This document shows, one piece after another, positions 1 to 64,000 of a stretch of DNA of 64,000 nt; positions within the stretch are counted from its first letter, which is position 1; each line of letters begins with the position of its first letter. Location: positions 1,957,501 through 2,021,500 of the forward strand of contig NZ_FPCI01000001.1 in NCBI RefSeq assembly GCF_900116385.1, written 5' to 3'. Source of the stretch: Pseudoxanthomonas sp. YR558. Its GTDB lineage: Bacteria > Pseudomonadota > Gammaproteobacteria > Xanthomonadales > Xanthomonadaceae. The notes under the pieces are model-generated. The model searched no databases. It had not been told where the DNA came from and worked only from the letters and a program-made list of their open reading frames with translations. Both the position numbers and the translations under genes were made by a program.

Positions 1-626
<626 letters not shown>

Positions 627-700
627 TCAGTGAGGTGAAGTTACCGTTAAAAGAAAGTAAACAGTGATACCAATCAAAAAAATTCAATTGACTCAATGGT

Positions 701-729
701 TTGACGCGAAGTCTTCGCGTGTCTATGGT
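701..729 (+). promoter_or_regulatory. Promoter of the M23 peptidase gene with an internal palindrome
   Basis: TTGACG (701-706) and TATGGT (724-729) are separated by exactly 17 bp, giving a good sigma-70-type promoter 40 bp before the ATG at 772. A perfect inverted repeat, ACGCGAAG-T-CTTCGCGT (704-720), fills the spacer and overlaps the -35 box. That is where a repressor would bind. The promoter also argues against an upstream GTG start at 664. Confidence 0.55.
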
Positions 730-771
730 ACGCCGATTGGGGCTTCGCCTTGGCCCCGGGGTGCAACCTTG

Positions 772-2235
772 ATGCAAACTCATGGGGGCGGCAACAGCCG
801 CAAGCAACAGTTCCGCGAACGCCTGGGGGTGCTTCGCGACACCGCGCTGCACCAGCAAGTGAAGCGGCACCTGCCGGAAGGCCGCTGGACGCGACGCCAC
901 TGGATCCACGCCAGCCTGTTCACGACGATCGGCGTGATGATGGCCACGATCGTGCCCGGCTTCTCCAGCGCGATCCAGGCTCCGGTATCCCAGCCGCGCA
1001 ACACCCTTCTTCTCGAGCTGCCCGAACTCTCGGCCGCGCGCCAGGCCGGTACCGCCGGCGATAGCTGGCAGGTCGTGCGGGTGAAGCCGGGGCAAACGCT
1101 GGGCGCGATCTTCGAGGAGCTGGACATCCCGGCCGCCACCCTGCACCGCATCCTGGACAACGCCGATGCCAAGAAGGCGCTGACGCGCCTCAAGCCCGGC
1201 ACCGAGATCGCCTTCGACCTGCCGGTTACCGGCGGCCTGCGCACCCTGCGCTACGACCGCGACGCCAACCATCGCGTTGAGTTGCTGGTCGGCACGGACA
1301 AGGTCACCGAGCGCGTCATCGCTCGTGAAACCACCACGCGCACCGTGGTGCTGAGCGGCGAAGTAGGGCGTTCGTTGAACCGGTCGGCGCGCAAGGCGGG
1401 CCTGACGTCGGCGAACATCAATTCGATGACCGACGAGATCTTCAAGTACGACATCGACTTCAACTCCGACCTCGGCCCGGATGATCGCTTCAGCGTCGTG
1501 GTCGAGCAGACCTGGCGCGAGGGCGAGCTGATCAGCACCGGTCCCGTGCAGGCGGCCACCTTCACCGTGGACGGCAAGCTGCATTCGGGTTTCCGCTTCA
1601 CCCGCCCTGGTGGCAAGCCGGAGTACTTCACCGCCGCGGGCCGGCCGCTGAAGAAGAGCTTCATCCGCATGCCGATTCCGTACGCACGCATGAGCTCCAA
1701 GTTCGGCGCACGCCGCCACCCGGTGCTCGGCACGATGCGCATGCACAAAGGCGTGGACTACGCCGCGTCGACGGGCACGCCGATCATGGCCGCCGGCGAT
1801 GGTCGCGTGCAGTTTGCCGGCTGGCAGGGCGGCTATGGCCGCACCGTCATCCTCGATCACGGCCGTGGCCACACCACGCTGTACGGACATATGTCGCGGC
1901 TCGGCAAGATCAAGCAGGGCCAGCGCATCCCGCAAGGCACGGTGATCGGCTACGTCGGCACGACCGGCCTGTCGACCGGCCCGCACCTGCATTACGAATT
2001 CCGCATCAACGGCGTGCACCGCAACCCGCTGTCGGTGACGATGCCGCCGCCAGAGCCGCTGTCTGGCCCGCAGTTGGCGGCGTTCCGTACATACACCTCG
2101 AATGCGCTGGCCCGCATCCGCACGGTCGAAGACATCATCTACGCCGACGTCGGCCCCGCGGAAGAAACCGCCAAGCCCGCCACGGCGGTGGCATCGGCCA
2201 AGCCCGTGGCCGGCAAGAAGAACGGCAAGGGCTGA
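772..2235 (+). CDS. M23-family peptidoglycan endopeptidase, membrane anchored
   Basis: Likely cuts peptidoglycan cross-links in the periplasm (MepM-like DD-endopeptidase). The 487-residue protein has a basic cytoplasmic N-terminus, one membrane segment at about residues 45-64, a LysM/OapA-like region at about 100-165 ([16 protein letters not shown]) and a C-terminal peptidase domain. The metal ligands are visible in HKGVDYA (about residue 325) and GPHLHYEFR (about 405). The frame is open back to a GTG at 664. ATG 772 is preferred because a promoter at 701-729 would start transcription between the two. A terminator follows, then anmK, also a wall-recycling gene. Substrate specificity is inferred. 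Confidence 0.9.
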
Positions 2236-2261
2236 TCCCCGCGCACATGGCGGGAAGCCAG

Positions 2262-2289
2262 AAAAGGCGGGACACTGTCCCGCCTTTTT
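2262..2289 (+). terminator. Rho-independent terminator after the M23 gene
   Basis: A perfect 12-bp stem, AAAAGGCGGGAC / GTCCCGCCTTTT, with a 3-nt loop is followed by T residues. It lies between the M23 stop and anmK, only about 20 bp before the anmK ATG. Confidence 0.85.
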
Positions 2290-2308
2290 CTTTGCCCGTG
2301 AATCCCGC

Positions 2309-3439
2309 ATGACGACGCCTGCTTCCGACGAGCTCTACCTGGGATTGATATCCGGCACCAGCGCCGATGGCATCGATGCCGCGCTCGTCAGGTTCGAGGC
2401 GTCCACGGCGGGCCTGCGGTGCGAACTCGTCCATGGCCGTACGTTCCCCTGGGATCCGGCTCTGCGGACGCCACTGGTCGCACTGGGCCAGGGCGCCGAT
2501 ACCGTGTCGCTGGATGCGCTGGGTTCGCTCGACGGCCGCACTGCGCGCGCCTTCGCCGACGCGGCGACGAAGCTGCTGGAAGAAGCCGGTGTGCCCCGCG
2601 GTCGCGTGCGCGCGCTCGGCTCGCATGGGCAGACGATCCGCCATCGCCCGCATGCCGATCCGCCGTTCACCTGGCAGCTCGGCGACGGCAACGTGATCGC
2701 CGAACGCAGCGGCATCGACACCGTCGCCGACTTCCGCCGCCGCGATGTGGCCGCGGGCGGCCATGGCGCGCCGCTGATGCCGGCGTTCCATGCGGCCCTG
2801 CTCGGCTCGCCGCACGAGGATCGCGCCGTGCTGAATCTGGGCGGCATCGGCAATTTCACCCTGCTGCCGATCGCGGGCGATGTGCGCGGCTTCGATACCG
2901 GCCCCGCGAACGCCTTGATGGACGCCTGGTGTGAGCGCCACACCGGCCAGCCGTACGATGCCGACGGCGCGCTGGCCGCCGCCGGCAGGGTGGACGCCGC
3001 GCTGCTGGCGCGCCTGCTGGCCGAACCGTGGTTCGCGCTGCCGCCGCCCAAGAGCACCGGGCGCGAGCAGTTCCACCTGGACTGGCTCGACGCACGCCTG
3101 GGAGACGCCGCGCTATCACCCGCGGACGTGCAGGCAACGCTGCTGGAGCTGACCGCACGCACTGTCGCCGACGCATTGCAGATGACGCAGCCGGATACTC
3201 GGCGCGTGCTGGTCTGCGGCGGCGGCGTGCATAACGCCGTACTGATGGTGCGGTTGGCGGCGCATTTACCGCAGGCCGTGGTGGAATCCACGGCGGCGCA
3301 CGGTCTGGACCCGGATTACGTGGAAGCGATGGGCTTCGCCTGGCTTGCGCGCGAAACGCTTGCCCGCCGGCCCGGCAACCTTCCCGCCGTCACCGGCGCG
3401 GCGGGCCCGCGCGTGCTGGGCACGGTGTTCCCGGCCTAG
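2309..3439 (+). CDS. anmK: Anhydro-N-acetylmuramic acid kinase
   Basis: Phosphorylates and opens 1,6-anhydro-MurNAc to MurNAc-6-phosphate in peptidoglycan recycling. The 376-residue product has the family length. It carries the N-terminal signature [13 protein letters not shown], the central [17 protein letters not shown] and a C-terminal nucleotide-binding stretch [10 protein letters not shown]. The ATG at 2309 begins [16 protein letters not shown]; upstream open frame is discarded because it runs into the M23 gene. The stop overlaps the stop of the convergent small gene at 3436. Together with the AmpG-like permease nearby it forms a recycling neighbourhood. Confidence 0.95.
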
Positions 3440-3663
3440 AAGCCCTTGCCGGGCGGCACGTCTTTCAGTGCGCTGATGGCGTCGGCCAGCGCGTTGACCT
3501 CGCGATCGCTCAGGCCGCCACGGACTTCCGACTCGCAGACGAACAGACCCTGTTCGAGCAGGTTGAAGATGGTGTCGTGGACGGTCCAACCCCGCGCCTG
3601 CGAGACGCGCCGGATGCGCTCGGCCAGGATCGGATCCACGTCCTTCAGCACGATGTCGGTCAT
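3436..3663 (-). CDS. Small conserved hypothetical, possibly ribbon-helix-helix-like
   Basis: A 75-residue acidic/basic protein with no named family that I recognise. It begins [20 protein letters not shown], followed by two helices ([13 protein letters not shown] and [13 protein letters not shown]). The short N-terminal strand followed by two helices is compatible with an Arc/MetJ-type fold, but this is only a guess. ATG 3663 follows a G-rich stretch (GGGGACGGGGAA); an in-frame ATG at 3687 is the alternative. Its TAG stop (3438-3436) shares bases with the anmK TAG (3437-3439), so the two genes are convergent and overlap by 4 bp. Confidence 0.7.
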
Positions 3664-3709
3664 TTCCCCGTCCCCTGCATGCCCCATGGCCTGACTGTAG
3701 CGCAGACGA

Positions 3710-5044
3710 TCAGTCCGCAGGCGAACGGAGGGGCGCTTCCGCGCCGCTCGCCGGCTCGTGGTCGCCGCCGAAGCGGATGCGTGGCACCAACCAGAAGAAC
3801 AGCAGCGCAGCCGGCACCGATGCCAGCGCCGTGATCCAGAAGTAGGGCGCGTAACCGGTCTGCTCGACGATGCCGCCTGAGACCGCGCTCAGCAGCTTGC
3901 CTGGCAACATCACCAGCGATGAAAACAAAGCGTACTGCGTCGCGGTGAAACGCTGATTCACGAGCGCCGACAGGAACGCCACCAGGGTCGTGCCTTGGAA
4001 GCCCTGGGCCAGATTTTCGCCTGAGATCACCATCGTCAGCTTCCACACGTCACCATCCGCGCCGATCAGCCAGACATACAACAGATTGCTGATCGCACCC
4101 AACACCACACCGACGAACAGGGGCCATTTCACGCCCCAGCGCGCGATCGCGATGCCGGCAAGAAACACTCCCGCCAGTCCGATCCAGATGCCGTAGAACT
4201 TGGTAACTGCTGCGATTTCAGTCTTGGTGAAGCCTTCGCCGAGATAGAACGGCGCCATGATGCCGCCGCCCAACGACTGGTCGGACACTTTCGCGAGCAG
4301 GATGAAGGCGAGCAAGGCCGCGGCCAGCGGCGCACCGAAACGACGGAAGAAATCCAGGAACGGCTCCACCACGCCTTCCTGCAGGCCTTCGGCCCACGTG
4401 GTCATCTTGACCCGGACCACACTGGGCTCCGATGCCAGCAGCACCGCCACCACCGGGATCAGCATGAAGAGCGCCATCACCCGATAGACCTGCGGCCACG
4501 GCACGTGGTCGGCCAGCACCAGCGCCAGCATCCCGGTGATGATCAGCGCGATGCGATACCCCAGCGAATAGGTCGCCAGCAGCGCGCCCTGGGATTCCTG
4601 TGGCGCGATCTCGATGCGGTAGGCATCCACGGCGATGTCCAGCGTCGCGCCGGCGAACGCCGTCATCAACGTGACCCAGATGAAGGGCCCGAGCTGCCCC
4701 GGCGTCAGCTGGGCCATCAGCACCAGACCAACGATGACCACCGCCAGTGCGAACAATAGCCAGCCGCGCCGCTGCCCGAGCCGCCCCAACAACGGCAGGC
4801 GCCAGCGATCGACCAACGGCGCCCACAGGAACTTCAACGTGTAGCTCAAGCCCGCGCTGGCGATGAGGGTGATGCTTTTCAGCTCCAACCCGTTCTCGGT
4901 CAGCCAGTAGGCCAACGTGCCCGCCACCAGCAGAAACGGCATGCCCGAGGCGAAGCCGAAAAAGAACATCGTCCATGCCGACGGCTGCGCGAACGCGCGC
5001 CAGACGGAGGGTTTGCCGGGCCGTTCGGCGGCGGAGGTCGTCAT
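3710..5044 (-). CDS. ampG: AmpG-like muropeptide permease (MFS)
   Basis: An inner-membrane major facilitator protein of 444 residues with about 12-14 hydrophobic segments. The N-terminal WTMFFFGFASGMPFLLVAGT and the region LDIAVDAYRIE match AmpG permeases, which import GlcNAc-anhydroMurNAc peptides for recycling and beta-lactamase signalling. anmK close by supports that role. Its ATG (5044-5042) overlaps by one base the TGA of xth (5046-5044), so translation is probably coupled. No ampD or ampC is seen in this window. The transport substrate is inferred from the family. Confidence 0.88.
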   Translation of the reverse strand: MTTSAAERPGKPSVWRAFAQPSAWTMFFFGFASGMPFLLVAGTLAYWLTENGLELKSITLIASAGLSYTLKFLWAPLVDRWRLPLLGRLGQRRGWLLFALAVVIVGLVLMAQLTPGQLGPFIWVTLMTAFAGATLDIAVDAYRIEIAPQESQGALLATYSLGYRIALIITGMLALVLADHVPWPQVYRVMALFMLIPVVAVLLASEPSVVRVKMTTWAEGLQEGVVEPFLDFFRRFGAPLAAALLAFILLAKVSDQSLGGGIMAPFYLGEGFTKTEIAAVTKFYGIWIGLAGVFLAGIAIARWGVKWPLFVGVVLGAISNLLYVWLIGADGDVWKLTMVISGENLAQGFQGTTLVAFLSALVNQRFTATQYALFSSLVMLPGKLLSAVSGGIVEQTGYAPYFWITALASVPAALLFFWLVPRIRFGGDHEPASGAEAPLRSPAD

Positions 5045-5814
5045 CAGGTGTAGTCCACCGTGAAGGGTGCGTGGTCCGAGAAGCGCTGTTCACGATAGAT
5101 CGAGCAGGCTTTCAGGCGATCGCGTAGCGAAGGCGTGACGAACTGGTAGTCGATCCGCCATCCCACGTTGTTGGCGCGCGCGGCGCCACGGTTGCTCCAC
5201 CAGGTGTAGTCCTGGCCTTCCGGGTGCAGTGCACGGTAGGCATCGACCCAGCCGCCATCGTCCACGCACATCCCGTTCAACCAGTCACGCTCCGGCGGGA
5301 GGCAGCCGGAGTTCTTCTGGTTGCTGGTCCAGTTCTTGATGTCCAGCCGGCTGCGCACGATGTTCCAGTCGCCGCACAGCACGTAGTGGCGACCGCTGCG
5401 ACGCCACTCGTCCAGCACCGGCGCCAGCCAGTCCATCACCTTGAACTTGAAGCCCTGGCGCTCGTCGCCCGACGAGCCGGACGGAATGTAGAACGACACC
5501 ACGCTCAGCTGGCCGAAACGCGCCTCGATGTAGCGCCCTTCCTCGTCGAAGTCGGGCCAGCCCAGCGCGGTGCGGACCTCATCGGGCTCGCGTCGCGCGT
5601 AGATCGCCACGCCGCTGTAGCCCTTCTTGGTACTGGCGTCGCGGAACCAGGCCTTGTAGCCGGCCGGCAGGAATTCGGGACCGGCCAGCTGGTGTTCCTG
5701 CGCCTTGGTCTCCTGCACGCACAGCACGTCGGCGTCCTGCGCGGTGAACCAGTCGAAGAAGCCTTTGGTGGCCGCCGAGCGCAGGCCGTTGGCATTGAAG
5801 CTGATGATGCGCAT
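5044..5814 (-). CDS. xth: Exodeoxyribonuclease III / AP endonuclease
   Basis: A Mg-dependent AP endonuclease and 3'-5' exonuclease for base-excision repair. The 256-residue product starts MRIISFNANGLRSA and carries VLCVQETKAQ (metal-binding Glu), CGDWNIV (catalytic Asp/Asn), GWRIDYQFV and the C-terminal SDHAPF (catalytic Asp-His). ATG 5814 is chosen because it begins exactly at the family N-terminus; the open frame upstream is low-complexity. It is the first gene of a two-gene unit with ampG and is divergent from pyrE. Confidence 0.95.
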   Translation of the reverse strand: MRIISFNANGLRSAATKGFFDWFTAQDADVLCVQETKAQEHQLAGPEFLPAGYKAWFRDASTKKGYSGVAIYARREPDEVRTALGWPDFDEEGRYIEARFGQLSVVSFYIPSGSSGDERQGFKFKVMDWLAPVLDEWRRSGRHYVLCGDWNIVRSRLDIKNWTSNQKNSGCLPPERDWLNGMCVDDGGWVDAYRALHPEGQDYTWWSNRGAARANNVGWRIDYQFVTPSLRDRLKACSIYREQRFSDHAPFTVDYT

Positions 5815-5927
5815 GTGCACTACGTTCGTCGGAAACCGGGCAAGCGTACCCGAACCGGCCCCTCCACCGCGCGACGTGCACGCCGTGGCGGTTATCCTGT
5901 CCCCTATCCTGTTCAGCCCTTGCCCCC

Positions 5928-6599
5928 ATGACCGACCACCGTTCCCGTTTCCTCCAGCTCGCACTGCACGCGCAGGCCCTGCGCTTCGGCCAGTTCACGC
6001 TGAAATCGGGCCGGCAGAGTCCTTACTTCTTCAATGCCGGGCGTTTCGACAGCGGCGCCCGGTTGGCCGGTCTGGCCGCGTGCTACGCGGATGCGGTCGA
6101 GGACGCCGGGCTGGAGTTCGACCTGCTGTTCGGGCCGGCCTACAAGGGCATCCCGCTGGCGACGGCCTTGGCGTGCGAATTCGCCCGCCGCGGTCGCGAC
6201 CTGCCGGTGGCCTTCAATCGCAAGGAGGCCAAGGATCACGGCGAAGGCGGCCTGCTGATCGGCGCACCGCTGGAGGAACGCCGCGTGTTGATCGTCGACG
6301 ATGTGATCACCGCGGGTACCGCCATCCGCGAGGCGCTGGGACTCATCCGCGCCGGTGGCGGCCGACCAGCGGGCATCGTGGTGGCGCTGGACCGCCAGGA
6401 AGTGCTCGGCGAGCCGGCCTCCGGCAGCGCCCGCCGCTCCGCCGCTCAATCCGTGGCGGAGGAAACCGGCGTGCCCGTCGTGGCCGTCGCCAGCCTGCAT
6501 GACCTGCTTGCTTTTGCCGGTGAAAGCGCCGACCTTGTCCACCATCGCGACGACCTGCTGGCCTATCGGGCCCGCTACGGCAGCGCGTCCCAGGACTGA
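5928..6599 (+). CDS. pyrE: Orotate phosphoribosyltransferase
   Basis: Converts orotate plus PRPP to OMP in de novo pyrimidine synthesis. The 223-residue protein has FTLKSGRQSPYFFNAG at the N-terminus, GPAYKGIPLA in the middle and the PRPP-binding motif VLIVDDVITAGTAIREA at about residues 124-140. Its length is close to the usual 213 residues. It is divergent from xth, with 113 bp between the two starts. The downstream secreted-protein gene begins within 20 bp of its stop, so they probably share a transcript. Confidence 0.97.
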   Translation: MTDHRSRFLQLALHAQALRFGQFTLKSGRQSPYFFNAGRFDSGARLAGLAACYADAVEDAGLEFDLLFGPAYKGIPLATALACEFARRGRDLPVAFNRKEAKDHGEGGLLIGAPLEERRVLIVDDVITAGTAIREALGLIRAGGGRPAGIVVALDRQEVLGEPASGSARRSAAQSVAEETGVPVVAVASLHDLLAFAGESADLVHHRDDLLAYRARYGSASQD

Positions 6600-6616
6600 T
6601 GCAGCAGGGGGCTGTC

Positions 6617-7297
6617 ATGACCGTCCGTATCCCGTTGTTGTTGGCCGCCTGCCTGCTAGCGCCCTCGGCTCTGGCGCAAGACAAGGCGCCTGCGAAAAAG
6701 TTGTTCTGCTGGGAAGAGAAAGGCCAGCGGGTTTGCAGCGATGCCCTGCCGGCTGAAGCCGTCAACGCCGCGCGGGAAGAAATCAGCGCGACCAGCGGCT
6801 TGCGGACCGGTGGCGTGGGCCGCGCCATGACCGAAGAAGAGAGAGCGCAGGCCGCCATCGAATCCCAGCAGCGTCAGATGGATGCAGCGGCGGCAGAAAC
6901 CCGCCGACGCACCGATGCGGCGATGCTGCTGTCTTATCGGGACGAGAACGATCTGCGGCGCGTGTTCAACGAACGCATCGCCATCGTCGACAACAACGTG
7001 CGGACGGCCCGCTACAACACGGTGAGTCTGCGCGATGGCTTAGTCAGCCTTCTGCAGACCGCCGGCAACCAGGAGCTGGGCGGTCGCCCCGTCGCGCCGG
7101 AGTTGGCCGCGAATATCCGGCAGCGACACGCCGAACTGGTGCGCACGCGCCGGCTGCAGCACAGCTTCGAGACCCAGCGCGCGGCGCTGGACGTCGAGAT
7201 CACCGACATCATGCAGCGCTATCGCGCGGTGAAGGGCATCAGTCCGGACGCCATCGAGGAAGCAGCGGGACAGACGCCGGCCACCACGCGTAAGTAA
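6617..7297 (+). CDS. Exported hypothetical protein, DUF4124-like N-terminus plus helical region
   Basis: The 226-residue product has a clear signal peptide, MTVRIPLLLAACLLAPSALA, with cleavage after ALA. A short region, KKLFCWEEKGQRVCSDALP, resembles the DUF4124 pattern seen in exported xanthomonad proteins. The rest is long charged helix rich in Glu, Arg and Gln, likely coiled coil. ATG 6617 is preferred over ATG 6599 (which overlaps the pyrE stop) because AGGGGG precedes it and the signal peptide starts cleanly. The function is unknown. Confidence 0.8.
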   Translation: MTVRIPLLLAACLLAPSALAQDKAPAKKLFCWEEKGQRVCSDALPAEAVNAAREEISATSGLRTGGVGRAMTEEERAQAAIESQQRQMDAAAAETRRRTDAAMLLSYRDENDLRRVFNERIAIVDNNVRTARYNTVSLRDGLVSLLQTAGNQELGGRPVAPELAANIRQRHAELVRTRRLQHSFETQRAALDVEITDIMQRYRAVKGISPDAIEEAAGQTPATTRK

Positions 7298-7311
7298 CCC
7301 CGCAAACGACA

Positions 7312-7332
7312 ACGCCGGGACATGCCCGGCGT
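7312..7332. terminator. Hairpin between convergent genes
   Basis: A perfect 8-bp stem, ACGCCGGG / CCCGGCGT, with a 5-nt loop lies between the stop at 7297 and the algC stop at 7358. There is no T-run, so it may act with Rho or only as a mRNA 3'-end stabiliser. Confidence 0.5.
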
Positions 7333-7357
7333 CGGTCGCGCCCCACGTCATGAGGCC

Positions 7358-9706
7358 TCAGAACGTCATCGTCAGTTCCGGTGCCAGTGCCTGCAGGCGC
7401 GTACGGAACTCGGTCTTGATGCGTTCCAGCGCGTCCTTGTTGTCTGCTTCGAAACGCAGCACCAGGATGGGCGTCGTGTTCGACGCGCGCACCAGGCCCC
7501 AACCGTCGTCCCAGTCGGCGCGCAGCCCGTCGATGGTCGACAGCCGAGCGCCTTCGAACTCCACGCCATCGACGAAGCGCGCAACGATCTCATGCGGCGT
7601 GCCCTCGACGACATCCACCTTGATCTCCGGCGTCGACACGCCGTCGGGCAGGGCGGCGAGCACCTCGGACGGCGTCTCGGACCGGTTAGCCAGGATCTCC
7701 AGCAGGCGAGCCGCCGAGTACAGCCCATCATCGAAGCCGTACCAGCGCTCCTGGAAGAAGAAATGCCCGCTCATCTCGCCAGCGAGCTCTGCACCGCTCT
7801 CACGCATCTTGGCCTTGATCAGCGAGTGCCCGGTCTTCCACATCATCGGCGTGCCGCCATGGCGCAGCACCCAGCCCTGCAGCTTCCCGGTGCACTTCAC
7901 GTCGTAGATGATGAGCGCGCCGGGATTGCGTTCCAGCACGTCGGCCGCGAACAGCATCAGTAACCGATCCGGGAAGATCACCGCACCTTCCTTCGTCACC
8001 ACGCCGAGGCGATCGCCATCGCCGTCGAACGCCAGGCCGATGTCGGCGTCGAACCGCTTCACTGTCTGGATCAGGTCTTCCAGGTTGTGCGGCTCGCTGG
8101 GATCCGGATGGTGGTTCGGGAACGTGCCGTCGACTTCGCAGTAGAGCGGAATCACCTCTGCACCGATGGCTTCCAGCAACTGCGGCGCGATGTCGCCCGC
8201 CACGCCGTTGCCGGCATCCACGACGACCTTGAGCGGTCGTTCCAACTGCACGTCATCAGCGATCCGCTGGATGTAGTCGGCCGAAATATCACGCTGCTGC
8301 AGATCGCCTGGCACATTGGCGATGTAGAGCCGGTTGTCGCGGATGCGCTCGTACAGGTCGGTGATGGCGTCGCCGGACAGCGTCTGCCCACCGACCACAA
8401 TCTTGAACCCGTTGTAGTCCGGCGGATTGTGGCTGCCGGTCAGCGCCACGCAACTACCTGCACGCAGGTGGTACGCACCGTAGTAGACCACCGGTGTGGG
8501 CGCCAGACCGATGTCGACGACATTGCGGCCGGCCTTGCGCAGACCGCTGATGAGGCCGCCGATCAGGTCAGGGCCTGACAAGCGCCCATCGCGGCCGACC
8601 ACGATGTCGGCCAGGTCCTCGTCGCGCATCACCGAGCCGATCGCCAGGCCGATCAGTTCGGCCACCTCGGTGCTCAGTGTCTTGCCCACGATTCCGCGGA
8701 TGTCGTAGGCACGGAAGATGCCGGGATCGACGTCCACCGTCGCTCGGGCAGGTCGCGCACCTTCTTCACGCTCGCCTACCTCGCGGGTCGCTGCGGGCAT
8801 CGGCGGGGGTTCACGCAGGAGGGCCTCGCCAAGGGTCGGCTCGTCGCCTTCGGTTCCTTCAGCTTTCTTCTTGCCCAGCGCAGGCAAGCGGATGCCACCG
8901 CGGGCCACCAGCAACGCCATGATCGCGAGGATGCCCAGCAGCCCTGCGACCACCATGGCGGGAATCGCGCCGAGGCCCAGCGGACCGGACTCGCTGTCGG
9001 GTACGGCCGTCGCCACCCGTAGCCCGGTCTTGCCGACCACGTGCGCCATGCGCTCAGCAGCGTCCTGCAGACTGCTGTTACCGCGCTCTCGCACGCTGAA
9101 GCCACCCTGGCGCAACGCCAGATAGCCGCCCTGCGGTGCTCGCACCCCATCGAAGCCGGCCGTCAGTCGTGCCAGTGGCAAACGCACGTACACCACGCCC
9201 TGCGGTACGGCAGCGGCCAATCCGAAGACCGTGGCCTTGCCATCCCTCAGCACACGCGCGGCGACCTGGTCGCCCTGCATCGCGGCTTCCAGCAACGCGA
9301 GCTTGCTGTACCCGAACGCAGATGCATCGCCATATGCGACATCCAAGTCGGCGCCCAGGATCTCGACGGTCTCGACCCCTGCCCACCCGTCCCGCAGCGC
9401 GGCTGTGGCCGCCGCCGTGTCGTTCGCGGCCAAGGCTTGCTTCACCGGCCCGGAATCCAGGCGTCGGGCCAACTCCTTGCTATGGGTGTCGTATTCGCCC
9501 TGCACTGCCTGCACCGCCGCGTCGCGTGCACGCTCCATGTCGGTCAGCAGCGTCGCTTCGCGCCATTGCCGTACGCCGCTCCAGCCCAGCAGGCCAGCCA
9601 GCAGGACCAGCAGCAGAGCCAGCATCGGCAGCGCACGTTGCAAGTCGCCCATGGGCACGCGCGCACGGCGCTCGTTCGTTGCGTTCATCGGCTTGTCCCC
9701 TGTCAT
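7358..9706 (-). CDS. algC: Phosphomannomutase/phosphoglucomutase with membrane-anchored N-terminal extension
   Basis: Interconverts mannose or glucose 1- and 6-phosphates for exopolysaccharide and LPS precursors. At 782 residues it is much longer than the roughly 450-residue classical enzyme. Residues 1-300 are extra: a membrane segment at about 27-46, a roughly 200-residue probable periplasmic domain, a second membrane segment at about 253-275 and a linker. The enzyme part starts at [11 protein letters not shown]. It holds the phosphoserine loop [11 protein letters not shown] (Ser about 425), the metal loop DGDGDRLG (about 560) and the sugar loop [12 protein letters not shown] 9706 overlaps the dut stop by 4 bp; ATG 9688 with a GGGGA upstream is an alternative. 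Confidence 0.93.
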
Positions 9707-10167
9707 CGCACGCCGGTGTGGCCGAAACCACCCGTCCCCCGTGCGCTGTCGGCGAAAGTATCCACCACTTGGAGCTCCACGCGCACCACGGGCAACACCA
9801 TGACCTGCGCGATGCGGTCGCCTGGCTGGATGGTGAAGGCCTCATGGCCCCGGTTCCATACACTGATCAGCAGCGGCCCCTGGTAGTCGGCATCGATCAA
9901 TCCCGTGCCGTTGCCGAGCACGATGCCGTGGCGGTGACCCAAGCCGGAGCGCGGCAGTACCACCGCGCAGAGATGGGGATCGCCCAGGTGCAGGGCGATA
10001 CCGCTGGGTACCAGGGCGGCATCGCCCGGCTCCAACACCAGCGGCGCATCCAGCGCGGCGCGCAGATCCATGCCCGCGCTGGCCTCGGTGGCGTAGGCCG
10101 GTAGCGGCCATTCATCGCCGAAGCGGGGGTCCAACAGTTTCACTTCCACCGCGCGGGGTGCACTCAT
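9703..10167 (-). CDS. dut: dUTP diphosphatase
   Basis: Hydrolyses dUTP to dUMP, keeping uracil out of DNA and feeding dTMP synthesis. The 154-residue trimeric-type dUTPase shows all five motifs: [37 protein letters not shown] and the C-terminal [10 protein letters not shown]. It sits between coaBC and algC with 4-bp ATGA overlaps on both sides, so the three genes form one tightly coupled operon. Confidence 0.97.
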
Positions 10168-11393
10168 GCGTTCAGTCGCTCCACGATCAGGTCGATCAGT
10201 TCGTCCGCCAGGCGGGTCTTGGGTGCGGTCACGAAGCTGCGCTCGCCATCCCTCCAGTACGCCGTCATCGCGTTCTGGTCGCTTTCGAAACCGCCATCGG
10301 CGATACCGACCCGGTTGGCCACGATCATGTCCAGGCGCTTGGCTTCAAGCTTCTTGCGCGCGTATTCCGCTACGTTGTTGGTTTCGGCAGCGAAGCCGAC
10401 CACCAGTTTCAGCGTCTGGGTCTGCGCGGCGACCTCGGCGAGGATATCGGGCGTGCGCACCAAGTCGAGCGCCAGCGATTCGCTGGATTTCTTGATCTTG
10501 TTGGCCGCCGGTTCGCGCGGCGTGTAGTCGGCCACCGCAGCGGCCCCGATATAGATGTCGGCAGGAAGCGCCGCGAACACCGCATCGTGCATCTGCGCCG
10601 CCGAACGGACATCGACCCGGGTCACGCCGGGCGGCGTGGACAGGTGCACAGGGCCGGCCACCAATGTGACGCGCGCACCACGGCGGGCGGCACTGGCCGC
10701 CACGGCGAAGCCCATCTTGCCGCTGCTGCGATTGCCCAGGTAGCGCACGGGGTCCAGGTCTTCGTAGGTAGGGCCGGCACTGACCACGATGCTCAGTCCC
10801 GCCAGGTCCTGGGGACCCGAGTGCGCTGAGGCGGGCGCACCCGCAAGCGCCGCGACGATCTCTTCCGGCTCGGCGAGCCGCCCGGGACCGGATTCGCCTT
10901 CCGCCAGCGGTCCGTCGTTCGGGCCCACCAACCGCACGCCACGCCCTTGCAGCGTCACCAGGTTGGCCTGGGTGGCCGGGTGCTGCCACATGCGGTGATT
11001 CATTGCCGGGGCGAGGGTAAGCGGGGCCGTGGTGGCGAGGCACAGGGTGGTGACCAGGTCATCGGCCATGCCGTGTGCCAAGCGCGCCATGAGATCCGCC
11101 GTGGCGGGGGCGATGATCACGCGGTCGGCCCAGCGCGCCAGTTCGATGTGGCCCATCGCCTGCTCGGCGGCGCTATCCCACAGGGTGGTCCGGGTCACGT
11201 GGCCCGAGAGCGCCTGGAAGCTCAGCGGCGTGACGAACTGCTGCGCGCCGGCGGTCATCGCCACCTGCACCTCCGCCCCCGCCTCGCGCAACCGGCGCAC
11301 CAGCTCCAGCGCCTTGTAGGCGGCGATCCCGCCCCCCACGCACAACAGCACGCGTTGTCCCGCCAGACCCGATGTCTTGTCCGCTCCGCTCAC
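10164..11393 (-). CDS. coaBC: Bifunctional phosphopantothenoylcysteine synthetase/decarboxylase
   Basis: Carries out two steps of coenzyme A synthesis. The 409-residue protein has an N-terminal flavin-dependent decarboxylase ([20 protein letters not shown], then [20 protein letters not shown] with the active-site His, and the PAMN motif in APAMNHRMW). The C-terminal CTP-dependent synthetase begins at about residue 195 ([22 protein letters not shown]). It is the first gene of the coaBC-dut-algC operon. The start ATG 11393 is slightly extended before the conserved core. Confidence 0.97.
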
Positions 11394-11489
11394 GTCGGCC
11401 CATTCCTACGTCGATTCAGGCGATTAGCTTAACCGAACGCCCCGTGATGCCCGATGCATGCCGGCGCCCCTGCACGGGAAGCTGGGGAC

Positions 11490-12164
11490 ATGCAGATCCG
11501 CGATTGGCCACCCGACGAACGCCCCCGCGAAAAGTTGCTGAGCCGGGGTGCCGCATCCCTGAGCGATGCCGAACTACTCGCGCTCTTCCTGGGGTCCGGA
11601 TTGCGCGGACGCGACGCGGTGGCGACCGCTCGCGAACTGCTCGCTGCCCATGGCCCGCTTCGTACCTTGCTGGAACGGCCGCCGGCGGACCTCCTCACGC
11701 TGCCTGCCGTGGGGCCAGCGCGGGCGTGCGCGCTGGCGGCGGCGCTCGAACTGGCGAACCGCCTGCTGCTGGCCCAACTCGAACGCGGCGAGGCCATCAG
11801 CGATCCGGCGGCCGCGGGGCGCTACTTCGCTCAGCGGCTTCGCGGGCGACGGCACGAGGTCTTCGCGGCTCTTTTCCTCGATACCCGCCACCGCGTCCTG
11901 GCGTTCGAGGAGTTGTTCCATGGCTCCGTGGACAGTGCGGAAGTGCACCCGCGCGAAGTCGCGCGCCGCGCGCTGGCGTTCAATGCCTCGGCCTTGATCA
12001 TCGGGCACAACCACCCGTCCGGTTGCGCCGAGCCCTCCGCCGCCGATCGGGCGGTGACCCAGCGGCTGAAGCAGGCCCTGGCCCTCGTGGACGTGCGCCT
12101 GCTGGACCATTTCATCGTCGGCGACGGTCCGCCTCAGTCGATGGCGGCGCGCGGCTGGGTCTGA
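11490..12164 (+). CDS. radC: RadC-family JAB-domain protein
   Basis: A 224-residue RadC-family protein; the role is still debated (DNA-repair-associated or natural-transformation-associated), and the name is by family. The N-terminal helix-hairpin-helix region includes LLTLPAVGPARACALAAALE. The C-terminal JAMM metal-binding motif HNHPSG, followed by SAADRA, is complete. ATG 11490 (MQIRDWPPDERPREKLL) is chosen for the family N-terminus and the preceding GGGGA. It is divergent from coaBC. Confidence 0.95.
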   Translation: MQIRDWPPDERPREKLLSRGAASLSDAELLALFLGSGLRGRDAVATARELLAAHGPLRTLLERPPADLLTLPAVGPARACALAAALELANRLLLAQLERGEAISDPAAAGRYFAQRLRGRRHEVFAALFLDTRHRVLAFEELFHGSVDSAEVHPREVARRALAFNASALIIGHNHPSGCAEPSAADRAVTQRLKQALALVDVRLLDHFIVGDGPPQSMAARGWV

Positions 12165-12252
12165 GACAGCCGCTGCCTGAACCGCACCGGCACCACGCAA
12201 GCGCCGGGAAAATCTAGAATAGGCGGTTCCCACGCAACACGACGGCCTTTCC

Positions 12253-13941
12253 GTGAAAGCTTCCCTTCGCGCCTTGATCGCCCAGGGCATCGACGCCCTG
12301 CGCTCCGCCGGCACTCTGCCGGCCGACACTGCCACGCCCGATTTCGTGGTCGAGCGACCCAAGACCCGCGAGCACGGCGACTTCGCCACCAACGCCGCCA
12401 TGCTGCTGGCCAAGGCCGCGCGCAGCAATCCGCGCGCGATCGCCACCGCCCTGGTGGCGGCCCTGCCCGCCAGCGACGACGTCGCCAACGTCGAGATCGC
12501 GGGCCCCGGCTTCATCAATTTCCACCTGACCCCGGGCGCCTACCAGCGCGAAGTGGCCACCGCGCTCGCCCAAGGCGAGGCCTATGGCCGCAACGCCAGC
12601 GGCGCCGGTCGCACCGTTGGCGTGGAATACGTCTCGGCCAACCCGACGGGGCCGCTGCACGTGGGCCATGGGCGTGCCGGCGCCATCGGCGACTGCATCG
12701 CCCGCGTGCTGGCGGCCAACGGATGGAACGCCAAACGCGAGTTCTACTACAACGACGCCGGTGTGCAGATCGACAACCTGGCCAAGTCCACCCAGGCGCG
12801 TGCGCTGGGCAAGTCGCCGGACAGCGAAGGCTGGCCGGAAGACGGCTACCGCGGCGACTACATCGCCGACGTCGCACAGGCATATCTCAACGGTGATTCG
12901 GTCGAGGTCGAGGGTCACGTGGTCACCGGCGAAAAGGATCCGCAGGACCTGGACGCCATCCGGCGTTTCGCGGTGGCCTACCTGCGCCGCGAGCAGAACC
13001 TGGACCTGGCCGCATTCGGCGTGTCCTTCGACCGCTATTTCCTGGAAAGCTCGCTGTACGCCGACCAGAAAGTCGAAGAAACCGTGCGCAAGCTGGTCGC
13101 CTCCGGCCACACGTACGAAGAAGGCGGCGCGCTGTGGCTGAGGTCCACCGACTTCGGCGACGACAAGGACCGGGTGATGCGCAAGTCCGACGGCAGCTAC
13201 ACCTATTTCGTGCCGGACGTGGCCTACCACCTCAGCAAGTGGCAGCGCGGCTATGAGCGCGCGATCACCGAATTGGGTGCCGATCACCACGGCTCGCTGG
13301 CCCGCGTGAAGGCCGGCTTGCAGGCGCTGGGCGATGGCATTCCGAAGGGGTACCCGGAGTACGTGCTGCATCAGATGGTGACGGTGATGCGCGGTGGCGA
13401 GGAAGTGAAGCTTTCCAAGCGCGCCGGCAGCTATTTCACCTTGCGCGACCTGATCGAGGAAACCAGCGCCGATGCGACGCGCTGGTTCCTGATCGCGCGC
13501 AAGCCCGATTCGCAACTGACCTTCGATATCGACCTGGCCCGTCAGCAGAGCAACGACAATCCGGTGTTCTACGTGCAGTACGCGCACGCCCGCGTGTGCA
13601 GCCTGCTGCGCCAGGCAGGCGAGAAGGGCTATGCGTACGACCAGGCGAACGGCCTGGCGAACCTCGCGCAAGTGGACGACGAGACCTCGCTGCTGCTGAT
13701 GGTGGAACTGTCGCGCTATCCGGAAGTGGTGGAAGTGGCTGGCGAGTCGCTGGAGCCGCACGCCGTAGCGCAATACCTGCGCGAGTTGGCCTATGCTTTC
13801 CACACGTGGTACGCCGGCACGCCGGTGCTGGTGGACGATGCCGCCGCACGCGATGCGCGGTTGGCGCTGGCTTTGGCGGTGCGCCAGGCGCTGGCCAACG
13901 GACTGGACCTGTTGGGCGTCAGCGCGCCCGAAAAGATGTAA
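12253..13941 (+). CDS. argS: Arginyl-tRNA synthetase
   Basis: Class I synthetase of 562 residues charging tRNA-Arg. The N-terminal additional domain binds the tRNA D-loop. The HIGH-type motif is [14 protein letters not shown] (about residues 133-146), the KMSKS equivalent is KLSKR (about 387) and a C-terminal anticodon domain ends in [14 protein letters not shown]. The start is GTG at 12253. A -10-like TAGAAT lies at 12215-12220 in the 88-bp gap after radC. A SPOR-domain gene follows 15 bp after the stop. Confidence 0.97.
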
Positions 13942-13956
13942 GCGGAGAAGCAGTAC

Positions 13957-15949
<1,993 letters not shown>

Positions 15950-15956
15950 CGCGGAC

Positions 15957-17846
15957 TCAGCCCAGCGGTTCGTCCGACAGATAGGTGTAACCGGTCAGGC
16001 CGGCTTCCAGCGCATCGGCCAGCGCCACAGCTTCATCCGCGGACAGCTTCGCTTCTTCCACGCGCGTGCGGTATGCGGCGCGCAGATCTTCCAGCTTGTA
16101 GCCCACGTAATCGAGCATCACGTCGGTGGTGTCGCCACGACGCTGCTGGGTAAGCAGGTAGCCGGTGCCGGCATCGGCGCTGACCTCCACCGCATCGGTG
16201 TCGCCGAACAGGTTGTGGATGTCGCCGAGGATTTCCTGGTAAGCGCCCACCAGGAAGATGCCCAGGCGGTAGCTTTCGCCAGGTTTCATCGCATGCAGCG
16301 GCAGCGACGAATCCAGCCCTTCGTTCTCGACGTAGGTCTTGACCATGCCATCCGAATCGCACGTCATGTCGGCGATGATGCCGCGGCGCGACGGCGCTTC
16401 GTCGAGGCGTTCGATCGGCACGATCGGGAACACCTGGTCGATGGCCCACACGTCGGGAATCGATTCGAACACGCTGAAGTTGACGAAGTACTTGTCGACC
16501 AGGCGCTCGTTGAGCTCGTCCAGCAGATCGCGATGGCTGCGCTCGTCGCTGCTCAGGCGGCCACGCACGGCGTGCGCAATGGCGTAGAACAGGTCGTCGA
16601 TGCGCGCGCGGTGGACCAGGTCGATCTGGCCCAGCGCGTACAGCGACAGTCCTTCGCTGTGGTGGTGTTGCGCTTCGTGGAAGAGCTCCACGGCCGGCCG
16701 CGTGTCCAACTCGCCATGGATCTCGCGCAGGTGGCGGATCACCGCCGGCTCGTCGTCATGCGCGGGCGGCACGCGGCCCTCCGGCGCCTGCTCGACCTCG
16801 GACACGTTGACCACCAACACCGCATGGTGCGCGGTCATCGCACGGCCGCACTCGGTGACGATGCGCGGCGGCACCAGGCCATGCTGCTCGCAGGCTTCGG
16901 CCAGCGGCTGCACGATGTTGCTGGCGTATTGGCCGATGCCGTAGTTGATCGAGCAGTAGCTGCGCGAACGCGTCCCTTCGTAATCGATGCCCAGGCCGCC
17001 GCCGACGTCGACATGGCTGATGGTCGCGCCTAGCTTCGACAGCTCGACGAAGTAGCGGGTCGCCTCGCGCATGCCGTTGGCGATGTCGCGCACGTTGCTG
17101 ATTTGCGAACCCATGTGGAAATGCAGCAAGCCCAGCGTGTCCTGAAGACCGGCCTCGCGCAGCTGCTTCCACAGGTCGAGCACCTGCCGCGGCGACAGAC
17201 CGAACTTGGCCTTGTCGCCACCGCTGTTCTGCCACTTGCCCGCGCCCAGCGTCGCCAGACGCATGCGCACGCCCAGGCCGGGCTTCACGCCCAGCTTGCG
17301 GGACTCCTCGATGACCAGCGCCAGTTCCGACGGCTTCTCGATGACGATGAAGGTCTGCAGGCCCAGCTTGCGGCCGATCAGCGCTAGACGGATGTACTCG
17401 CGATCCTTGTAACCGTTGCAGACGATCAACCCGCCCGGTCGCGACAGCGCCAGTACCGCCATCAGTTCCGGCTTGCTGCCGGCCTCCAGGCCGAAGCCAT
17501 CGCCCGCGTGCGAGGCGAGCGTGCCCGCGACGCCGCGATGCTGGTTGACCTTGATCGGATACACCGCGGTGTAGCCGCCCTTGTAATCCCAGTCGGCCTG
17601 CGCCTGCGCGAACGCGGCCTGCAGCTTGCCGAGACGGTCGCCGAGGATGTCCGGGAAGCGGACGAGCAGCGGCAGCTGGGCACCCTGCGTCCTGGCGGCT
17701 TCCACCACCTCCGGCAGCGGGATCTGCGGGCCCTGTGCACCCTTCGGCGAGACGACGATGCGGCCGGCGGCGTCCACGTCGAAATACCCTTCCGCCCAGT
17801 GCGGGATGGAGTAGGTCGTACGGGCGCGGTCGGTGGACCAGGACAT
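15957..17846 (-). CDS. speA: Biosynthetic arginine decarboxylase
   Basis: A PLP enzyme making agmatine from arginine, the first step to putrescine and spermidine. The 629-residue protein has the family length. The cofactor lysine is in YPIKVNQHRG (about residue 100). The glycine-rich DVGGGLGIDYEG binds the PLP phosphate and the C-terminal half holds MTCDSDGMV. It is divergent from speE with 128 bp between starts. Putrescine-forming enzymes such as SpeB are not in this window, so the route from agmatine cannot be traced here. Confidence 0.96.
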   Translation of the reverse strand: MSWSTDRARTTYSIPHWAEGYFDVDAAGRIVVSPKGAQGPQIPLPEVVEAARTQGAQLPLLVRFPDILGDRLGKLQAAFAQAQADWDYKGGYTAVYPIKVNQHRGVAGTLASHAGDGFGLEAGSKPELMAVLALSRPGGLIVCNGYKDREYIRLALIGRKLGLQTFIVIEKPSELALVIEESRKLGVKPGLGVRMRLATLGAGKWQNSGGDKAKFGLSPRQVLDLWKQLREAGLQDTLGLLHFHMGSQISNVRDIANGMREATRYFVELSKLGATISHVDVGGGLGIDYEGTRSRSYCSINYGIGQYASNIVQPLAEACEQHGLVPPRIVTECGRAMTAHHAVLVVNVSEVEQAPEGRVPPAHDDEPAVIRHLREIHGELDTRPAVELFHEAQHHHSEGLSLYALGQIDLVHRARIDDLFYAIAHAVRGRLSSDERSHRDLLDELNERLVDKYFVNFSVFESIPDVWAIDQVFPIVPIERLDEAPSRRGIIADMTCDSDGMVKTYVENEGLDSSLPLHAMKPGESYRLGIFLVGAYQEILGDIHNLFGDTDAVEVSADAGTGYLLTQQRRGDTTDVMLDYVGYKLEDLRAAYRTRVEEAKLSADEAVALADALEAGLTGYTYLSDEPLG

Positions 17847-17974
17847 GGCGGTTTCCAGGGGTGGGGCGAACGGACGCGCATTCTACAGGCTGCGGTCACA
17901 TGGGTCCGTTACAATGCGGCGCCGCAGCGGCAGGCCCTGCCGCCGTTGACTTTCCCTTCATGCAGGACCGCCCC

Positions 17975-18832
17975 ATGACCGCCAACGACACCTGGTTCAT
18001 CGAACACTTCGAGCACACCGGCTCGGCCATCGGCTTCCGCACCACCGCCAAGCTGGACGAAGTGCAGTCGCCGTTCCAGAAGATCGAGATCTACGACAGC
18101 ACCGACTGGGGCAAGTTGATGGTCATCGACGGCGCGATGATGCTGACGACGAAGGACAATTTCTTCTACCACGAGATGATCGCCCATCCGGTGCTGTTCA
18201 CCCACACCGCGCCCAAGCGCGTGGTGATCATCGGCGGCGGCGACTGCGGCACGCTGCGCGAAGTGCTGAAGCACCCGGGCGTGGAGAAGGCCACGCAGTG
18301 CGACATCGACGAACAGGTCACGCGCATGGCGGAGAAATACTTCCCGGAGCTGTGCGAATCGAACAGCGATCCGCGTGCCGAGCTACTGTTCGACGATGGC
18401 GTGGCCTACATGGCCAACTGCGAACCCGGCAGCGTCGACGTGGTCATCGTCGACTCGACCGACCCCGTCGGCCCGGCGGAAGGCCTGTTCAACAAGGCGT
18501 TCTTCGAGAGCTGCTTCCGCGCGCTGAAGCCGGACGGCTTGCTGGTGCAGCAGTCCGAATCGCCGCTGGCCCTGCTGGACCTGATCAAGGACATGCGTGC
18601 GGAGATGGGCAAGGCCGGCTTCCAGTCGTTCAAGACGCTGCCATTCCCGCAACCGTGCTACCCGACCGGCTGGTGGAGCGTCACCGTGGCCAGCAAGCAG
18701 GCCGGCGCGGACTTCGCGTTCCGCCAGGCAGACGCGGCAGCCAAACCGTTCGACACGCTCTACTACACCGCGCACCTTCACACTGGCGTGCTGGTGGCGC
18801 CGCCGTTCGTGGCGAAGGCGCTGGGCGAGTAA
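17975..18832 (+). CDS. speE: Spermidine synthase
   Basis: Transfers aminopropyl from decarboxylated SAM to putrescine. The 285-residue product has the gatekeeping region LMVIDGAMMLTTKDNFFYHE, the nucleotide-binding IIGGGDCGTLREVLKH (DCG replaces the DGA of E. coli), DIDEQVTRMAEKYFPE and the catalytic DSTDPVGPAEGLF. ATG 17975 is preferred because AGGA precedes it at a proper distance; ATG 17960 is also in frame. A TACAAT -10-like box is at 17910-17915. A strong terminator follows. Confidence 0.95.
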   Translation: MTANDTWFIEHFEHTGSAIGFRTTAKLDEVQSPFQKIEIYDSTDWGKLMVIDGAMMLTTKDNFFYHEMIAHPVLFTHTAPKRVVIIGGGDCGTLREVLKHPGVEKATQCDIDEQVTRMAEKYFPELCESNSDPRAELLFDDGVAYMANCEPGSVDVVIVDSTDPVGPAEGLFNKAFFESCFRALKPDGLLVQQSESPLALLDLIKDMRAEMGKAGFQSFKTLPFPQPCYPTGWWSVTVASKQAGADFAFRQADAAAKPFDTLYYTAHLHTGVLVAPPFVAKALGE

Positions 18833-18852
18833 GCCGCTCACCGCGACTCACG

Positions 18853-18882
18853 AAAAGGCCCCGCATTGCGGGGCCTTTTTTT
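18853..18882 (+). terminator. Rho-independent terminator of speE
   Basis: A perfect 12-bp stem, AAAAGGCCCCGC / GCGGGGCCTTTT, with a 3-nt loop continues into a T7 run. It can also work for the gene on the opposite strand that ends at 18909. Confidence 0.92.
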
Positions 18883-18908
18883 GTGTCGTGTTTGCACGAT
18901 GGAGCCGC

Positions 18909-19271
18909 TTACAGCGTGAAATCCTTCCACGCCGGGATGCCTTTATTCTGCGCCTGCGCGCGCAGAATCGCCGCCATGATCAGGCCGAACGAGACACCCG
19001 CCAGCAACGCGATCGCGGCAACCATCGGCACCGGCATGCCGGCGCGACCCCACATCAGCAGCCACATCGCCAGACCCCAGAACACGCCGAAGAAACTACC
19101 CATCAACAACGCGACGGAGAAAAACCCCGCCATGAGCGGCGGTGGCAGCTGCCAGCCCAACCTCCAGAACAGGCGATAGATCGGCGGCGCCGCCGTGCTG
19201 CGACGGACACCCTTCGCCTCGATCAAGGCCAGCGCATGTTGCAGTCGCGCATCGAATGGGGAATCGGTCAT
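18909..19271 (-). CDS. DUF6404-like membrane protein
   Basis: A 120-residue protein beginning MTDSPFDARLQHALALIEAK. It has a short soluble helix, the pattern PPIYRLFWRLGWQLPPP and two membrane segments (about 48-70 and 77-100). The pattern fits the DUF6404 family as I remember it; that is recall, not a search. ATG 19271 is only 4 bp after the glnB stop, so it is almost certainly co-transcribed with glnB. The function is unknown. Confidence 0.75.
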   Translation of the reverse strand: MTDSPFDARLQHALALIEAKGVRRSTAAPPIYRLFWRLGWQLPPPLMAGFFSVALLMGSFFGVFWGLAMWLLMWGRAGMPVPMVAAIALLAGVSFGLIMAAILRAQAQNKGIPAWKDFTL

Positions 19272-19275
19272 GGGC

Positions 19276-21581
<2,306 letters not shown>

Positions 21582-21608
21582 CCTCCGGCCACGGCGGAGG
21601 AAGGAGGG

Positions 21609-21630
21609 GTGTGATCTACTCGGGTCACAC
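21609..21630. promoter_or_regulatory. Inverted repeat upstream of the S9 peptidase gene
   Basis: GTGTGA - 10 nt - TCACAC is a perfect 6-bp inverted repeat 60 bp before the peptidase start. The half-sites look like CRP/Clp half-sites, but the spacing is 12 nt between TGTGA and TCACA cores less one base per side, not the canonical 6. It may be coincidence or a site for another regulator. Confidence 0.25.
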
Positions 21631-21690
21631 ATTGCGCCTGCGGACGTCCTGTCCGCTGTCCCTTCCTCCTTGCCACCCTGGAGTCCACCC

Positions 21691-23751
21691 ATGCGCCACA
21701 CTGCATTCCGCCTCACGCTATTGGCCTCGACCGTCGCGTTCGCCCTCGCGGCGCAGGCGGCGCCGTCCGCCGCCGACCGCATCGCGGGTACCGAGCTGAT
21801 CGCGCGTGACGCGCTGTTCGGCAATCCCGAACGCGCCAACGTGCAGCTCAGTCCCGACGGCAAGTACCTCAGCTGGGTCGCCGCCGTCGACGGCGTGCTC
21901 AACGTCTGGGTCGCTCCCGCGAACAATCCTGCGCAGGCCAAGGCCGTCACCCAGGATAAGGCGCGCGGTATCCGCAGTTATTTCTGGTCTTACAACCCCG
22001 ACACGCTGCTGTATCTCCGCGACAGCGGCGGCGACGAGGATTTCCACCTGTATGCCGTCGACCTGAAGACCGGGCAGGCGAAAGACCTCACGCCCTTCCC
22101 GAAGACCACCGCGCAGGTCGCCGGCCTGAGCCCGAAGCACCCTGGCACGATCCTGGTCGGCATGAACGATCGCGATGCGCAGTGGCACGATGTCTACAAG
22201 GTTGACCTCGCCAGTGGCACGCGCACGCTGCTGGAGAAGAACGACGCGCAGATCGCCGGCTACATCGCCGATGCCGACTACACCCTCAAGTACGCCCAGC
22301 GCTCGCGTCCCGACGGCGGCGCCGACGTGCTGAAGCGCGGTGCCAACGGCGGCTGGGAGAAGTTCGACGACATCCCGTTCGAAGACGTCCTGACCACCAG
22401 CCCCGGCGGCCTGACGCTGGATGGCAAGACGCTGTACTTCACCGATTCGCGCGGCCGCAATACCGCCGCGCTGTTCGCGGTGGACGTGGCCAGCGGCAAG
22501 CGCACGCTGGTGCTGGAAGATGCACGCGCGGATGTCGGCGGCAGCCTGGCGGATCCGGCCACCGGCAAGGTCCAGGCCGTGTCGGTGGACTACCTGCGCG
22601 ACGAGTGGAAGGTGGTCGATCCGTCGATCCGTGCCGACCTGGAGAAACTGGAAGCCATCGGCCCGGGCGACGTGTCCGTCAACACGCGCACGCTGGACGA
22701 TAAGACCTGGATCGTCGCCTATTCCGCCGCTGAAGCGCCGCTGGTCTATTACCGCTACGACCGTCCGGCCGGCACGCTGACCAAGCTGTTCTCCGCGCGC
22801 CCGAAACTGGAAGGCAAGCCGCTGGTGCCGCAATGGCCGGTGGAAATCGCTTCGCGCGACAACAAGACGCTGGTCAGCTACTTGACCCTGCCACGCAGCG
22901 CCGATGCGAACAACGACGGTAAGGCCGATGCGCCGGTGCCGCTGGTGCTGCTGGTCCACGGAGGCCCGTGGGCGCGCGATTCCTATGGCTACGGCGGCTA
23001 CAACCAGTGGCTGGCTAACCGCGGTTACGCGGTGCTGTCGGTCAACTTCCGTGGCTCCACCGGCTTCGGCAAGGCCTTCACCAACGCCGGCAACGGCGAG
23101 TGGGCCGGCAAGATGCACGACGACCTGATCGACGCCGTGCAGTGGGCGGTCAAGCAGGGCGTGACCACGCAGGACCAGGTCGCGATCATGGGTGGTAGCT
23201 ACGGCGGTTACGCCACGCTGGCCGGCTTGACGTTCACGCCGGACGCGTTCGCTTGCGGCGTGGACATCGTCGGCCCGTCCAACCTCAACACCTTGCTCAG
23301 CACCGTGCCTCCGTATTGGGCCAGTTTCTTCGAGCAGCTCGCCAAGCGCATGGGCGACCCGCGCACCGACGCCGGCAAGGCGTGGCTGACCGAACGCTCG
23401 CCGCTGACCCGTGCCGACCAGATCAAGAAGCCGCTGCTGATCGGCCAAGGCGCGAACGACCCGCGCGTGAAGCAGGCCGAGAGCGACCAGATCGTCAAGG
23501 CGATGCAGGCCAAGAACATTCCGGTGACCTACGTGCTGTTCCCCGACGAAGGCCATGGCTTCGCGCGGCCGGAGAACAACAAGGCGTTCAACGCCGTGAC
23601 CGAGGGCTTCCTCGCCCAATGCCTGGGCGGGCGCGCCGAACCGATCGGCAAGGACTTCACCGGTTCGAGCATCAGCGTGCCGACGGGCGCCAACGGCGTA
23701 CCGGGCCTGACCGACGCGCTGAAGGGCCACATGCAGGAAGTGAAGAAGTAA
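21691..23751 (+). CDS. Secreted S9-family prolyl oligopeptidase-type peptidase
   Basis: A 686-residue exported serine peptidase. A signal peptide ending AAQAA precedes an N-terminal beta-propeller (repeated VQLSPDGKYLSWV and YLRDSGGDEDFHLYAVDL-type blades, about 50-400). The C-terminal alpha/beta-hydrolase carries the nucleophile GGSYGGYA (Ser about 503), Asp in GANDPRVK (about 590) and His in DEGHGFARP (about 621). The family covers dipeptidyl and acylaminoacyl peptidases; exact specificity is not visible. ATG 21691 follows GGAG. It is monocistronic and ends in a bidirectional terminator shared with aceA. Confidence 0.92.
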   Translation: MRHTAFRLTLLASTVAFALAAQAAPSAADRIAGTELIARDALFGNPERANVQLSPDGKYLSWVAAVDGVLNVWVAPANNPAQAKAVTQDKARGIRSYFWSYNPDTLLYLRDSGGDEDFHLYAVDLKTGQAKDLTPFPKTTAQVAGLSPKHPGTILVGMNDRDAQWHDVYKVDLASGTRTLLEKNDAQIAGYIADADYTLKYAQRSRPDGGADVLKRGANGGWEKFDDIPFEDVLTTSPGGLTLDGKTLYFTDSRGRNTAALFAVDVASGKRTLVLEDARADVGGSLADPATGKVQAVSVDYLRDEWKVVDPSIRADLEKLEAIGPGDVSVNTRTLDDKTWIVAYSAAEAPLVYYRYDRPAGTLTKLFSARPKLEGKPLVPQWPVEIASRDNKTLVSYLTLPRSADANNDGKADAPVPLVLLVHGGPWARDSYGYGGYNQWLANRGYAVLSVNFRGSTGFGKAFTNAGNGEWAGKMHDDLIDAVQWAVKQGVTTQDQVAIMGGSYGGYATLAGLTFTPDAFACGVDIVGPSNLNTLLSTVPPYWASFFEQLAKRMGDPRTDAGKAWLTERSPLTRADQIKKPLLIGQGANDPRVKQAESDQIVKAMQAKNIPVTYVLFPDEGHGFARPENNKAFNAVTEGFLAQCLGGRAEPIGKDFTGSSISVPTGANGVPGLTDALKGHMQEVKK

Positions 23752-23784
23752 GCCTGCTCCCTCTTGCGTCCATGCCAGAAACGA

Positions 23785-23810
23785 GAAACGCCGGCGGAAG
23801 CCGGCGTTTC
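23785..23810. terminator. Bidirectional terminator between S9 peptidase and aceA
   Basis: An 11-bp perfect stem, GAAACGCCGGC / GCCGGCGTTTC, with a GGAA tetraloop lies between two convergent stops. The T-run is short (TTTCTTC). Confidence 0.75.
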
Positions 23811-23836
23811 TTCGTATGCATCCCTGCGGGCGGCAA

Positions 23837-25171
23837 TCAGGCTGCCTTTTCCTTTTCGTAGAACTGCTCTTCCTCGGTGGAGCCCTTCAGCGCGGTGACG
23901 CTGGAGCTGCCGCCCTGGATGACGGTGGTGACGTCGTCGAAGTAACCGGCGCCCACTTCCTGCTGGTGTGAAACGAAGGTGTAGCCCTTCTCGCGTGCGG
24001 CGAACTCGGCTTCCTGCACCTGCTCGACGTAATGCTTCATGCCCTCGCCGCGCGCATAGTCGTGCGCGAACTTGAAGGTGTTGAACCAGTTGATGTGGAT
24101 GCCGGCCAGGGTGATGAACTGGTACTTGTAGCCCAGCGCCGACAGCTCGTCCTGGAAGCGGGCGATCTGCGCATCGTCCAGGTTCTTCTTCCAGTTGAAG
24201 CTGGGCGAGCAGTTGTACGACAGCAGCTTGCCCGGATGCTTGGCGTGCACGGCCTGGGCGAACTCGCGGGCGAAGCCGATGTCCGGCGTGCCGGTTTCGC
24301 ACCACACCAGATCGGCGTACGGCGCGTAGGCGATGCCGCGGCTGATCGCCTGCTCCAGGCCGTTCTTCACCCGGTAGAAGCCTTCCGCGGTGCGCTGGCC
24401 GGTGACGAAGGGCTGGTCGTTGGCATCGAAATCCGACGTCAGCAGGTTGGCGGCTTCGGCGTCGGTGCGCGCCAGCACGATGGTCGGCACGCCCAGCACG
24501 TCGGCGGCCAGGCGCGCGGCCTGCAGCTTCTGCACCGCTTCCTGCGTGGGCACCAGTACCTTGCCGCCCATGTGCCCGCACTTCTTCACCGCGGCCAGCT
24601 GGTCTTCGAAGTGCACGCCCGCGGCGCCGGCGACGATCATGTTCTTCATCAGCTCGTAGGCGTTCAGCACGCCACCGAAGCCGGCCTCGCCGTCGGCGAC
24701 GATCGGCAGGAAGAAGTCGATCGCGTCGGCTTCGTTCGCCTTGCCGTCGCAGATGTTCTTCCACTGGATCTCGTCGGCGCGCTGAAACGTGTTGTTGATG
24801 CGGCGAACCATCGTCGGCACCGAGTCGTACGCATACAGGGACTGGTCGGGGTACATGGTCTCGGAGGTGTTGCCGTCGGCGGCCACCTGCCAGCCGGACA
24901 GGTAGACGGCTTCCAGGCCGGCCTTGGCCTGCTGCATCGCCTGGCCCGCGCTGATCGCGCCGAACGCGTTGACGTAGCCCTTCTTGGCTTCGCCGTTGAC
25001 GAGCTTCCACAGCCTCTCGGCGCCGCGGCGGGCCAGGGTGTATTCCGGCTGCAGGCTGCCGCGCAGGCGGACGACGTCGGCGGCGGCGTAGTCGCGCTTC
25101 ACGCCGGTCCAGCGCGGATTGCTGTCCCAGTCTTTCTGGATGGCGTCGATCTGCTGTTGCTTGGTGCTCAT
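23837..25171 (-). CDS. aceA: Isocitrate lyase
   Basis: Splits isocitrate to glyoxylate and succinate, the first glyoxylate-shunt step. The 444-residue protein starts [21 protein letters not shown]. It has the metal region [11 protein letters not shown], the catalytic signature [17 protein letters not shown] (Cys about 190) and [14 protein letters not shown]. Length is typical of the E. coli-type enzyme. It lies 42 bp downstream of aceB on the same strand, forming an aceBA operon. No aceK phosphatase/kinase is seen nearby. Confidence 0.97.
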
Positions 25172-25213
25172 GGCGGGCTCTCTTTCGTCGTGGGGCGTCG
25201 TGGTGGGGGCGGA

Positions 25214-26845
25214 TCAGTCGATGCGGTCGTACGCGGGCAAGGTCAGGAAGTCGGCCAGCTCGTCGGCGCGGCTCAGGTGGTCGAGCAGCGCGATGGCTTC
25301 GGAGATGCGTTCGCCGCCGGGCAGTCGCGAGTGGTCGCCCAGCTTCGCGGGCAAGGCAGCCAGCGTGCGCTGCAGCAGCGCGTAATCGATCTGGGTGCCG
25401 TCGCACAGGTGCACGTCCGCGGTGTGCAGCCACTGCCAGATCTGCGTGCGCGAAATTTCGGCGGTGGCGGCGTCTTCCATCAGCCAATGGATCGGCACGC
25501 AGCCGTTGCCATCGAGCCACGCGGCCAGGTAGCGCACGCAGACTTCCACGTTGCCCTCGAAGCCGGCACGCGTGATGGTGCCGGTGGACGGACGGATCAG
25601 GTCGTCGCGCGTGACCGCCACGTCCTCGCGCTGCACGCTGCGCTGGTTCGGCTGCGGCATGTGCTCGTCGAAGATCGTCTTCGCGACCGGAATCAGCGCC
25701 GGGTGCGCCACCCACGTGCCGTCGTGCCCGGCGGTGACTTCGCGCAACTTGTCGGCGCGCACGCGGGCCAGCGCCTGTTCGTTCGCGGCCTCGTCGTTGC
25801 TGATCGGGATCTGCGCCGCCATGCCACCCATCGCATGGGCGCCGCGGCGATGGCAGGTCTGGATCAGCAGTTCCGAATACGCCTTCAGGAACGGCTGCGT
25901 CATCGTCACCTGGCCGCGCTCGGGCAGTACCTTGTCGGCGTGGCGGCGGAAGGTCTTCAGGTAGGAAAAGATGTAGTCCCAGCGGCCGCAGTTCAGGCCG
26001 ACGATGCGGTCGCGCAGCGCGTGCAGGATCTCGTGCATCTCGAACACGGCCGGCAGCGTTTCGATCAGCACGGTGACCTTCATCTGCCCGTGCGGCAGGC
26101 CCAGTGCGGCTTCGATGTGCGACAGCGTGGTTTCCCACAGCGCGGCCTCTTCCATGCTCTGCAGCTTGGGCAGGTAGAAGTACGGGCCGCGGTCGCGGGC
26201 CTGCAGCGCGCGGGCGTTGTGCCAGGCGAACACGGCGATGTCGAACAGTCCGCCGGCGATCGGCGCGCCATCGATCAGCACGTGCTTTTCGTCCAGGTGC
26301 CAGCCGCGCGGGCGCACCAGCAGCACGGCCTGCTCGTTCTGCGGCTTCAGCGTGTAGTGCTTGCCGGCGTCGGAGGTGAACTCCAGATCGCCCTGCACGG
26401 CGCCGACCAGCGCGCGCTGGCCGGTCAGCAGGTTCTGCCAGGTCGGCGAGGTGGAATCCTCGAAGTCGGCCATGAACACCTTCGCGCCCGAGTTCAGCGC
26501 GTTGATGACCATCTTCGGGTCGACCGGGCCGGTGATCTCCACCCGGCGGTCCTGCAGGGCGGCCGGGACCGGGGCGACGGCCCAGTCGCCCTCGCGGATG
26601 CCGCGGGTGTCCTCGCGGAAATCGGGCAGGCCGCCGGCATCGAAGAAGGTCTGTCGCGACCGACGGGCCGCCAACCGGGCCTGACGCTCCGGTTCGATCG
26701 CACGATGCAGCGAGACGAGCAGGGCCAACGCGCCGGGCGGCAGCAGGGCGTCCTGGCCCGCCACGTTAGCGGTCAAGGCGATGCCGGGGGTGGGGCGGTC
26801 GGCGCGCGGGTCGCGCGGCGGCAGGGCGAAAGCGGTGGCGGACAT
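25214..26845 (-). CDS. aceB: Malate synthase A
   Basis: Condenses glyoxylate and acetyl-CoA to malate, completing the glyoxylate shunt. The 543-residue protein carries VFMADFEDSTSPTW (catalytic Glu-Asp), the domain signature GLNCGRWDYIFSYLK and the late catalytic region WLMEDAATAEISRTQIWQW. ATG 26845 is chosen over a longer frame because AGGAGA precedes it and family proteins start here. It is the first gene of aceBA. The LysR gene lies divergently upstream, sharing 110 bp with a perfect inverted repeat. Confidence 0.96.
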   Translation of the reverse strand: MSATAFALPPRDPRADRPTPGIALTANVAGQDALLPPGALALLVSLHRAIEPERQARLAARRSRQTFFDAGGLPDFREDTRGIREGDWAVAPVPAALQDRRVEITGPVDPKMVINALNSGAKVFMADFEDSTSPTWQNLLTGQRALVGAVQGDLEFTSDAGKHYTLKPQNEQAVLLVRPRGWHLDEKHVLIDGAPIAGGLFDIAVFAWHNARALQARDRGPYFYLPKLQSMEEAALWETTLSHIEAALGLPHGQMKVTVLIETLPAVFEMHEILHALRDRIVGLNCGRWDYIFSYLKTFRRHADKVLPERGQVTMTQPFLKAYSELLIQTCHRRGAHAMGGMAAQIPISNDEAANEQALARVRADKLREVTAGHDGTWVAHPALIPVAKTIFDEHMPQPNQRSVQREDVAVTRDDLIRPSTGTITRAGFEGNVEVCVRYLAAWLDGNGCVPIHWLMEDAATAEISRTQIWQWLHTADVHLCDGTQIDYALLQRTLAALPAKLGDHSRLPGGERISEAIALLDHLSRADELADFLTLPAYDRID

Positions 26846-26898
26846 GGGCGTCTCCTGGCGTCTTGCTGGAGACGCACAGTGCTCCCTTGTCGAATTAT

Positions 26899-26919
26899 TT
26901 GACAAAACAGTTTTGTCAA
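26899..26919. promoter_or_regulatory. Perfect inverted repeat in the aceB/LysR control region
   Basis: TTGACAAAAC-A-GTTTTGTCAA is a 21-bp perfect inverted repeat centred 64 bp before aceB and 47 bp before the divergent LysR start. The TTGAC-N11-GTCAA layout suits a LysR-type dimer site, and both arms contain TTGACA/TTGTCA -35-like hexamers. A TATAAT box (26940-26945) is 10 bp before the LysR GTG, with no Shine-Dalgarno sequence, so that transcript may be nearly leaderless. Confidence 0.6.
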
Positions 26920-26955
26920 TGCACTAAATAAGCCTGGCTTATAATTGACTAGAAC

Positions 26956-27924
26956 GTGAGCTCTAAAGAAGCGCCAACGCCGCGATTTCCCTACAAATCC
27001 GACCGGTTGAAGCCGCTGCGCGCCTTCTGCCAGACGGTCCGTTTGGGGTCGGTGTCGCGGGCTGCGGAAGCGCTTTTCGTCAGCCAGCCCGCCATCACCC
27101 TGCAACTGCAGGCACTGGAACGGGACCTGGGGATCACCCTGTTCGAGCGCAGCGGGCGTCGGCTGACCCCCAGTCGGGAAGGCCAGGTGCTGTACGAACT
27201 GGCCCAACCGCTGGTGGCGGGGCTGGACGGGCTGGACGCGACGTTCCGGGAAAAAGTCAGCGGGCTGGAAGCCGGCGAGCTGAACGTGGCGGCCAACAGC
27301 TCGACCATCCTTTACCTGCTGCCGAAGATCGTGGAGCACTTCCGCCAGGAATACCCGGACGTGAAGCTGACCCTCCACAACGCCGCCACCGCCGACGGCA
27401 CCGACCTGCTGCGCTCGGATGCCGTGGATCTGGCGGTGGGCTCCGTGCTCGATGTGCCCGCCGATCTCAGCTACGCGCCGGTCTACCGCTTCGAGCCGAT
27501 GCTGATCACGCCGCCCGACCATCCGCTGGCGAAGAAGCGCGACCTGCGGCTGGAGGATCTCTCGCCCCATGGCCTGATCCTGCCGCCGAAACGGCTGATC
27601 ACCTACCGGCTGGTGGACCTGGTGTTCCAGCAGGCACGCGTGCCCTACACCGTCGCGCTGGAAGTGGGCGGCTGGGAGGTGATCAAGCAGTACGTCAGCA
27701 TGGGCATGGGCATTTCGATCATCGCGTCGATCTGCCTGACCGACGCCGACCGCGACCGACTGGCCGCGCGCTCGCTGGCGCAATGGTTTCCGTCGCGCAG
27801 CTATGGCGTGGTGGTGCGAAAGGGCAAGTTCCTCTCGCCGCAGGCGCGCGCCTTCATCGAACTGATCCAGCCCCACCTGTTCGAGCGCCGCGATTACGAT
27901 GAGAGCGGCCATTCCGAACGCTGA
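26956..27924 (+). CDS. LysR-family transcriptional regulator, probable aceBA regulator
   Basis: A 322-residue LysR protein. The winged helix-turn-helix at about residues 20-80 reads AFCQTVRLGSVSRAAEALFVSQPAITLQLQALE. The effector domain runs from about 110 (LNVAANSSTILYLLPKIVEHF) to 305. The start is GTG 26956. Divergence from aceB over an inverted repeat is the classic arrangement for a LysR regulating its neighbour, so control of the glyoxylate shunt is a strong inference. The effector is unknown. Confidence 0.9.
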   Translation: MSSKEAPTPRFPYKSDRLKPLRAFCQTVRLGSVSRAAEALFVSQPAITLQLQALERDLGITLFERSGRRLTPSREGQVLYELAQPLVAGLDGLDATFREKVSGLEAGELNVAANSSTILYLLPKIVEHFRQEYPDVKLTLHNAATADGTDLLRSDAVDLAVGSVLDVPADLSYAPVYRFEPMLITPPDHPLAKKRDLRLEDLSPHGLILPPKRLITYRLVDLVFQQARVPYTVALEVGGWEVIKQYVSMGMGISIIASICLTDADRDRLAARSLAQWFPSRSYGVVVRKGKFLSPQARAFIELIQPHLFERRDYDESGHSER

Positions 27925-27936
27925 CGCTTTGCCTCC

Positions 27937-28647
27937 ATGAGCGGCCGTTACCAACAACACGACCTTGCCCCCGGCCTGCCCCTGCTCTGCCGCTGGGACT
28001 ACGTGCAGGGCGCGCACGCCACGCCCGCGCTGGTCCTGCCGGATGCCTGCGTGGACCTGCTATGGGATGGCGCGCGCCTGAGCATCGCCGGACCGGATAC
28101 GCAGGCGCAGTACGCGCATGTTGCGCCGGGCCGATGGCTGCAGGGCCTGCGATTCGCGCCGACCGCCGCCGCTCGCTGGATGGGTGTTCCCTTGCATGCC
28201 CTCGCCGACCAGCGCGTGGACCTGCGCGACCTCGGCCGTCCACGCCTGAGCGCACTGGCCGACCGCATGGCGGAGCGCGAGGACGATGCGATGGCCTGGC
28301 TCGCCGAGCGGATCCTGATCGACACCCCGCCTCGCGACCGCGCGATGCAGGCCGTGCATGCGCGACTCTCGTGCTCGCAGCCCGACTCGGTCGCGCAGCT
28401 CGCGCGCGATCTCGGCCTCACCGAACGCACCCTGCTGCGCCGGTGCGACGAGGCGTTCGGCTACGGACCGAAGCTGCTGGCGCGCATCCTGCGGCTGCAA
28501 CGCTTCCTGCAGCATCGGCACCACCACGCCAACCTGCTGGACGCCGCGCTCGACGCGGGCTATTACGACGCCGCGCAGCTGGCGGGCGATGCGCGCCGAC
28601 TCACCGGCCTCACGCCTACCCAACTGATCGCGCAGGTCGCGGACTGA
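27937..28647 (+). CDS. AraC-family regulator with DUF6597-type N-terminal domain
   Basis: A 236-residue protein. The N-terminal half (LVLPDACVDLLWDGARLSIAGPD, about residues 31-54) matches the DUF6597/cupin-like domain found in front of AraC helix-turn-helix domains. The C-terminal half carries an AraC HTH (VAQLARDLGLTERTLLRRCDEAFGYGPK) and a second helix pair at RLTGLTPTQLI. It starts 12 bp after the LysR stop, so it may share that transcript. The VOC gene 70 bp downstream could be its target; this is speculation. Confidence 0.85.
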   Translation: MSGRYQQHDLAPGLPLLCRWDYVQGAHATPALVLPDACVDLLWDGARLSIAGPDTQAQYAHVAPGRWLQGLRFAPTAAARWMGVPLHALADQRVDLRDLGRPRLSALADRMAEREDDAMAWLAERILIDTPPRDRAMQAVHARLSCSQPDSVAQLARDLGLTERTLLRRCDEAFGYGPKLLARILRLQRFLQHRHHHANLLDAALDAGYYDAAQLAGDARRLTGLTPTQLIAQVAD

Positions 28648-28717
28648 CTGTCCGATTTCGCCAAGACAGGGCGCACGGACTCGGCCAGACTGACGGCCTC
28701 CTTCACGGACACCCGCC

Positions 28718-29068
28718 ATGAGCACCGCCGACCAGCACCACCGTATCGACTACATCGAGTTCAACGTCGCCTCCATCGCCGCTTCGAAGGCGTTCTATGG
28801 CGACGCGTTCGGCTGGACGTTCCAGGACTACGGCCCGGACTATTGCGAGTTCCGCGATGGTCGGCTGACCGGTGGGTTCACCCACGACGTGGTGCAGCCG
28901 GGCGGCGCGCTGGTCGTGCTGTATTCGGCGGCGTTGGAAGACAGCCTGGCGAAGGTCGAAGCCGCCGGTGGGCGCATCACGAAGCCGATCTTCGCCTTCC
29001 CCGGCGGACGGCGCTTCCAGTTCACCGATCCCGACGGCTACGAACTGGCCGTGTGGTCGGCGAACTGA
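28718..29068 (+). CDS. VOC-superfamily (glyoxalase/bleomycin resistance-like) protein
   Basis: A 116-residue single VOC module. It begins IDYIEFNVASIAASKAFYGDAFGWTF (read as short segments), with GGFTHDVVQPGGALVVLYS in the middle and a final FQFTDPDGYELAVWSAN carrying the usual metal-ligand Glu. VOC proteins bind metals and act as isomerases, dioxygenases or resistance proteins; the substrate cannot be told from sequence. Head-to-tail after the AraC-type gene. Confidence 0.88.
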   Translation: MSTADQHHRIDYIEFNVASIAASKAFYGDAFGWTFQDYGPDYCEFRDGRLTGGFTHDVVQPGGALVVLYSAALEDSLAKVEAAGGRITKPIFAFPGGRRFQFTDPDGYELAVWSAN

Positions 29069-29069
29069 G

Positions 29070-30065
29070 TCAACGCGTCTCGTAGCGCGCCAGCAGCGCG
29101 CGGTGGCTGGCACGCCACTGCGCGAGCTCGACAGGCGAACCCTCGAACGTGCCGTCGATGAAGGCCAGCGACAGCGATTCGGTGGCCCGCTTCACCTCCT
29201 CGCTGACCTCGCGCGAATCGAAATAACGATGATCGGTGAACACGTTGTGGGTGCCATGCCGGTAGACGGCCAGCACCTTGTGCGCGCCACCGATCGCGTC
29301 GAACACCTTGAGCCGGTCGTCCACGCCGGATCCGAAGCCGGGAATGCGGATGATGTCGTCGGCCGTGGTGACGTGCAGCGTGGGGACGGTGATGCCCGAC
29401 AGGATCGGGCGGAAATCCTGGTCGCCATAGAACGGCGGCGCGGAGATCACGATCGCCGCACGGATGCGCGGATCGCGTAGCTGGATCGTCTGCCCATGGC
29501 GCATCACTCGCGCGCCGGCGGACATCAGCGTGGTGTTGGCGCCGTACGAATGCCCGGCCGCGACGATCCGCGCGGGATCGATGCTCGCGCCCCATTCGCC
29601 TGCCAGCACGCGATCGAGGGCGAAGCGCTGATCACGGACGCGATCGATGGCTTCGGCGTCGCCCGCCGCGTGCTGGAAGCGGGATACCAGCGTGAAGGGG
29701 TTGCCTTCCCACAGCGTGCGGTCGCTGCCGACATGCTGCACGTGGAGGCTGGCGATGCCGTGCTTCGCCCAGTAGCGCCCCAGGTACGTGTAGCCGTCGC
29801 GCGCGCTGCCGATGCCGTGCGAAAACACCACCAGCGGCACCTTGCCGCGGCGTGCGTTGTCGGGCCAGAACAGTTTCACCGGCACCGCCCGTCCGCGCGC
29901 GGGATCCACCCAGTCCAGGTCCTGCACGCGATAGCCCGCCTGCGCCTGGACGACGGCATCGCCACGCGTGTGCACGTGCGACCACGCCACCAGCACCGGC
30001 GCCAGCAGCAGTAGAGACAGCAGGATCGCCACGCGGCGACGGCGAAGGACAGCGGCAACGTTCAT
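29070..30065 (-). CDS. Exported alpha/beta-hydrolase (PAF-acetylhydrolase/dienelactone hydrolase-like)
   Basis: A 331-residue protein with an N-terminal membrane or signal segment (VAILLSLLLLAPVLVAWS). It has a hydrolase fold with the oxyanion region LVVFSHGIGSARDGYTYLG, the nucleophile in AAGHSYGANTT (Ser about 180), an acid near TTADDIIRIPGF and the His in HGTHNVFTDHRYF. ATG 30065 begins at the signal segment; the open frame upstream is low-complexity Arg-rich shadow. It nearly abuts the convergent VOC stop (1 bp apart). The substrate is unknown. Confidence 0.82.
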   Translation of the reverse strand: MNVAAVLRRRRVAILLSLLLLAPVLVAWSHVHTRGDAVVQAQAGYRVQDLDWVDPARGRAVPVKLFWPDNARRGKVPLVVFSHGIGSARDGYTYLGRYWAKHGIASLHVQHVGSDRTLWEGNPFTLVSRFQHAAGDAEAIDRVRDQRFALDRVLAGEWGASIDPARIVAAGHSYGANTTLMSAGARVMRHGQTIQLRDPRIRAAIVISAPPFYGDQDFRPILSGITVPTLHVTTADDIIRIPGFGSGVDDRLKVFDAIGGAHKVLAVYRHGTHNVFTDHRYFDSREVSEEVKRATESLSLAFIDGTFEGSPVELAQWRASHRALLARYETR

Positions 30066-30150
30066 CGGCAACACATCCGGGACAGGGCAACCGCACGCGC
30101 CGTGGGGCGCATGCGCAAGACGGTCGGGTTTCGCCGCGCGGACGCGGCGT

Positions 30151-30423
30151 CTATTTCTTCTTCGGGCGTCCGGCCTTGACCGGCGCCAGCGCATCCAGCG
30201 CCTTGACCAGGGCCTGCGGCGACAGCGCGGACAGCGCATGCAAGCCCGCGCGCAGCAGCTCGCTTTTCTTCGCCGGCCGCTGCGCCTGCAGCGCGCGCGC
30301 CTTCATCACGTCCACCAGCGCGAAATCGTCGGCCGGCATCGTGAAGCTGTCGCGGACCAGCTTGGCGGGCTTGCTCAGGCTTTCCATCGGCGCCGCATCG
30401 CGCGACTTCTTCTGCTTGACCAT
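30151..30423 (-). CDS. Small RHH-like basic protein with C-terminal GRPKKK tail
   Basis: A 90-residue lysine-rich protein. The middle reads as ribbon-helix-helix: strand VRDSFTMPADD, helix FALVDVMKARALQAQ, helix KKSELLRAGLHALSAL. The C-terminus ends in GRPKKK, an AT-hook-like minor-groove motif. Both suggest DNA binding. Its own promoter carries a palindrome over the -10 box, as expected for an autorepressor. It is divergent from a CHAD gene. RHH assignment is by eye; phasin-like granule proteins with similar basic tails are the main alternative. Confidence 0.72.
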   Translation of the reverse strand: MVKQKKSRDAAPMESLSKPAKLVRDSFTMPADDFALVDVMKARALQAQRPAKKSELLRAGLHALSALSPQALVKALDALAPVKAGRPKKK

Positions 30424-30439
30424 GGCGCCCCCAAAAATC

Positions 30440-30478
30440 GTATAAATTATTTATACCTTTTTGCGACACCCACGCCAA
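30440..30478 (-). promoter_or_regulatory. Promoter and palindromic operator of the RHH-like gene
   Basis: On the minus strand, TTGGCG (30478-30473), a 17-bp spacer and TATAAA (30455-30450) form a good sigma-70 promoter with about 20 nt of leader. The inverted repeat GTATAAA-TTA-TTTATAC (30440-30456) covers the -10 box, a typical autorepression layout. The segment is strikingly AT-rich for this genome. Confidence 0.6.
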
Positions 30479-30578
30479 GCGTTCGTTTTCCGACCGGCGG
30501 CGGTCCGTTCAGCGATGTCGCGGCGGCGGGCACAGCCGGACGCCGTAGACTCTCGACTCCCCTTCCCGGAGCGTGCCG

Positions 30579-31388
30579 ATGCCCGGAGTCTCTTCCCGAA
30601 CCGGCAAGCGCGTGGCCGCGCTCGCCGCCGACGAGATCCAGGTGCTGGCCGAGGCCTTGGCCGCGGCGCCGGCAACCGCGGCGGGTGTGCATGAGGCCCG
30701 CAAGAGCATCCGCCGACTGCGCTCGCTCCTCTCCCTGGTACGTCCCGCCCTCGGAAAGTCCGACGTGCAGCCGGTCGATGCCGCACTGAAGGTCCTCGCG
30801 AAGGGCTTGTCCGCGTTGCGCGACGGCCAGGTCGTACTGGATACGGCCCACGATTGCGCACGTCACGCCGCCAGCGCGGACGAGGCGGCGAGCTGGGACG
30901 CGCTCGCGCCCCTGCTGGCCCACCAGCAGGAACACCGCGTGGCCGACGCGCTCGCCGACGATCCGGGCTTCATGCAGCGGCAAGCGCAGGCGCATCGTCA
31001 GGCGGAACGGCTGCGCGCGCTGCCGTGGCACCGTCTCCGTGCCGACGATCTGCGCCACGGCCTGGCACGCTCGCTGCGCCGCCAGCAACGGACCCAGGAG
31101 ATCGCGCTGGCCAGCGGCGACCTCGATGATCTCCACGACCTGCGCCGCAAGTCGCGTCGCCTTCGCATGCAGCTGAACGCGTTGAAGCGGCTACGGGTGT
31201 CCATGCACGGCGTGGCGGTCGCGTCGCGCGACATCGCCGGACTCGTCGACCAGCTCGGCGCCCTGCAGGACCTCGCCTTGCTGCAGCGGTCGCTGACCGC
31301 ACTGGAGCCTGCGCCGCAGGTGCGTGCCTGGCCGGTCGCCACGCGAAGGCGCATGGTCCGCCCGTCTCCGATACATCCTCTCGCGTAA
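30579..31388 (+). CDS. CHAD-domain protein
   Basis: A 269-residue helical protein with two CHAD repeats marked by VHEARKSIRRLRSLLSL (about residues 39-55) and LHDLRRKSRRLRMQLNAL (about 187-204). The conserved His and basic residues form the polyphosphate-binding surface. Known CHAD proteins bind polyphosphate or associate with polyhydroxyalkanoate granules. There is no CYTH domain, so it is not a fused triphosphatase. ATG 30579 is favoured over GTG 30573 because GGAG is at the right distance. It is divergent from the RHH-like gene. Confidence 0.88.
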   Translation: MPGVSSRTGKRVAALAADEIQVLAEALAAAPATAAGVHEARKSIRRLRSLLSLVRPALGKSDVQPVDAALKVLAKGLSALRDGQVVLDTAHDCARHAASADEAASWDALAPLLAHQQEHRVADALADDPGFMQRQAQAHRQAERLRALPWHRLRADDLRHGLARSLRRQQRTQEIALASGDLDDLHDLRRKSRRLRMQLNALKRLRVSMHGVAVASRDIAGLVDQLGALQDLALLQRSLTALEPAPQVRAWPVATRRRMVRPSPIHPLA

Positions 31389-31493
31389 CCCGCTTTACGT
31401 AAACGCGATGAAGCAAGCGTCGTGGTCAAGATGGCGCAGGCAGGGCCGATAGTGACCCATACGGTCCATCCGATTTCCGTCCGGTGAAGGACC

Positions 31494-31519
31494 GACGTGT
31501 GGGGCATGCCCCACACGTC
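31494..31519. promoter_or_regulatory. 26-bp perfect palindrome upstream of the CHASE/GGDEF/EAL gene
   Basis: GACGTGTGGGGCA followed directly by TGCCCCACACGTC is fully self-complementary with no spacer. It lies 31 bp before the chosen start at 31551 and overlaps a possible GTG start at 31497. There is no T-run, so a terminator is unlikely. It looks like an operator or an mRNA structure that could limit translation. Confidence 0.5.
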
Positions 31520-31550
31520 CGTGCTTTCGATACCTCGGCGGATTGGCACG

Positions 31551-34319
31551 ATGCCTGCATCCCCTTCACCGGGATCGGCGCCGTCCTGGATGGCCGTCCC
31601 CTTCAACGCAGGAATGCCGCTGGTGGAAGCCACCCCCACGCCCCCCGGGCACGCCAACGCGGCGACACCGGGGACGCCCGACCGCCGCCTCGGCCTGCCG
31701 CCGATGGCGTGGGCAGCGGCCGTTCTGCTGGCAGGCCTGCTGTGCACGGCGTTCGTGGCGCACCGCGAATGGGACGACCTGCAGGATCGCGCCGAGGAGC
31801 ATCGCCGCGCACTGGCCGACACCGGCATCGCCCGCCTGCGCGTGCCGCTGGAACAGGCCGCCTCGATGCTGCGCGCGATGCAGACGGTGTTCCTGTCCAA
31901 CGACCAGATGGACCAGACCCGCTTCAGCCAGTATCACGCCAGCCTGCGCAGCCCGCTGCAACCGGGCTCCTATACGTCGATCGCGTTCGCGCGCCGCGAG
32001 CCGGCCGGTCAACCGCTGGCCGATCACGTCTCGTATCGCTATGCCTACGTCGCGCCGTATGAGGCGAATACGGCGCTGATCGGCTTCGACATGGTCACCC
32101 AGAAGGCGAACCTGTCGGCCCTGCTCCAGGCCCGCGACACCGACACGGTGGTGATCTCCGCCCCGTTCGCGCTGCGCCAGACCACGCCCGCCGGCCACAA
32201 CCCGCTCGGCGTGACCCTGCGTCTGCCGGTGTATTCGCATGGGCCGACGCCGACCACGCCCAACCAGCGCCGTGCGCGCGAACTGGGCGCGCTGGCGATC
32301 GGCATCCGGTTGGAGCCGATGGTGGAGAGCGCGCTGGCCGGTCCTGTGCTGGACGCCTTCCGGGTGCGCATCAGCGATGCCACCGCGGATGCGCATCCGT
32401 TCTACGACGCCGGCAGCGAGGTGGAAGCGGGATTGCCGTCGCAAGTGCGCCGCATGGACTTCGGCGGCCGCCAGTGGCGCGTGGAACTGCTGCCGCGTCC
32501 GCAGCCGCTGGACCTCGGCCGACTGCAGGCCATCCTCGTCGGTGGCGGCGTCATCAGCCTGTTGCTGTCGGCACTGGTGTGGTCGCTCACCACCACGCGG
32601 GGTCGGGCCGTCGCTTTGGGCGCGCAGATGAGCGCGCGCTTCCGCGAAAGCGAGCTGCGTTTCCGCACGCTCAACGAACTGCTGCCCGCGCTGGTCCTGC
32701 TGGCCCACGCGCGCGATGGGCGGATCGTCTACGCCAACCAGGCCGCGCGCCTGCGCCTGGGCGACCCCACCGGGCTGCCGCTGTCGGCGCTGTTCTCCGA
32801 TCCGCAGCTACAGCACCGCGCACGCGACGCCGATGCCATCGGCACCGACTGGGGCAACCTGGAAGCCGTGTTGCTCAGCCCCGGCGGCGATGCCTTCTGG
32901 GCCAGCGCATCGATTTCGCAAGTGGACATGGAAGGCCAGGCTCACCTGCTGATGGTCGCCACCGACATTTCCGAGCAGCGCGAACTGACCGAGCGCCTGA
33001 GCTACCAGGCCACGCACGATGCGCTCACCGAACTGTGCAACCGCCGCGAGTTCGAACGCCGCGTGGAAGAAGCGCTGCACGAGCGCAAGGGCCGCGTGCA
33101 GACAGACCCGTGCGCGCTGCTCTACATCGACCTGGACCAGTTCAAGCTCATCAACGACGTCTCCGGCCACATGGCGGGCGATCAATTGCTCGCCCAACTC
33201 GCGCTGGCGATGCGCCACCAGCTGCGCGGCGGCGACGTGCTGGCACGGCTGGGCGGCGACGAGTTCGGCCTGATGGCCTTCCATGTGGACGCCGAGGGCG
33301 CGCATGCGCTGGCCGAGCGCCTGCGCGAGTGCATCGAAGCGCTGATGTTCGTCTGGCAGGACCGCACCTACACCGTCAGCGCAAGCATCGGCGTGGTCGT
33401 CGTCGATCAGCAGGAACCGACCCTGAAGGACCTGCTGGCATGGGCGGACACCGCTTGCTACCTGGCCAAGGAGAACGGCCGCAACCGCGTGCACGTCTAC
33501 CGCCAGGACAACGAGACCACGCGCCGCCAAGGCGAGATGGAATGGGCCAGCCGCCTGCGCTGGGCGGTGGAACAGGACCGCCTGCTGCTGGACTACCAGG
33601 AGATCGTGCCGCTCGACGGCAGCGACACCGCCACCAGCATCGAATTGCTGCTGCGCCTGCGCGACGAGGATGGCGGCGTGGTGCTGCCCGGCGCGTTCCT
33701 GCCGGCCGCCGAGCGCTACGGCCTGATGCCGGCGATCGATCGCTGGGTGATCCGCAACGCATTGGCGCACTTCGCGCAGCTGCACCACTCCGGCATGCGC
33801 CTGGGCACCTGCGCGATCAACCTGTCCGGCGCGAGCATCGAGGACGACGGCTTGGCGGATTTCATCCTGGCCCGCATCACCGAGTACGCCGTGCCCGCGC
33901 ACACGCTGTGCTTCGAGATCACCGAGACCGTCGCGGTGCGCAACCTGCTGAAGGTCGTCAACGTCATCGAACGCCTGCGTCGCGCCGGCTGCCGCATCGC
34001 ACTGGACGATTTCGGCGCGGGCATGTCCTCGTTCGGCTACCTGAAGAACCTGCCGGTCGACCTGATCAAGATCGACGGCAGCTTCATCCGCGACCTCGAA
34101 ACCGAACCGATGAGCCGCACCATCGTCAGCGCCATCGCCCAGATCGGCCATCAGCGCGGCTTGAAGGTCGTCGCCGAGTGGGTCAGCAGCCCGCAGCTGT
34201 GCGAATCGCTGCGCTCGCTGGGCGTGGACTACGGCCAGGGCTTCGCGCTGCACCGGCCCGAACGCGTGCTGTACCAGCGCGACGAGCATCCGCCGCGCCG
34301 GCTCAGCGTGGTCCGCTGA
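31551..34319 (+). CDS. CHASE-PAS-GGDEF-EAL c-di-GMP signalling protein
   Basis: A 922-residue inner-membrane sensor. The segments are: membrane helix at about residues 53-72, periplasmic CHASE domain (about 80-310), second membrane helix (about 325-347), PAS (about 365-480), GGDEF and EAL. The GGDEF site is intact (RLGGDEF, about 565) with an allosteric RGGD placed five residues before it. In the EAL domain the motif reads ELL instead of EAL. The other catalytic positions are kept: INLSG, EITET, LDDFGAG, IKIDG, VAEWV and YGQGF. Cyclase and phosphodiesterase activity are both possible. The start is uncertain: GTG 31497 and ATG 31590 are alternatives. Confidence 0.9.
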   Translation: MPASPSPGSAPSWMAVPFNAGMPLVEATPTPPGHANAATPGTPDRRLGLPPMAWAAAVLLAGLLCTAFVAHREWDDLQDRAEEHRRALADTGIARLRVPLEQAASMLRAMQTVFLSNDQMDQTRFSQYHASLRSPLQPGSYTSIAFARREPAGQPLADHVSYRYAYVAPYEANTALIGFDMVTQKANLSALLQARDTDTVVISAPFALRQTTPAGHNPLGVTLRLPVYSHGPTPTTPNQRRARELGALAIGIRLEPMVESALAGPVLDAFRVRISDATADAHPFYDAGSEVEAGLPSQVRRMDFGGRQWRVELLPRPQPLDLGRLQAILVGGGVISLLLSALVWSLTTTRGRAVALGAQMSARFRESELRFRTLNELLPALVLLAHARDGRIVYANQAARLRLGDPTGLPLSALFSDPQLQHRARDADAIGTDWGNLEAVLLSPGGDAFWASASISQVDMEGQAHLLMVATDISEQRELTERLSYQATHDALTELCNRREFERRVEEALHERKGRVQTDPCALLYIDLDQFKLINDVSGHMAGDQLLAQLALAMRHQLRGGDVLARLGGDEFGLMAFHVDAEGAHALAERLRECIEALMFVWQDRTYTVSASIGVVVVDQQEPTLKDLLAWADTACYLAKENGRNRVHVYRQDNETTRRQGEMEWASRLRWAVEQDRLLLDYQEIVPLDGSDTATSIELLLRLRDEDGGVVLPGAFLPAAERYGLMPAIDRWVIRNALAHFAQLHHSGMRLGTCAINLSGASIEDDGLADFILARITEYAVPAHTLCFEITETVAVRNLLKVVNVIERLRRAGCRIALDDFGAGMSSFGYLKNLPVDLIKIDGSFIRDLETEPMSRTIVSAIAQIGHQRGLKVVAEWVSSPQLCESLRSLGVDYGQGFALHRPERVLYQRDEHPPRRLSVVR

Positions 34320-34326
34320 CGCGCGC

Positions 34327-34722
34327 TCAATCCCCGCGCGCGACGCGCTGCTGCTTCTGCAGTTCCTCCGCCGTCATCCGGCGAGCGTGCCCGGGCAGGA
34401 TCGTGAGCCCGCGATGCGCGCACACGTCCACCGACGGATACAGCACTTGCTGGCCGTTGCCGAACGCCAACTTCAAGTCCTGCACGCAGGCCTGCACCGG
34501 CAGGCGCACGGTGGCCGCATTGCCACCGCCCTGCAGGTCCTCGCCGAGGGCGACGGCCACCGGCTCGCCGCCGACGGGCGCGGCCGACATCGCGACCAGG
34601 CGCTCGTGGGCGCGGTTGACGATGTCCAGGTAGTGCACGCGCGACACGTCCTCGGCGTGGGCGATGGCGGCGGCGGGCAACAAAGCGGCGACGAGGGCGA
34701 AGCGGATCGACAGGGGGCGCAT
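34327..34722 (-). CDS. Exported hypothetical protein
   Basis: A 131-residue product with a signal peptide, MRPLSIRFALVAALLPAAAIAHA. The mature part holds LDIVNRAHERLVAMSAAPVG and two cysteines (VQACVQDL and VDVCAHRG) that could pair. It ends in a charged helix. No family is recognised. ATG 34722 has GGAG 9 bp upstream and starts the signal peptide, so the longer frame is rejected. It is convergent with the GGDEF/EAL gene, 7 bp between stops. Confidence 0.75.
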   Translation of the reverse strand: MRPLSIRFALVAALLPAAAIAHAEDVSRVHYLDIVNRAHERLVAMSAAPVGGEPVAVALGEDLQGGGNAATVRLPVQACVQDLKLAFGNGQQVLYPSVDVCAHRGLTILPGHARRMTAEELQKQQRVARGD

Positions 34723-34924
34723 GGCGAATCTCCGTTGGGAAGGGGATCCGCCGGAAGCCTCGCGGGCTCGGCGGATGGCCGCATCTCGCGCCGCCCGCGC
34801 CATGCCGGCAACGGATTCGGGATGAATCGTCGTTGCGCCGGGCCGAATCGTAGCCATGCGCGCGTGACGCTTCCCACGCGCGGAACCCCGGCCTAGGATG
34901 CCCCCACCTTCCGGGACGCCACGC

Positions 34925-36031
34925 ATGAAGATCCGACTGGGCACCATCGAGATCGGCCTGTTCCGCTATCTGGGCCTGTGGACGGCGGTCGCGCTGCTGT
35001 TCACCCTGCAGACGAAACTCAACAACGGCCTGCACCGTCCCAACTGGCCGCTCTGGGATCTGATCCGCTGGTCCTTGATCCAGTGGTACACCTGGGCGGC
35101 GCTGGCGCCGGTCGTGTTCCGACTGGCCGAGCGCTATCCGATACGCGACACGATGCGCTTCCGCGGACTAGGCAAGCAGCTGGTGGCCAGCCTGTGCACG
35201 ACGTTCGTCGCGATGATGATCGGCGCATTGGTTTCCACACTGTTCGAACCCAGCGGCTTCTTCGAGCAGCTGGGGTACTTCCTGGAGCAGCACTTCGCCA
35301 TCGGCCTGCTGACCTACTGGCTGCTGTTCGCCATCCAGCAGGCCATCCAGTTCCACGCCGAGAAAGCCCGGCGCGAACTGGAGGCAAGCCAACTCGCCAC
35401 CGAACTCGCGCAATCGCGCCTGCAGGTCCTCAAGACCCAGTTGCAGCCGCACTTCCTGTTCAACACGCTGCACGCCATCGTCACCCTGCTGGACGAGGAC
35501 ACCCTGTCGGCGGAAGACATGCTGCTGAAGCTGAGCGAGCTGCTGCGTGCGTTCCTGGAAGACTACGACGGCCAGGAGATCTCGCTGCGGCGCGAACTGG
35601 AATTGCTCGAACTCTACCTCGGCATCCAGCGCCGGCGCTTCAAGGACCGCCTGGAAACCCGTATCTACGTGGCACCGGACACGCTCGACGCCGCGGTGCC
35701 CAGCCTGGTGCTGCAACCGCTGGTCGAGAACGCGATCCGTCACGGCATCGGCCGCAACGTCGGCGAGGACCGCGTCGAGATCGACTGCCGCCGCGAGGGC
35801 GGGCAACTGCTGATCGAAGTGCGCAATGGCAACAGCACGCTGGGCCAGCCCAGTGATGGTGGGCATGGCATCGGGATGGCGAACACGCGACTGCGCCTGC
35901 GCGAGCTCTATGGCGACAACGCCGACCTGCGCCTGGACGCGATGGTCCCGCGCGGTGTCGCCTGCCGCCTGCGCGTGCCGTTCCGAGAGCTCGAACAGGA
36001 CGATGATGCGCCGGAGCACGTACCGGCGTGA
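34925..36031 (+). CDS. LytS/YehU-type sensor histidine kinase
   Basis: A 368-residue kinase with four N-terminal membrane segments (about residues 13-145), no extra sensor domain and a His_kinase (PF06580-type) core. The phospho-acceptor is in LKTQLQPHFLFNTLHAI (His about 176). The ATPase region has LVENAIRHGIG (N-box) and GGHGIGMANTRLRL (G-box). ATG 34925 is chosen at the start of the first charged/hydrophobic block. Its stop overlaps the response-regulator start by 4 bp, so the pair is translationally coupled. Confidence 0.92.
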   Translation: MKIRLGTIEIGLFRYLGLWTAVALLFTLQTKLNNGLHRPNWPLWDLIRWSLIQWYTWAALAPVVFRLAERYPIRDTMRFRGLGKQLVASLCTTFVAMMIGALVSTLFEPSGFFEQLGYFLEQHFAIGLLTYWLLFAIQQAIQFHAEKARRELEASQLATELAQSRLQVLKTQLQPHFLFNTLHAIVTLLDEDTLSAEDMLLKLSELLRAFLEDYDGQEISLRRELELLELYLGIQRRRFKDRLETRIYVAPDTLDAAVPSLVLQPLVENAIRHGIGRNVGEDRVEIDCRREGGQLLIEVRNGNSTLGQPSDGGHGIGMANTRLRLRELYGDNADLRLDAMVPRGVACRLRVPFRELEQDDDAPEHVPA

Positions 36032-36807
36032 GCCTGCGCGTGCTGGTGGTCGACGATGAGCCGATCGCGCGGCACGCGGTTGTCCGCCATCTGCGCGACG
36101 CGGAGGACCTGGAGATCGTCGGCGAATGCGGCGACGGCGTGTCCGCGGTGGAGTCGATCCGTGCGCTGTCGCCGGACCTCGTGTTCCTCGACATCCAGAT
36201 GCCGGCAATCACCGGCCTGGACGTGGTCGCCACGATCGGGGCCGCGCGCATGCCGGCGACGATCTTCGTCACCGCCTACGAACACTACGCGGTACGCGCC
36301 TTCGAAGCGCATGCGGTGGATTATCTGGTCAAACCCTTCAGCCGTGAACGCTTCCAGGAAACCCTGCGTCGCGCGCGCCAACGGCTGACCGTGCGCGAAG
36401 GCGCCGATGCCGACGCCACCGCGCGCATCCTGCAGACGCTGGAAACGCTGCGCCAGCGCGACGACTACGCCACCCGAATCCCCGTGCGCGAAGAAGAGAA
36501 GGTCGTATTGGTGGACGTGGACGACATCGTCTGGATCCGCGCCAACGGCAACACGGTGCTGCTGCATCTGGCTGGCCGCGTGCATGAGCTGCGCGAGACG
36601 ATGGCCGCACTGGCCGCACGGCTGGACCCGCGCCACTTCGCCCGCGTGCACCGCTCCGCCATCGTCAACGTGCGCCGGATCCGCGACATCCAGCCGTGGT
36701 TCAACGGCCACCACGTCATCACCCTGGACACCGGACAGCAGCTGCGCATGAGCCGTTACCAGCACGAAGCCTTCCTGAAGCTGGTGGGGCCACGACCGAC
36801 AACGTGA
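36028..36807 (+). CDS. LytTR-family response regulator
   Basis: A 259-residue partner of the upstream kinase. The receiver domain has VVDDEP, the phospho-acceptor Asp about 55 in VFLDIQMPAITG and the Lys of YLVKPFS. The C-terminal LytTR DNA-binding domain (about 155-255) contains IVWIRANGNTVLLHL and FARVHRSAIVNVRRI. LytTR proteins bind direct repeats upstream of targets; no target is identifiable here. The GTG start overlaps the kinase stop as GTGA. Confidence 0.94.
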   Translation: MSLRVLVVDDEPIARHAVVRHLRDAEDLEIVGECGDGVSAVESIRALSPDLVFLDIQMPAITGLDVVATIGAARMPATIFVTAYEHYAVRAFEAHAVDYLVKPFSRERFQETLRRARQRLTVREGADADATARILQTLETLRQRDDYATRIPVREEEKVVLVDVDDIVWIRANGNTVLLHLAGRVHELRETMAALAARLDPRHFARVHRSAIVNVRRIRDIQPWFNGHHVITLDTGQQLRMSRYQHEAFLKLVGPRPTT

Positions 36808-36817
36808 CGCGCGCCAG

Positions 36818-38533
36818 TTACTCTTCGGTTTCCACCCGGTTGCGACCGGCGTGCTTCGCGCGGTACAGCGCTTCATCCGCGATCAGGAAGGCCTGGGCAT
36901 AGTCCTCGCCGGGCGCGGTGCGCACCCAGCCGATGCTCACCGTCACCACGCCCCATGGCGAGTCGTCGTGCGGAATGCCCAACGCGTGCACGGCGGCGCG
37001 GACGCGCTCGGCCACGCGCGCGGAGACCGCGGCATCGGTATCCGGCAGCACCACCAGGAATTCCTCACCACCCATGCGCGCCACCGCGTCCTGCGGGTGC
37101 CGCAGCAGGCCGCCGACGACGCCGGCCACGCGCCGCAACGCACTGTCGCCGGCCGCATGGCCGTAGCGGTCGTTGTAAGCCTTGAAGTGGTCCACGTCGA
37201 TCGCGATGACGGTCATGTCCACCGTGAGCTGCCCGGCTTCGTCGCTGACCAGCGACAGCTTGTGCTGAAGGCCGCGTCGGTTGAGGCAGCCGGTCAGCGG
37301 ATCGGTGCGGTTGAGCCGGTCCAGTTCGGCATTGGCCTGGCGGAGTTCGGCGGTGCGGCGGTCGATCTCCTGCTCGCGGCGTTCCAGCGTGCGCTGCAGC
37401 GACAACGCCAGCGCACTCTGGTCGGCCAACGAGCGCTGCAGGTCCTCGTGCGCCACTTCCAGCTGGTCGGCCAGTTCGCCGACCGCGCGACCCACCGGTT
37501 CGAACTCTTCCGGCAGCGGCGCCGTCGTGCTGGGGCGCCGGTGCACGGCCAGCGCGTGCAACGCGTCGGACAGCTGCGCGAGCGCACCGTCGAGGCGCCG
37601 CATCTGCCACGCGTAGGCGAACCACACGCCGGCGGCGATCAGCACCAGCAGGCCTGCCGTCGCCAATGCGCGGCTGCGTACCGTGCTCACCAACATGTCG
37701 TCCGGCACCACCAGCACGAGCGTCCAGCCGGACGTCAGCTTCGCCTGCGAGACCCAGGCCGCGCGCCCGTCCGCCATCACGCCATGCAGCCTGCGCGATT
37801 CCGTCTCGCGTGCGCCTTGCCCCGCACCGGCCAGCAACGGCGTGCCCGCGAGCGGTTGCTGAAAGCGGTACTGCAATCCCTCGGTCGCACGGATCACACG
37901 CATTTCGCGATCGAGCAGCAACATCTCCACGCCGCGTCGGCGCATGGCCGTGACGCGGGGACCGGTGAACGCATCGACGCGGATGGAGCCCTGCACCACG
38001 CCCGCGAAGGCGCCATCCGCCCGCCACGGCGCCGAAACGGCAACAAGCGGATCGTTGCTCAGGCGGCGGCCGCGGAACGCATCGGAGACGAACGGCGCAC
38101 CGCTGTCGCGAGGCGTCCGGAAATACTCGCGGTCGGCCACATTGATGGCCGGCGCACGCGGCGGCACCGGCTGCGACGCCTGGACGTTGCCCAGCGCATC
38201 GGTGACCAGCACGCTACTGAAACCGGGATAGCGCCGGCGCAGTTCCGCCAGTTGCGCCGGCCAGTCGGTGTCCTTGCCGCTCATCGACGCCACCAGCGCC
38301 ACACCGGCCTGGTGCATGTCGACGAAATCGTTCACCGCCGTGGCACTGAGCATCGTGCTCACTTCCAGGCGCTCACCCAAGTGCCGCTGCTCTGCCCGGT
38401 AGGAGCGCACTTGCTCGACGATGCCGAGCACGGCCGCCGGCAGCAGCGCCGCCAGCACGACGGCACGTGCGAACTGTCGTCTCAGCGAGGGGGGACGCGG
38501 GGCGTGGCCGGCGGACGGGACAGGGTCGGGCAT
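36818..38533 (-). CDS. Cache-domain diguanylate cyclase
   Basis: A 571-residue membrane cyclase. Membrane helices at about 21-42 and 287-306 flank a periplasmic double-Cache sensor (VADREYFRTPRDSG at about 131). A HAMP-like/coiled-coil linker (QRTLERREQEIDRRTAELRQ) leads to GGDEF with the active motif RMGGEEF (about 486). The inhibitory site five residues upstream reads HPQD instead of RxxD, so product feedback is probably lost. It is convergent with the LytTR gene. Confidence 0.92.
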   Translation of the reverse strand: MPDPVPSAGHAPRPPSLRRQFARAVVLAALLPAAVLGIVEQVRSYRAEQRHLGERLEVSTMLSATAVNDFVDMHQAGVALVASMSGKDTDWPAQLAELRRRYPGFSSVLVTDALGNVQASQPVPPRAPAINVADREYFRTPRDSGAPFVSDAFRGRRLSNDPLVAVSAPWRADGAFAGVVQGSIRVDAFTGPRVTAMRRRGVEMLLLDREMRVIRATEGLQYRFQQPLAGTPLLAGAGQGARETESRRLHGVMADGRAAWVSQAKLTSGWTLVLVVPDDMLVSTVRSRALATAGLLVLIAAGVWFAYAWQMRRLDGALAQLSDALHALAVHRRPSTTAPLPEEFEPVGRAVGELADQLEVAHEDLQRSLADQSALALSLQRTLERREQEIDRRTAELRQANAELDRLNRTDPLTGCLNRRGLQHKLSLVSDEAGQLTVDMTVIAIDVDHFKAYNDRYGHAAGDSALRRVAGVVGGLLRHPQDAVARMGGEEFLVVLPDTDAAVSARVAERVRAAVHALGIPHDDSPWGVVTVSIGWVRTAPGEDYAQAFLIADEALYRAKHAGRNRVETEE

Positions 38534-38586
38534 GCGGGTGCGGCGGCGGGACGGTCCGGATACTGCGGCGCACTATCCACTATTTC

Positions 38587-38604
38587 GGCGCAGAATTCTG
38601 CGCC
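38587..38604. repeat. 18-bp perfect palindrome between two minus-strand genes
   Basis: GGCGCAGAATTCTGCGCC is completely self-complementary. It lies 54 bp upstream of the cyclase start (38533) and 24 bp after the stop of the upstream hydrolase (38629). It could be a terminator hairpin without a T-run, or an operator of the cyclase. Confidence 0.4.
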
Positions 38605-38628
38605 TCACTTGCCCTGATTCGCGCCTGG

Positions 38629-39756
38629 TCAGGGCGTGGTCGCCCCGGTGTCGCGCGCCTCGGCGGCCACAACCCGCGGACGCACATGCTCCAGCAGGCT
38701 GGCCAGGGTCTTGCCCGGCTCCTCCCACGGCATCATGTGCGCGGAGTGCTCGAACCACACGCCGCGCTTGTAGGGTGCCTGCACTTGGGCCAGCCACGCC
38801 GCGGTCGGCTCGGACGGCGTGGTGTAATCGTGCCGGCCCATGAACATCACCACCGGAATGGGGAAGCGCTTCACGCCGGTGAAGTCGACCTGCAGGAACT
38901 CGTCCAGCAGCCGTCCCAGCGTGAACACGCTGCCGGCGTTGATCGCGCAGCGCGCGGCATCGTCGTAGTCGGGCGACAGGCGAGGGCCCTGGAAGAAATA
39001 GTTCGAGCTGTCGCGGTATGCGGTCAGTCCGCCGTAGAACTGCGGCCACTTGCGGGCGATGACGATGCGCTCGCGGGTGATGGGCTGGTCGCCGGGATAC
39101 GGAGCGATCGACTCCATCTCGCGCACGGCCTCGGCGTTGCCGCGGGCGCGCGCCGTACGCAGGCCGTAGTCGAAGCTGACCCGCTCATTGGTGCGCACGT
39201 TGATGACCTGCCCGATGCCGACATAGGCATGGAAGAGGTCGGGCCGCTGCAGCGCGGCGTGCATCGCCACGACGGTGCCCCAGCTATGCCCCATCAGCAC
39301 CAGCTTGCGCTTGTGGTAGCGGGTACGAAGGTATTCGGCGAGCGCGATCGCATCATCCACGTAGCGCTGGATGTGCAGGGTGTCGGCGACAGCGGCTTCA
39401 GGATTCAGCGTGAGCGTCTTGCCGGCGCCGCGCTGGTCGTAGTTCACGACCGTGAAGTACTCCTCAAGCGGGCGCTGGAACTGCCACAGCGTCGGGATGA
39501 CCGGCGACGCAGGCCCCCCATGCACGAACAGGACCATCGGATTCTCTCGGTCCTGGCCGCGCACGTTCACCCACTGACGAATGCCGCCGATCTCAGCGGC
39601 ATAGGCTTCCTGCACGCCGGTCGGTGCGCTGATGCGGCCCAGGTCGGCGATGATCTCACGGGCCGGCGCGTAGGCCGAGCGATCCGGGCAGGCCTCCTGC
39701 GCCAGCGCGCCCATCGGCAACAGCGCGAGCAGGCCCGCGGCGAATGCATGTTTCAT
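38629..39756 (-). CDS. Exported alpha/beta-hydrolase, proline iminopeptidase-like
   Basis: A 375-residue secreted hydrolase with signal peptide MKHAFAAGLLALLPMGALAQ. It has oxyanion motif FVHGGPASP, nucleophile LMGHSWGTVVA (Ser about 158), an Asp in MFMGRHDYTTP and a His in FEHSAHMMPWEEP. HGGP plus GHSWGT is typical of S33 peptidases such as prolyl aminopeptidase. ATG 39756 is preferred over 39771 because GGAG lies at a good distance and the signal peptide starts there. The substrate is not determined. Confidence 0.86.
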   Translation of the reverse strand: MKHAFAAGLLALLPMGALAQEACPDRSAYAPAREIIADLGRISAPTGVQEAYAAEIGGIRQWVNVRGQDRENPMVLFVHGGPASPVIPTLWQFQRPLEEYFTVVNYDQRGAGKTLTLNPEAAVADTLHIQRYVDDAIALAEYLRTRYHKRKLVLMGHSWGTVVAMHAALQRPDLFHAYVGIGQVINVRTNERVSFDYGLRTARARGNAEAVREMESIAPYPGDQPITRERIVIARKWPQFYGGLTAYRDSSNYFFQGPRLSPDYDDAARCAINAGSVFTLGRLLDEFLQVDFTGVKRFPIPVVMFMGRHDYTTPSEPTAAWLAQVQAPYKRGVWFEHSAHMMPWEEPGKTLASLLEHVRPRVVAAEARDTGATTP

Positions 39757-39837
39757 CCTCATCTCCGTCAAGCGGTGTGCCTTCGATTGTCGGCGAAGTC
39801 GCGCGAGGACGACCGTGTCGTTCGTCCCTAACGGCGA

Positions 39838-40233
39838 TCAGACGTGCGCCACCCACTGCCGCAACACGCCTTGCAGGACGCTCTCGCGGCGCTTCACTTC
39901 ATCCGGACCGGCGAACGACAGCGTCGCCCGATCGGCGCCCAGCCAGGTCAACAGCCCTTCCGGATCCGCGATCGCGTCCTTCGGCAGCGCGCGCTTGCCC
40001 GCGCCGAGATGCAGCACCAACAGCACGCTGTCCGCCTTCCGCAGTTGCATCGTGGCGAAGTGCCGACCTTCCACGTGGAAGCTCGGGGCATTCCACTTGA
40101 TGTCTTCGGCGATACGTGGATCGGCGGCGCGGACCGTGGCGCGCAGCCGCTGGATGGTGGCGTCCTGCGGATGCGCCAGCGCGACGAGGAACGCCCCGAC
40201 ATCGGCGGGGGCAGCGGACTTCTTCACAGGCAT
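39838..40233 (-). CDS. DUF1801 (YdhG-like) protein
   Basis: A 131-residue cytoplasmic protein with the DUF1801 pattern: TIQRLRATVRAADPRIAEDI, then WNAPSFHVEGRHFATMQ and LHLGAGKRALPKD. These small proteins have no established function. ATG 40233 begins MPVKKSAAPADVGAFLVAL. It stands alone between two minus-strand genes with about 80-90 bp gaps. Confidence 0.8.
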   Translation of the reverse strand: MPVKKSAAPADVGAFLVALAHPQDATIQRLRATVRAADPRIAEDIKWNAPSFHVEGRHFATMQLRKADSVLLVLHLGAGKRALPKDAIADPEGLLTWLGADRATLSFAGPDEVKRRESVLQGVLRQWVAHV

Positions 40234-40324
40234 CGTTGGCCCCGGATAAGGCGCGCACGCATCGGCGCCGGAGGGACGTTACACCGCGCCGAAACGAAAG
40301 TCCGGCCAGCGAACCGCCGCCTGG

Positions 40325-40558
40325 TCACTCGGGAGCCGCCTCCGCGATCATCCGCATTGCCTGCTGCTTGCCGGCGGCAAGCGCATCGTGGCAGGTGAAG
40401 TGGTGCGGCTCGCCCTCGCGCCAGGGTGCGCTCCACGCGCTGCTCTGCGCGTTGCGCACGCGCACCGCCAGCGACCAGGGCTGCTGGTCGTCGGGCCGCT
40501 CGATCACCACTTCCACCAGATGTCCCTGGCAGGTCGACAGGTCCACTTTCTTCTGCAT
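40325..40558 (-). CDS. Small hypothetical protein
   Basis: A 77-residue soluble protein, MQKKVDLSTCQGHLVEVVIE at the N-terminus and AAGKQQAMRMIAEAAPE at the end. It has two cysteines (STCQG and HFTCHD). GGAGAGAG lies before the ATG and codon use resembles the neighbours, so it is probably real. No family is recognised. Confidence 0.65.
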   Translation of the reverse strand: MQKKVDLSTCQGHLVEVVIERPDDQQPWSLAVRVRNAQSSAWSAPWREGEPHHFTCHDALAAGKQQAMRMIAEAAPE

Positions 40559-40659
40559 GCACTCTCTCCGGCTCGATCACGTCGCGCCCATGCCTGGCAT
40601 GCGGTCCGTCCTACCCTGGTCCATTCCAACCAACGCGGAAACAGGCCCCCCCGGGCCAG

Positions 40660-41637
40660 TTACTCCGATTCCACGCCCGCCAGCTGCAGCACCCAGCCCG
40701 GCACCACCGGCTCGCCGGCGTAGAAGTCCTTCGGCTTCTTCTCCGCCATCGCCCAGCGATGCAACCAGCTGGGGCCGTAGCGGCCGTTGTAGCCGTCCTC
40801 GCCGCGCGCGTAGGCGGGGTCGCGCATCGCCTCGTCCAGCGTCACCACGCGGTAGCCGCGTCGCTGCACGCCAGCCACGAGCTCCGCGTAGGCGACCGCG
40901 TTGAGCTCGTTGGCGTGCAGCAGCCAGACCTGCGGCAGCGCGTAGCCCAGCAACGCCTGCGACTGCCGTTCGTAGTAGTCGACCTTGTTGAGCATGTAGG
41001 GAATGTAGCCGCGCTTCAGCCGCTCCAGCGTGGCGGCGCGCTCGGGCGTATCGGGCTGGCCGTCGAGCACGTTCGCATAGGCGAAGGCCCAGACCCATTC
41101 GCCGTTGTCCACGGTCACCGGCGCGATGCGGTAGCCGTGCTCGCGCAGGAACGTGGACAGGGCGGCGCGCTCTTCCGGCGTGCGCCCGGCGCGCAGGTAG
41201 GGGTGGCGGAACCAGCGCGGCACCTGTCCGCGCTTCGCGAGCAGCGGACGCAGTACGCGCTCGCCATCGAGCACCTCCTGCTGGAACGCGGGCAACCCGA
41301 CGGCGTGCAGATCGACATGGCCGTGCGTGTGGTTGCCGAGTTCGAAGCCACCGTCGAGCCAGTCGTCCAGCATCGCCACGCGCGTCGGCTGCACCTGGCC
41401 GTCGATCTCCAGCTTGCCTTCGTTGACGAAACCCACCACCGGCACACCGGCCTGCTTGAGCTGCGCCATCAGTTGCGCATGGCGCGCCTGCACCTCCGCG
41501 GCCGGCGTCTTGTCCATGCGCTGCCACGGCAGATCGTCGATGGTGATGGCGATGCGGCGATCCGGCTCGGCCGCCTGCGCTGCCAGCGCCGATGCGAACA
41601 GGAAGAGGGCAGACAACGTGCGCAGCAATGGCCGCAT
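40660..41637 (-). CDS. Exported polysaccharide deacetylase (NodB-homology)
   Basis: A 325-residue protein with signal peptide ending ALAAQA. CE4 motifs are visible: the catalytic base region AITIDDLPWQ, the metal-binding ELGNHTHGHVDLHA and RWFRHPYLRAG. A later block, LLHANELNA, resembles the closing LHAN motif of the fold. Likely removes acetyl groups from a glycan in the periplasm or outside; peptidoglycan or exopolysaccharide cannot be distinguished. It is divergent from the DUF2272 gene. Confidence 0.9.
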   Translation of the reverse strand: MRPLLRTLSALFLFASALAAQAAEPDRRIAITIDDLPWQRMDKTPAAEVQARHAQLMAQLKQAGVPVVGFVNEGKLEIDGQVQPTRVAMLDDWLDGGFELGNHTHGHVDLHAVGLPAFQQEVLDGERVLRPLLAKRGQVPRWFRHPYLRAGRTPEERAALSTFLREHGYRIAPVTVDNGEWVWAFAYANVLDGQPDTPERAATLERLKRGYIPYMLNKVDYYERQSQALLGYALPQVWLLHANELNAVAYAELVAGVQRRGYRVVTLDEAMRDPAYARGEDGYNGRYGPSWLHRWAMAEKKPKDFYAGEPVVPGWVLQLAGVESE

Positions 41638-41797
41638 CGGCAGGAACGTCCGTAAGAAGAGCCGCGAGCTTATCCAGCCTGCAGGACACCCGGCAACGAC
41701 CCGACCAATGCCAGACCTTCAGACCGCGTGACGAAGTCCTGTCCTGCCCATGCGGCATGATGCGTAAGAAAGACCACAGACCCCGAAGGACTTGCTG

Positions 41798-42823
41798 ATG
41801 CGTGCATGGCTGTTGCTGCCCCTGTTGCTGCTGTCTTCCTTCGCCGCGCGTGCGGCCGACCCCTGCCCGCAGCTGGCCCAGCAGACGCCGTCCGATGTCG
41901 CCACCCGCATCGCCGCGGTGGCTTGCCGCGAGCACCTGACGTGGTATCGCCCCTTCATCGACCGTGAAGGCAAGCTGGCGAACGCGCCGATGATGGAAGC
42001 GGAGTCGTCGCTGTTGTCGATCGGCGACGACCGTGCCTGGCAGCGCGTGGTGCGCTATTGGCGCGACAGCGGCCTGCTCGGCGCGATCGGCCACCGCCGC
42101 GGCGCGACCGACTGCCTGTATGCCTCGGCGACCGGCCCGCAGGCCGAAGCCTGCCGCGGCTTCGTGGTGGACACCCCGTGGTCGGCCGCCTTCATCTCCT
42201 GGGTGATGCGCGAAGCCAGGGTGCCGGGTTTCCGCGGTTCCAGTCGCCACTTCACTTACGTGCAGGCCGCCTACCAGCAGCCGGCGACGAACGCCTTCGA
42301 CGTGATCGACGTGGCCCACGCCAAGCCGGCGGTGGGCGACCTGATCTGCTACGTGCGCCAGTACAGCCGCCTGTTCGGCCATGAAGGACTGGTGCCGCTG
42401 CTGCGCAGTGGCGGCTCGCTCGACATGCACTGCGACATCGTCGTGGCGGTGAATCCGAACAACGACAGCACCGCGTACGCGATCGGCGGCAACGTGCAGC
42501 AGAGCGTGACGATGCGGATGCTGCCGTTGAACCGCAATGGCGAATTCTGGGGTGGGCTGCCGCTGCGGATCGGCGACGGCACGCTGTGCGCGCCGGACAA
42601 CGAAGCTGCCTGCAACATGAATCGCCAGGACTGGGCGGCGATCCTGCGTCTCAAATCGCCCGCGGAACTTGCCAAACTCCCGGGGTATCTGCCGCCGGTG
42701 CAGGACGCGCCCGAGGCGTCGCCGGAACGGCCGTCGTGCTGCGTGAACTGCGTGATCGGTTCGGGCGTGCCGCGATGCCCGGCCGACGCACCCGCCACCA
42801 GCGAGCCCACCACGAATCCCTGA
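41798..42823 (+). CDS. Exported DUF2272 protein
   Basis: A 341-residue product with signal peptide MRAWLLLPLLLLSSFAARA. The block DTPWSAAFISWVMREARVP, with SRHFTYVQAAY after it, matches DUF2272, a CHAP/NlpC-like fold. At the position of the usual Cys there is Ser in WSAAF, so peptidase activity is doubtful. The C-terminus has a Cys cluster (SCCVNCVIG then RCPAD). ATG 41798 follows AAGGA. A lipoprotein gene starts 20 bp after the stop. Confidence 0.82.
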   Translation: MRAWLLLPLLLLSSFAARAADPCPQLAQQTPSDVATRIAAVACREHLTWYRPFIDREGKLANAPMMEAESSLLSIGDDRAWQRVVRYWRDSGLLGAIGHRRGATDCLYASATGPQAEACRGFVVDTPWSAAFISWVMREARVPGFRGSSRHFTYVQAAYQQPATNAFDVIDVAHAKPAVGDLICYVRQYSRLFGHEGLVPLLRSGGSLDMHCDIVVAVNPNNDSTAYAIGGNVQQSVTMRMLPLNRNGEFWGGLPLRIGDGTLCAPDNEAACNMNRQDWAAILRLKSPAELAKLPGYLPPVQDAPEASPERPSCCVNCVIGSGVPRCPADAPATSEPTTNP

Positions 42824-42843
42824 GCCGCATCCCGGAGTCCTCG

Positions 42844-43221
42844 ATGAAGCCACGCCCCACCGCATCGACCGTCCGCCTCACCGCCATCCTCGCCGCCTGC
42901 GTATCGCTGGCGGCGTGCGCCACCACACCGACCGCACCGAGGTGGACCGTGGGCCAGCAGGCCACGGTCGAAGGCCAGGTCGCCACCGTCGACATCACGC
43001 CGTGGACCTACGACGGCAGCGCGGTGGTCACGCTGGCCACACCGGCCGGCAACGTCGACGTGCATCTGCCGGCACGCTGGAACCTGTGCAAGGCGCCGCC
43101 CCCGGACGAGGTGCAGGCCCTGAAGGCCGGCGACCGCGTCCGGGCGACCGGCACGGTGTCCGAGCCGCACACCCTGGTGGTCTGCGAGCAGGCCGAGCAC
43201 GGGCTGCATCGCGCCCCATAA
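42844..43221 (+). CDS. Small lipoprotein, unknown function
   Basis: A 125-residue protein with lipobox SLAAC (Cys about 20), so it should be lipid-anchored. The mature domain reads like a small OB-type or beta-barrel: VGQQATVEGQVATVDITPW and LKAGDRVRATGTVSEPHTLV. It is probably in an operon with the DUF2272 gene. ATG 42844 was chosen for the signal sequence. Confidence 0.78.
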   Translation: MKPRPTASTVRLTAILAACVSLAACATTPTAPRWTVGQQATVEGQVATVDITPWTYDGSAVVTLATPAGNVDVHLPARWNLCKAPPPDEVQALKAGDRVRATGTVSEPHTLVVCEQAEHGLHRAP

Positions 43222-43286
43222 GCGCGGGAGGTGCGGTTGCAATCAACTCACGTCGATCAGCGGCGATTCGTGCGCTGCAACTAGCA

Positions 43287-43300
43287 TGTAAACGTTTTCA
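43287..43300. promoter_or_regulatory. LacI-family-type operator upstream of the discoidin/glycosidase gene
   Basis: TGTAAACGTTTTCA fits the general LacI/GalR operator core (TGNAANCGNTTNCA), centred on CG. It lies 56 bp before the start at 43356. No LacI gene is present in the window, so a distant sugar-responsive repressor is implied. A TAGTAT at 43305-43310 is a weak -10 candidate. Confidence 0.6.
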
Positions 43301-43355
43301 TCCCTAGTATCCGGCGCTCCCCCGGCCTGCATGGCCCGCCTTCTGGAGCTCCGCC

Positions 43356-46300
43356 ATGACCCCCTTCGCGCCCGCGGTCCGCCCGCCCCTGGCCCTCGCG
43401 TCGCTCGGTCTGGCGATCGGGTTGGCCGTCAGCCCCCTGGCCCGTTCGGCCGACGCCCTGCCCCCGCGCACGGCCTGGAAGGCGACGAGCTCGGCCAGCA
43501 CCACGGTAGAGATGGCGCCGGCCAAGGGCATCGACGGCGACCCGGCGACCAAGTGGGGCGGCGCGTTTTCGCCCGGCCACTGGTATCAGGTCGACTTCGG
43601 CAAGCGCGTCTCTGTCGGCGCGGTGGAACTGCATTGGGAATGGGGCGGCGCGCGCGCGTACTCGATCCAGGCGTCCGACGACGGCGAACATTGGCGCACC
43701 GCATTCGAGACGCGCGATGGCGTGGGCGGCATCGAGTACGACGTGTTCCCCACGGTGCAGGCGCGCTACCTGCGCCTGACTGCGCCGGACCGCTCGGCGG
43801 ACTGGGGCGTGTCGGTGTTCGAGTTCCAGCCGTACGCCGGTGGCGAGACACCGCGCATCACGGGCGTGAGCGGCGATGCCGCCGCGCTGTGGTCCGATGC
43901 CGGCGAGGCGCATGCGATGACCGCGAAGCCCGCGGCCGACGGCATGCGGCAGCTGCAGATCGACCTGCCCAAGCCGCTGTCCGTGGCCGGCCTGGAAGTG
44001 GCGTGGAAGGACACGCCGCGCGCGGCGAAGCTGGAAGGCCGCGAGTCAGGCTCGGATCGCTGGATCGTGCTGGCGGAAGATCCCAATGCCTACGGCAGCA
44101 CCGCCTTCCTCGCCGACAGCCAGGCCCGCACGCTGTCCGCCTTGCGCTTGAGCGTGCGCGGCCAGGGCGCGCGAGCGCCGACGTTGCAGCGCCTGCGCCT
44201 GATCGGGCCGAAGCGGGTGATGACGGCGATGAAGCGCTACGAACTCGCCGCTTCGCGCGAACACCATGCATTGTTCCCCTCGTCGCTGCACCAGCAGCAG
44301 GTGTACTGGACGGCGGTCGGCATTCCCGCGGGCCGGCAGAAGTCGGTGCTCGACGAATTCGGCCATGTCGAAGCCTTCAAGGGCGCGCCGCTGGTGCAGC
44401 CGGTGTGGCGCGACGCCAGCGGTCGTGCGAGCGCAGCGAACGCCGATACATCCATCACCCATGCGTTGCGCGACGGCTGGATGCCGATGCCGACCGTGCA
44501 GTGGTCGCCACAGCCCGGCCTGGAACTGACGACGGCGGCGATCGCGCTCGAGCAGCGCGGCGCGCCGGTCACGCTGGTGCGCTATCGCCTGCGGAACACC
44601 GGCACCACGCCGGTCGCCGGCAGCTTCAACCTGCTGACGCGGCCGATGCAGGTCAGCCCGCCGTGGCAAAACGGCGGACCCTCGCCGATCCGCGACATCA
44701 CCGTCGGCAGCGGCGATGCGGCGCAGGTGGCGGTCAACGGGCGCACGCTATTCCAGTCGCTGACGCCGGTGACGCGCGCGTCCGCATCGGCCTTCGGTGC
44801 GCATGGCGAAGGCGAGATCACCGGCTTGCTGATGGCCAACGCGTTGCCCGATGCGCAGCAGGCGCACGACGACACGGGCCTGGCGGCCGGTCAGCTCGGC
44901 TACGACGTGGCACTGGCGCCGGGCGCGACGCAGGACATCGTCATCGGGTTCGCCCTCGGTGATGCGCGCATCGATCCCGCCAAGCCGCTACCGGCCGCGC
45001 CGGCGATCGACATGAAAGGGCTCACCGGCGAAGGCGCCTTCGACACGCTCGCCGACCAGGTGGCCGCGGATTGGCAGAAGCGCCTGGGCCGCATCGGCCT
45101 GTCGCTGCCGGACGCGTCGTTGGTCGACATGCTGCGCGCGCAGGCGGCGTACATGCTGATCAACCAGAGCGGCCACGCCATGCAACCGGGGCCGCGCAAC
45201 TACAACCGCTCCTTCATCCGCGACGGCGCCGCCACCGCCGCCACGCTGGTGCGCATGGGCATGCCGAAGACGGCGCGCGACTACCTGCAGTGGTACGCGG
45301 GACACGCTGTGCACGAGAACGGCCTGGTGTCGCCGATCCTCAACGACGACGGCTCGGTCAACACGGGTTTCGGTTCCGACATCGAGTACGACAGCCAAGG
45401 GCAGTTCATCTGGCTGGTGGCCGAACTCGCGCGCCTCGATGGCGGTGCGCGCAGCGTGCGTGACTACCAGAACAAGGTGACGCGCGCGATGAAGTTCATG
45501 CAGGAGTTGCGCGAACGCACGATGGTGCCCGGCTACCTCGCCGACCAGCCGTCGCCGGAGCGTTTCCACGGCATCCTCGCGCCGTCGATCAGCCACGAAG
45601 GCTATCCGGTTCCCACCCACAGTTACTGGGACGACTACTGGGCATTGAAGGGCTGGCACGACGGCGCGTGGCTGGCCGAGCAGTGGGGCGATGCGAAGAC
45701 CGCCGCATGGGCGCGCGAACAGTACGCGGCGCTGCGCGCATCGATGGCCGCTTCGCTGCGCGCGACGATGAAGTGGAAGGGCGTGGACTACGTGCCCGCC
45801 GACGCCGACATGGGTGGCAGCGACCCCACCAGCCTGTCGATCGGCCTGGACCCCGCCGGCCAGCAGGACGTGATGCCGGCCGATGCATTGAAGACCACCT
45901 TCGACCGCTATCTCGACGAGGTGCGCAAGCGCGATACCCCCGGCGCGCTGTATGCCTACACGCCGTACGAAATCCGCAACGTGCTGACCTACGTGCACCT
46001 CAACCGTCCGCAGGAAGCGCACGAGCTGCTGATGCGTTTCCTCGGCCACCGCCGTCCCGCACCGTGGCAGGTGCTGGCGGAAGTGGTGTACTCGGATGCG
46101 CGCCACGCGATCTACCTCGGCGACATGCCGCACACGTGGATCGGCTCGGAGTACGCGCGTTCGATCTTCGGCATGCTGATGCACGAAGGCGACGACGCGC
46201 TGTCGCTGCTGCCCGGCACGCCGCCGGCCTGGGTCGCCGGCGACGGCCTGCGCGTGGACGGCCTGCCGACCGCCTACGGCACGCTGGCGATGGCCGCGCG

Positions 46301-46487
46301 CCAGCAGGGCCAGACCCTGCGCATCACCGTAGGCCCGGGCCTGCGCAAGGACACCGCATTGAAGGTCAGTTGGCCGAGCCGCACGAAGCCGTCGCGGGTC
46401 ACCGTGGATGGCAAGACAGTGACCGACTTCGATGACCAGGGCGTGCGCGTGGCCCGGCCATTCAAGGCACTCACTGCGACCTGGTGA
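43356..46487 (+). CDS. Exported F5/8-type (discoidin) domain plus six-hairpin glycosidase-like protein
   Basis: A 1043-residue secreted protein. After a signal peptide ending ARSADA, a discoidin carbohydrate-binding domain (about 40-160; KGIDGDPATKWGG, YFQ-like jelly-roll end GVSVFEFQPY) is followed by a second sandwich region (to about 550). The catalytic-type (alpha/alpha)6 barrel, about 570-980, contains NRSFIRDGAATAATLVRMG, YDSQGQFIWLVAE and HSYWDDYWALKGWHDGAW. The barrel resembles amylo-1,6-glucosidase/GH63-like hydrolases; substrate not determined. The LacI-type operator upstream suggests sugar induction. It overlaps the convergent mddA-like gene by 17 bp. Confidence 0.85.
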   Translation: MTPFAPAVRPPLALASLGLAIGLAVSPLARSADALPPRTAWKATSSASTTVEMAPAKGIDGDPATKWGGAFSPGHWYQVDFGKRVSVGAVELHWEWGGARAYSIQASDDGEHWRTAFETRDGVGGIEYDVFPTVQARYLRLTAPDRSADWGVSVFEFQPYAGGETPRITGVSGDAAALWSDAGEAHAMTAKPAADGMRQLQIDLPKPLSVAGLEVAWKDTPRAAKLEGRESGSDRWIVLAEDPNAYGSTAFLADSQARTLSALRLSVRGQGARAPTLQRLRLIGPKRVMTAMKRYELAASREHHALFPSSLHQQQVYWTAVGIPAGRQKSVLDEFGHVEAFKGAPLVQPVWRDASGRASAANADTSITHALRDGWMPMPTVQWSPQPGLELTTAAIALEQRGAPVTLVRYRLRNTGTTPVAGSFNLLTRPMQVSPPWQNGGPSPIRDITVGSGDAAQVAVNGRTLFQSLTPVTRASASAFGAHGEGEITGLLMANALPDAQQAHDDTGLAAGQLGYDVALAPGATQDIVIGFALGDARIDPAKPLPAAPAIDMKGLTGEGAFDTLADQVAADWQKRLGRIGLSLPDASLVDMLRAQAAYMLINQSGHAMQPGPRNYNRSFIRDGAATAATLVRMGMPKTARDYLQWYAGHAVHENGLVSPILNDDGSVNTGFGSDIEYDSQGQFIWLVAELARLDGGARSVRDYQNKVTRAMKFMQELRERTMVPGYLADQPSPERFHGILAPSISHEGYPVPTHSYWDDYWALKGWHDGAWLAEQWGDAKTAAWAREQYAALRASMAASLRATMKWKGVDYVPADADMGGSDPTSLSIGLDPAGQQDVMPADALKTTFDRYLDEVRKRDTPGALYAYTPYEIRNVLTYVHLNRPQEAHELLMRFLGHRRPAPWQVLAEVVYSDARHAIYLGDMPHTWIGSEYARSIFGMLMHEGDDALSLLPGTPPAWVAGDGLRVDGLPTAYGTLAMAARQQGQTLRITVGPGLRKDTALKVSWPSRTKPSRVTVDGKTVTDFDDQGVRVARPFKALTATW

Positions 46488-47229
46488 GTACCGGCGATCC
46501 ACTCGAGCGGCGCGTTCCGGGCACCAGCATCGGCACGCGCCGGCGATAGTCTTCGTACTCCGGCAGCGCGGCGACGAGGTCGCGCTCTTCCCAGCGGATC
46601 GCGAGCAGGATGTAGACCGTGGTCATCACCGCGAACAGCAGGTGCGTCATGGTCATCGTCGGCGTGGCCCAGAACGTCAGCAGCCAGGCGACATACAACG
46701 GATGGCGCACCCAGCGGTAGACAGTGGGCGTGCGGAAAGGCAGGTGCGTGTAGGGCCGGCCGAGGAACTGCAGCCACACCTGGCGCAGGCCGAACAGGTC
46801 GAAGTGGTTGAGCAGGAACGTCGTGTACAGCAACAGCGCCCAGCCGAACGCGTAGACGGCGTACAGGACGGCGCGCGCCGTCGGGTCCTGCACCTCCCAC
46901 ACCGTGCCGCCCAGCGGACTCCACAGCCAGAACAGCAGGATCAGCGCGAGGCTGGACATCAGCGTGTAGGTGCTGCGTTCCGCGGACTCGGGAATCAACC
47001 GCGTCCATGCGCGCTTGAAGGCGGGTCGCGCCATCACGCTGTGCTGCACGGCGAACAGGGCCAGCAATCCCAGGTCGATCAGCAACGCGGTGGCGAAGGG
47101 CGCCGTCGGTGCGGCGTCCATGCCCTTCGGCACCCACAGGTTGCCGATGAAGCCGATGGCGTAAAGGAACGTAGCGAAGAACACGGCGTAGCAGACCACG
47201 CCGTAGAGCAGGATCAGGGTGCGTTTCAT
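46471..47229 (-). CDS. mddA: Methanethiol S-methyltransferase-like membrane protein (MddA/NnrU/ICMT-type)
   Basis: A 252-residue integral membrane protein with five or six helices. The N-terminal MKRTLILLYGVVCYAVFFAT and the SAM/isoprenylcysteine methyltransferase-type C-terminus (YRWVRHPLYVAWLLTFWATP, then EERDLVAALPEYEDYRRRV) match MddA, which methylates methanethiol to dimethyl sulfide. ATG 47229 follows GAGG. It is divergent from the hydrolase-LuxR gene over a region with two 19-bp repeats. MddA by recall of family pattern; other ICMT-type activities are possible. Confidence 0.8.
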   Translation of the reverse strand: MKRTLILLYGVVCYAVFFATFLYAIGFIGNLWVPKGMDAAPTAPFATALLIDLGLLALFAVQHSVMARPAFKRAWTRLIPESAERSTYTLMSSLALILLFWLWSPLGGTVWEVQDPTARAVLYAVYAFGWALLLYTTFLLNHFDLFGLRQVWLQFLGRPYTHLPFRTPTVYRWVRHPLYVAWLLTFWATPTMTMTHLLFAVMTTVYILLAIRWEERDLVAALPEYEDYRRRVPMLVPGTRRSSGSPVLTRSQ

Positions 47230-47319
47230 GATGACCTCACGGGGTGCGCGGCACGGCCGGGGGACCGTGGAAGGCGCTGGAAGGGGATGCGCCATCGTCC
47301 GCCCTGCACCACCTCGCCG

Positions 47320-47380
47320 GCAGGGGAGCAATGTCCCGACGTGTGGCCCCGCGCACGCACCGCAGGGGAGCAATGTCCCG
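47320..47380. repeat. Two identical 19-bp repeats in the mddA/LuxR-hydrolase control region
   Basis: GCAGGGGAGCAATGTCCCG occurs at 47320-47338 and again at 47362-47380, exactly 42 bp apart, about four helical turns. Each contains the inverted repeat GGGA-N6-TCCC. A TACACT -10-like box (47383-47388) sits just after the second copy, so copy 2 covers the -35 position of the plus-strand gene. They look like paired binding sites. Confidence 0.6.
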
Positions 47381-47417
47381 GCTACACTGCGGACCGGCTC
47401 CCCATCGGGATGGCTGC

Positions 47418-48470
47418 ATGCAGCAGGCGATCCGCTACCTGACCACCGGCGATGGCGCGCGCCTGGCCTGGGCGTCGCTGGGCAACGGGCCGGTACTGGT
47501 CAAGGCGGCCAACTGGCTGAGCCACCTGGAATACGACCTGGAAAGCCCGATCTGGCGCCACTGGTCGCGGTTCTTCGGCGAGCACTACCGCCTGCTTCGC
47601 TATGACGAACGCGGCTGCGGGATGAGCGGCGGCGATGCGCGCGGCCTCACGCTCGACCACTGGCTCGGCGACCTGGAGGCGGTGGTGGAGGCCGCGGACC
47701 TGCGCGAACCGTTCGCGTTGATGGGCATCTCGCAGGGCGCGGCGGCCTGCGTGGCCTATGCGGTGAAGCATCCGCAACGCGTGTCCAAGCTGCTGCTGTA
47801 CGGCGCGTACGCGCGCGGCCCTTACGAACGCGACGACGATGAAGCGGCACGGCTGTATCGCGCCATCATCGACATCGCGCGCGTCGGCTGGACGGACCAG
47901 AACCCGGTGTTCCGCCAGGTCTTCACGTCGCGCTTCATTCCCGAGGCCACCGAGGCGCAGGTGCGCTGGTTCAACGAACTGGCGCGCATCACCACCACGG
48001 CCGAGGCGGCCGGCGCGCTGCTGGAAGCGCGTGCGCACCTCAACGTCACCGGTTTGCTCAGCCAAGTCACCGCACCGACCCTGGTGTTGCATGCGCGACA
48101 GGATTGCGTGGTGCCGCTGGAGGAAGGCCGGTTGCTCGCCGCCGGCATTCCCGGTGCACGCTTCGTCGAGCTGGACTCGCGCAACCACGTACTGCTGGAA
48201 CACGAACCGGCATGGGAGCGCTTCCGCCAGGAGGCGCTCGCATTCCTGGGCGGCGCGCCACGTGGCGAGGAGCACTTGAATGTCCTGACCGCGCGCGAAC
48301 GCGAGATCGTCGCGGCGCTGGTCTCCGGCAAGACCAACGCGCAGATCGCCGCGTCGCTCTTCATCAGCGACAAGACCGTGCGCAACACACTCACCCGCAT
48401 CTACGAAAAGCTGGGCGTGCAGTCGCGGACGCAGGCGATGGCGTTGTTGCGGGGGGCGGAGACGGATTGA
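47418..48470 (+). CDS. Alpha/beta-hydrolase fused to a LuxR-type DNA-binding domain
   Basis: A 350-residue fusion. Residues about 20-270 form an alpha/beta-hydrolase with DERGCGMSGG, the nucleophile motif MGISQGAAAC (Ser about 108), Asp in HARQDCVVP and His in RNHVLLEHEP, so the triad seems complete. Residues about 285-345 are a LuxR helix-turn-helix (LTAREREIVAALVSGKTNAQ then ISDKTVRNTLTRIYEKLGV). It likely senses or hydrolyses a small molecule and regulates transcription. ATG 47418 follows GGGATGG. Divergent from mddA with paired repeats between. The ligand is unknown. Confidence 0.88.
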   Translation: MQQAIRYLTTGDGARLAWASLGNGPVLVKAANWLSHLEYDLESPIWRHWSRFFGEHYRLLRYDERGCGMSGGDARGLTLDHWLGDLEAVVEAADLREPFALMGISQGAAACVAYAVKHPQRVSKLLLYGAYARGPYERDDDEAARLYRAIIDIARVGWTDQNPVFRQVFTSRFIPEATEAQVRWFNELARITTTAEAAGALLEARAHLNVTGLLSQVTAPTLVLHARQDCVVPLEEGRLLAAGIPGARFVELDSRNHVLLEHEPAWERFRQEALAFLGGAPRGEEHLNVLTAREREIVAALVSGKTNAQIAASLFISDKTVRNTLTRIYEKLGVQSRTQAMALLRGAETD

Positions 48471-48486
48471 GAGGGAACGAACCGCG

Positions 48487-49440
48487 TTATCCCGCAATCA
48501 CCCACCGCCCATTGTCCTGCAGCACTACTTCGAAGCGCGCCCACTGTCGGAACTCGTCAGGGCTGCTCGTCCCCGTGCTGCCCGTCTGTTCACCTGCGAC
48601 GACGTGGTACTGCAGTGCCGGACCTTCGCCTTCCAGCACATGGCGCACGCTCCACAAGCGGCCGAGTTTGCCGTTGCTGTAGAAGCGGCCGCGGAGGATT
48701 GCGTCGGGGTGGGTGATGTTGCGTTCGGCGTGCTGCTTGGCGAGTTCCAGCAGTTCGGTGAGGTTCTCGGTGGTGATGTCGACGTAGGAGTTGAGTTGCT
48801 CCATCGCCGCGGAGAAATCTTCCTGGGTCAGTTCGAACTGGCGTTGCGCGGGCTGGGTGATGCGCGAGGCCTGGCGGCGGCGATGCAGGTGGGCCGGGTA
48901 GCGGCGCCACGGGAACAGCGCGTTGAAGGCGATGGCCATGGACAGGATGGCCACGACGTTGATGAGTATCGGCATCAGCAGGTAGCCGTAGCCCAGGGCA
49001 TGCACATCGGGGCCGCCGATCACTGCGGCGAGGGCGGTGGCGCCGCCCGGCGGATGGATGCAGCGTAGGTAGTACATGCCCAGCACCGCGAGGCCCACGG
49101 CGAGGGCGGCGGTCCAGGCGTGGCCGGGGAACAGCTTCTGGCAGCTCACGCCGATGAAGGCGGACAGCAGGTGTCCGCCCACCACGGCCCATGGCTGCGA
49201 CAACGCGCCCTGCGGCACGGCGAACAGCAGCACGGCAGACGCACCCATCGAGGTGACCATCAGCGCGCCGCCGACGGCGGACGCGGCGTCACTCGGAAAC
49301 GTCCAGCGGGTCAGTCCGTACACCGCCAGGATGCCCAGCAACGCGCCGATGCCCGATATCCACTTCTCGCCATGGCGGGTGGTATTGCGCTCAATGCCCA
49401 GCAACAGGCGCAACTCGGTCAAGCGGGGATGGGGGCTCAT
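48487..49440 (-). CDS. HPP-family membrane protein with C-terminal soluble domain
   Basis: A 317-residue protein. Residues about 25-180 hold four or five membrane helices with the signature IHPPGGATALAAV that names the HPP family. The remaining roughly 130 residues are soluble and mostly helical (QFELTQEDFSAAMEQLNSYV) with a final beta-rich part, not the CBS pair usual in longer xanthomonad HPP proteins. HPP proteins have been linked to nitrite or anion transport; the function here is unproven. Convergent with the LuxR fusion. Confidence 0.85.
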   Translation of the reverse strand: MSPHPRLTELRLLLGIERNTTRHGEKWISGIGALLGILAVYGLTRWTFPSDAASAVGGALMVTSMGASAVLLFAVPQGALSQPWAVVGGHLLSAFIGVSCQKLFPGHAWTAALAVGLAVLGMYYLRCIHPPGGATALAAVIGGPDVHALGYGYLLMPILINVVAILSMAIAFNALFPWRRYPAHLHRRRQASRITQPAQRQFELTQEDFSAAMEQLNSYVDITTENLTELLELAKQHAERNITHPDAILRGRFYSNGKLGRLWSVRHVLEGEGPALQYHVVAGEQTGSTGTSSPDEFRQWARFEVVLQDNGRWVIAG

Positions 49441-49492
49441 AAGCGGCAGCGAGAGGGCGAGCGCCGCAGTCTATGCGAAGGACGCGCCGCAC

Positions 49493-49514
49493 GTAGGGCG
49501 GGCCCCGGCCCGCC
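49493..49514. repeat. GTAG-headed REP-like hairpin
   Basis: GTAG (49493-49496) is followed by an 8-bp perfect hairpin, GGCGGGCC-CC-GGCCCGCC (49497-49514). The tetranucleotide plus hairpin matches REP elements known in Stenotrophomonas and related genera. It sits between the HPP start and the DUF3817 stop. Confidence 0.6.
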
Positions 49515-49525
49515 ATGCCCACACG

Positions 49526-49843
49526 TCAGCCGCGCGGACCTAGCAAGCCGATCCGCCGGAACCACATCTCCAGCGGCACGGTCACCAGCGGCGGCACGGC
49601 AACGATCAATGCCAGCAGCGCGGCCCACCAAGGCCAGCGCAGTCGCAACGCGGACAGCGCGGTGACCACGACATAGAACAGGAACGCTCCACCATGCAGC
49701 GGCCCGAAGATCTTCACGCCCAGGTCGTTGCCGACGGCGCTGTACTTGAACGCCATGCCGATCAGCAGACCGGCCCAGGTGAATCCTTCAAGGAAGGCAG
49801 CGACAGCAAACAGGCGCCCGGCGGGCGCAAGGGGTCGGGACAT
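49526..49843 (-). CDS. DUF3817 membrane protein
   Basis: A 105-residue protein with three membrane helices (about 10-30, 48-66 and 72-92). The block FLEGFTWAGLLIGMAFKY followed by GPLHGGAFLFYVV is characteristic of DUF3817. No molecular function is established. It is the last core-like gene before the AT-richer restriction-modification island. Confidence 0.85.
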   Translation of the reverse strand: MSRPLAPAGRLFAVAAFLEGFTWAGLLIGMAFKYSAVGNDLGVKIFGPLHGGAFLFYVVVTALSALRLRWPWWAALLALIVAVPPLVTVPLEMWFRRIGLLGPRG

Positions 49844-49917
49844 GCAGGAACTCCAGTGAGGGAATGCCGCGACGCGATGGCGGCGGCGACGCTCGCTGGC
49901 GGGGGATTCTAACGAAA

Positions 49918-50748
49918 CTAGGTCTTCTTCTTGCCCGCGTAAATAGCCAAATCTTCTGCAGAAATGCTAGATGCGGGCACCAGTTCATAGTGCTCTTCCG
50001 AGACGACTCTAATGTCACCATCTTGCTCAGTCAGTTCGAACATTGCGATCTTGTTGCTTGTCATGAATTGCGCCGAGACCGGGCGGCAACGCAATGCAGG
50101 AAACTTCTCCCTACAGCAGGCGATATCCTGTTCGGTCTGCTGCCTTCCATGCTTGTCTTTACCGCCTTTTGCTTGAACCGGAACGACGTACTGGCTGCCA
50201 CTGCGATCAATTCCGACGTAAAGCTCGTCGATCTCGATCTGCCCGATGCCTTTAACCGTAGTTCGAAGATGGTTCTGCAAGGACGAGGCCGTTATGCCAA
50301 GAAAGATATCGATGAGCCTGTTGTAGCGTACCTTTGCGAGCAAAGCTTGCTCGTCGCCAAGCGCATGAGCCCCGATGATCTCGGGTGTAGCGTCCGGAAT
50401 CTTGACAACCAGCTGATGCTCTCGCGGCGAGATATTCAAAGGCCTAACAAGTCTGAATTCGTACTTCGACACTCCTGCACCCGAGATTATCCATTCATAA
50501 CCTTCTGGCGCGGTACTCGTGATGGACGTCGGGAGAGTGGCCCTATATTTGAACGAATAGATGGTGTCCCCCTGATTCTTGGGGAGCTCTATTCCTTTCT
50601 CTTCAGCGATCTCGGCGAACTCTTTGCGCTCGAAACCAAATCGCTGCTTCCCCCTCTTATGGTGCCGCCGGAAGACTTCCGAGATGATTTCGGAGTACCG
50701 ATTCGGCGCCTTCTCCTTCTTCACCTTAGGTTCTTTCGCTTTGACCAC
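49918..50748 (-). CDS. Putative type II restriction endonuclease
   Basis: A 276-residue protein that I do not recognise by name. A PD-(D/E)xK-like core is visible: IEIDELYVGID (about 171-181) followed by VVPVQAKGG (QAK, about 192-194). The basic N-terminus is Lys-rich. The GTG start at 50748 has AGGAG overlapping the vsr stop. The vsr-endonuclease order beside a C5 methyltransferase strongly suggests the restriction enzyme of the system. Specificity is unknown; V.XorII/M.XorII of Xanthomonas is a possible but unproven relative. Composition is AT-richer than flanking genes. Confidence 0.7.
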   Translation of the reverse strand: MVKAKEPKVKKEKAPNRYSEIISEVFRRHHKRGKQRFGFERKEFAEIAEEKGIELPKNQGDTIYSFKYRATLPTSITSTAPEGYEWIISGAGVSKYEFRLVRPLNISPREHQLVVKIPDATPEIIGAHALGDEQALLAKVRYNRLIDIFLGITASSLQNHLRTTVKGIGQIEIDELYVGIDRSGSQYVVPVQAKGGKDKHGRQQTEQDIACCREKFPALRCRPVSAQFMTSNKIAMFELTEQDGDIRVVSEEHYELVPASSISAEDLAIYAGKKKT

Positions 50749-50757
50749 TGTCCGCTC

Positions 50758-51162
50758 CTAATCGCCCAAAGCCCTTTGCAACTTTTTGGCCAGCTTGTCC
50801 GGCCGTTTGAGTTCGCATTCCCAAACTATCACAACCTTCCAACCAAGCGCCCTTATCCCTCTACGCTTTCGTGAATCGCGGCTGCGGTTTGTTTCAATCT
50901 TCTCGACCCAATACTTGGTTCGCGACTTGGGCATCTTGGTTCGCTTGCATACGTGGCCATGCCAGAAGCAACCATGCACGAAAACGACCGTGCCGCGGCC
51001 AGGGAGGACGATATCAGGCGTTCCAGGCAGGTCCCTCCGATGCAGGCGGAACCGGTACCCCATCCTGTGCAACATTGATCTGACTTCAATTTCCGGCTTT
51101 GTGTTAGCGCCCCTGATTCGGGACATAAGCCAGCTTCTGCGCTCCGGACTCAGCCTATCCAC
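50758..51162 (-). CDS. vsr: Very-short-patch mismatch endonuclease
   Basis: Nicks beside T:G mismatches that arise from deamination of 5-methylcytosine. The 134-residue protein starts MDRLSPERRSWLMSRIRGAN and carries the catalytic Asp region GTPDIVLPG, FVHGCFWHGHVC (catalytic His and zinc Cys/His) and YWVEKIETNRSRD. GTG 51162 is preferred over TTG 51186 because the family N-terminus begins there and GGGAGG lies upstream. It is the first gene of the vsr-endonuclease unit and is divergent from the methyltransferase. Confidence 0.93.
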   Translation of the reverse strand: MDRLSPERRSWLMSRIRGANTKPEIEVRSMLHRMGYRFRLHRRDLPGTPDIVLPGRGTVVFVHGCFWHGHVCKRTKMPKSRTKYWVEKIETNRSRDSRKRRGIRALGWKVVIVWECELKRPDKLAKKLQRALGD

Positions 51163-51245
51163 GCCCCTGCAGCCTCCCAGTCGCAAGATTTGAGAGAAGT
51201 CGCGACAATGATACCTGCCGCCCTAGGATGGGGCAGGAGGCTCAA

Positions 51246-52619
51246 ATGGACGACCTTTTCCGATCGACTTCTCGACGCTCTCGCCCTATACTCGCGCACA
51301 TGACAAGACCCATCGGAATAGACCTCTTCGCCGGAGCTGGCGGACTCAGCCTAGGCTTCGAACAAGCAGGTTTTGATGTCGTTGCAGCCGTGGAGATTGA
51401 CCCCGTTCACGCGGCGGTCCACGAATTCAACTTCCCTCACTGCGCGGTGATCCCTCGCTCGGTCACCGACCTGACCGGCGACATGATCCGAAAGGCGGCC
51501 GGCATTGGCAGAAAGAAGGTCGATGTCGTGTTCGGCGGCGCCCCATGCCAGGGCTTCTCGTTGATTGGACATCGAGCAATCGATGACCCTCGAAACTCGC
51601 TGGTCAAGGATTTCGTGCGCATCGTTCGCGAATTAGAGTCCGAGTATTTCGTCTTCGAAAACGTGAAGGGCTTGACGGTTGGCAGGCACCGTAAGTTCCT
51701 CGACGAGCTGATCCAAGAATTTTCCGCTGCTGGTTATGACGTCGTCGAAAGCTGGAAGGTTCTCAACGCTTGCGAGTACGGGGTGCCGCAGGACAGGCAG
51801 CGGCTGTTCCTTCTTGGCGCAAAGAAAGGACGCAAGCTGCCCTCCTACCCTGCGCCGATTACGTCGAAGCCTGGCCGCGCCGAAGCTATCCAACCCAGCG
51901 CGCCGACGTGCGCGGACGCCTTGAAGGACTTGCCCGATGCCGAGCGCTTCAAACGGCTCAACGTCAGTGACGAAGTCGAAGTGAAGAAGTGGGGGGCGAC
52001 TAGCGCTTACGGCAAGCTCATGCGCTGCGAAGTTCCCGAAGGGTGGGCGTACGGCTATCAGCGCAAGTGGAATCCCAACTTGCTGACTTCGAGCATGCGC
52101 TCGGAGCATACCGACATCTCCCGAGCCCGATTCGCTGCTACAGAGCCAGGTGAAGTCGAGCCTGTATCCAGGTTCTTCCGACTCCCGTCCGATGGCGTTT
52201 CCAACACGTTGCGAGCTGGAACTGACGCGGCACGTGGGGCGTTCACCAGTCCGCGGCCAATTCACTACAAGTGGAATCGCTGCGTCACAGTGCGCGAAAT
52301 GGCGCGCCTGCATGGGTTTCCGGATTGGTTCCGATTCAATGAAACCAAGTGGCACGGCGCTCGTCAGATCGGTAACTCGGTGCCCCCCCCACTTGCCCGC
52401 GCCGTCGCCTCTGAAGTGTTACGTGCGCTAGGCGCAAAACCGAAGAAGCCTACTCAGCGAATTGATTTGGGAGCCGACACGCTTCTTCGAATGGGAATGA
52501 GCCAGGCGGCCTCCTATTGGGGTATCGCGAACCCCATTGCTCAGCGAGACAGAAAAAGCGGCATCAAGAAGCGCAAGCAAAGCGACATCGATCCAACTCA
52601 GACCTCGATGCGCTTGTGA
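51246..52619 (+). CDS. DNA (cytosine-5) methyltransferase
   Basis: Methylates C5 of cytosine in its recognition site, protecting DNA from the linked endonuclease. The 457-residue protein has motif I DLFAGAGGLSLGFEQAG, motif IV GGAPCQGFS (catalytic Cys about 101), motif VI ENVKGL, motif VIII QDRQRLFLLG and motif X QIGNSVPPPLA. The variable region lies at about 220-345. ATG 51246 is chosen because a perfect AGGAGG is 5 bp upstream; ATG 51228 and 51300 are in frame. No controller protein gene is seen. A terminator follows. Confidence 0.95.
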   Translation: MDDLFRSTSRRSRPILAHMTRPIGIDLFAGAGGLSLGFEQAGFDVVAAVEIDPVHAAVHEFNFPHCAVIPRSVTDLTGDMIRKAAGIGRKKVDVVFGGAPCQGFSLIGHRAIDDPRNSLVKDFVRIVRELESEYFVFENVKGLTVGRHRKFLDELIQEFSAAGYDVVESWKVLNACEYGVPQDRQRLFLLGAKKGRKLPSYPAPITSKPGRAEAIQPSAPTCADALKDLPDAERFKRLNVSDEVEVKKWGATSAYGKLMRCEVPEGWAYGYQRKWNPNLLTSSMRSEHTDISRARFAATEPGEVEPVSRFFRLPSDGVSNTLRAGTDAARGAFTSPRPIHYKWNRCVTVREMARLHGFPDWFRFNETKWHGARQIGNSVPPPLARAVASEVLRALGAKPKKPTQRIDLGADTLLRMGMSQAASYWGIANPIAQRDRKSGIKKRKQSDIDPTQTSMRL

Positions 52620-52653
52620 AAGAAGAGGCGACCTAGGGGTCGTCTCTTCTTTT
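52620..52653 (+). terminator. Rho-independent terminator of the methyltransferase gene
   Basis: GAAGAGGCGACC / GGTCGTCTCTTC forms a 12-bp stem with one G-T pair and a TAGG loop, then TTTT. It marks the right edge of the island. Confidence 0.85.
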
Positions 52654-52692
52654 CAACACTAGTGGCTAACGCCAACCCCAATCTAGCCAGCA

Positions 52693-53787
52693 TCACTCTT
52701 GCAGCCCTAAGAAAATGCGAAGGCGCTCCAACTCCGCTTTAAGCGCAGCACGAAACGCCGTATCCCTCGGCCCATATCCCTCCACATACCCAAACGTCGA
52801 CCTTAGCTCCCCCTCGACCACACTGAGATTCGCCCACCCGATCACCCGGTCACCCCACAGCACCGGTAGCGCGTAATACCCCAGCTTCCGCTTCGGTGCC
52901 GGCGTGTACGCCTCGAAGCGGTACGTCCAGCCCCAGAACATCTCGAAGCGACGCCGGTCCCACACCACCGGATCGAACGGCGTCAGCAGGCGCACCTGGT
53001 CGTCCGGCTTCCAGCGCCGCGAACGCGGATCCTCGTCCGCCGGCCAGTACCAGTCCACCCCGTCGACCCGTGCCGTACCCAAGCGCTGGCGCGCACGCTT
53101 CAACGCCGCCGCACGCAGGCCCGTCCACTGCGGCACGCCGCTACGCAGATAACCCAGCAACTGGCCGAGACTGGCCGCCGGCAAAGGCGCGTACTTGTTG
53201 ACGATGATGTCGAGCAACGCATCCAGCCGTGCCTCCGCATCGGACATCGCGACCGGCGTCGCGTCGCCGATGCGTGGCGCATAGACCCGCGTACCACCCT
53301 CGCGTCGCGCGACCCGCAACATGCCGCGGTAGTGCAAGCCGTCCAGCAACTGCGTGCTCGCGTTCGACGAACCACCGAACCAGTTGGTCGTTTTGCCATG
53401 CCCGAAATGCGCATCCACCTCGCGCGGATGCGCGGTACCGCGTTCGCTGACGAACTCCAGTACCGCGCGCGCCTGCTTCCAGCGCGCGGGCGTCCATGCT
53501 TCGCGGGCCGTGCGCGGATGCATCAGCTGGTGATGCGCGCGCGGCAGGAAACCGTAGTTGACGAAGAAGTCTTCTTCCAGCGGCAGGCGTGGATACCGCC
53601 GCTCCAGGTCGCCGGCGCGATAGCCGGCGACGCGGTGGCGCAGGGTCAGGTCCTGCGCGCGTGCCGGCGCCCGGATCGGGTCCGCCTGCACGAAACCCAG
53701 CCGCTGGATCGCCCGTGGCAGGGTGGTCGGTTTGAACAGGCTGCGGGCGATGGCATAGCGGCGCAGGTGATCCCCTGTCAGCGCCAT
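52693..53787 (-). CDS. YcaQ/AlkX-like winged-helix DNA glycosylase
   Basis: A 364-residue HTH_42-family protein. Family members unhook interstrand cross-links or remove alkylated bases. The catalytic-type QxD is visible in LGFVQADPIRAPARAQDL (Gln about 33), which fits the YcaQ (QxD) rather than the AlkZ (QxQ) class. Later blocks include EDFFVNYGFLPRAHHQLMHP and LTPFDPVVWDRRRFEMFWGW. It abuts the restriction-modification island but has host-like GC content. It may be co-transcribed after aceE (20 bp). Confidence 0.87.
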   Translation of the reverse strand: MALTGDHLRRYAIARSLFKPTTLPRAIQRLGFVQADPIRAPARAQDLTLRHRVAGYRAGDLERRYPRLPLEEDFFVNYGFLPRAHHQLMHPRTAREAWTPARWKQARAVLEFVSERGTAHPREVDAHFGHGKTTNWFGGSSNASTQLLDGLHYRGMLRVARREGGTRVYAPRIGDATPVAMSDAEARLDALLDIIVNKYAPLPAASLGQLLGYLRSGVPQWTGLRAAALKRARQRLGTARVDGVDWYWPADEDPRSRRWKPDDQVRLLTPFDPVVWDRRRFEMFWGWTYRFEAYTPAPKRKLGYYALPVLWGDRVIGWANLSVVEGELRSTFGYVEGYGPRDTAFRAALKAELERLRIFLGLQE

Positions 53788-53807
53788 GCCGTCACCCGCG
53801 ACCGGGG

Positions 53808-56501
<2,694 letters not shown>

Positions 56502-56721
56502 TCCCACTCCTGTTGCGCCGCGCGTGGGGCGTGGCGTCGCCGATTCTTGTAGACCCTGAAGTGTAACGCACGCACCCCGCGGCAGACCTGGCTACGCAGG
56601 CGTATGGAACGGACACAACGTCGCTGTCCCGGGACAACAAAAGCACCAAAATAAGACCTTTGCCGTATTGCAACATTCCAATGCGCTTATGATCGGCGCA
56701 GGGGGAAGGCTCGGGGGCGGC

Positions 56722-58746
56722 ATGCAAGACGCAGTGCCAGGGAACGTCGTGCCAGATGCTGCCGGTGCCTCGCACTGGCGCAGCAGCCTGCGCACGCGCA
56801 TCGCCGTGTGGGCCGGCCTGGTGAACGTGGTGCTGCTGGTGCTGCTGGTGGTGGCGACGTCGTGGTTCGCGCGCCAGATGATTCTCGACAACGCACGCCG
56901 CGATACCCAGGCCAGCGCGCAGGAAGCCGTGCAACGGCTGGACAACGCGATGCGCGTGGTCACCATCACCACGCACGGCATCTCCGACCTGGTCGGCTCG
57001 GCCAACCTCGCGCCCGACGAACTCACCGCCACCCTGCGTGCGATGGTCAAGGCCACGCCCGGCTGTGCCGGCGGCCTGCTGGTGCTGGAGCCGCGCACGC
57101 GCGACGACACGCCCTTCGCCCGCTATGTGGCGGCGAACGGGCAAGACCGCGACCTCGTCGCCGACGGCTATCCCTATCGCGACCAAGGTTGGTATCAGCG
57201 CACCGTGGCCTCGCCCGGCGGCTGGTGGTCCGAGCCGTACCTCAACCAGACCGCGGGCGCGGTGTGGATGGTCACCTACAACATGCCGCTGCGCGAACCC
57301 GGCCGTGGTGCGCGCACCCGCGGCATGGTCAGCCTGGACCTGCCGCTGGCCAACCTGACCGACATGGTCGAGTCGCTGGCGAACCTGCCGGGGTGGCGGG
57401 TGACGCTGGTGGCTCCGGCCGGCACGCTGGCGCTCAACCCGGAAGTGCCTGTCGACCGGCTGGAAACGCTGGACGATTACATCCGTCGCGCCGGTCGCGC
57501 CGACCTGCAGGAAGCGGCGCAGGCGGTCAGGCTGCGGCGGCCGCTGCGGCACGCGCACGTCGATGCCGTGACCGGCGAGCGGCGCTACACCGTCGTGGAG
57601 CCGGTGGGCGGCACAGGCTGGAACCTGCTGGTCGCGCAGTCGTACGACCTGATCACCGAGCGCCTCAACCAGGCCCTGTGGATGCTCGCCGCCGTGGGTA
57701 CGCTGCTGGCACTGGTCTGCATGCTGGTGGTGCGCAAGCTGGCGCGCCACATCAGCCAGCCGGTGGAACGGCTCTCGGCCTCCGCCGCGCGCCTGGCCGA
57801 AGGCGACTACGCGATGCCTGTGCCCTACGTGGGCCGGCGCGACGAGGTCGGCCAGATGGCGCGCACGCTGGAACACGCGCGCGGATCGATCCAGCAACAG
57901 TTGCGCGAGATCGAAGACATGACGGCAGCGCGCCAGAAACTGGAGAGCGAGCTGTCCATCGCGCGCGAGATCCAGCAGGCGATGCTGCCACCGGGCCGGG
58001 TGATCGACCGCGAGCAGAGCCACCTGGAAGCCTATGCGCGACTGGAGCCGGCCAAGGCCGTGGGCGGCGACTTCTACAGCTTCATCGAAACCGGCACGGA
58101 CGCGCTCTGGTTCGCCATCGGCGACGTGTCGGACAAGGGCGTGCCGGCGGCATTGTTCATGGCCCGCACGGTGACCGTGCTGGAAGTGGCGGCCAGCAGC
58201 CATGCCCGCCCGGATCGCGTGCTTGCCGAGGCTTCGCGCCGGCTGGTGCAGGGCAACGATGCGTGCATGTTCGCCACCGTGCTGTGCGGGCGCGTGGACG
58301 TGCGTACCGGCGAATGCGTGTTGGCCAGCGCCGGCCACGATGCGCCGTTGCTGCTGCATGCCGACGGTCGCCACGAAACACTGCCGCTGCAACCCGGGCC
58401 ACCGCTGGGGTTCGAGGTCGGCGACGCCTTCCCGCTGTGGTCGGGCCAATTGCCGGCTGGCACGACATTGCTCGCCTGGACCGACGGCATTACCGAGGCG
58501 TTCGATCCCGACAACGTTGCGTTCGGCCCGGAGCGCATCCCCGGCGCGCTGCGCCCGGGCGCGAATGCACGCGAACAGTGCGAAGGGCTGATCACGGCAG
58601 TTCACGCATTTACCGGCAGCGCACCGCAGTCGGACGACATCACGGCCCTGGCCATCCGCCGCCGGCTGGACAGCGCCCCCACTTCCCCCGAAGCTCCGCC
58701 ATCACAGGAGACCACGCATGCAGATGCGACTGTTCATTCCCCGTGA
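56722..58746 (+). CDS. Membrane SpoIIE/RsbU-type PP2C phosphatase with Cache and HAMP domains
   Basis: A sensor phosphatase of 674 residues. A membrane helix (about 27-50) and a second (about 305-330) flank a periplasmic Cache domain (YRDQGWYQRTVASPGGWW, typical of dCache). A HAMP domain (about 330-385) and a coiled coil lead to the PP2C domain (about 395-660): AREIQQAMLPPG, VGGDFYSFIE, IGDVSDKGVPAALFM and QSDDITALAIRRR with the metal-binding Asp residues. It likely dephosphorylates the STAS proteins encoded downstream. The start is uncertain (ATG 56689 possible). It overlaps the next gene by 29 bp. Confidence 0.9.
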   Translation: MQDAVPGNVVPDAAGASHWRSSLRTRIAVWAGLVNVVLLVLLVVATSWFARQMILDNARRDTQASAQEAVQRLDNAMRVVTITTHGISDLVGSANLAPDELTATLRAMVKATPGCAGGLLVLEPRTRDDTPFARYVAANGQDRDLVADGYPYRDQGWYQRTVASPGGWWSEPYLNQTAGAVWMVTYNMPLREPGRGARTRGMVSLDLPLANLTDMVESLANLPGWRVTLVAPAGTLALNPEVPVDRLETLDDYIRRAGRADLQEAAQAVRLRRPLRHAHVDAVTGERRYTVVEPVGGTGWNLLVAQSYDLITERLNQALWMLAAVGTLLALVCMLVVRKLARHISQPVERLSASAARLAEGDYAMPVPYVGRRDEVGQMARTLEHARGSIQQQLREIEDMTAARQKLESELSIAREIQQAMLPPGRVIDREQSHLEAYARLEPAKAVGGDFYSFIETGTDALWFAIGDVSDKGVPAALFMARTVTVLEVAASSHARPDRVLAEASRRLVQGNDACMFATVLCGRVDVRTGECVLASAGHDAPLLLHADGRHETLPLQPGPPLGFEVGDAFPLWSGQLPAGTTLLAWTDGITEAFDPDNVAFGPERIPGALRPGANAREQCEGLITAVHAFTGSAPQSDDITALAIRRRLDSAPTSPEAPPSQETTHADATVHSP

Positions 58747-59155
58747 GCACGCCCGTGTCGACGACCTCAACGCGTCGCTCGAAGCCGTGCTGGCCAACAA
58801 CGGCGTCAGCCGCGCGATCCAGGGCGATGTGCGCCTGATCGTCGAGGAGCTGGCGAGCAATGCGATCGAGCACGGCGACCTTGCCCGCGTCGATGCCGAG
58901 GAACACGAGCTGTGCGTGGACATCGGCATCCGCGACCACCTGTTGACGCTCGAATTCCGCGAGAGCGGCGTCCCGTTCAATCCGCTCGACCAGCCGCCAC
59001 CCGACCTGGACGCCGACATCCTCGACCGCCCCACCGGCGGCCTGGGATTGCACCTGGTGCGGCAGGTGTCGGAAGACGCTCACTACGAACGCGTCGGCAA
59101 CTACAACGTGCTGCGCCTGACGCTGCGCATCCCCACTGAGGAGACTGCATCATGA
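58718..59155 (+). CDS. RsbW-type anti-sigma factor/serine kinase
   Basis: A 145-residue GHKL ATP-binding protein. The N-box is ELASNAIEHGDLA (about 47) and the G-box region is GGLGLHLVRQVSEDA (about 108). RsbW/SpoIIAB proteins hold a sigma factor or other partner and phosphorylate STAS antagonists. AGGAG lies 7 bp before ATG 58718. It overlaps the phosphatase stop and its own stop overlaps the STAS start as ATGA, so all three are coupled. The partner held is unknown. Confidence 0.9.
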   Translation: MQMRLFIPREHARVDDLNASLEAVLANNGVSRAIQGDVRLIVEELASNAIEHGDLARVDAEEHELCVDIGIRDHLLTLEFRESGVPFNPLDQPPPDLDADILDRPTGGLGLHLVRQVSEDAHYERVGNYNVLRLTLRIPTEETAS

Positions 59156-59538
59156 GCCTGGGCATCGACATCCTGCCGCCGGGCAAGGGCAGCCAGCGCG
59201 TGGCCGTCAGCGGCCGCCTGGACACGCACACCTACGAAGACCTGGACGTAGCGCTCGCGCCGATGCTATCGCGCCAGCTGCACTCGCTGGTGCTGGACCT
59301 CTCGGGGCTGGAGTACATCAGCAGCGCCGGCATCCGCTCCATCTTCAAGGCCCGCAAGACACTGGCCCCGCACGGCGGCAAGGTCCTGCTGGTGAACCCG
59401 CAGCCGCAAATCCAGAAGGTGCTGGACATGGTCAAGGCGGTGCCGCTGAACGAGATCTTCTCGTCGACGGCCGAAGCGGATGCCTACCTGGATGCGATGC
59501 AGCGCAAGGTCCTGCAGGCCGACGAGGACGACGACTGA
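59152..59538 (+). CDS. STAS-domain anti-sigma factor antagonist, copy 1
   Basis: A 128-residue STAS protein (RsbV/SpoIIAA type). The phospho-acceptor motif is LEYISSAGIRSIF (Ser about 60). The N-terminus VAVSGRLDTHTYEDLD and the C-terminus ADAYLDAMQRKVLQADEDDD are typical, with an unusually acidic tail. It should bind the RsbW-like kinase when unphosphorylated. It overlaps the kinase gene by 4 bp. Confidence 0.92.
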   Translation: MSLGIDILPPGKGSQRVAVSGRLDTHTYEDLDVALAPMLSRQLHSLVLDLSGLEYISSAGIRSIFKARKTLAPHGGKVLLVNPQPQIQKVLDMVKAVPLNEIFSSTAEADAYLDAMQRKVLQADEDDD

Positions 59539-59641
59539 CAGACGCGGGCCGCGTCGTCTCACTTTTGCTTTACGATCCGACCTCCTCCCCCTCCATACCC
59601 GGGCCACCCCCACCCGGCACATCCGTTGCACGAGATGCCCG

Positions 59642-60025
59642 ATGACATTGGAGATTGAGGTCTACCCGCCGGTGAACGGCAACCAGTACGTGCTGCTCAG
59701 CGGCCGGCTGGACACGCTCAGCTACGCGCAGCTCGACGAAGCGCTGGCGCCGATGCTGGCGGCGCGTCCGCAGGCGCTGGTGCTGGACCTCGCCCACCTG
59801 GACTACATCAGCAGCGCCGGCGTGCGCAGCATCCTGAAGGCGCGCAAGGCCCTGGCGCCGCACGAAGGCCGCCTGCTGGTGGTGCATCCGCAGGAACAGA
59901 TCCGCAAGGTGATCGAGATCGTGCAGGCCGTGCCGATGGACGAGATCTTCGAATCCACCGCCGATGCCGATGCCTACCTGGATGCGTTGCAGCGGCGGAT
60001 CCTCGATGGCGAGGAAGAAACCTGA
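59642..60025 (+). CDS. STAS-domain anti-sigma factor antagonist, copy 2
   Basis: A 127-residue paralogue of the preceding STAS protein, aligning along its full length (LSGRLDTLSYAQLDEALAPM, LDYISSAGVRSILKARKALA and ADAYLDALQRRIL). The phospho-Ser is about residue 60. A 103-bp gap separates it from copy 1, so it could have its own promoter. Only a weak Shine-Dalgarno sequence is visible. Tandem duplication followed by divergence is inferred. A REP pair and a terminator follow. Confidence 0.9.
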   Translation: MTLEIEVYPPVNGNQYVLLSGRLDTLSYAQLDEALAPMLAARPQALVLDLAHLDYISSAGVRSILKARKALAPHEGRLLVVHPQEQIRKVIEIVQAVPMDEIFESTADADAYLDALQRRILDGEEET

Positions 60026-60031
60026 TCGCTT

Positions 60032-60119
60032 TTGTAGGAGCGACGTGAGTCGCGACCGCACGCCGATATACGCCGCGGACGTTTCATTCTCACGGTCGCG
60101 ACTCACGTCGCTCCTACAA
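60032..60119. repeat. Inverted pair of REP elements (GTAG type)
   Basis: A 27-nt arm at 60032-60058, starting TTGTAGGAGCGACGTGAG, has a perfect inverted copy at 60093-60119, with a 34-bp spacer. Each arm holds GTAG plus a small hairpin (GCGAC-GTGA-GTCGC), the form of REP doublets in Stenotrophomonas/Xanthomonas relatives. Confidence 0.8.
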
Positions 60120-60135
60120 CAAACAGGCCCGCAAA

Positions 60136-60163
60136 GAAAAAGCCCCGCATGCGGGGCTTTTTC
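60136..60163. terminator. Bidirectional terminator between the STAS operon and maeB
   Basis: A 28-bp perfect palindrome, GAAAAAGCCCCGCA then TGCGGGGCTTTTTC, has A- and T-runs on both sides, so it can end transcription on both strands. Confidence 0.92.
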
Positions 60164-60182
60164 TCTCCAGGGCTCAGGCCGA

Positions 60183-62480
60183 TCAACCCGGCCCGCTGCG
60201 CTCGGCTTCGCGCTGCTGGCGGATCTGCGCATCCACTGCGGCGATCGCGGTCATGTTGATCACGCGGCGCGGCGTGGCGCTGGTGGTCAGGATGTGCACC
60301 GGCCGCGAAATACCCATCAGGATCGGGCCGATCGCCACGCCGTCGGTGACCACGCGCACCATGTTGTAGGCGATGTTCGCCGCGTCCAGATTGGGCATGA
60401 CGAACAGGTTCGCGCGGCCGGTCAACGTGCTGCCCGGCATCATCCGGCTGCGCAGCACTTCGTCCCACGCGGTGTCGCCCTGCATTTCACCATCGACGTT
60501 GAGGTCGGGCTTGCGCTTGAGCAGCAGCTCGCGCACGCGGCGCATCTTGATCGAACCCGGCGTCTCGTGGCTGCCGAAATTGGAGTGCGACAGCAGCGCG
60601 ATGCGCGGCTCGATGCCGAACAGCTTCAGGCGGTACGCCGCCTGCAGCGTGGCCTCGGCGATCTGCTCGGCGGTCGGGTCGTCCTGCACGTGCGTGTCCA
60701 GGAAGAAGTACGCGCCCTGGTTGTTGATCACGCCGGTCATCGCCGAGGTGGATTGCACGCCCGGATCCAGCGGAATCACGCTGCGCACGTAGCCCAGCTT
60801 CTTGTGGAAGCGGCCGACCAGGCCGGTGATCATCGCGTCGGCTTCGCCGCGCGCCACCATCACCGCGGCGATCAGCGTGGGCCGCGAGCGCATCAGGTTC
60901 TTCGCCGCCGCCGGTGTCACGCCGCGGCGCGCGGTCAGCGCGTGGTAGTGCTGCCAGTAATCGTTGAAGCGCGGGTCGTCGTCCTGGTTGGTGACCTCGA
61001 AATCGACGCCGGCGCGCATGCGCAGGCTGAGGCGCTGGATGCGCGCATCGATCACGTCCGGGCGGCCGATCAGGATCGGGAACGCCAAGCCTTCGTCGAT
61101 CACCGTCTGCACGGCGCGCAGCACGGTCTCTTCCTCGCCTTCGGCATAGACCACGCGCTTCATGTCGGCGCGCGCGCGGTCGTACACCGGCTTCATCATC
61201 AGGCTGGTGCGGTAGACGAACTGGCCCAGCTTCTCGCGGTAGGCCCACATGTCCGGGATCGGGCGCAGCGCCACGCCGGAATCCATCGCGGCCTGCGCGA
61301 CCGCGGCGGCCACTTCCACCAGCAAGCGCGGATCGAACGGACGCGGAATCAGGTATTCGGGGCCGAAGCAGGGCACATCGTCGCCGTAGGCCGAACCCAG
61401 GTCGGACGCCTCGCGCCGCGCCAGCTTGGCGATGGCGTGCACGCAGGCGACCTTCATGTCTTCGTTGATGACGGTGGCGCCGACATCGAGGGCGCCGCGG
61501 AAGATGTACGGGAAGCAGAGCGCGTTGTTGACCTGGTTCGGATAGTCGCTGCGGCCGGTGCCGATGATGACGTCCGGGCGCACGGCCTTCGCGTCGGCCG
61601 GCAGGATTTCCGGATTCGGATTGGCCAGCGCCAGGATGATGGGCTTGTCCGCCATCGTGGCGACCATCTCCGGCTTGAGGATGCCGCCGGCCGACAGGCC
61701 CAGGAAGATGTCCGCGCCGTCGACGATCTCGGCCAGCGAACGCTTGCCGGTGTCGCGCGCATAACGCGCCTTGTCCGGGTCCAGATGCGGGCGGCCGCTG
61801 TAGATCACGCCGTCGCGGTCGAAGGCGAGGATGTTCTCCGGCTTCAGGCCCAGCGCGACCAGCATGTCCAGGCAGGCGATGCCGGCCGCGCCGGCTCCGC
61901 TGGTGGCCAGCTTCACGTCGCCGATCTTCTTGCCGACCACTTCCAGCGCGTTGACTACCGCTGCGCCGACGATGATCGCGGTGCCGTGCTGGTCGTCGTG
62001 GAAGACCGGGATCTTCATCCGCTCGCGCAGCTTGCGCTCGACGATGAAGCACTCCGGCGCCTTGATGTCTTCCAGGTTGATGCCGCCGAAGGTCGGCTCC
62101 AGCGAGGCGATGATCTCGACCAGCTTGTCCGGGTCGGTCTCGTTGATCTCGATGTCGAACACATCGATGCCGGCGAACTTCTGGAACAGCACGCCCTTGC
62201 CCTCCATCACCGGCTTGCCGGCCAGCGCGCCGATGTTGCCCAGGCCCAGTACGGCGGTACCGTTGGTGACCACGGCCACCAAGTTGCCGCGTGCGGTGAG
62301 CTCGCTGGCGGTGTTCGGGTCCTCGACGATGGCCTCGCAGGCGTAGGCCACGCCCGGGGAGTAGGCCAGGGCCAGGTCGCGCTGGGTCAGCATCGGCTTG
62401 GTCGGAGCGACCTTGATCTTGCCGGGCGGGGACAGCCGGTGGTACTCGAGCGCGGCCTGCTTGAAATCGTCGTTCGTCAT
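60183..62480 (-). CDS. maeB: NADP-dependent malic enzyme, MaeB type with PTA-like domain
   Basis: Decarboxylates malate to pyruvate with NADP reduction. The 765-residue protein has the two-domain MaeB layout. The malic-enzyme domain, about 1-430, contains [10 protein letters not shown], the Lys in [20 protein letters not shown] and the Rossmann motif SGAGAAGIA. The C-terminal phosphotransacetylase-like domain (about 440-765) is normally regulatory, sensing acetyl-CoA. With aceB/aceA and aceE in the window this sits at the malate-pyruvate node. Shares a terminator with the STAS operon. Confidence 0.96.
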
Positions 62481-62595
62481 CGCGGAAACGGTGCCTGTGG
62501 TGAAGGCGGGGGAGCGGCAATTCTACCCGGTCCCCGCCGGGGCCGGATTTCGTGGAATGCGGCGCTGCGTCACGCCGTACGCGCGAACGTCCCGC

Positions 62596-63903
62596 TCAGG
62601 GTGTCATGAAGCGGCAAGCATCGCGTGGCGGCGACGCGCGGCCGCAGGTCTCGCCGAACGCGCTGGGCGCGGGCTTCTCGCCGGTGTCCAGCCAGTGCTC
62701 CAGCACCTGCAATACGGTGGTGTAGGTCGCATCCTGCAGGCGGCTGTGATCCTGCTCGTCGGTCACCGCCTGCAGCAGCAGATGGCTGCGTCCGGCGGCG
62801 GCGACGGTCGTCGCGTACGCGGCGTCGGCTTCGTAGGACACGGTGGGATCGTGGCGCGCATGCACCGTCACCGTCGGCAGCACGATCAACCCGGACAGAT
62901 CGGCGTCGTAGGCCAGGGCGGCCACGGCCGCGGGATCCGCATGGAATCGCTCTACGCTCGCATTCAAGGCGGTGTCGTCGCGCGACCCGCGATAGACGGT
63001 GGCGCTGTTGTCGAATGGATTGCGGCCACCGAGGCGCTTCTGCACCACGTCCTGGAAATGGAACGTGCCCCATGCCAGGTGCGCGACCAGTTGCTTCTCG
63101 GCCACGCCGGTGACGGCAAGGATGTCGCGCAGGTTCGACGCCTGCGCGGCCGTGCGCTTGCCGGCGGGAAGGTCGACGCCCGTGCATGCGTTCACGCGCG
63201 TGCGCAACTCGTCGCGCGTCATGCGGGCGTCGGCCGGCAAGCCCTGCCAGAGCGGATACTGCACTTCGCCCTTCGCCGGATGGTTGCGGCAGTAGTACTG
63301 GTACACCGCGCGCAGGTCGGCACGGAACCCGTAGCCGCGCGTGCCGCCATACAGCATGCCGTTGGTGCTCAGCACGCCGTCGTAGTTCGCGCGCCCGTCG
63401 ATCTCCAGCGCATACAGCTCGGCCGCTTTCGCCGCCACGTTGCCGCCCCACGACTGGCCATGCAGCAGGGTGCGTTCCGGCCGACCCCAGCGTGCCCAGA
63501 ACACGCGCCGGCTGTGGTCCACGTCGGCCGCCGCCATGCGCACGCCGTAGCCACCGCGCCGGTAGGTGGTGCCGATCCAGGCATAGCCTTCGCGCACCAT
63601 CACCGCGAAGCGGTCCAGGTCCTCCGCCGAATCGCCCGCCTTCGGCGCGCCCAGGCGCGGCCCGCCGTGCGCATGCACGATGAGCCGCTTGTTCCAGGCC
63701 TCGGGCATCGCGACCAGCAGCCACGCGCCCTGCGCATCGCGCCCTTCGTGGCACGCGACCTTGGTCCCGACGGACGCAGGGCACGGCACGGTGGCGAACG
63801 CCACGTCGGTGTCGGTCGCTGCCGCCGCCTGCACGGCGGGCGCGGATGCGCCCAGGCAGGCGGCGAGCAGGAGGCCTCGCCAACGGCGGTACGGAGATCG
63901 CAT
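62596..63903 (-). CDS. Exported alpha/beta-hydrolase, unknown substrate
   Basis: A 435-residue secreted hydrolase with signal peptide RGLLLAACLGASAPAVQA. It has oxyanion block LIVHAHGGPRLGAPKAGD, nucleophile LLHGQSWGGNVAAKAAEL (Ser about 150), Asp in HARHDPTVSYEAD and His in TDEQDHSRLQDATY. ATG 63903 begins MRSPYRRW; ATG 63915 is possible and sits 5 bp after the stop of the upstream receptor gene. It lies directly downstream of a TonB-dependent receptor, so it may act on an imported ligand. Confidence 0.82.
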   Translation of the reverse strand: MRSPYRRWRGLLLAACLGASAPAVQAAAATDTDVAFATVPCPASVGTKVACHEGRDAQGAWLLVAMPEAWNKRLIVHAHGGPRLGAPKAGDSAEDLDRFAVMVREGYAWIGTTYRRGGYGVRMAAADVDHSRRVFWARWGRPERTLLHGQSWGGNVAAKAAELYALEIDGRANYDGVLSTNGMLYGGTRGYGFRADLRAVYQYYCRNHPAKGEVQYPLWQGLPADARMTRDELRTRVNACTGVDLPAGKRTAAQASNLRDILAVTGVAEKQLVAHLAWGTFHFQDVVQKRLGGRNPFDNSATVYRGSRDDTALNASVERFHADPAAVAALAYDADLSGLIVLPTVTVHARHDPTVSYEADAAYATTVAAAGRSHLLLQAVTDEQDHSRLQDATYTTVLQVLEHWLDTGEKPAPSAFGETCGRASPPRDACRFMTP

Positions 63904-63920
63904 GGCGGGGTGCATCTTCC

Positions 63921-64000
63921 TCAGAACGACCGGCTGATGTTGACGTAGAAGTAGCGACCCCACGGATTGTGCAGCGAACCGCGGTAACCGCCATCGGCTA
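63921..64000 (-). CDS. TonB-dependent receptor, C-terminal fragment (5' part outside window)
   Basis: The last 25 or so residues end GSLHNPWGRYFYVNISRSF with a final aromatic, the hallmark of an outer-membrane beta-barrel. NPWGRYFYV is typical of TonB-dependent receptors. The TGA at 63923-63921 is within 6-18 bp of the hydrolase start, so they are probably one operon. Ligand cannot be inferred. Confidence 0.75.
   Translation of the reverse strand, partial: ADGGYRGSLHNPWGRYFYVNISRSF

Follow-up and report, generated by a model that had tools for sequence, protein, structure and literature searches.

What regulates the conversion of methanethiol to dimethyl sulfide in bacteria, and why would a LuxR-type DNA-binding domain be joined to an alpha/beta hydrolase beside a gene for this reaction? 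Both questions are raised by a divergent gene pair in the 64,000-nucleotide stretch of Pseudoxanthomonas sp. DNA analysed here (the window). According to excerpts of two papers, MddA converts methanethiol to dimethyl sulfide and mddA is most abundant in soil (PMC6524544, PMC12904073). The excerpt of the second reports induction of actinomycete mddM genes by H2S, methanethiol and oxidative stress and does not contain the word 'regulator' (PMC12904073). A paper on Vibrio quorum sensing states that MddA is missing from vibrios, and a paper on mycobacterial cyclases contains the words hydrolase domain and GerE (PMC2447327). Within the titles and abstract openings of the open-access papers that matched our searches, neither a regulator of mddA nor a hydrolase-LuxR regulator was described.

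The window mddA scored 336.9 bits with the NCBIfam MddA equivalog (cut-off 270), while its resemblance to the general Pfam families NnrU and ICMT stayed below their cut-offs; from its sequence, the product is predicted to make dimethyl sulfide. The fusion gene, with its best start at the ATG at 47418, is transcribed divergently from mddA. The nearest relatives of the window are from Pseudoxanthomonas, and the closest named fusion protein, from P. mexicana, is 97% identical. Between the two genes, the 19-bp sequence GCAGGGGAGCAATGTCCCG occurs in two exact copies starting 42 bp apart (at 47320 and 47362), just as the preliminary description had it. No third match with up to 3 mismatches occurred in the window, and none of 100 shuffles yielded two matches. 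In the whole genome, the 15-bp core occurs exactly only at the two repeat positions, with one 2-mismatch site elsewhere. Elsewhere in the window (49918-52619), the list of open reading frames reads as a restriction-modification-like cluster comprising a Vsr-like endonuclease, a DNA cytosine methyltransferase and a further gene. The features of the locus are compiled in the table.

Table. Features of the mddA/fusion locus, in window coordinates unless given as residues (aa).
Feature	Position	Strand	Basis or remark
mddA-like methanethiol S-methyltransferase gene, 252 aa	46471-47229	-	NCBIfam NF045656
Alpha/beta-hydrolase-LuxR fusion gene, 350 aa	47418-48470	+	Pfam, AlphaFold2 model, alignments
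Operator copy 1, mddA-proximal (putative)	47320-47338	+	core 14-mer 47324-47337, - strand reading GGGACATTGCTCCC; centre about -43 from the predicted mddA start site near 47287
Operator copy 2, mddA-distal (putative)	47362-47380	+	core 47366-47379; within spacer of predicted fusion promoter
Predicted mddA -10, GACGAT	47294-47299	-	+38 to +43 from first G of operator copy 1
Predicted weak mddA -35 position, TGCCGG	47317-47322	-	abuts operator copy 1; T+15 in 38/38 anchored loci
Predicted fusion -10, TACACT	47383-47388	+	3 bp after operator copy 2
Fusion domain layout	hydrolase aa ~5-278; LuxR/GerE HTH aa 289-342	+	Pfam, model, alignments
Ser105 codon, GISQG nucleophile elbow	47730-47732	+	aligned with esterase residues
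Triad partner codons, Asp229 and His257	48102-48104; 48186-48188	+	aligned with esterase residues

Pfam assigned Abhydrolase_1 to residues 44-261 of the fusion protein and GerE to residues 289-342 (PF00196, 64.8 bits vs. a cut-off of 23.5). The N-terminal Pfam matches were to hydrolase families only, and the autoinducer-binding domain of acyl-homoserine-lactone LuxR receptors is absent. The protein is an alpha/beta hydrolase both by fold, as indicated by an AlphaFold2 model (mean pLDDT 91.1, pTM 0.79) and Foldseek, and by its triad, Ser105, Asp229 and His257 aligning in sequence with the corresponding residues of solved esterases. In the Foldseek search with the hydrolase domain, esterases, perhydrolases and an enol-lactonase matched best; the plant receptors DAD2, D14 and KAI2 followed at ranks 27-50. 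Sequence searches returned 7792 fusion relatives at E <= 1e-60 among 7995 candidates scored. In the alignment of the fusion with relatives, the full triad is kept in all 20 mddA-linked rows and in 9 of the 12 other rows; the distant relatives L061, L064 and L066 are without one or more of its residues. The complete Ser-Asp-His triad beside a LuxR HTH, proposed earlier from the window alone, was hence borne out. Cys67 (47616-47618) lies beside a DERG motif, occurs in 30 of 32 relatives, and is replaced by Ser in the two Halomonas proteins, which have a different hydrolase as target. It is possibly a thiol-reactive residue; as a marker of mddA linkage it was rejected, since rows with Cys67 include some without mddA.

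Similar hydrolase domains are also joined to other modules: to a BTAD/SARP-like module in L020 (Pfam), and, by reading of the sequence, to an AraC-like module in L074 and a winged helix in L070. At locus L115 (3008-4995), a fusion of a winged helix (Trans_reg_C, Pfam) with an alpha/beta hydrolase is encoded divergently from mddA and without GGGACA sites, suggesting that a hydrolase regulator became paired with mddA a second time, separately. More broadly, the hydrolase-domain relatives L020-L025, L065, L067, L069, L071 and L074 (42-51% identity) are fused to BTAD/SARP-like or AraC-like modules or belong to very long ATPase-type proteins, the modules being assigned by Pfam for L020 and by eye for the others. 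The joining of hydrolase domains to various DNA-binding modules supports a sensor function, and the hydrolase domain is probably a small-molecule receptor. It could instead be an oligomerisation scaffold or a housekeeping esterase, with regulation by protein level and not by ligand, and the loss of triad residues in the three distant relatives would fit this. We consider it unlikely, however, as the triad is intact in every mddA-linked row and as the related domains are combined with BTAD, Trans_reg_C and AraC-like modules in the manner of sensors.

The association of the fusion with mddA was followed through related genomes. Among 61 relatives, the own genome included, 16 loci encoded a fusion homologue (at least 53% identity, reaching the HTH), and mddA adjoined the fusion in 16/16. 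Across 198 family genomes, 30 encode mddA (E <= 1e-60) and 20 the fusion (E <= 1e-90), and every genome with the fusion also has mddA. A search of named genomes recovered the gene pair in Steroidobacter, Luteimonas, Lysobacter, Wenzhouxiangella, Arenimonas and several Acidobacteriota; class-wide sampling added just two further relatives in 369 genomes. In G001 (L017, G001:C71), mddA and both operator sites are present and the fusion gene, split into two overlapping frames, is broken or misassembled; in G003, a contig end cuts both genes. The loci occur in two gene orders, divergent or in tandem with the fusion preceding mddA. In a tree of 41 proteins, the tandem loci form one group of 14 rows (support 87/83) with the Halomonas loci and L060 inside, indicating that the gene order may have changed only once.

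The repeats turned out to be the window's version of a more widespread element. In 40 of 43 distinct fusion+mddA loci from Pseudomonadota and Acidobacteriota, paired sites of the type GGGACA-N2-TGTCCC (pair score at least 17 of 24) lie 40-43 bp apart upstream of mddA, so that gene pair and repeats, which were to be sought in related genomes, are both conserved. Doubly fetched loci had been removed from this set, the listed duplicates being identical over 260 bp; it still holds close relatives such as L005/L017, L009/L010 and L045/L119. Two of the exceptions depart from this spacing by about one helical turn, the sites of L130 being 32 bp and those of L043 53 bp apart; in L051, no pair adjoins mddA, and a pair (score 20, spacing 43) is located beside the fusion, about 500 bp from mddA. 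The consensus is the imperfect palindrome CGGGACA-N2-TGTCCCG, whose left half-site is degenerate in the window (GGGAGC vs. GGGACA). In divergent loci the sites occupy the shared intergenic region. In tandem loci they lie in the gap before mddA, and many of these loci have a perfect palindrome (CGGGACATTTGTCCCG, CGGGACAATTGTCCCG) as their mddA-distal site. No pair was detected within 200 bp before the fusion in 21/21 tandem loci (best scores 12-15 of 24), indicating that the operator pair goes with mddA. Five loci fetched later all carried the pair; L198 and L199 are near-identical and L200 is near an earlier locus, so these five are not independent. Comparison across genomes thus speaks strongly for the link, and the recurrence of the fusion and the paired sites beside mddA in distant bacteria suggests one device.

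Alignment on the proximal site revealed a fixed promoter register in a set of 38 chosen loci (L017, L037, L043, L050 and L051 were left out; the pair analysis covered all 43). Read towards mddA, the GGGACA arm of this site is the better kept one (GGG in 38/38, A in 35, C in 38, A in 36), and it is followed by T+15 in 38, A+39 in 34 and T+43 in 36 loci. The -10 score at this offset was 4.6 (next best 2.85), above all 2000 shuffles and all 2000 rotations. A -10-like NANNNT at a fixed distance puts the centre of the proximal site at about -43, the position of a class II activator; by this sequence register, 28 of 32 non-redundant loci, those with both A+39 and T+43, have the palindrome so placed. 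Among the later-fetched loci the register was kept in 4/5, L201 being one base off. A scan with the strict sigma-70 consensus found no promoter and the -10 assignments rest on the register; as weak evidence, this would be expected of a promoter that requires an activator.

On the fusion side, 11 of the 12 divergent loci examined have TACACT or TAGACT 3 bp beyond the mddA-distal site; L015 is the exception. The downstream repeat had been placed at the -35 position of the fusion gene. If TACACT is the -10, this copy overlaps the -35 end and also fills the spacer, which suggests repression and not activation of the fusion gene. Negative autoregulation is accordingly a plausible reading of the divergent loci. 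The earlier idea that the fusion switches its own transcription would thus apply to divergent loci and does not extend to tandem loci, where the pair is missing before the fusion. That one protein switches both genes is supported by the linkage across genera and phyla and by a geometry fitting both promoters, and is weakened by some relatives that are without the pair.

Sites, spacing, -10 register, linkage and triad were all established by sequence comparison, and from them we infer binding, direction of regulation and ligand sensing. We consider it likely that the fusion acts as a dedicated one-component regulator, activating mddA, repressing itself in divergent loci and using its hydrolase domain as receptor. 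A dimer of the LuxR-type HTH would bind the imperfect palindrome at two sites four helical turns apart upstream of mddA. From the proximal site it would activate the weak mddA promoter, and in divergent loci the farther site would cover the fusion core promoter, so that the protein would limit its own synthesis. The hydrolase domain would receive a small molecule that MddA, or a substitute enzyme elsewhere, removes or makes. Alternatively, the fusion could repress both promoters until a ligand relieves repression, a TetR-like logic with a LuxR HTH. Occupation of the fusion promoter spacer by operator copy 2 would agree with this, as would sites four turns apart, which could allow cooperative binding or looping. 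A repressor, however, should reach into the core promoter of the gene that it mainly controls, whereas the proximal site stops before the mddA -35, its centre keeping a constant offset of about -43 (34-36 of 38 loci), and both -10 and -35 of mddA are poor, as in activated promoters. Repression of both promoters is therefore improbable.

Several controls bear on the specificity of the pair. Upstream of 12 mddA genes without the fusion, scores at spacings of 40-43 bp were 11-15, and no GGGACA occurred in 260 bp; two of these controls, L115 and L143, encode a hydrolase-like protein (about 30% identity), and a third, L114, is from the own genome. Of 400 random 190-bp chunks, drawn from operator-containing loci and searched at spacings of 30-55, 11 scored at least 17. 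Single palindromes with at most one mismatch were found in 34 of 37 genomes (126 matches vs. 100 for the reversed control), which leaves the pair as the informative element. In the own genome, GGGACA-N34-37-GGGACA has a single exact match, namely the mddA/fusion locus; in genomes without the fusion, exact pairs also arise by chance, at about the control frequency. As a candidate for a second regulon member, the near-perfect single site G000:C1:327109 lies at the start of an apparent MerR-like coding sequence and was treated as chance; the site recurs in G014 and, judging from the letters only, in G001 and G008 too.

L114 (G000:C2:1196500-1207000) contains the second mddA of the own genome, close to a small SCO4226-like gene and to a gene for an 862-aa AAA/LuxR regulator (LAL, MalT-like); in G036 (L116), mddA is near a similar 861-aa frame. 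No paired GGGACA-type sites were found upstream of the second mddA. With this copy free of operator sites and neighboured by another LuxR-type (LAL) gene, the cell can evidently manage an mddA without the fusion regulator.

We also scanned 15 fusion relatives without mddA. In five of them (L040, L042, L047, L197, L062), a pair scoring at least 19 at 40-43 bp lies beside another gene. L040 and L047, both from Halomonas, score 19 and 22 with a pair in register upstream of a gene for an alpha/beta hydrolase (the L040 target was scanned with Pfam and that of L047 reads alike), and in L042 it is in register before a divergent gene for an AurF-like diiron protein (score 20). Two further pairs do not keep the register: that of L197, ahead of a hydrolase-like frame, scores 20 at a spacing of 43, and that of L062 scores 19 at a spacing of 41. 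In L196, the two sites are 54 bp apart and precede a frame of about 50 aa; L056, L057, L058 and L063 each have one site, upstream of an AurF-like gene. The AurF-like genes of these four loci and of L042 are homologous to one another (52-86% identity); the three scanned matched Pfam AurF below its cut-off. In the scanned flanks of the remaining five (L060, L061, L064, L066, L073) no pair was detected (scores 13-14; 14-15 upstream in L060 and L061). Relatives with the fusion but with neither repeats nor mddA, named at the outset as evidence against a common switch, thus exist, and apart from L060 and L073 they are the more distant ones. The same regulator and operator facing other genes argues against a signal tied exclusively to methanethiol. 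Methanethiol as the ligand is unsupported given this swapping of targets, and as inducer it is no more than a guess.

The pairs found next to the fusion with other target genes also speak against the sites belonging to another regulator, with the fusion a bifunctional enzyme present by chance; as the sites moreover co-occur with the fusion and are absent from the 12 mddA upstreams without it, we regard this reading as very unlikely. Hardly any weight remains for a translation or RNA element, suggested by the purine run followed by ATG within each copy (GGGGAGCAATG, resembling a Shine-Dalgarno sequence with ATG), and we rejected it, because the element of relatives is a palindrome of TGTCCC arms whose two copies are spaced 40-43 bp in 40/43 loci, is constant in its orientation relative to mddA and, in tandem loci, is found in the gap ahead of that gene.

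Returning to the one-component regulator, it is conceivable, though we put it forward tentatively, that the fusion and its sites make up a transferable cassette of regulator and operator. The hydrolase-fold receptor, joined to its LuxR HTH, would sense a small, perhaps volatile molecule and switch on whichever disposal enzyme stands behind a fixed double operator. Sensing might occur by binding or by slow hydrolysis, as in plant strigolactone receptors, and the targets would be mddA in most genomes examined and the AurF-like diiron protein or another hydrolase in others. The parts are ordinary; their combination is new and well conserved. The fusion represents a candidate regulator of mddA with an exact operator, a promoter register and conservation across phyla, which together make it directly testable.

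Among known systems, LuxR/GerE one-component activators with a lux-box-like site near -42.5 of the activated gene are close. The fusion resembles them in its C-terminal GerE HTH and in a palindromic site that, by the sequence register, would abut the -35 at about -43. It differs in its sensor, an alpha/beta hydrolase in place of an autoinducer, receiver or AAA domain, in its two sites four turns apart and in its divergent or tandem arrangement with mddA. The best structural and sequence matches of the hydrolase domain are members of the esterase/perhydrolase/enol-lactonase family (1va4, 3om8, 2xua, 5h3h; about 20-25% identity), which, unlike the fusion, are free-standing enzymes without an HTH. 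The hydrolase part of mycobacterial LipJ, a lipase/adenylate cyclase, matches residues 5-258 of the fusion, far below the model cut-off; its output is a cyclase, whereas that of the fusion is predicted to be DNA binding. RsbQ and the strigolactone/karrikin receptors DAD2/D14/KAI2 share the fold and the triad residues, RsbQ as a sequence match and the plant receptors as fold matches. RsbQ and these plant receptors signal through partner proteins, whereas in the fusion the hydrolase domain is joined directly to the DNA-binding domain, which would make it a bacterial case of an enzyme-fold receptor wired straight to DNA.
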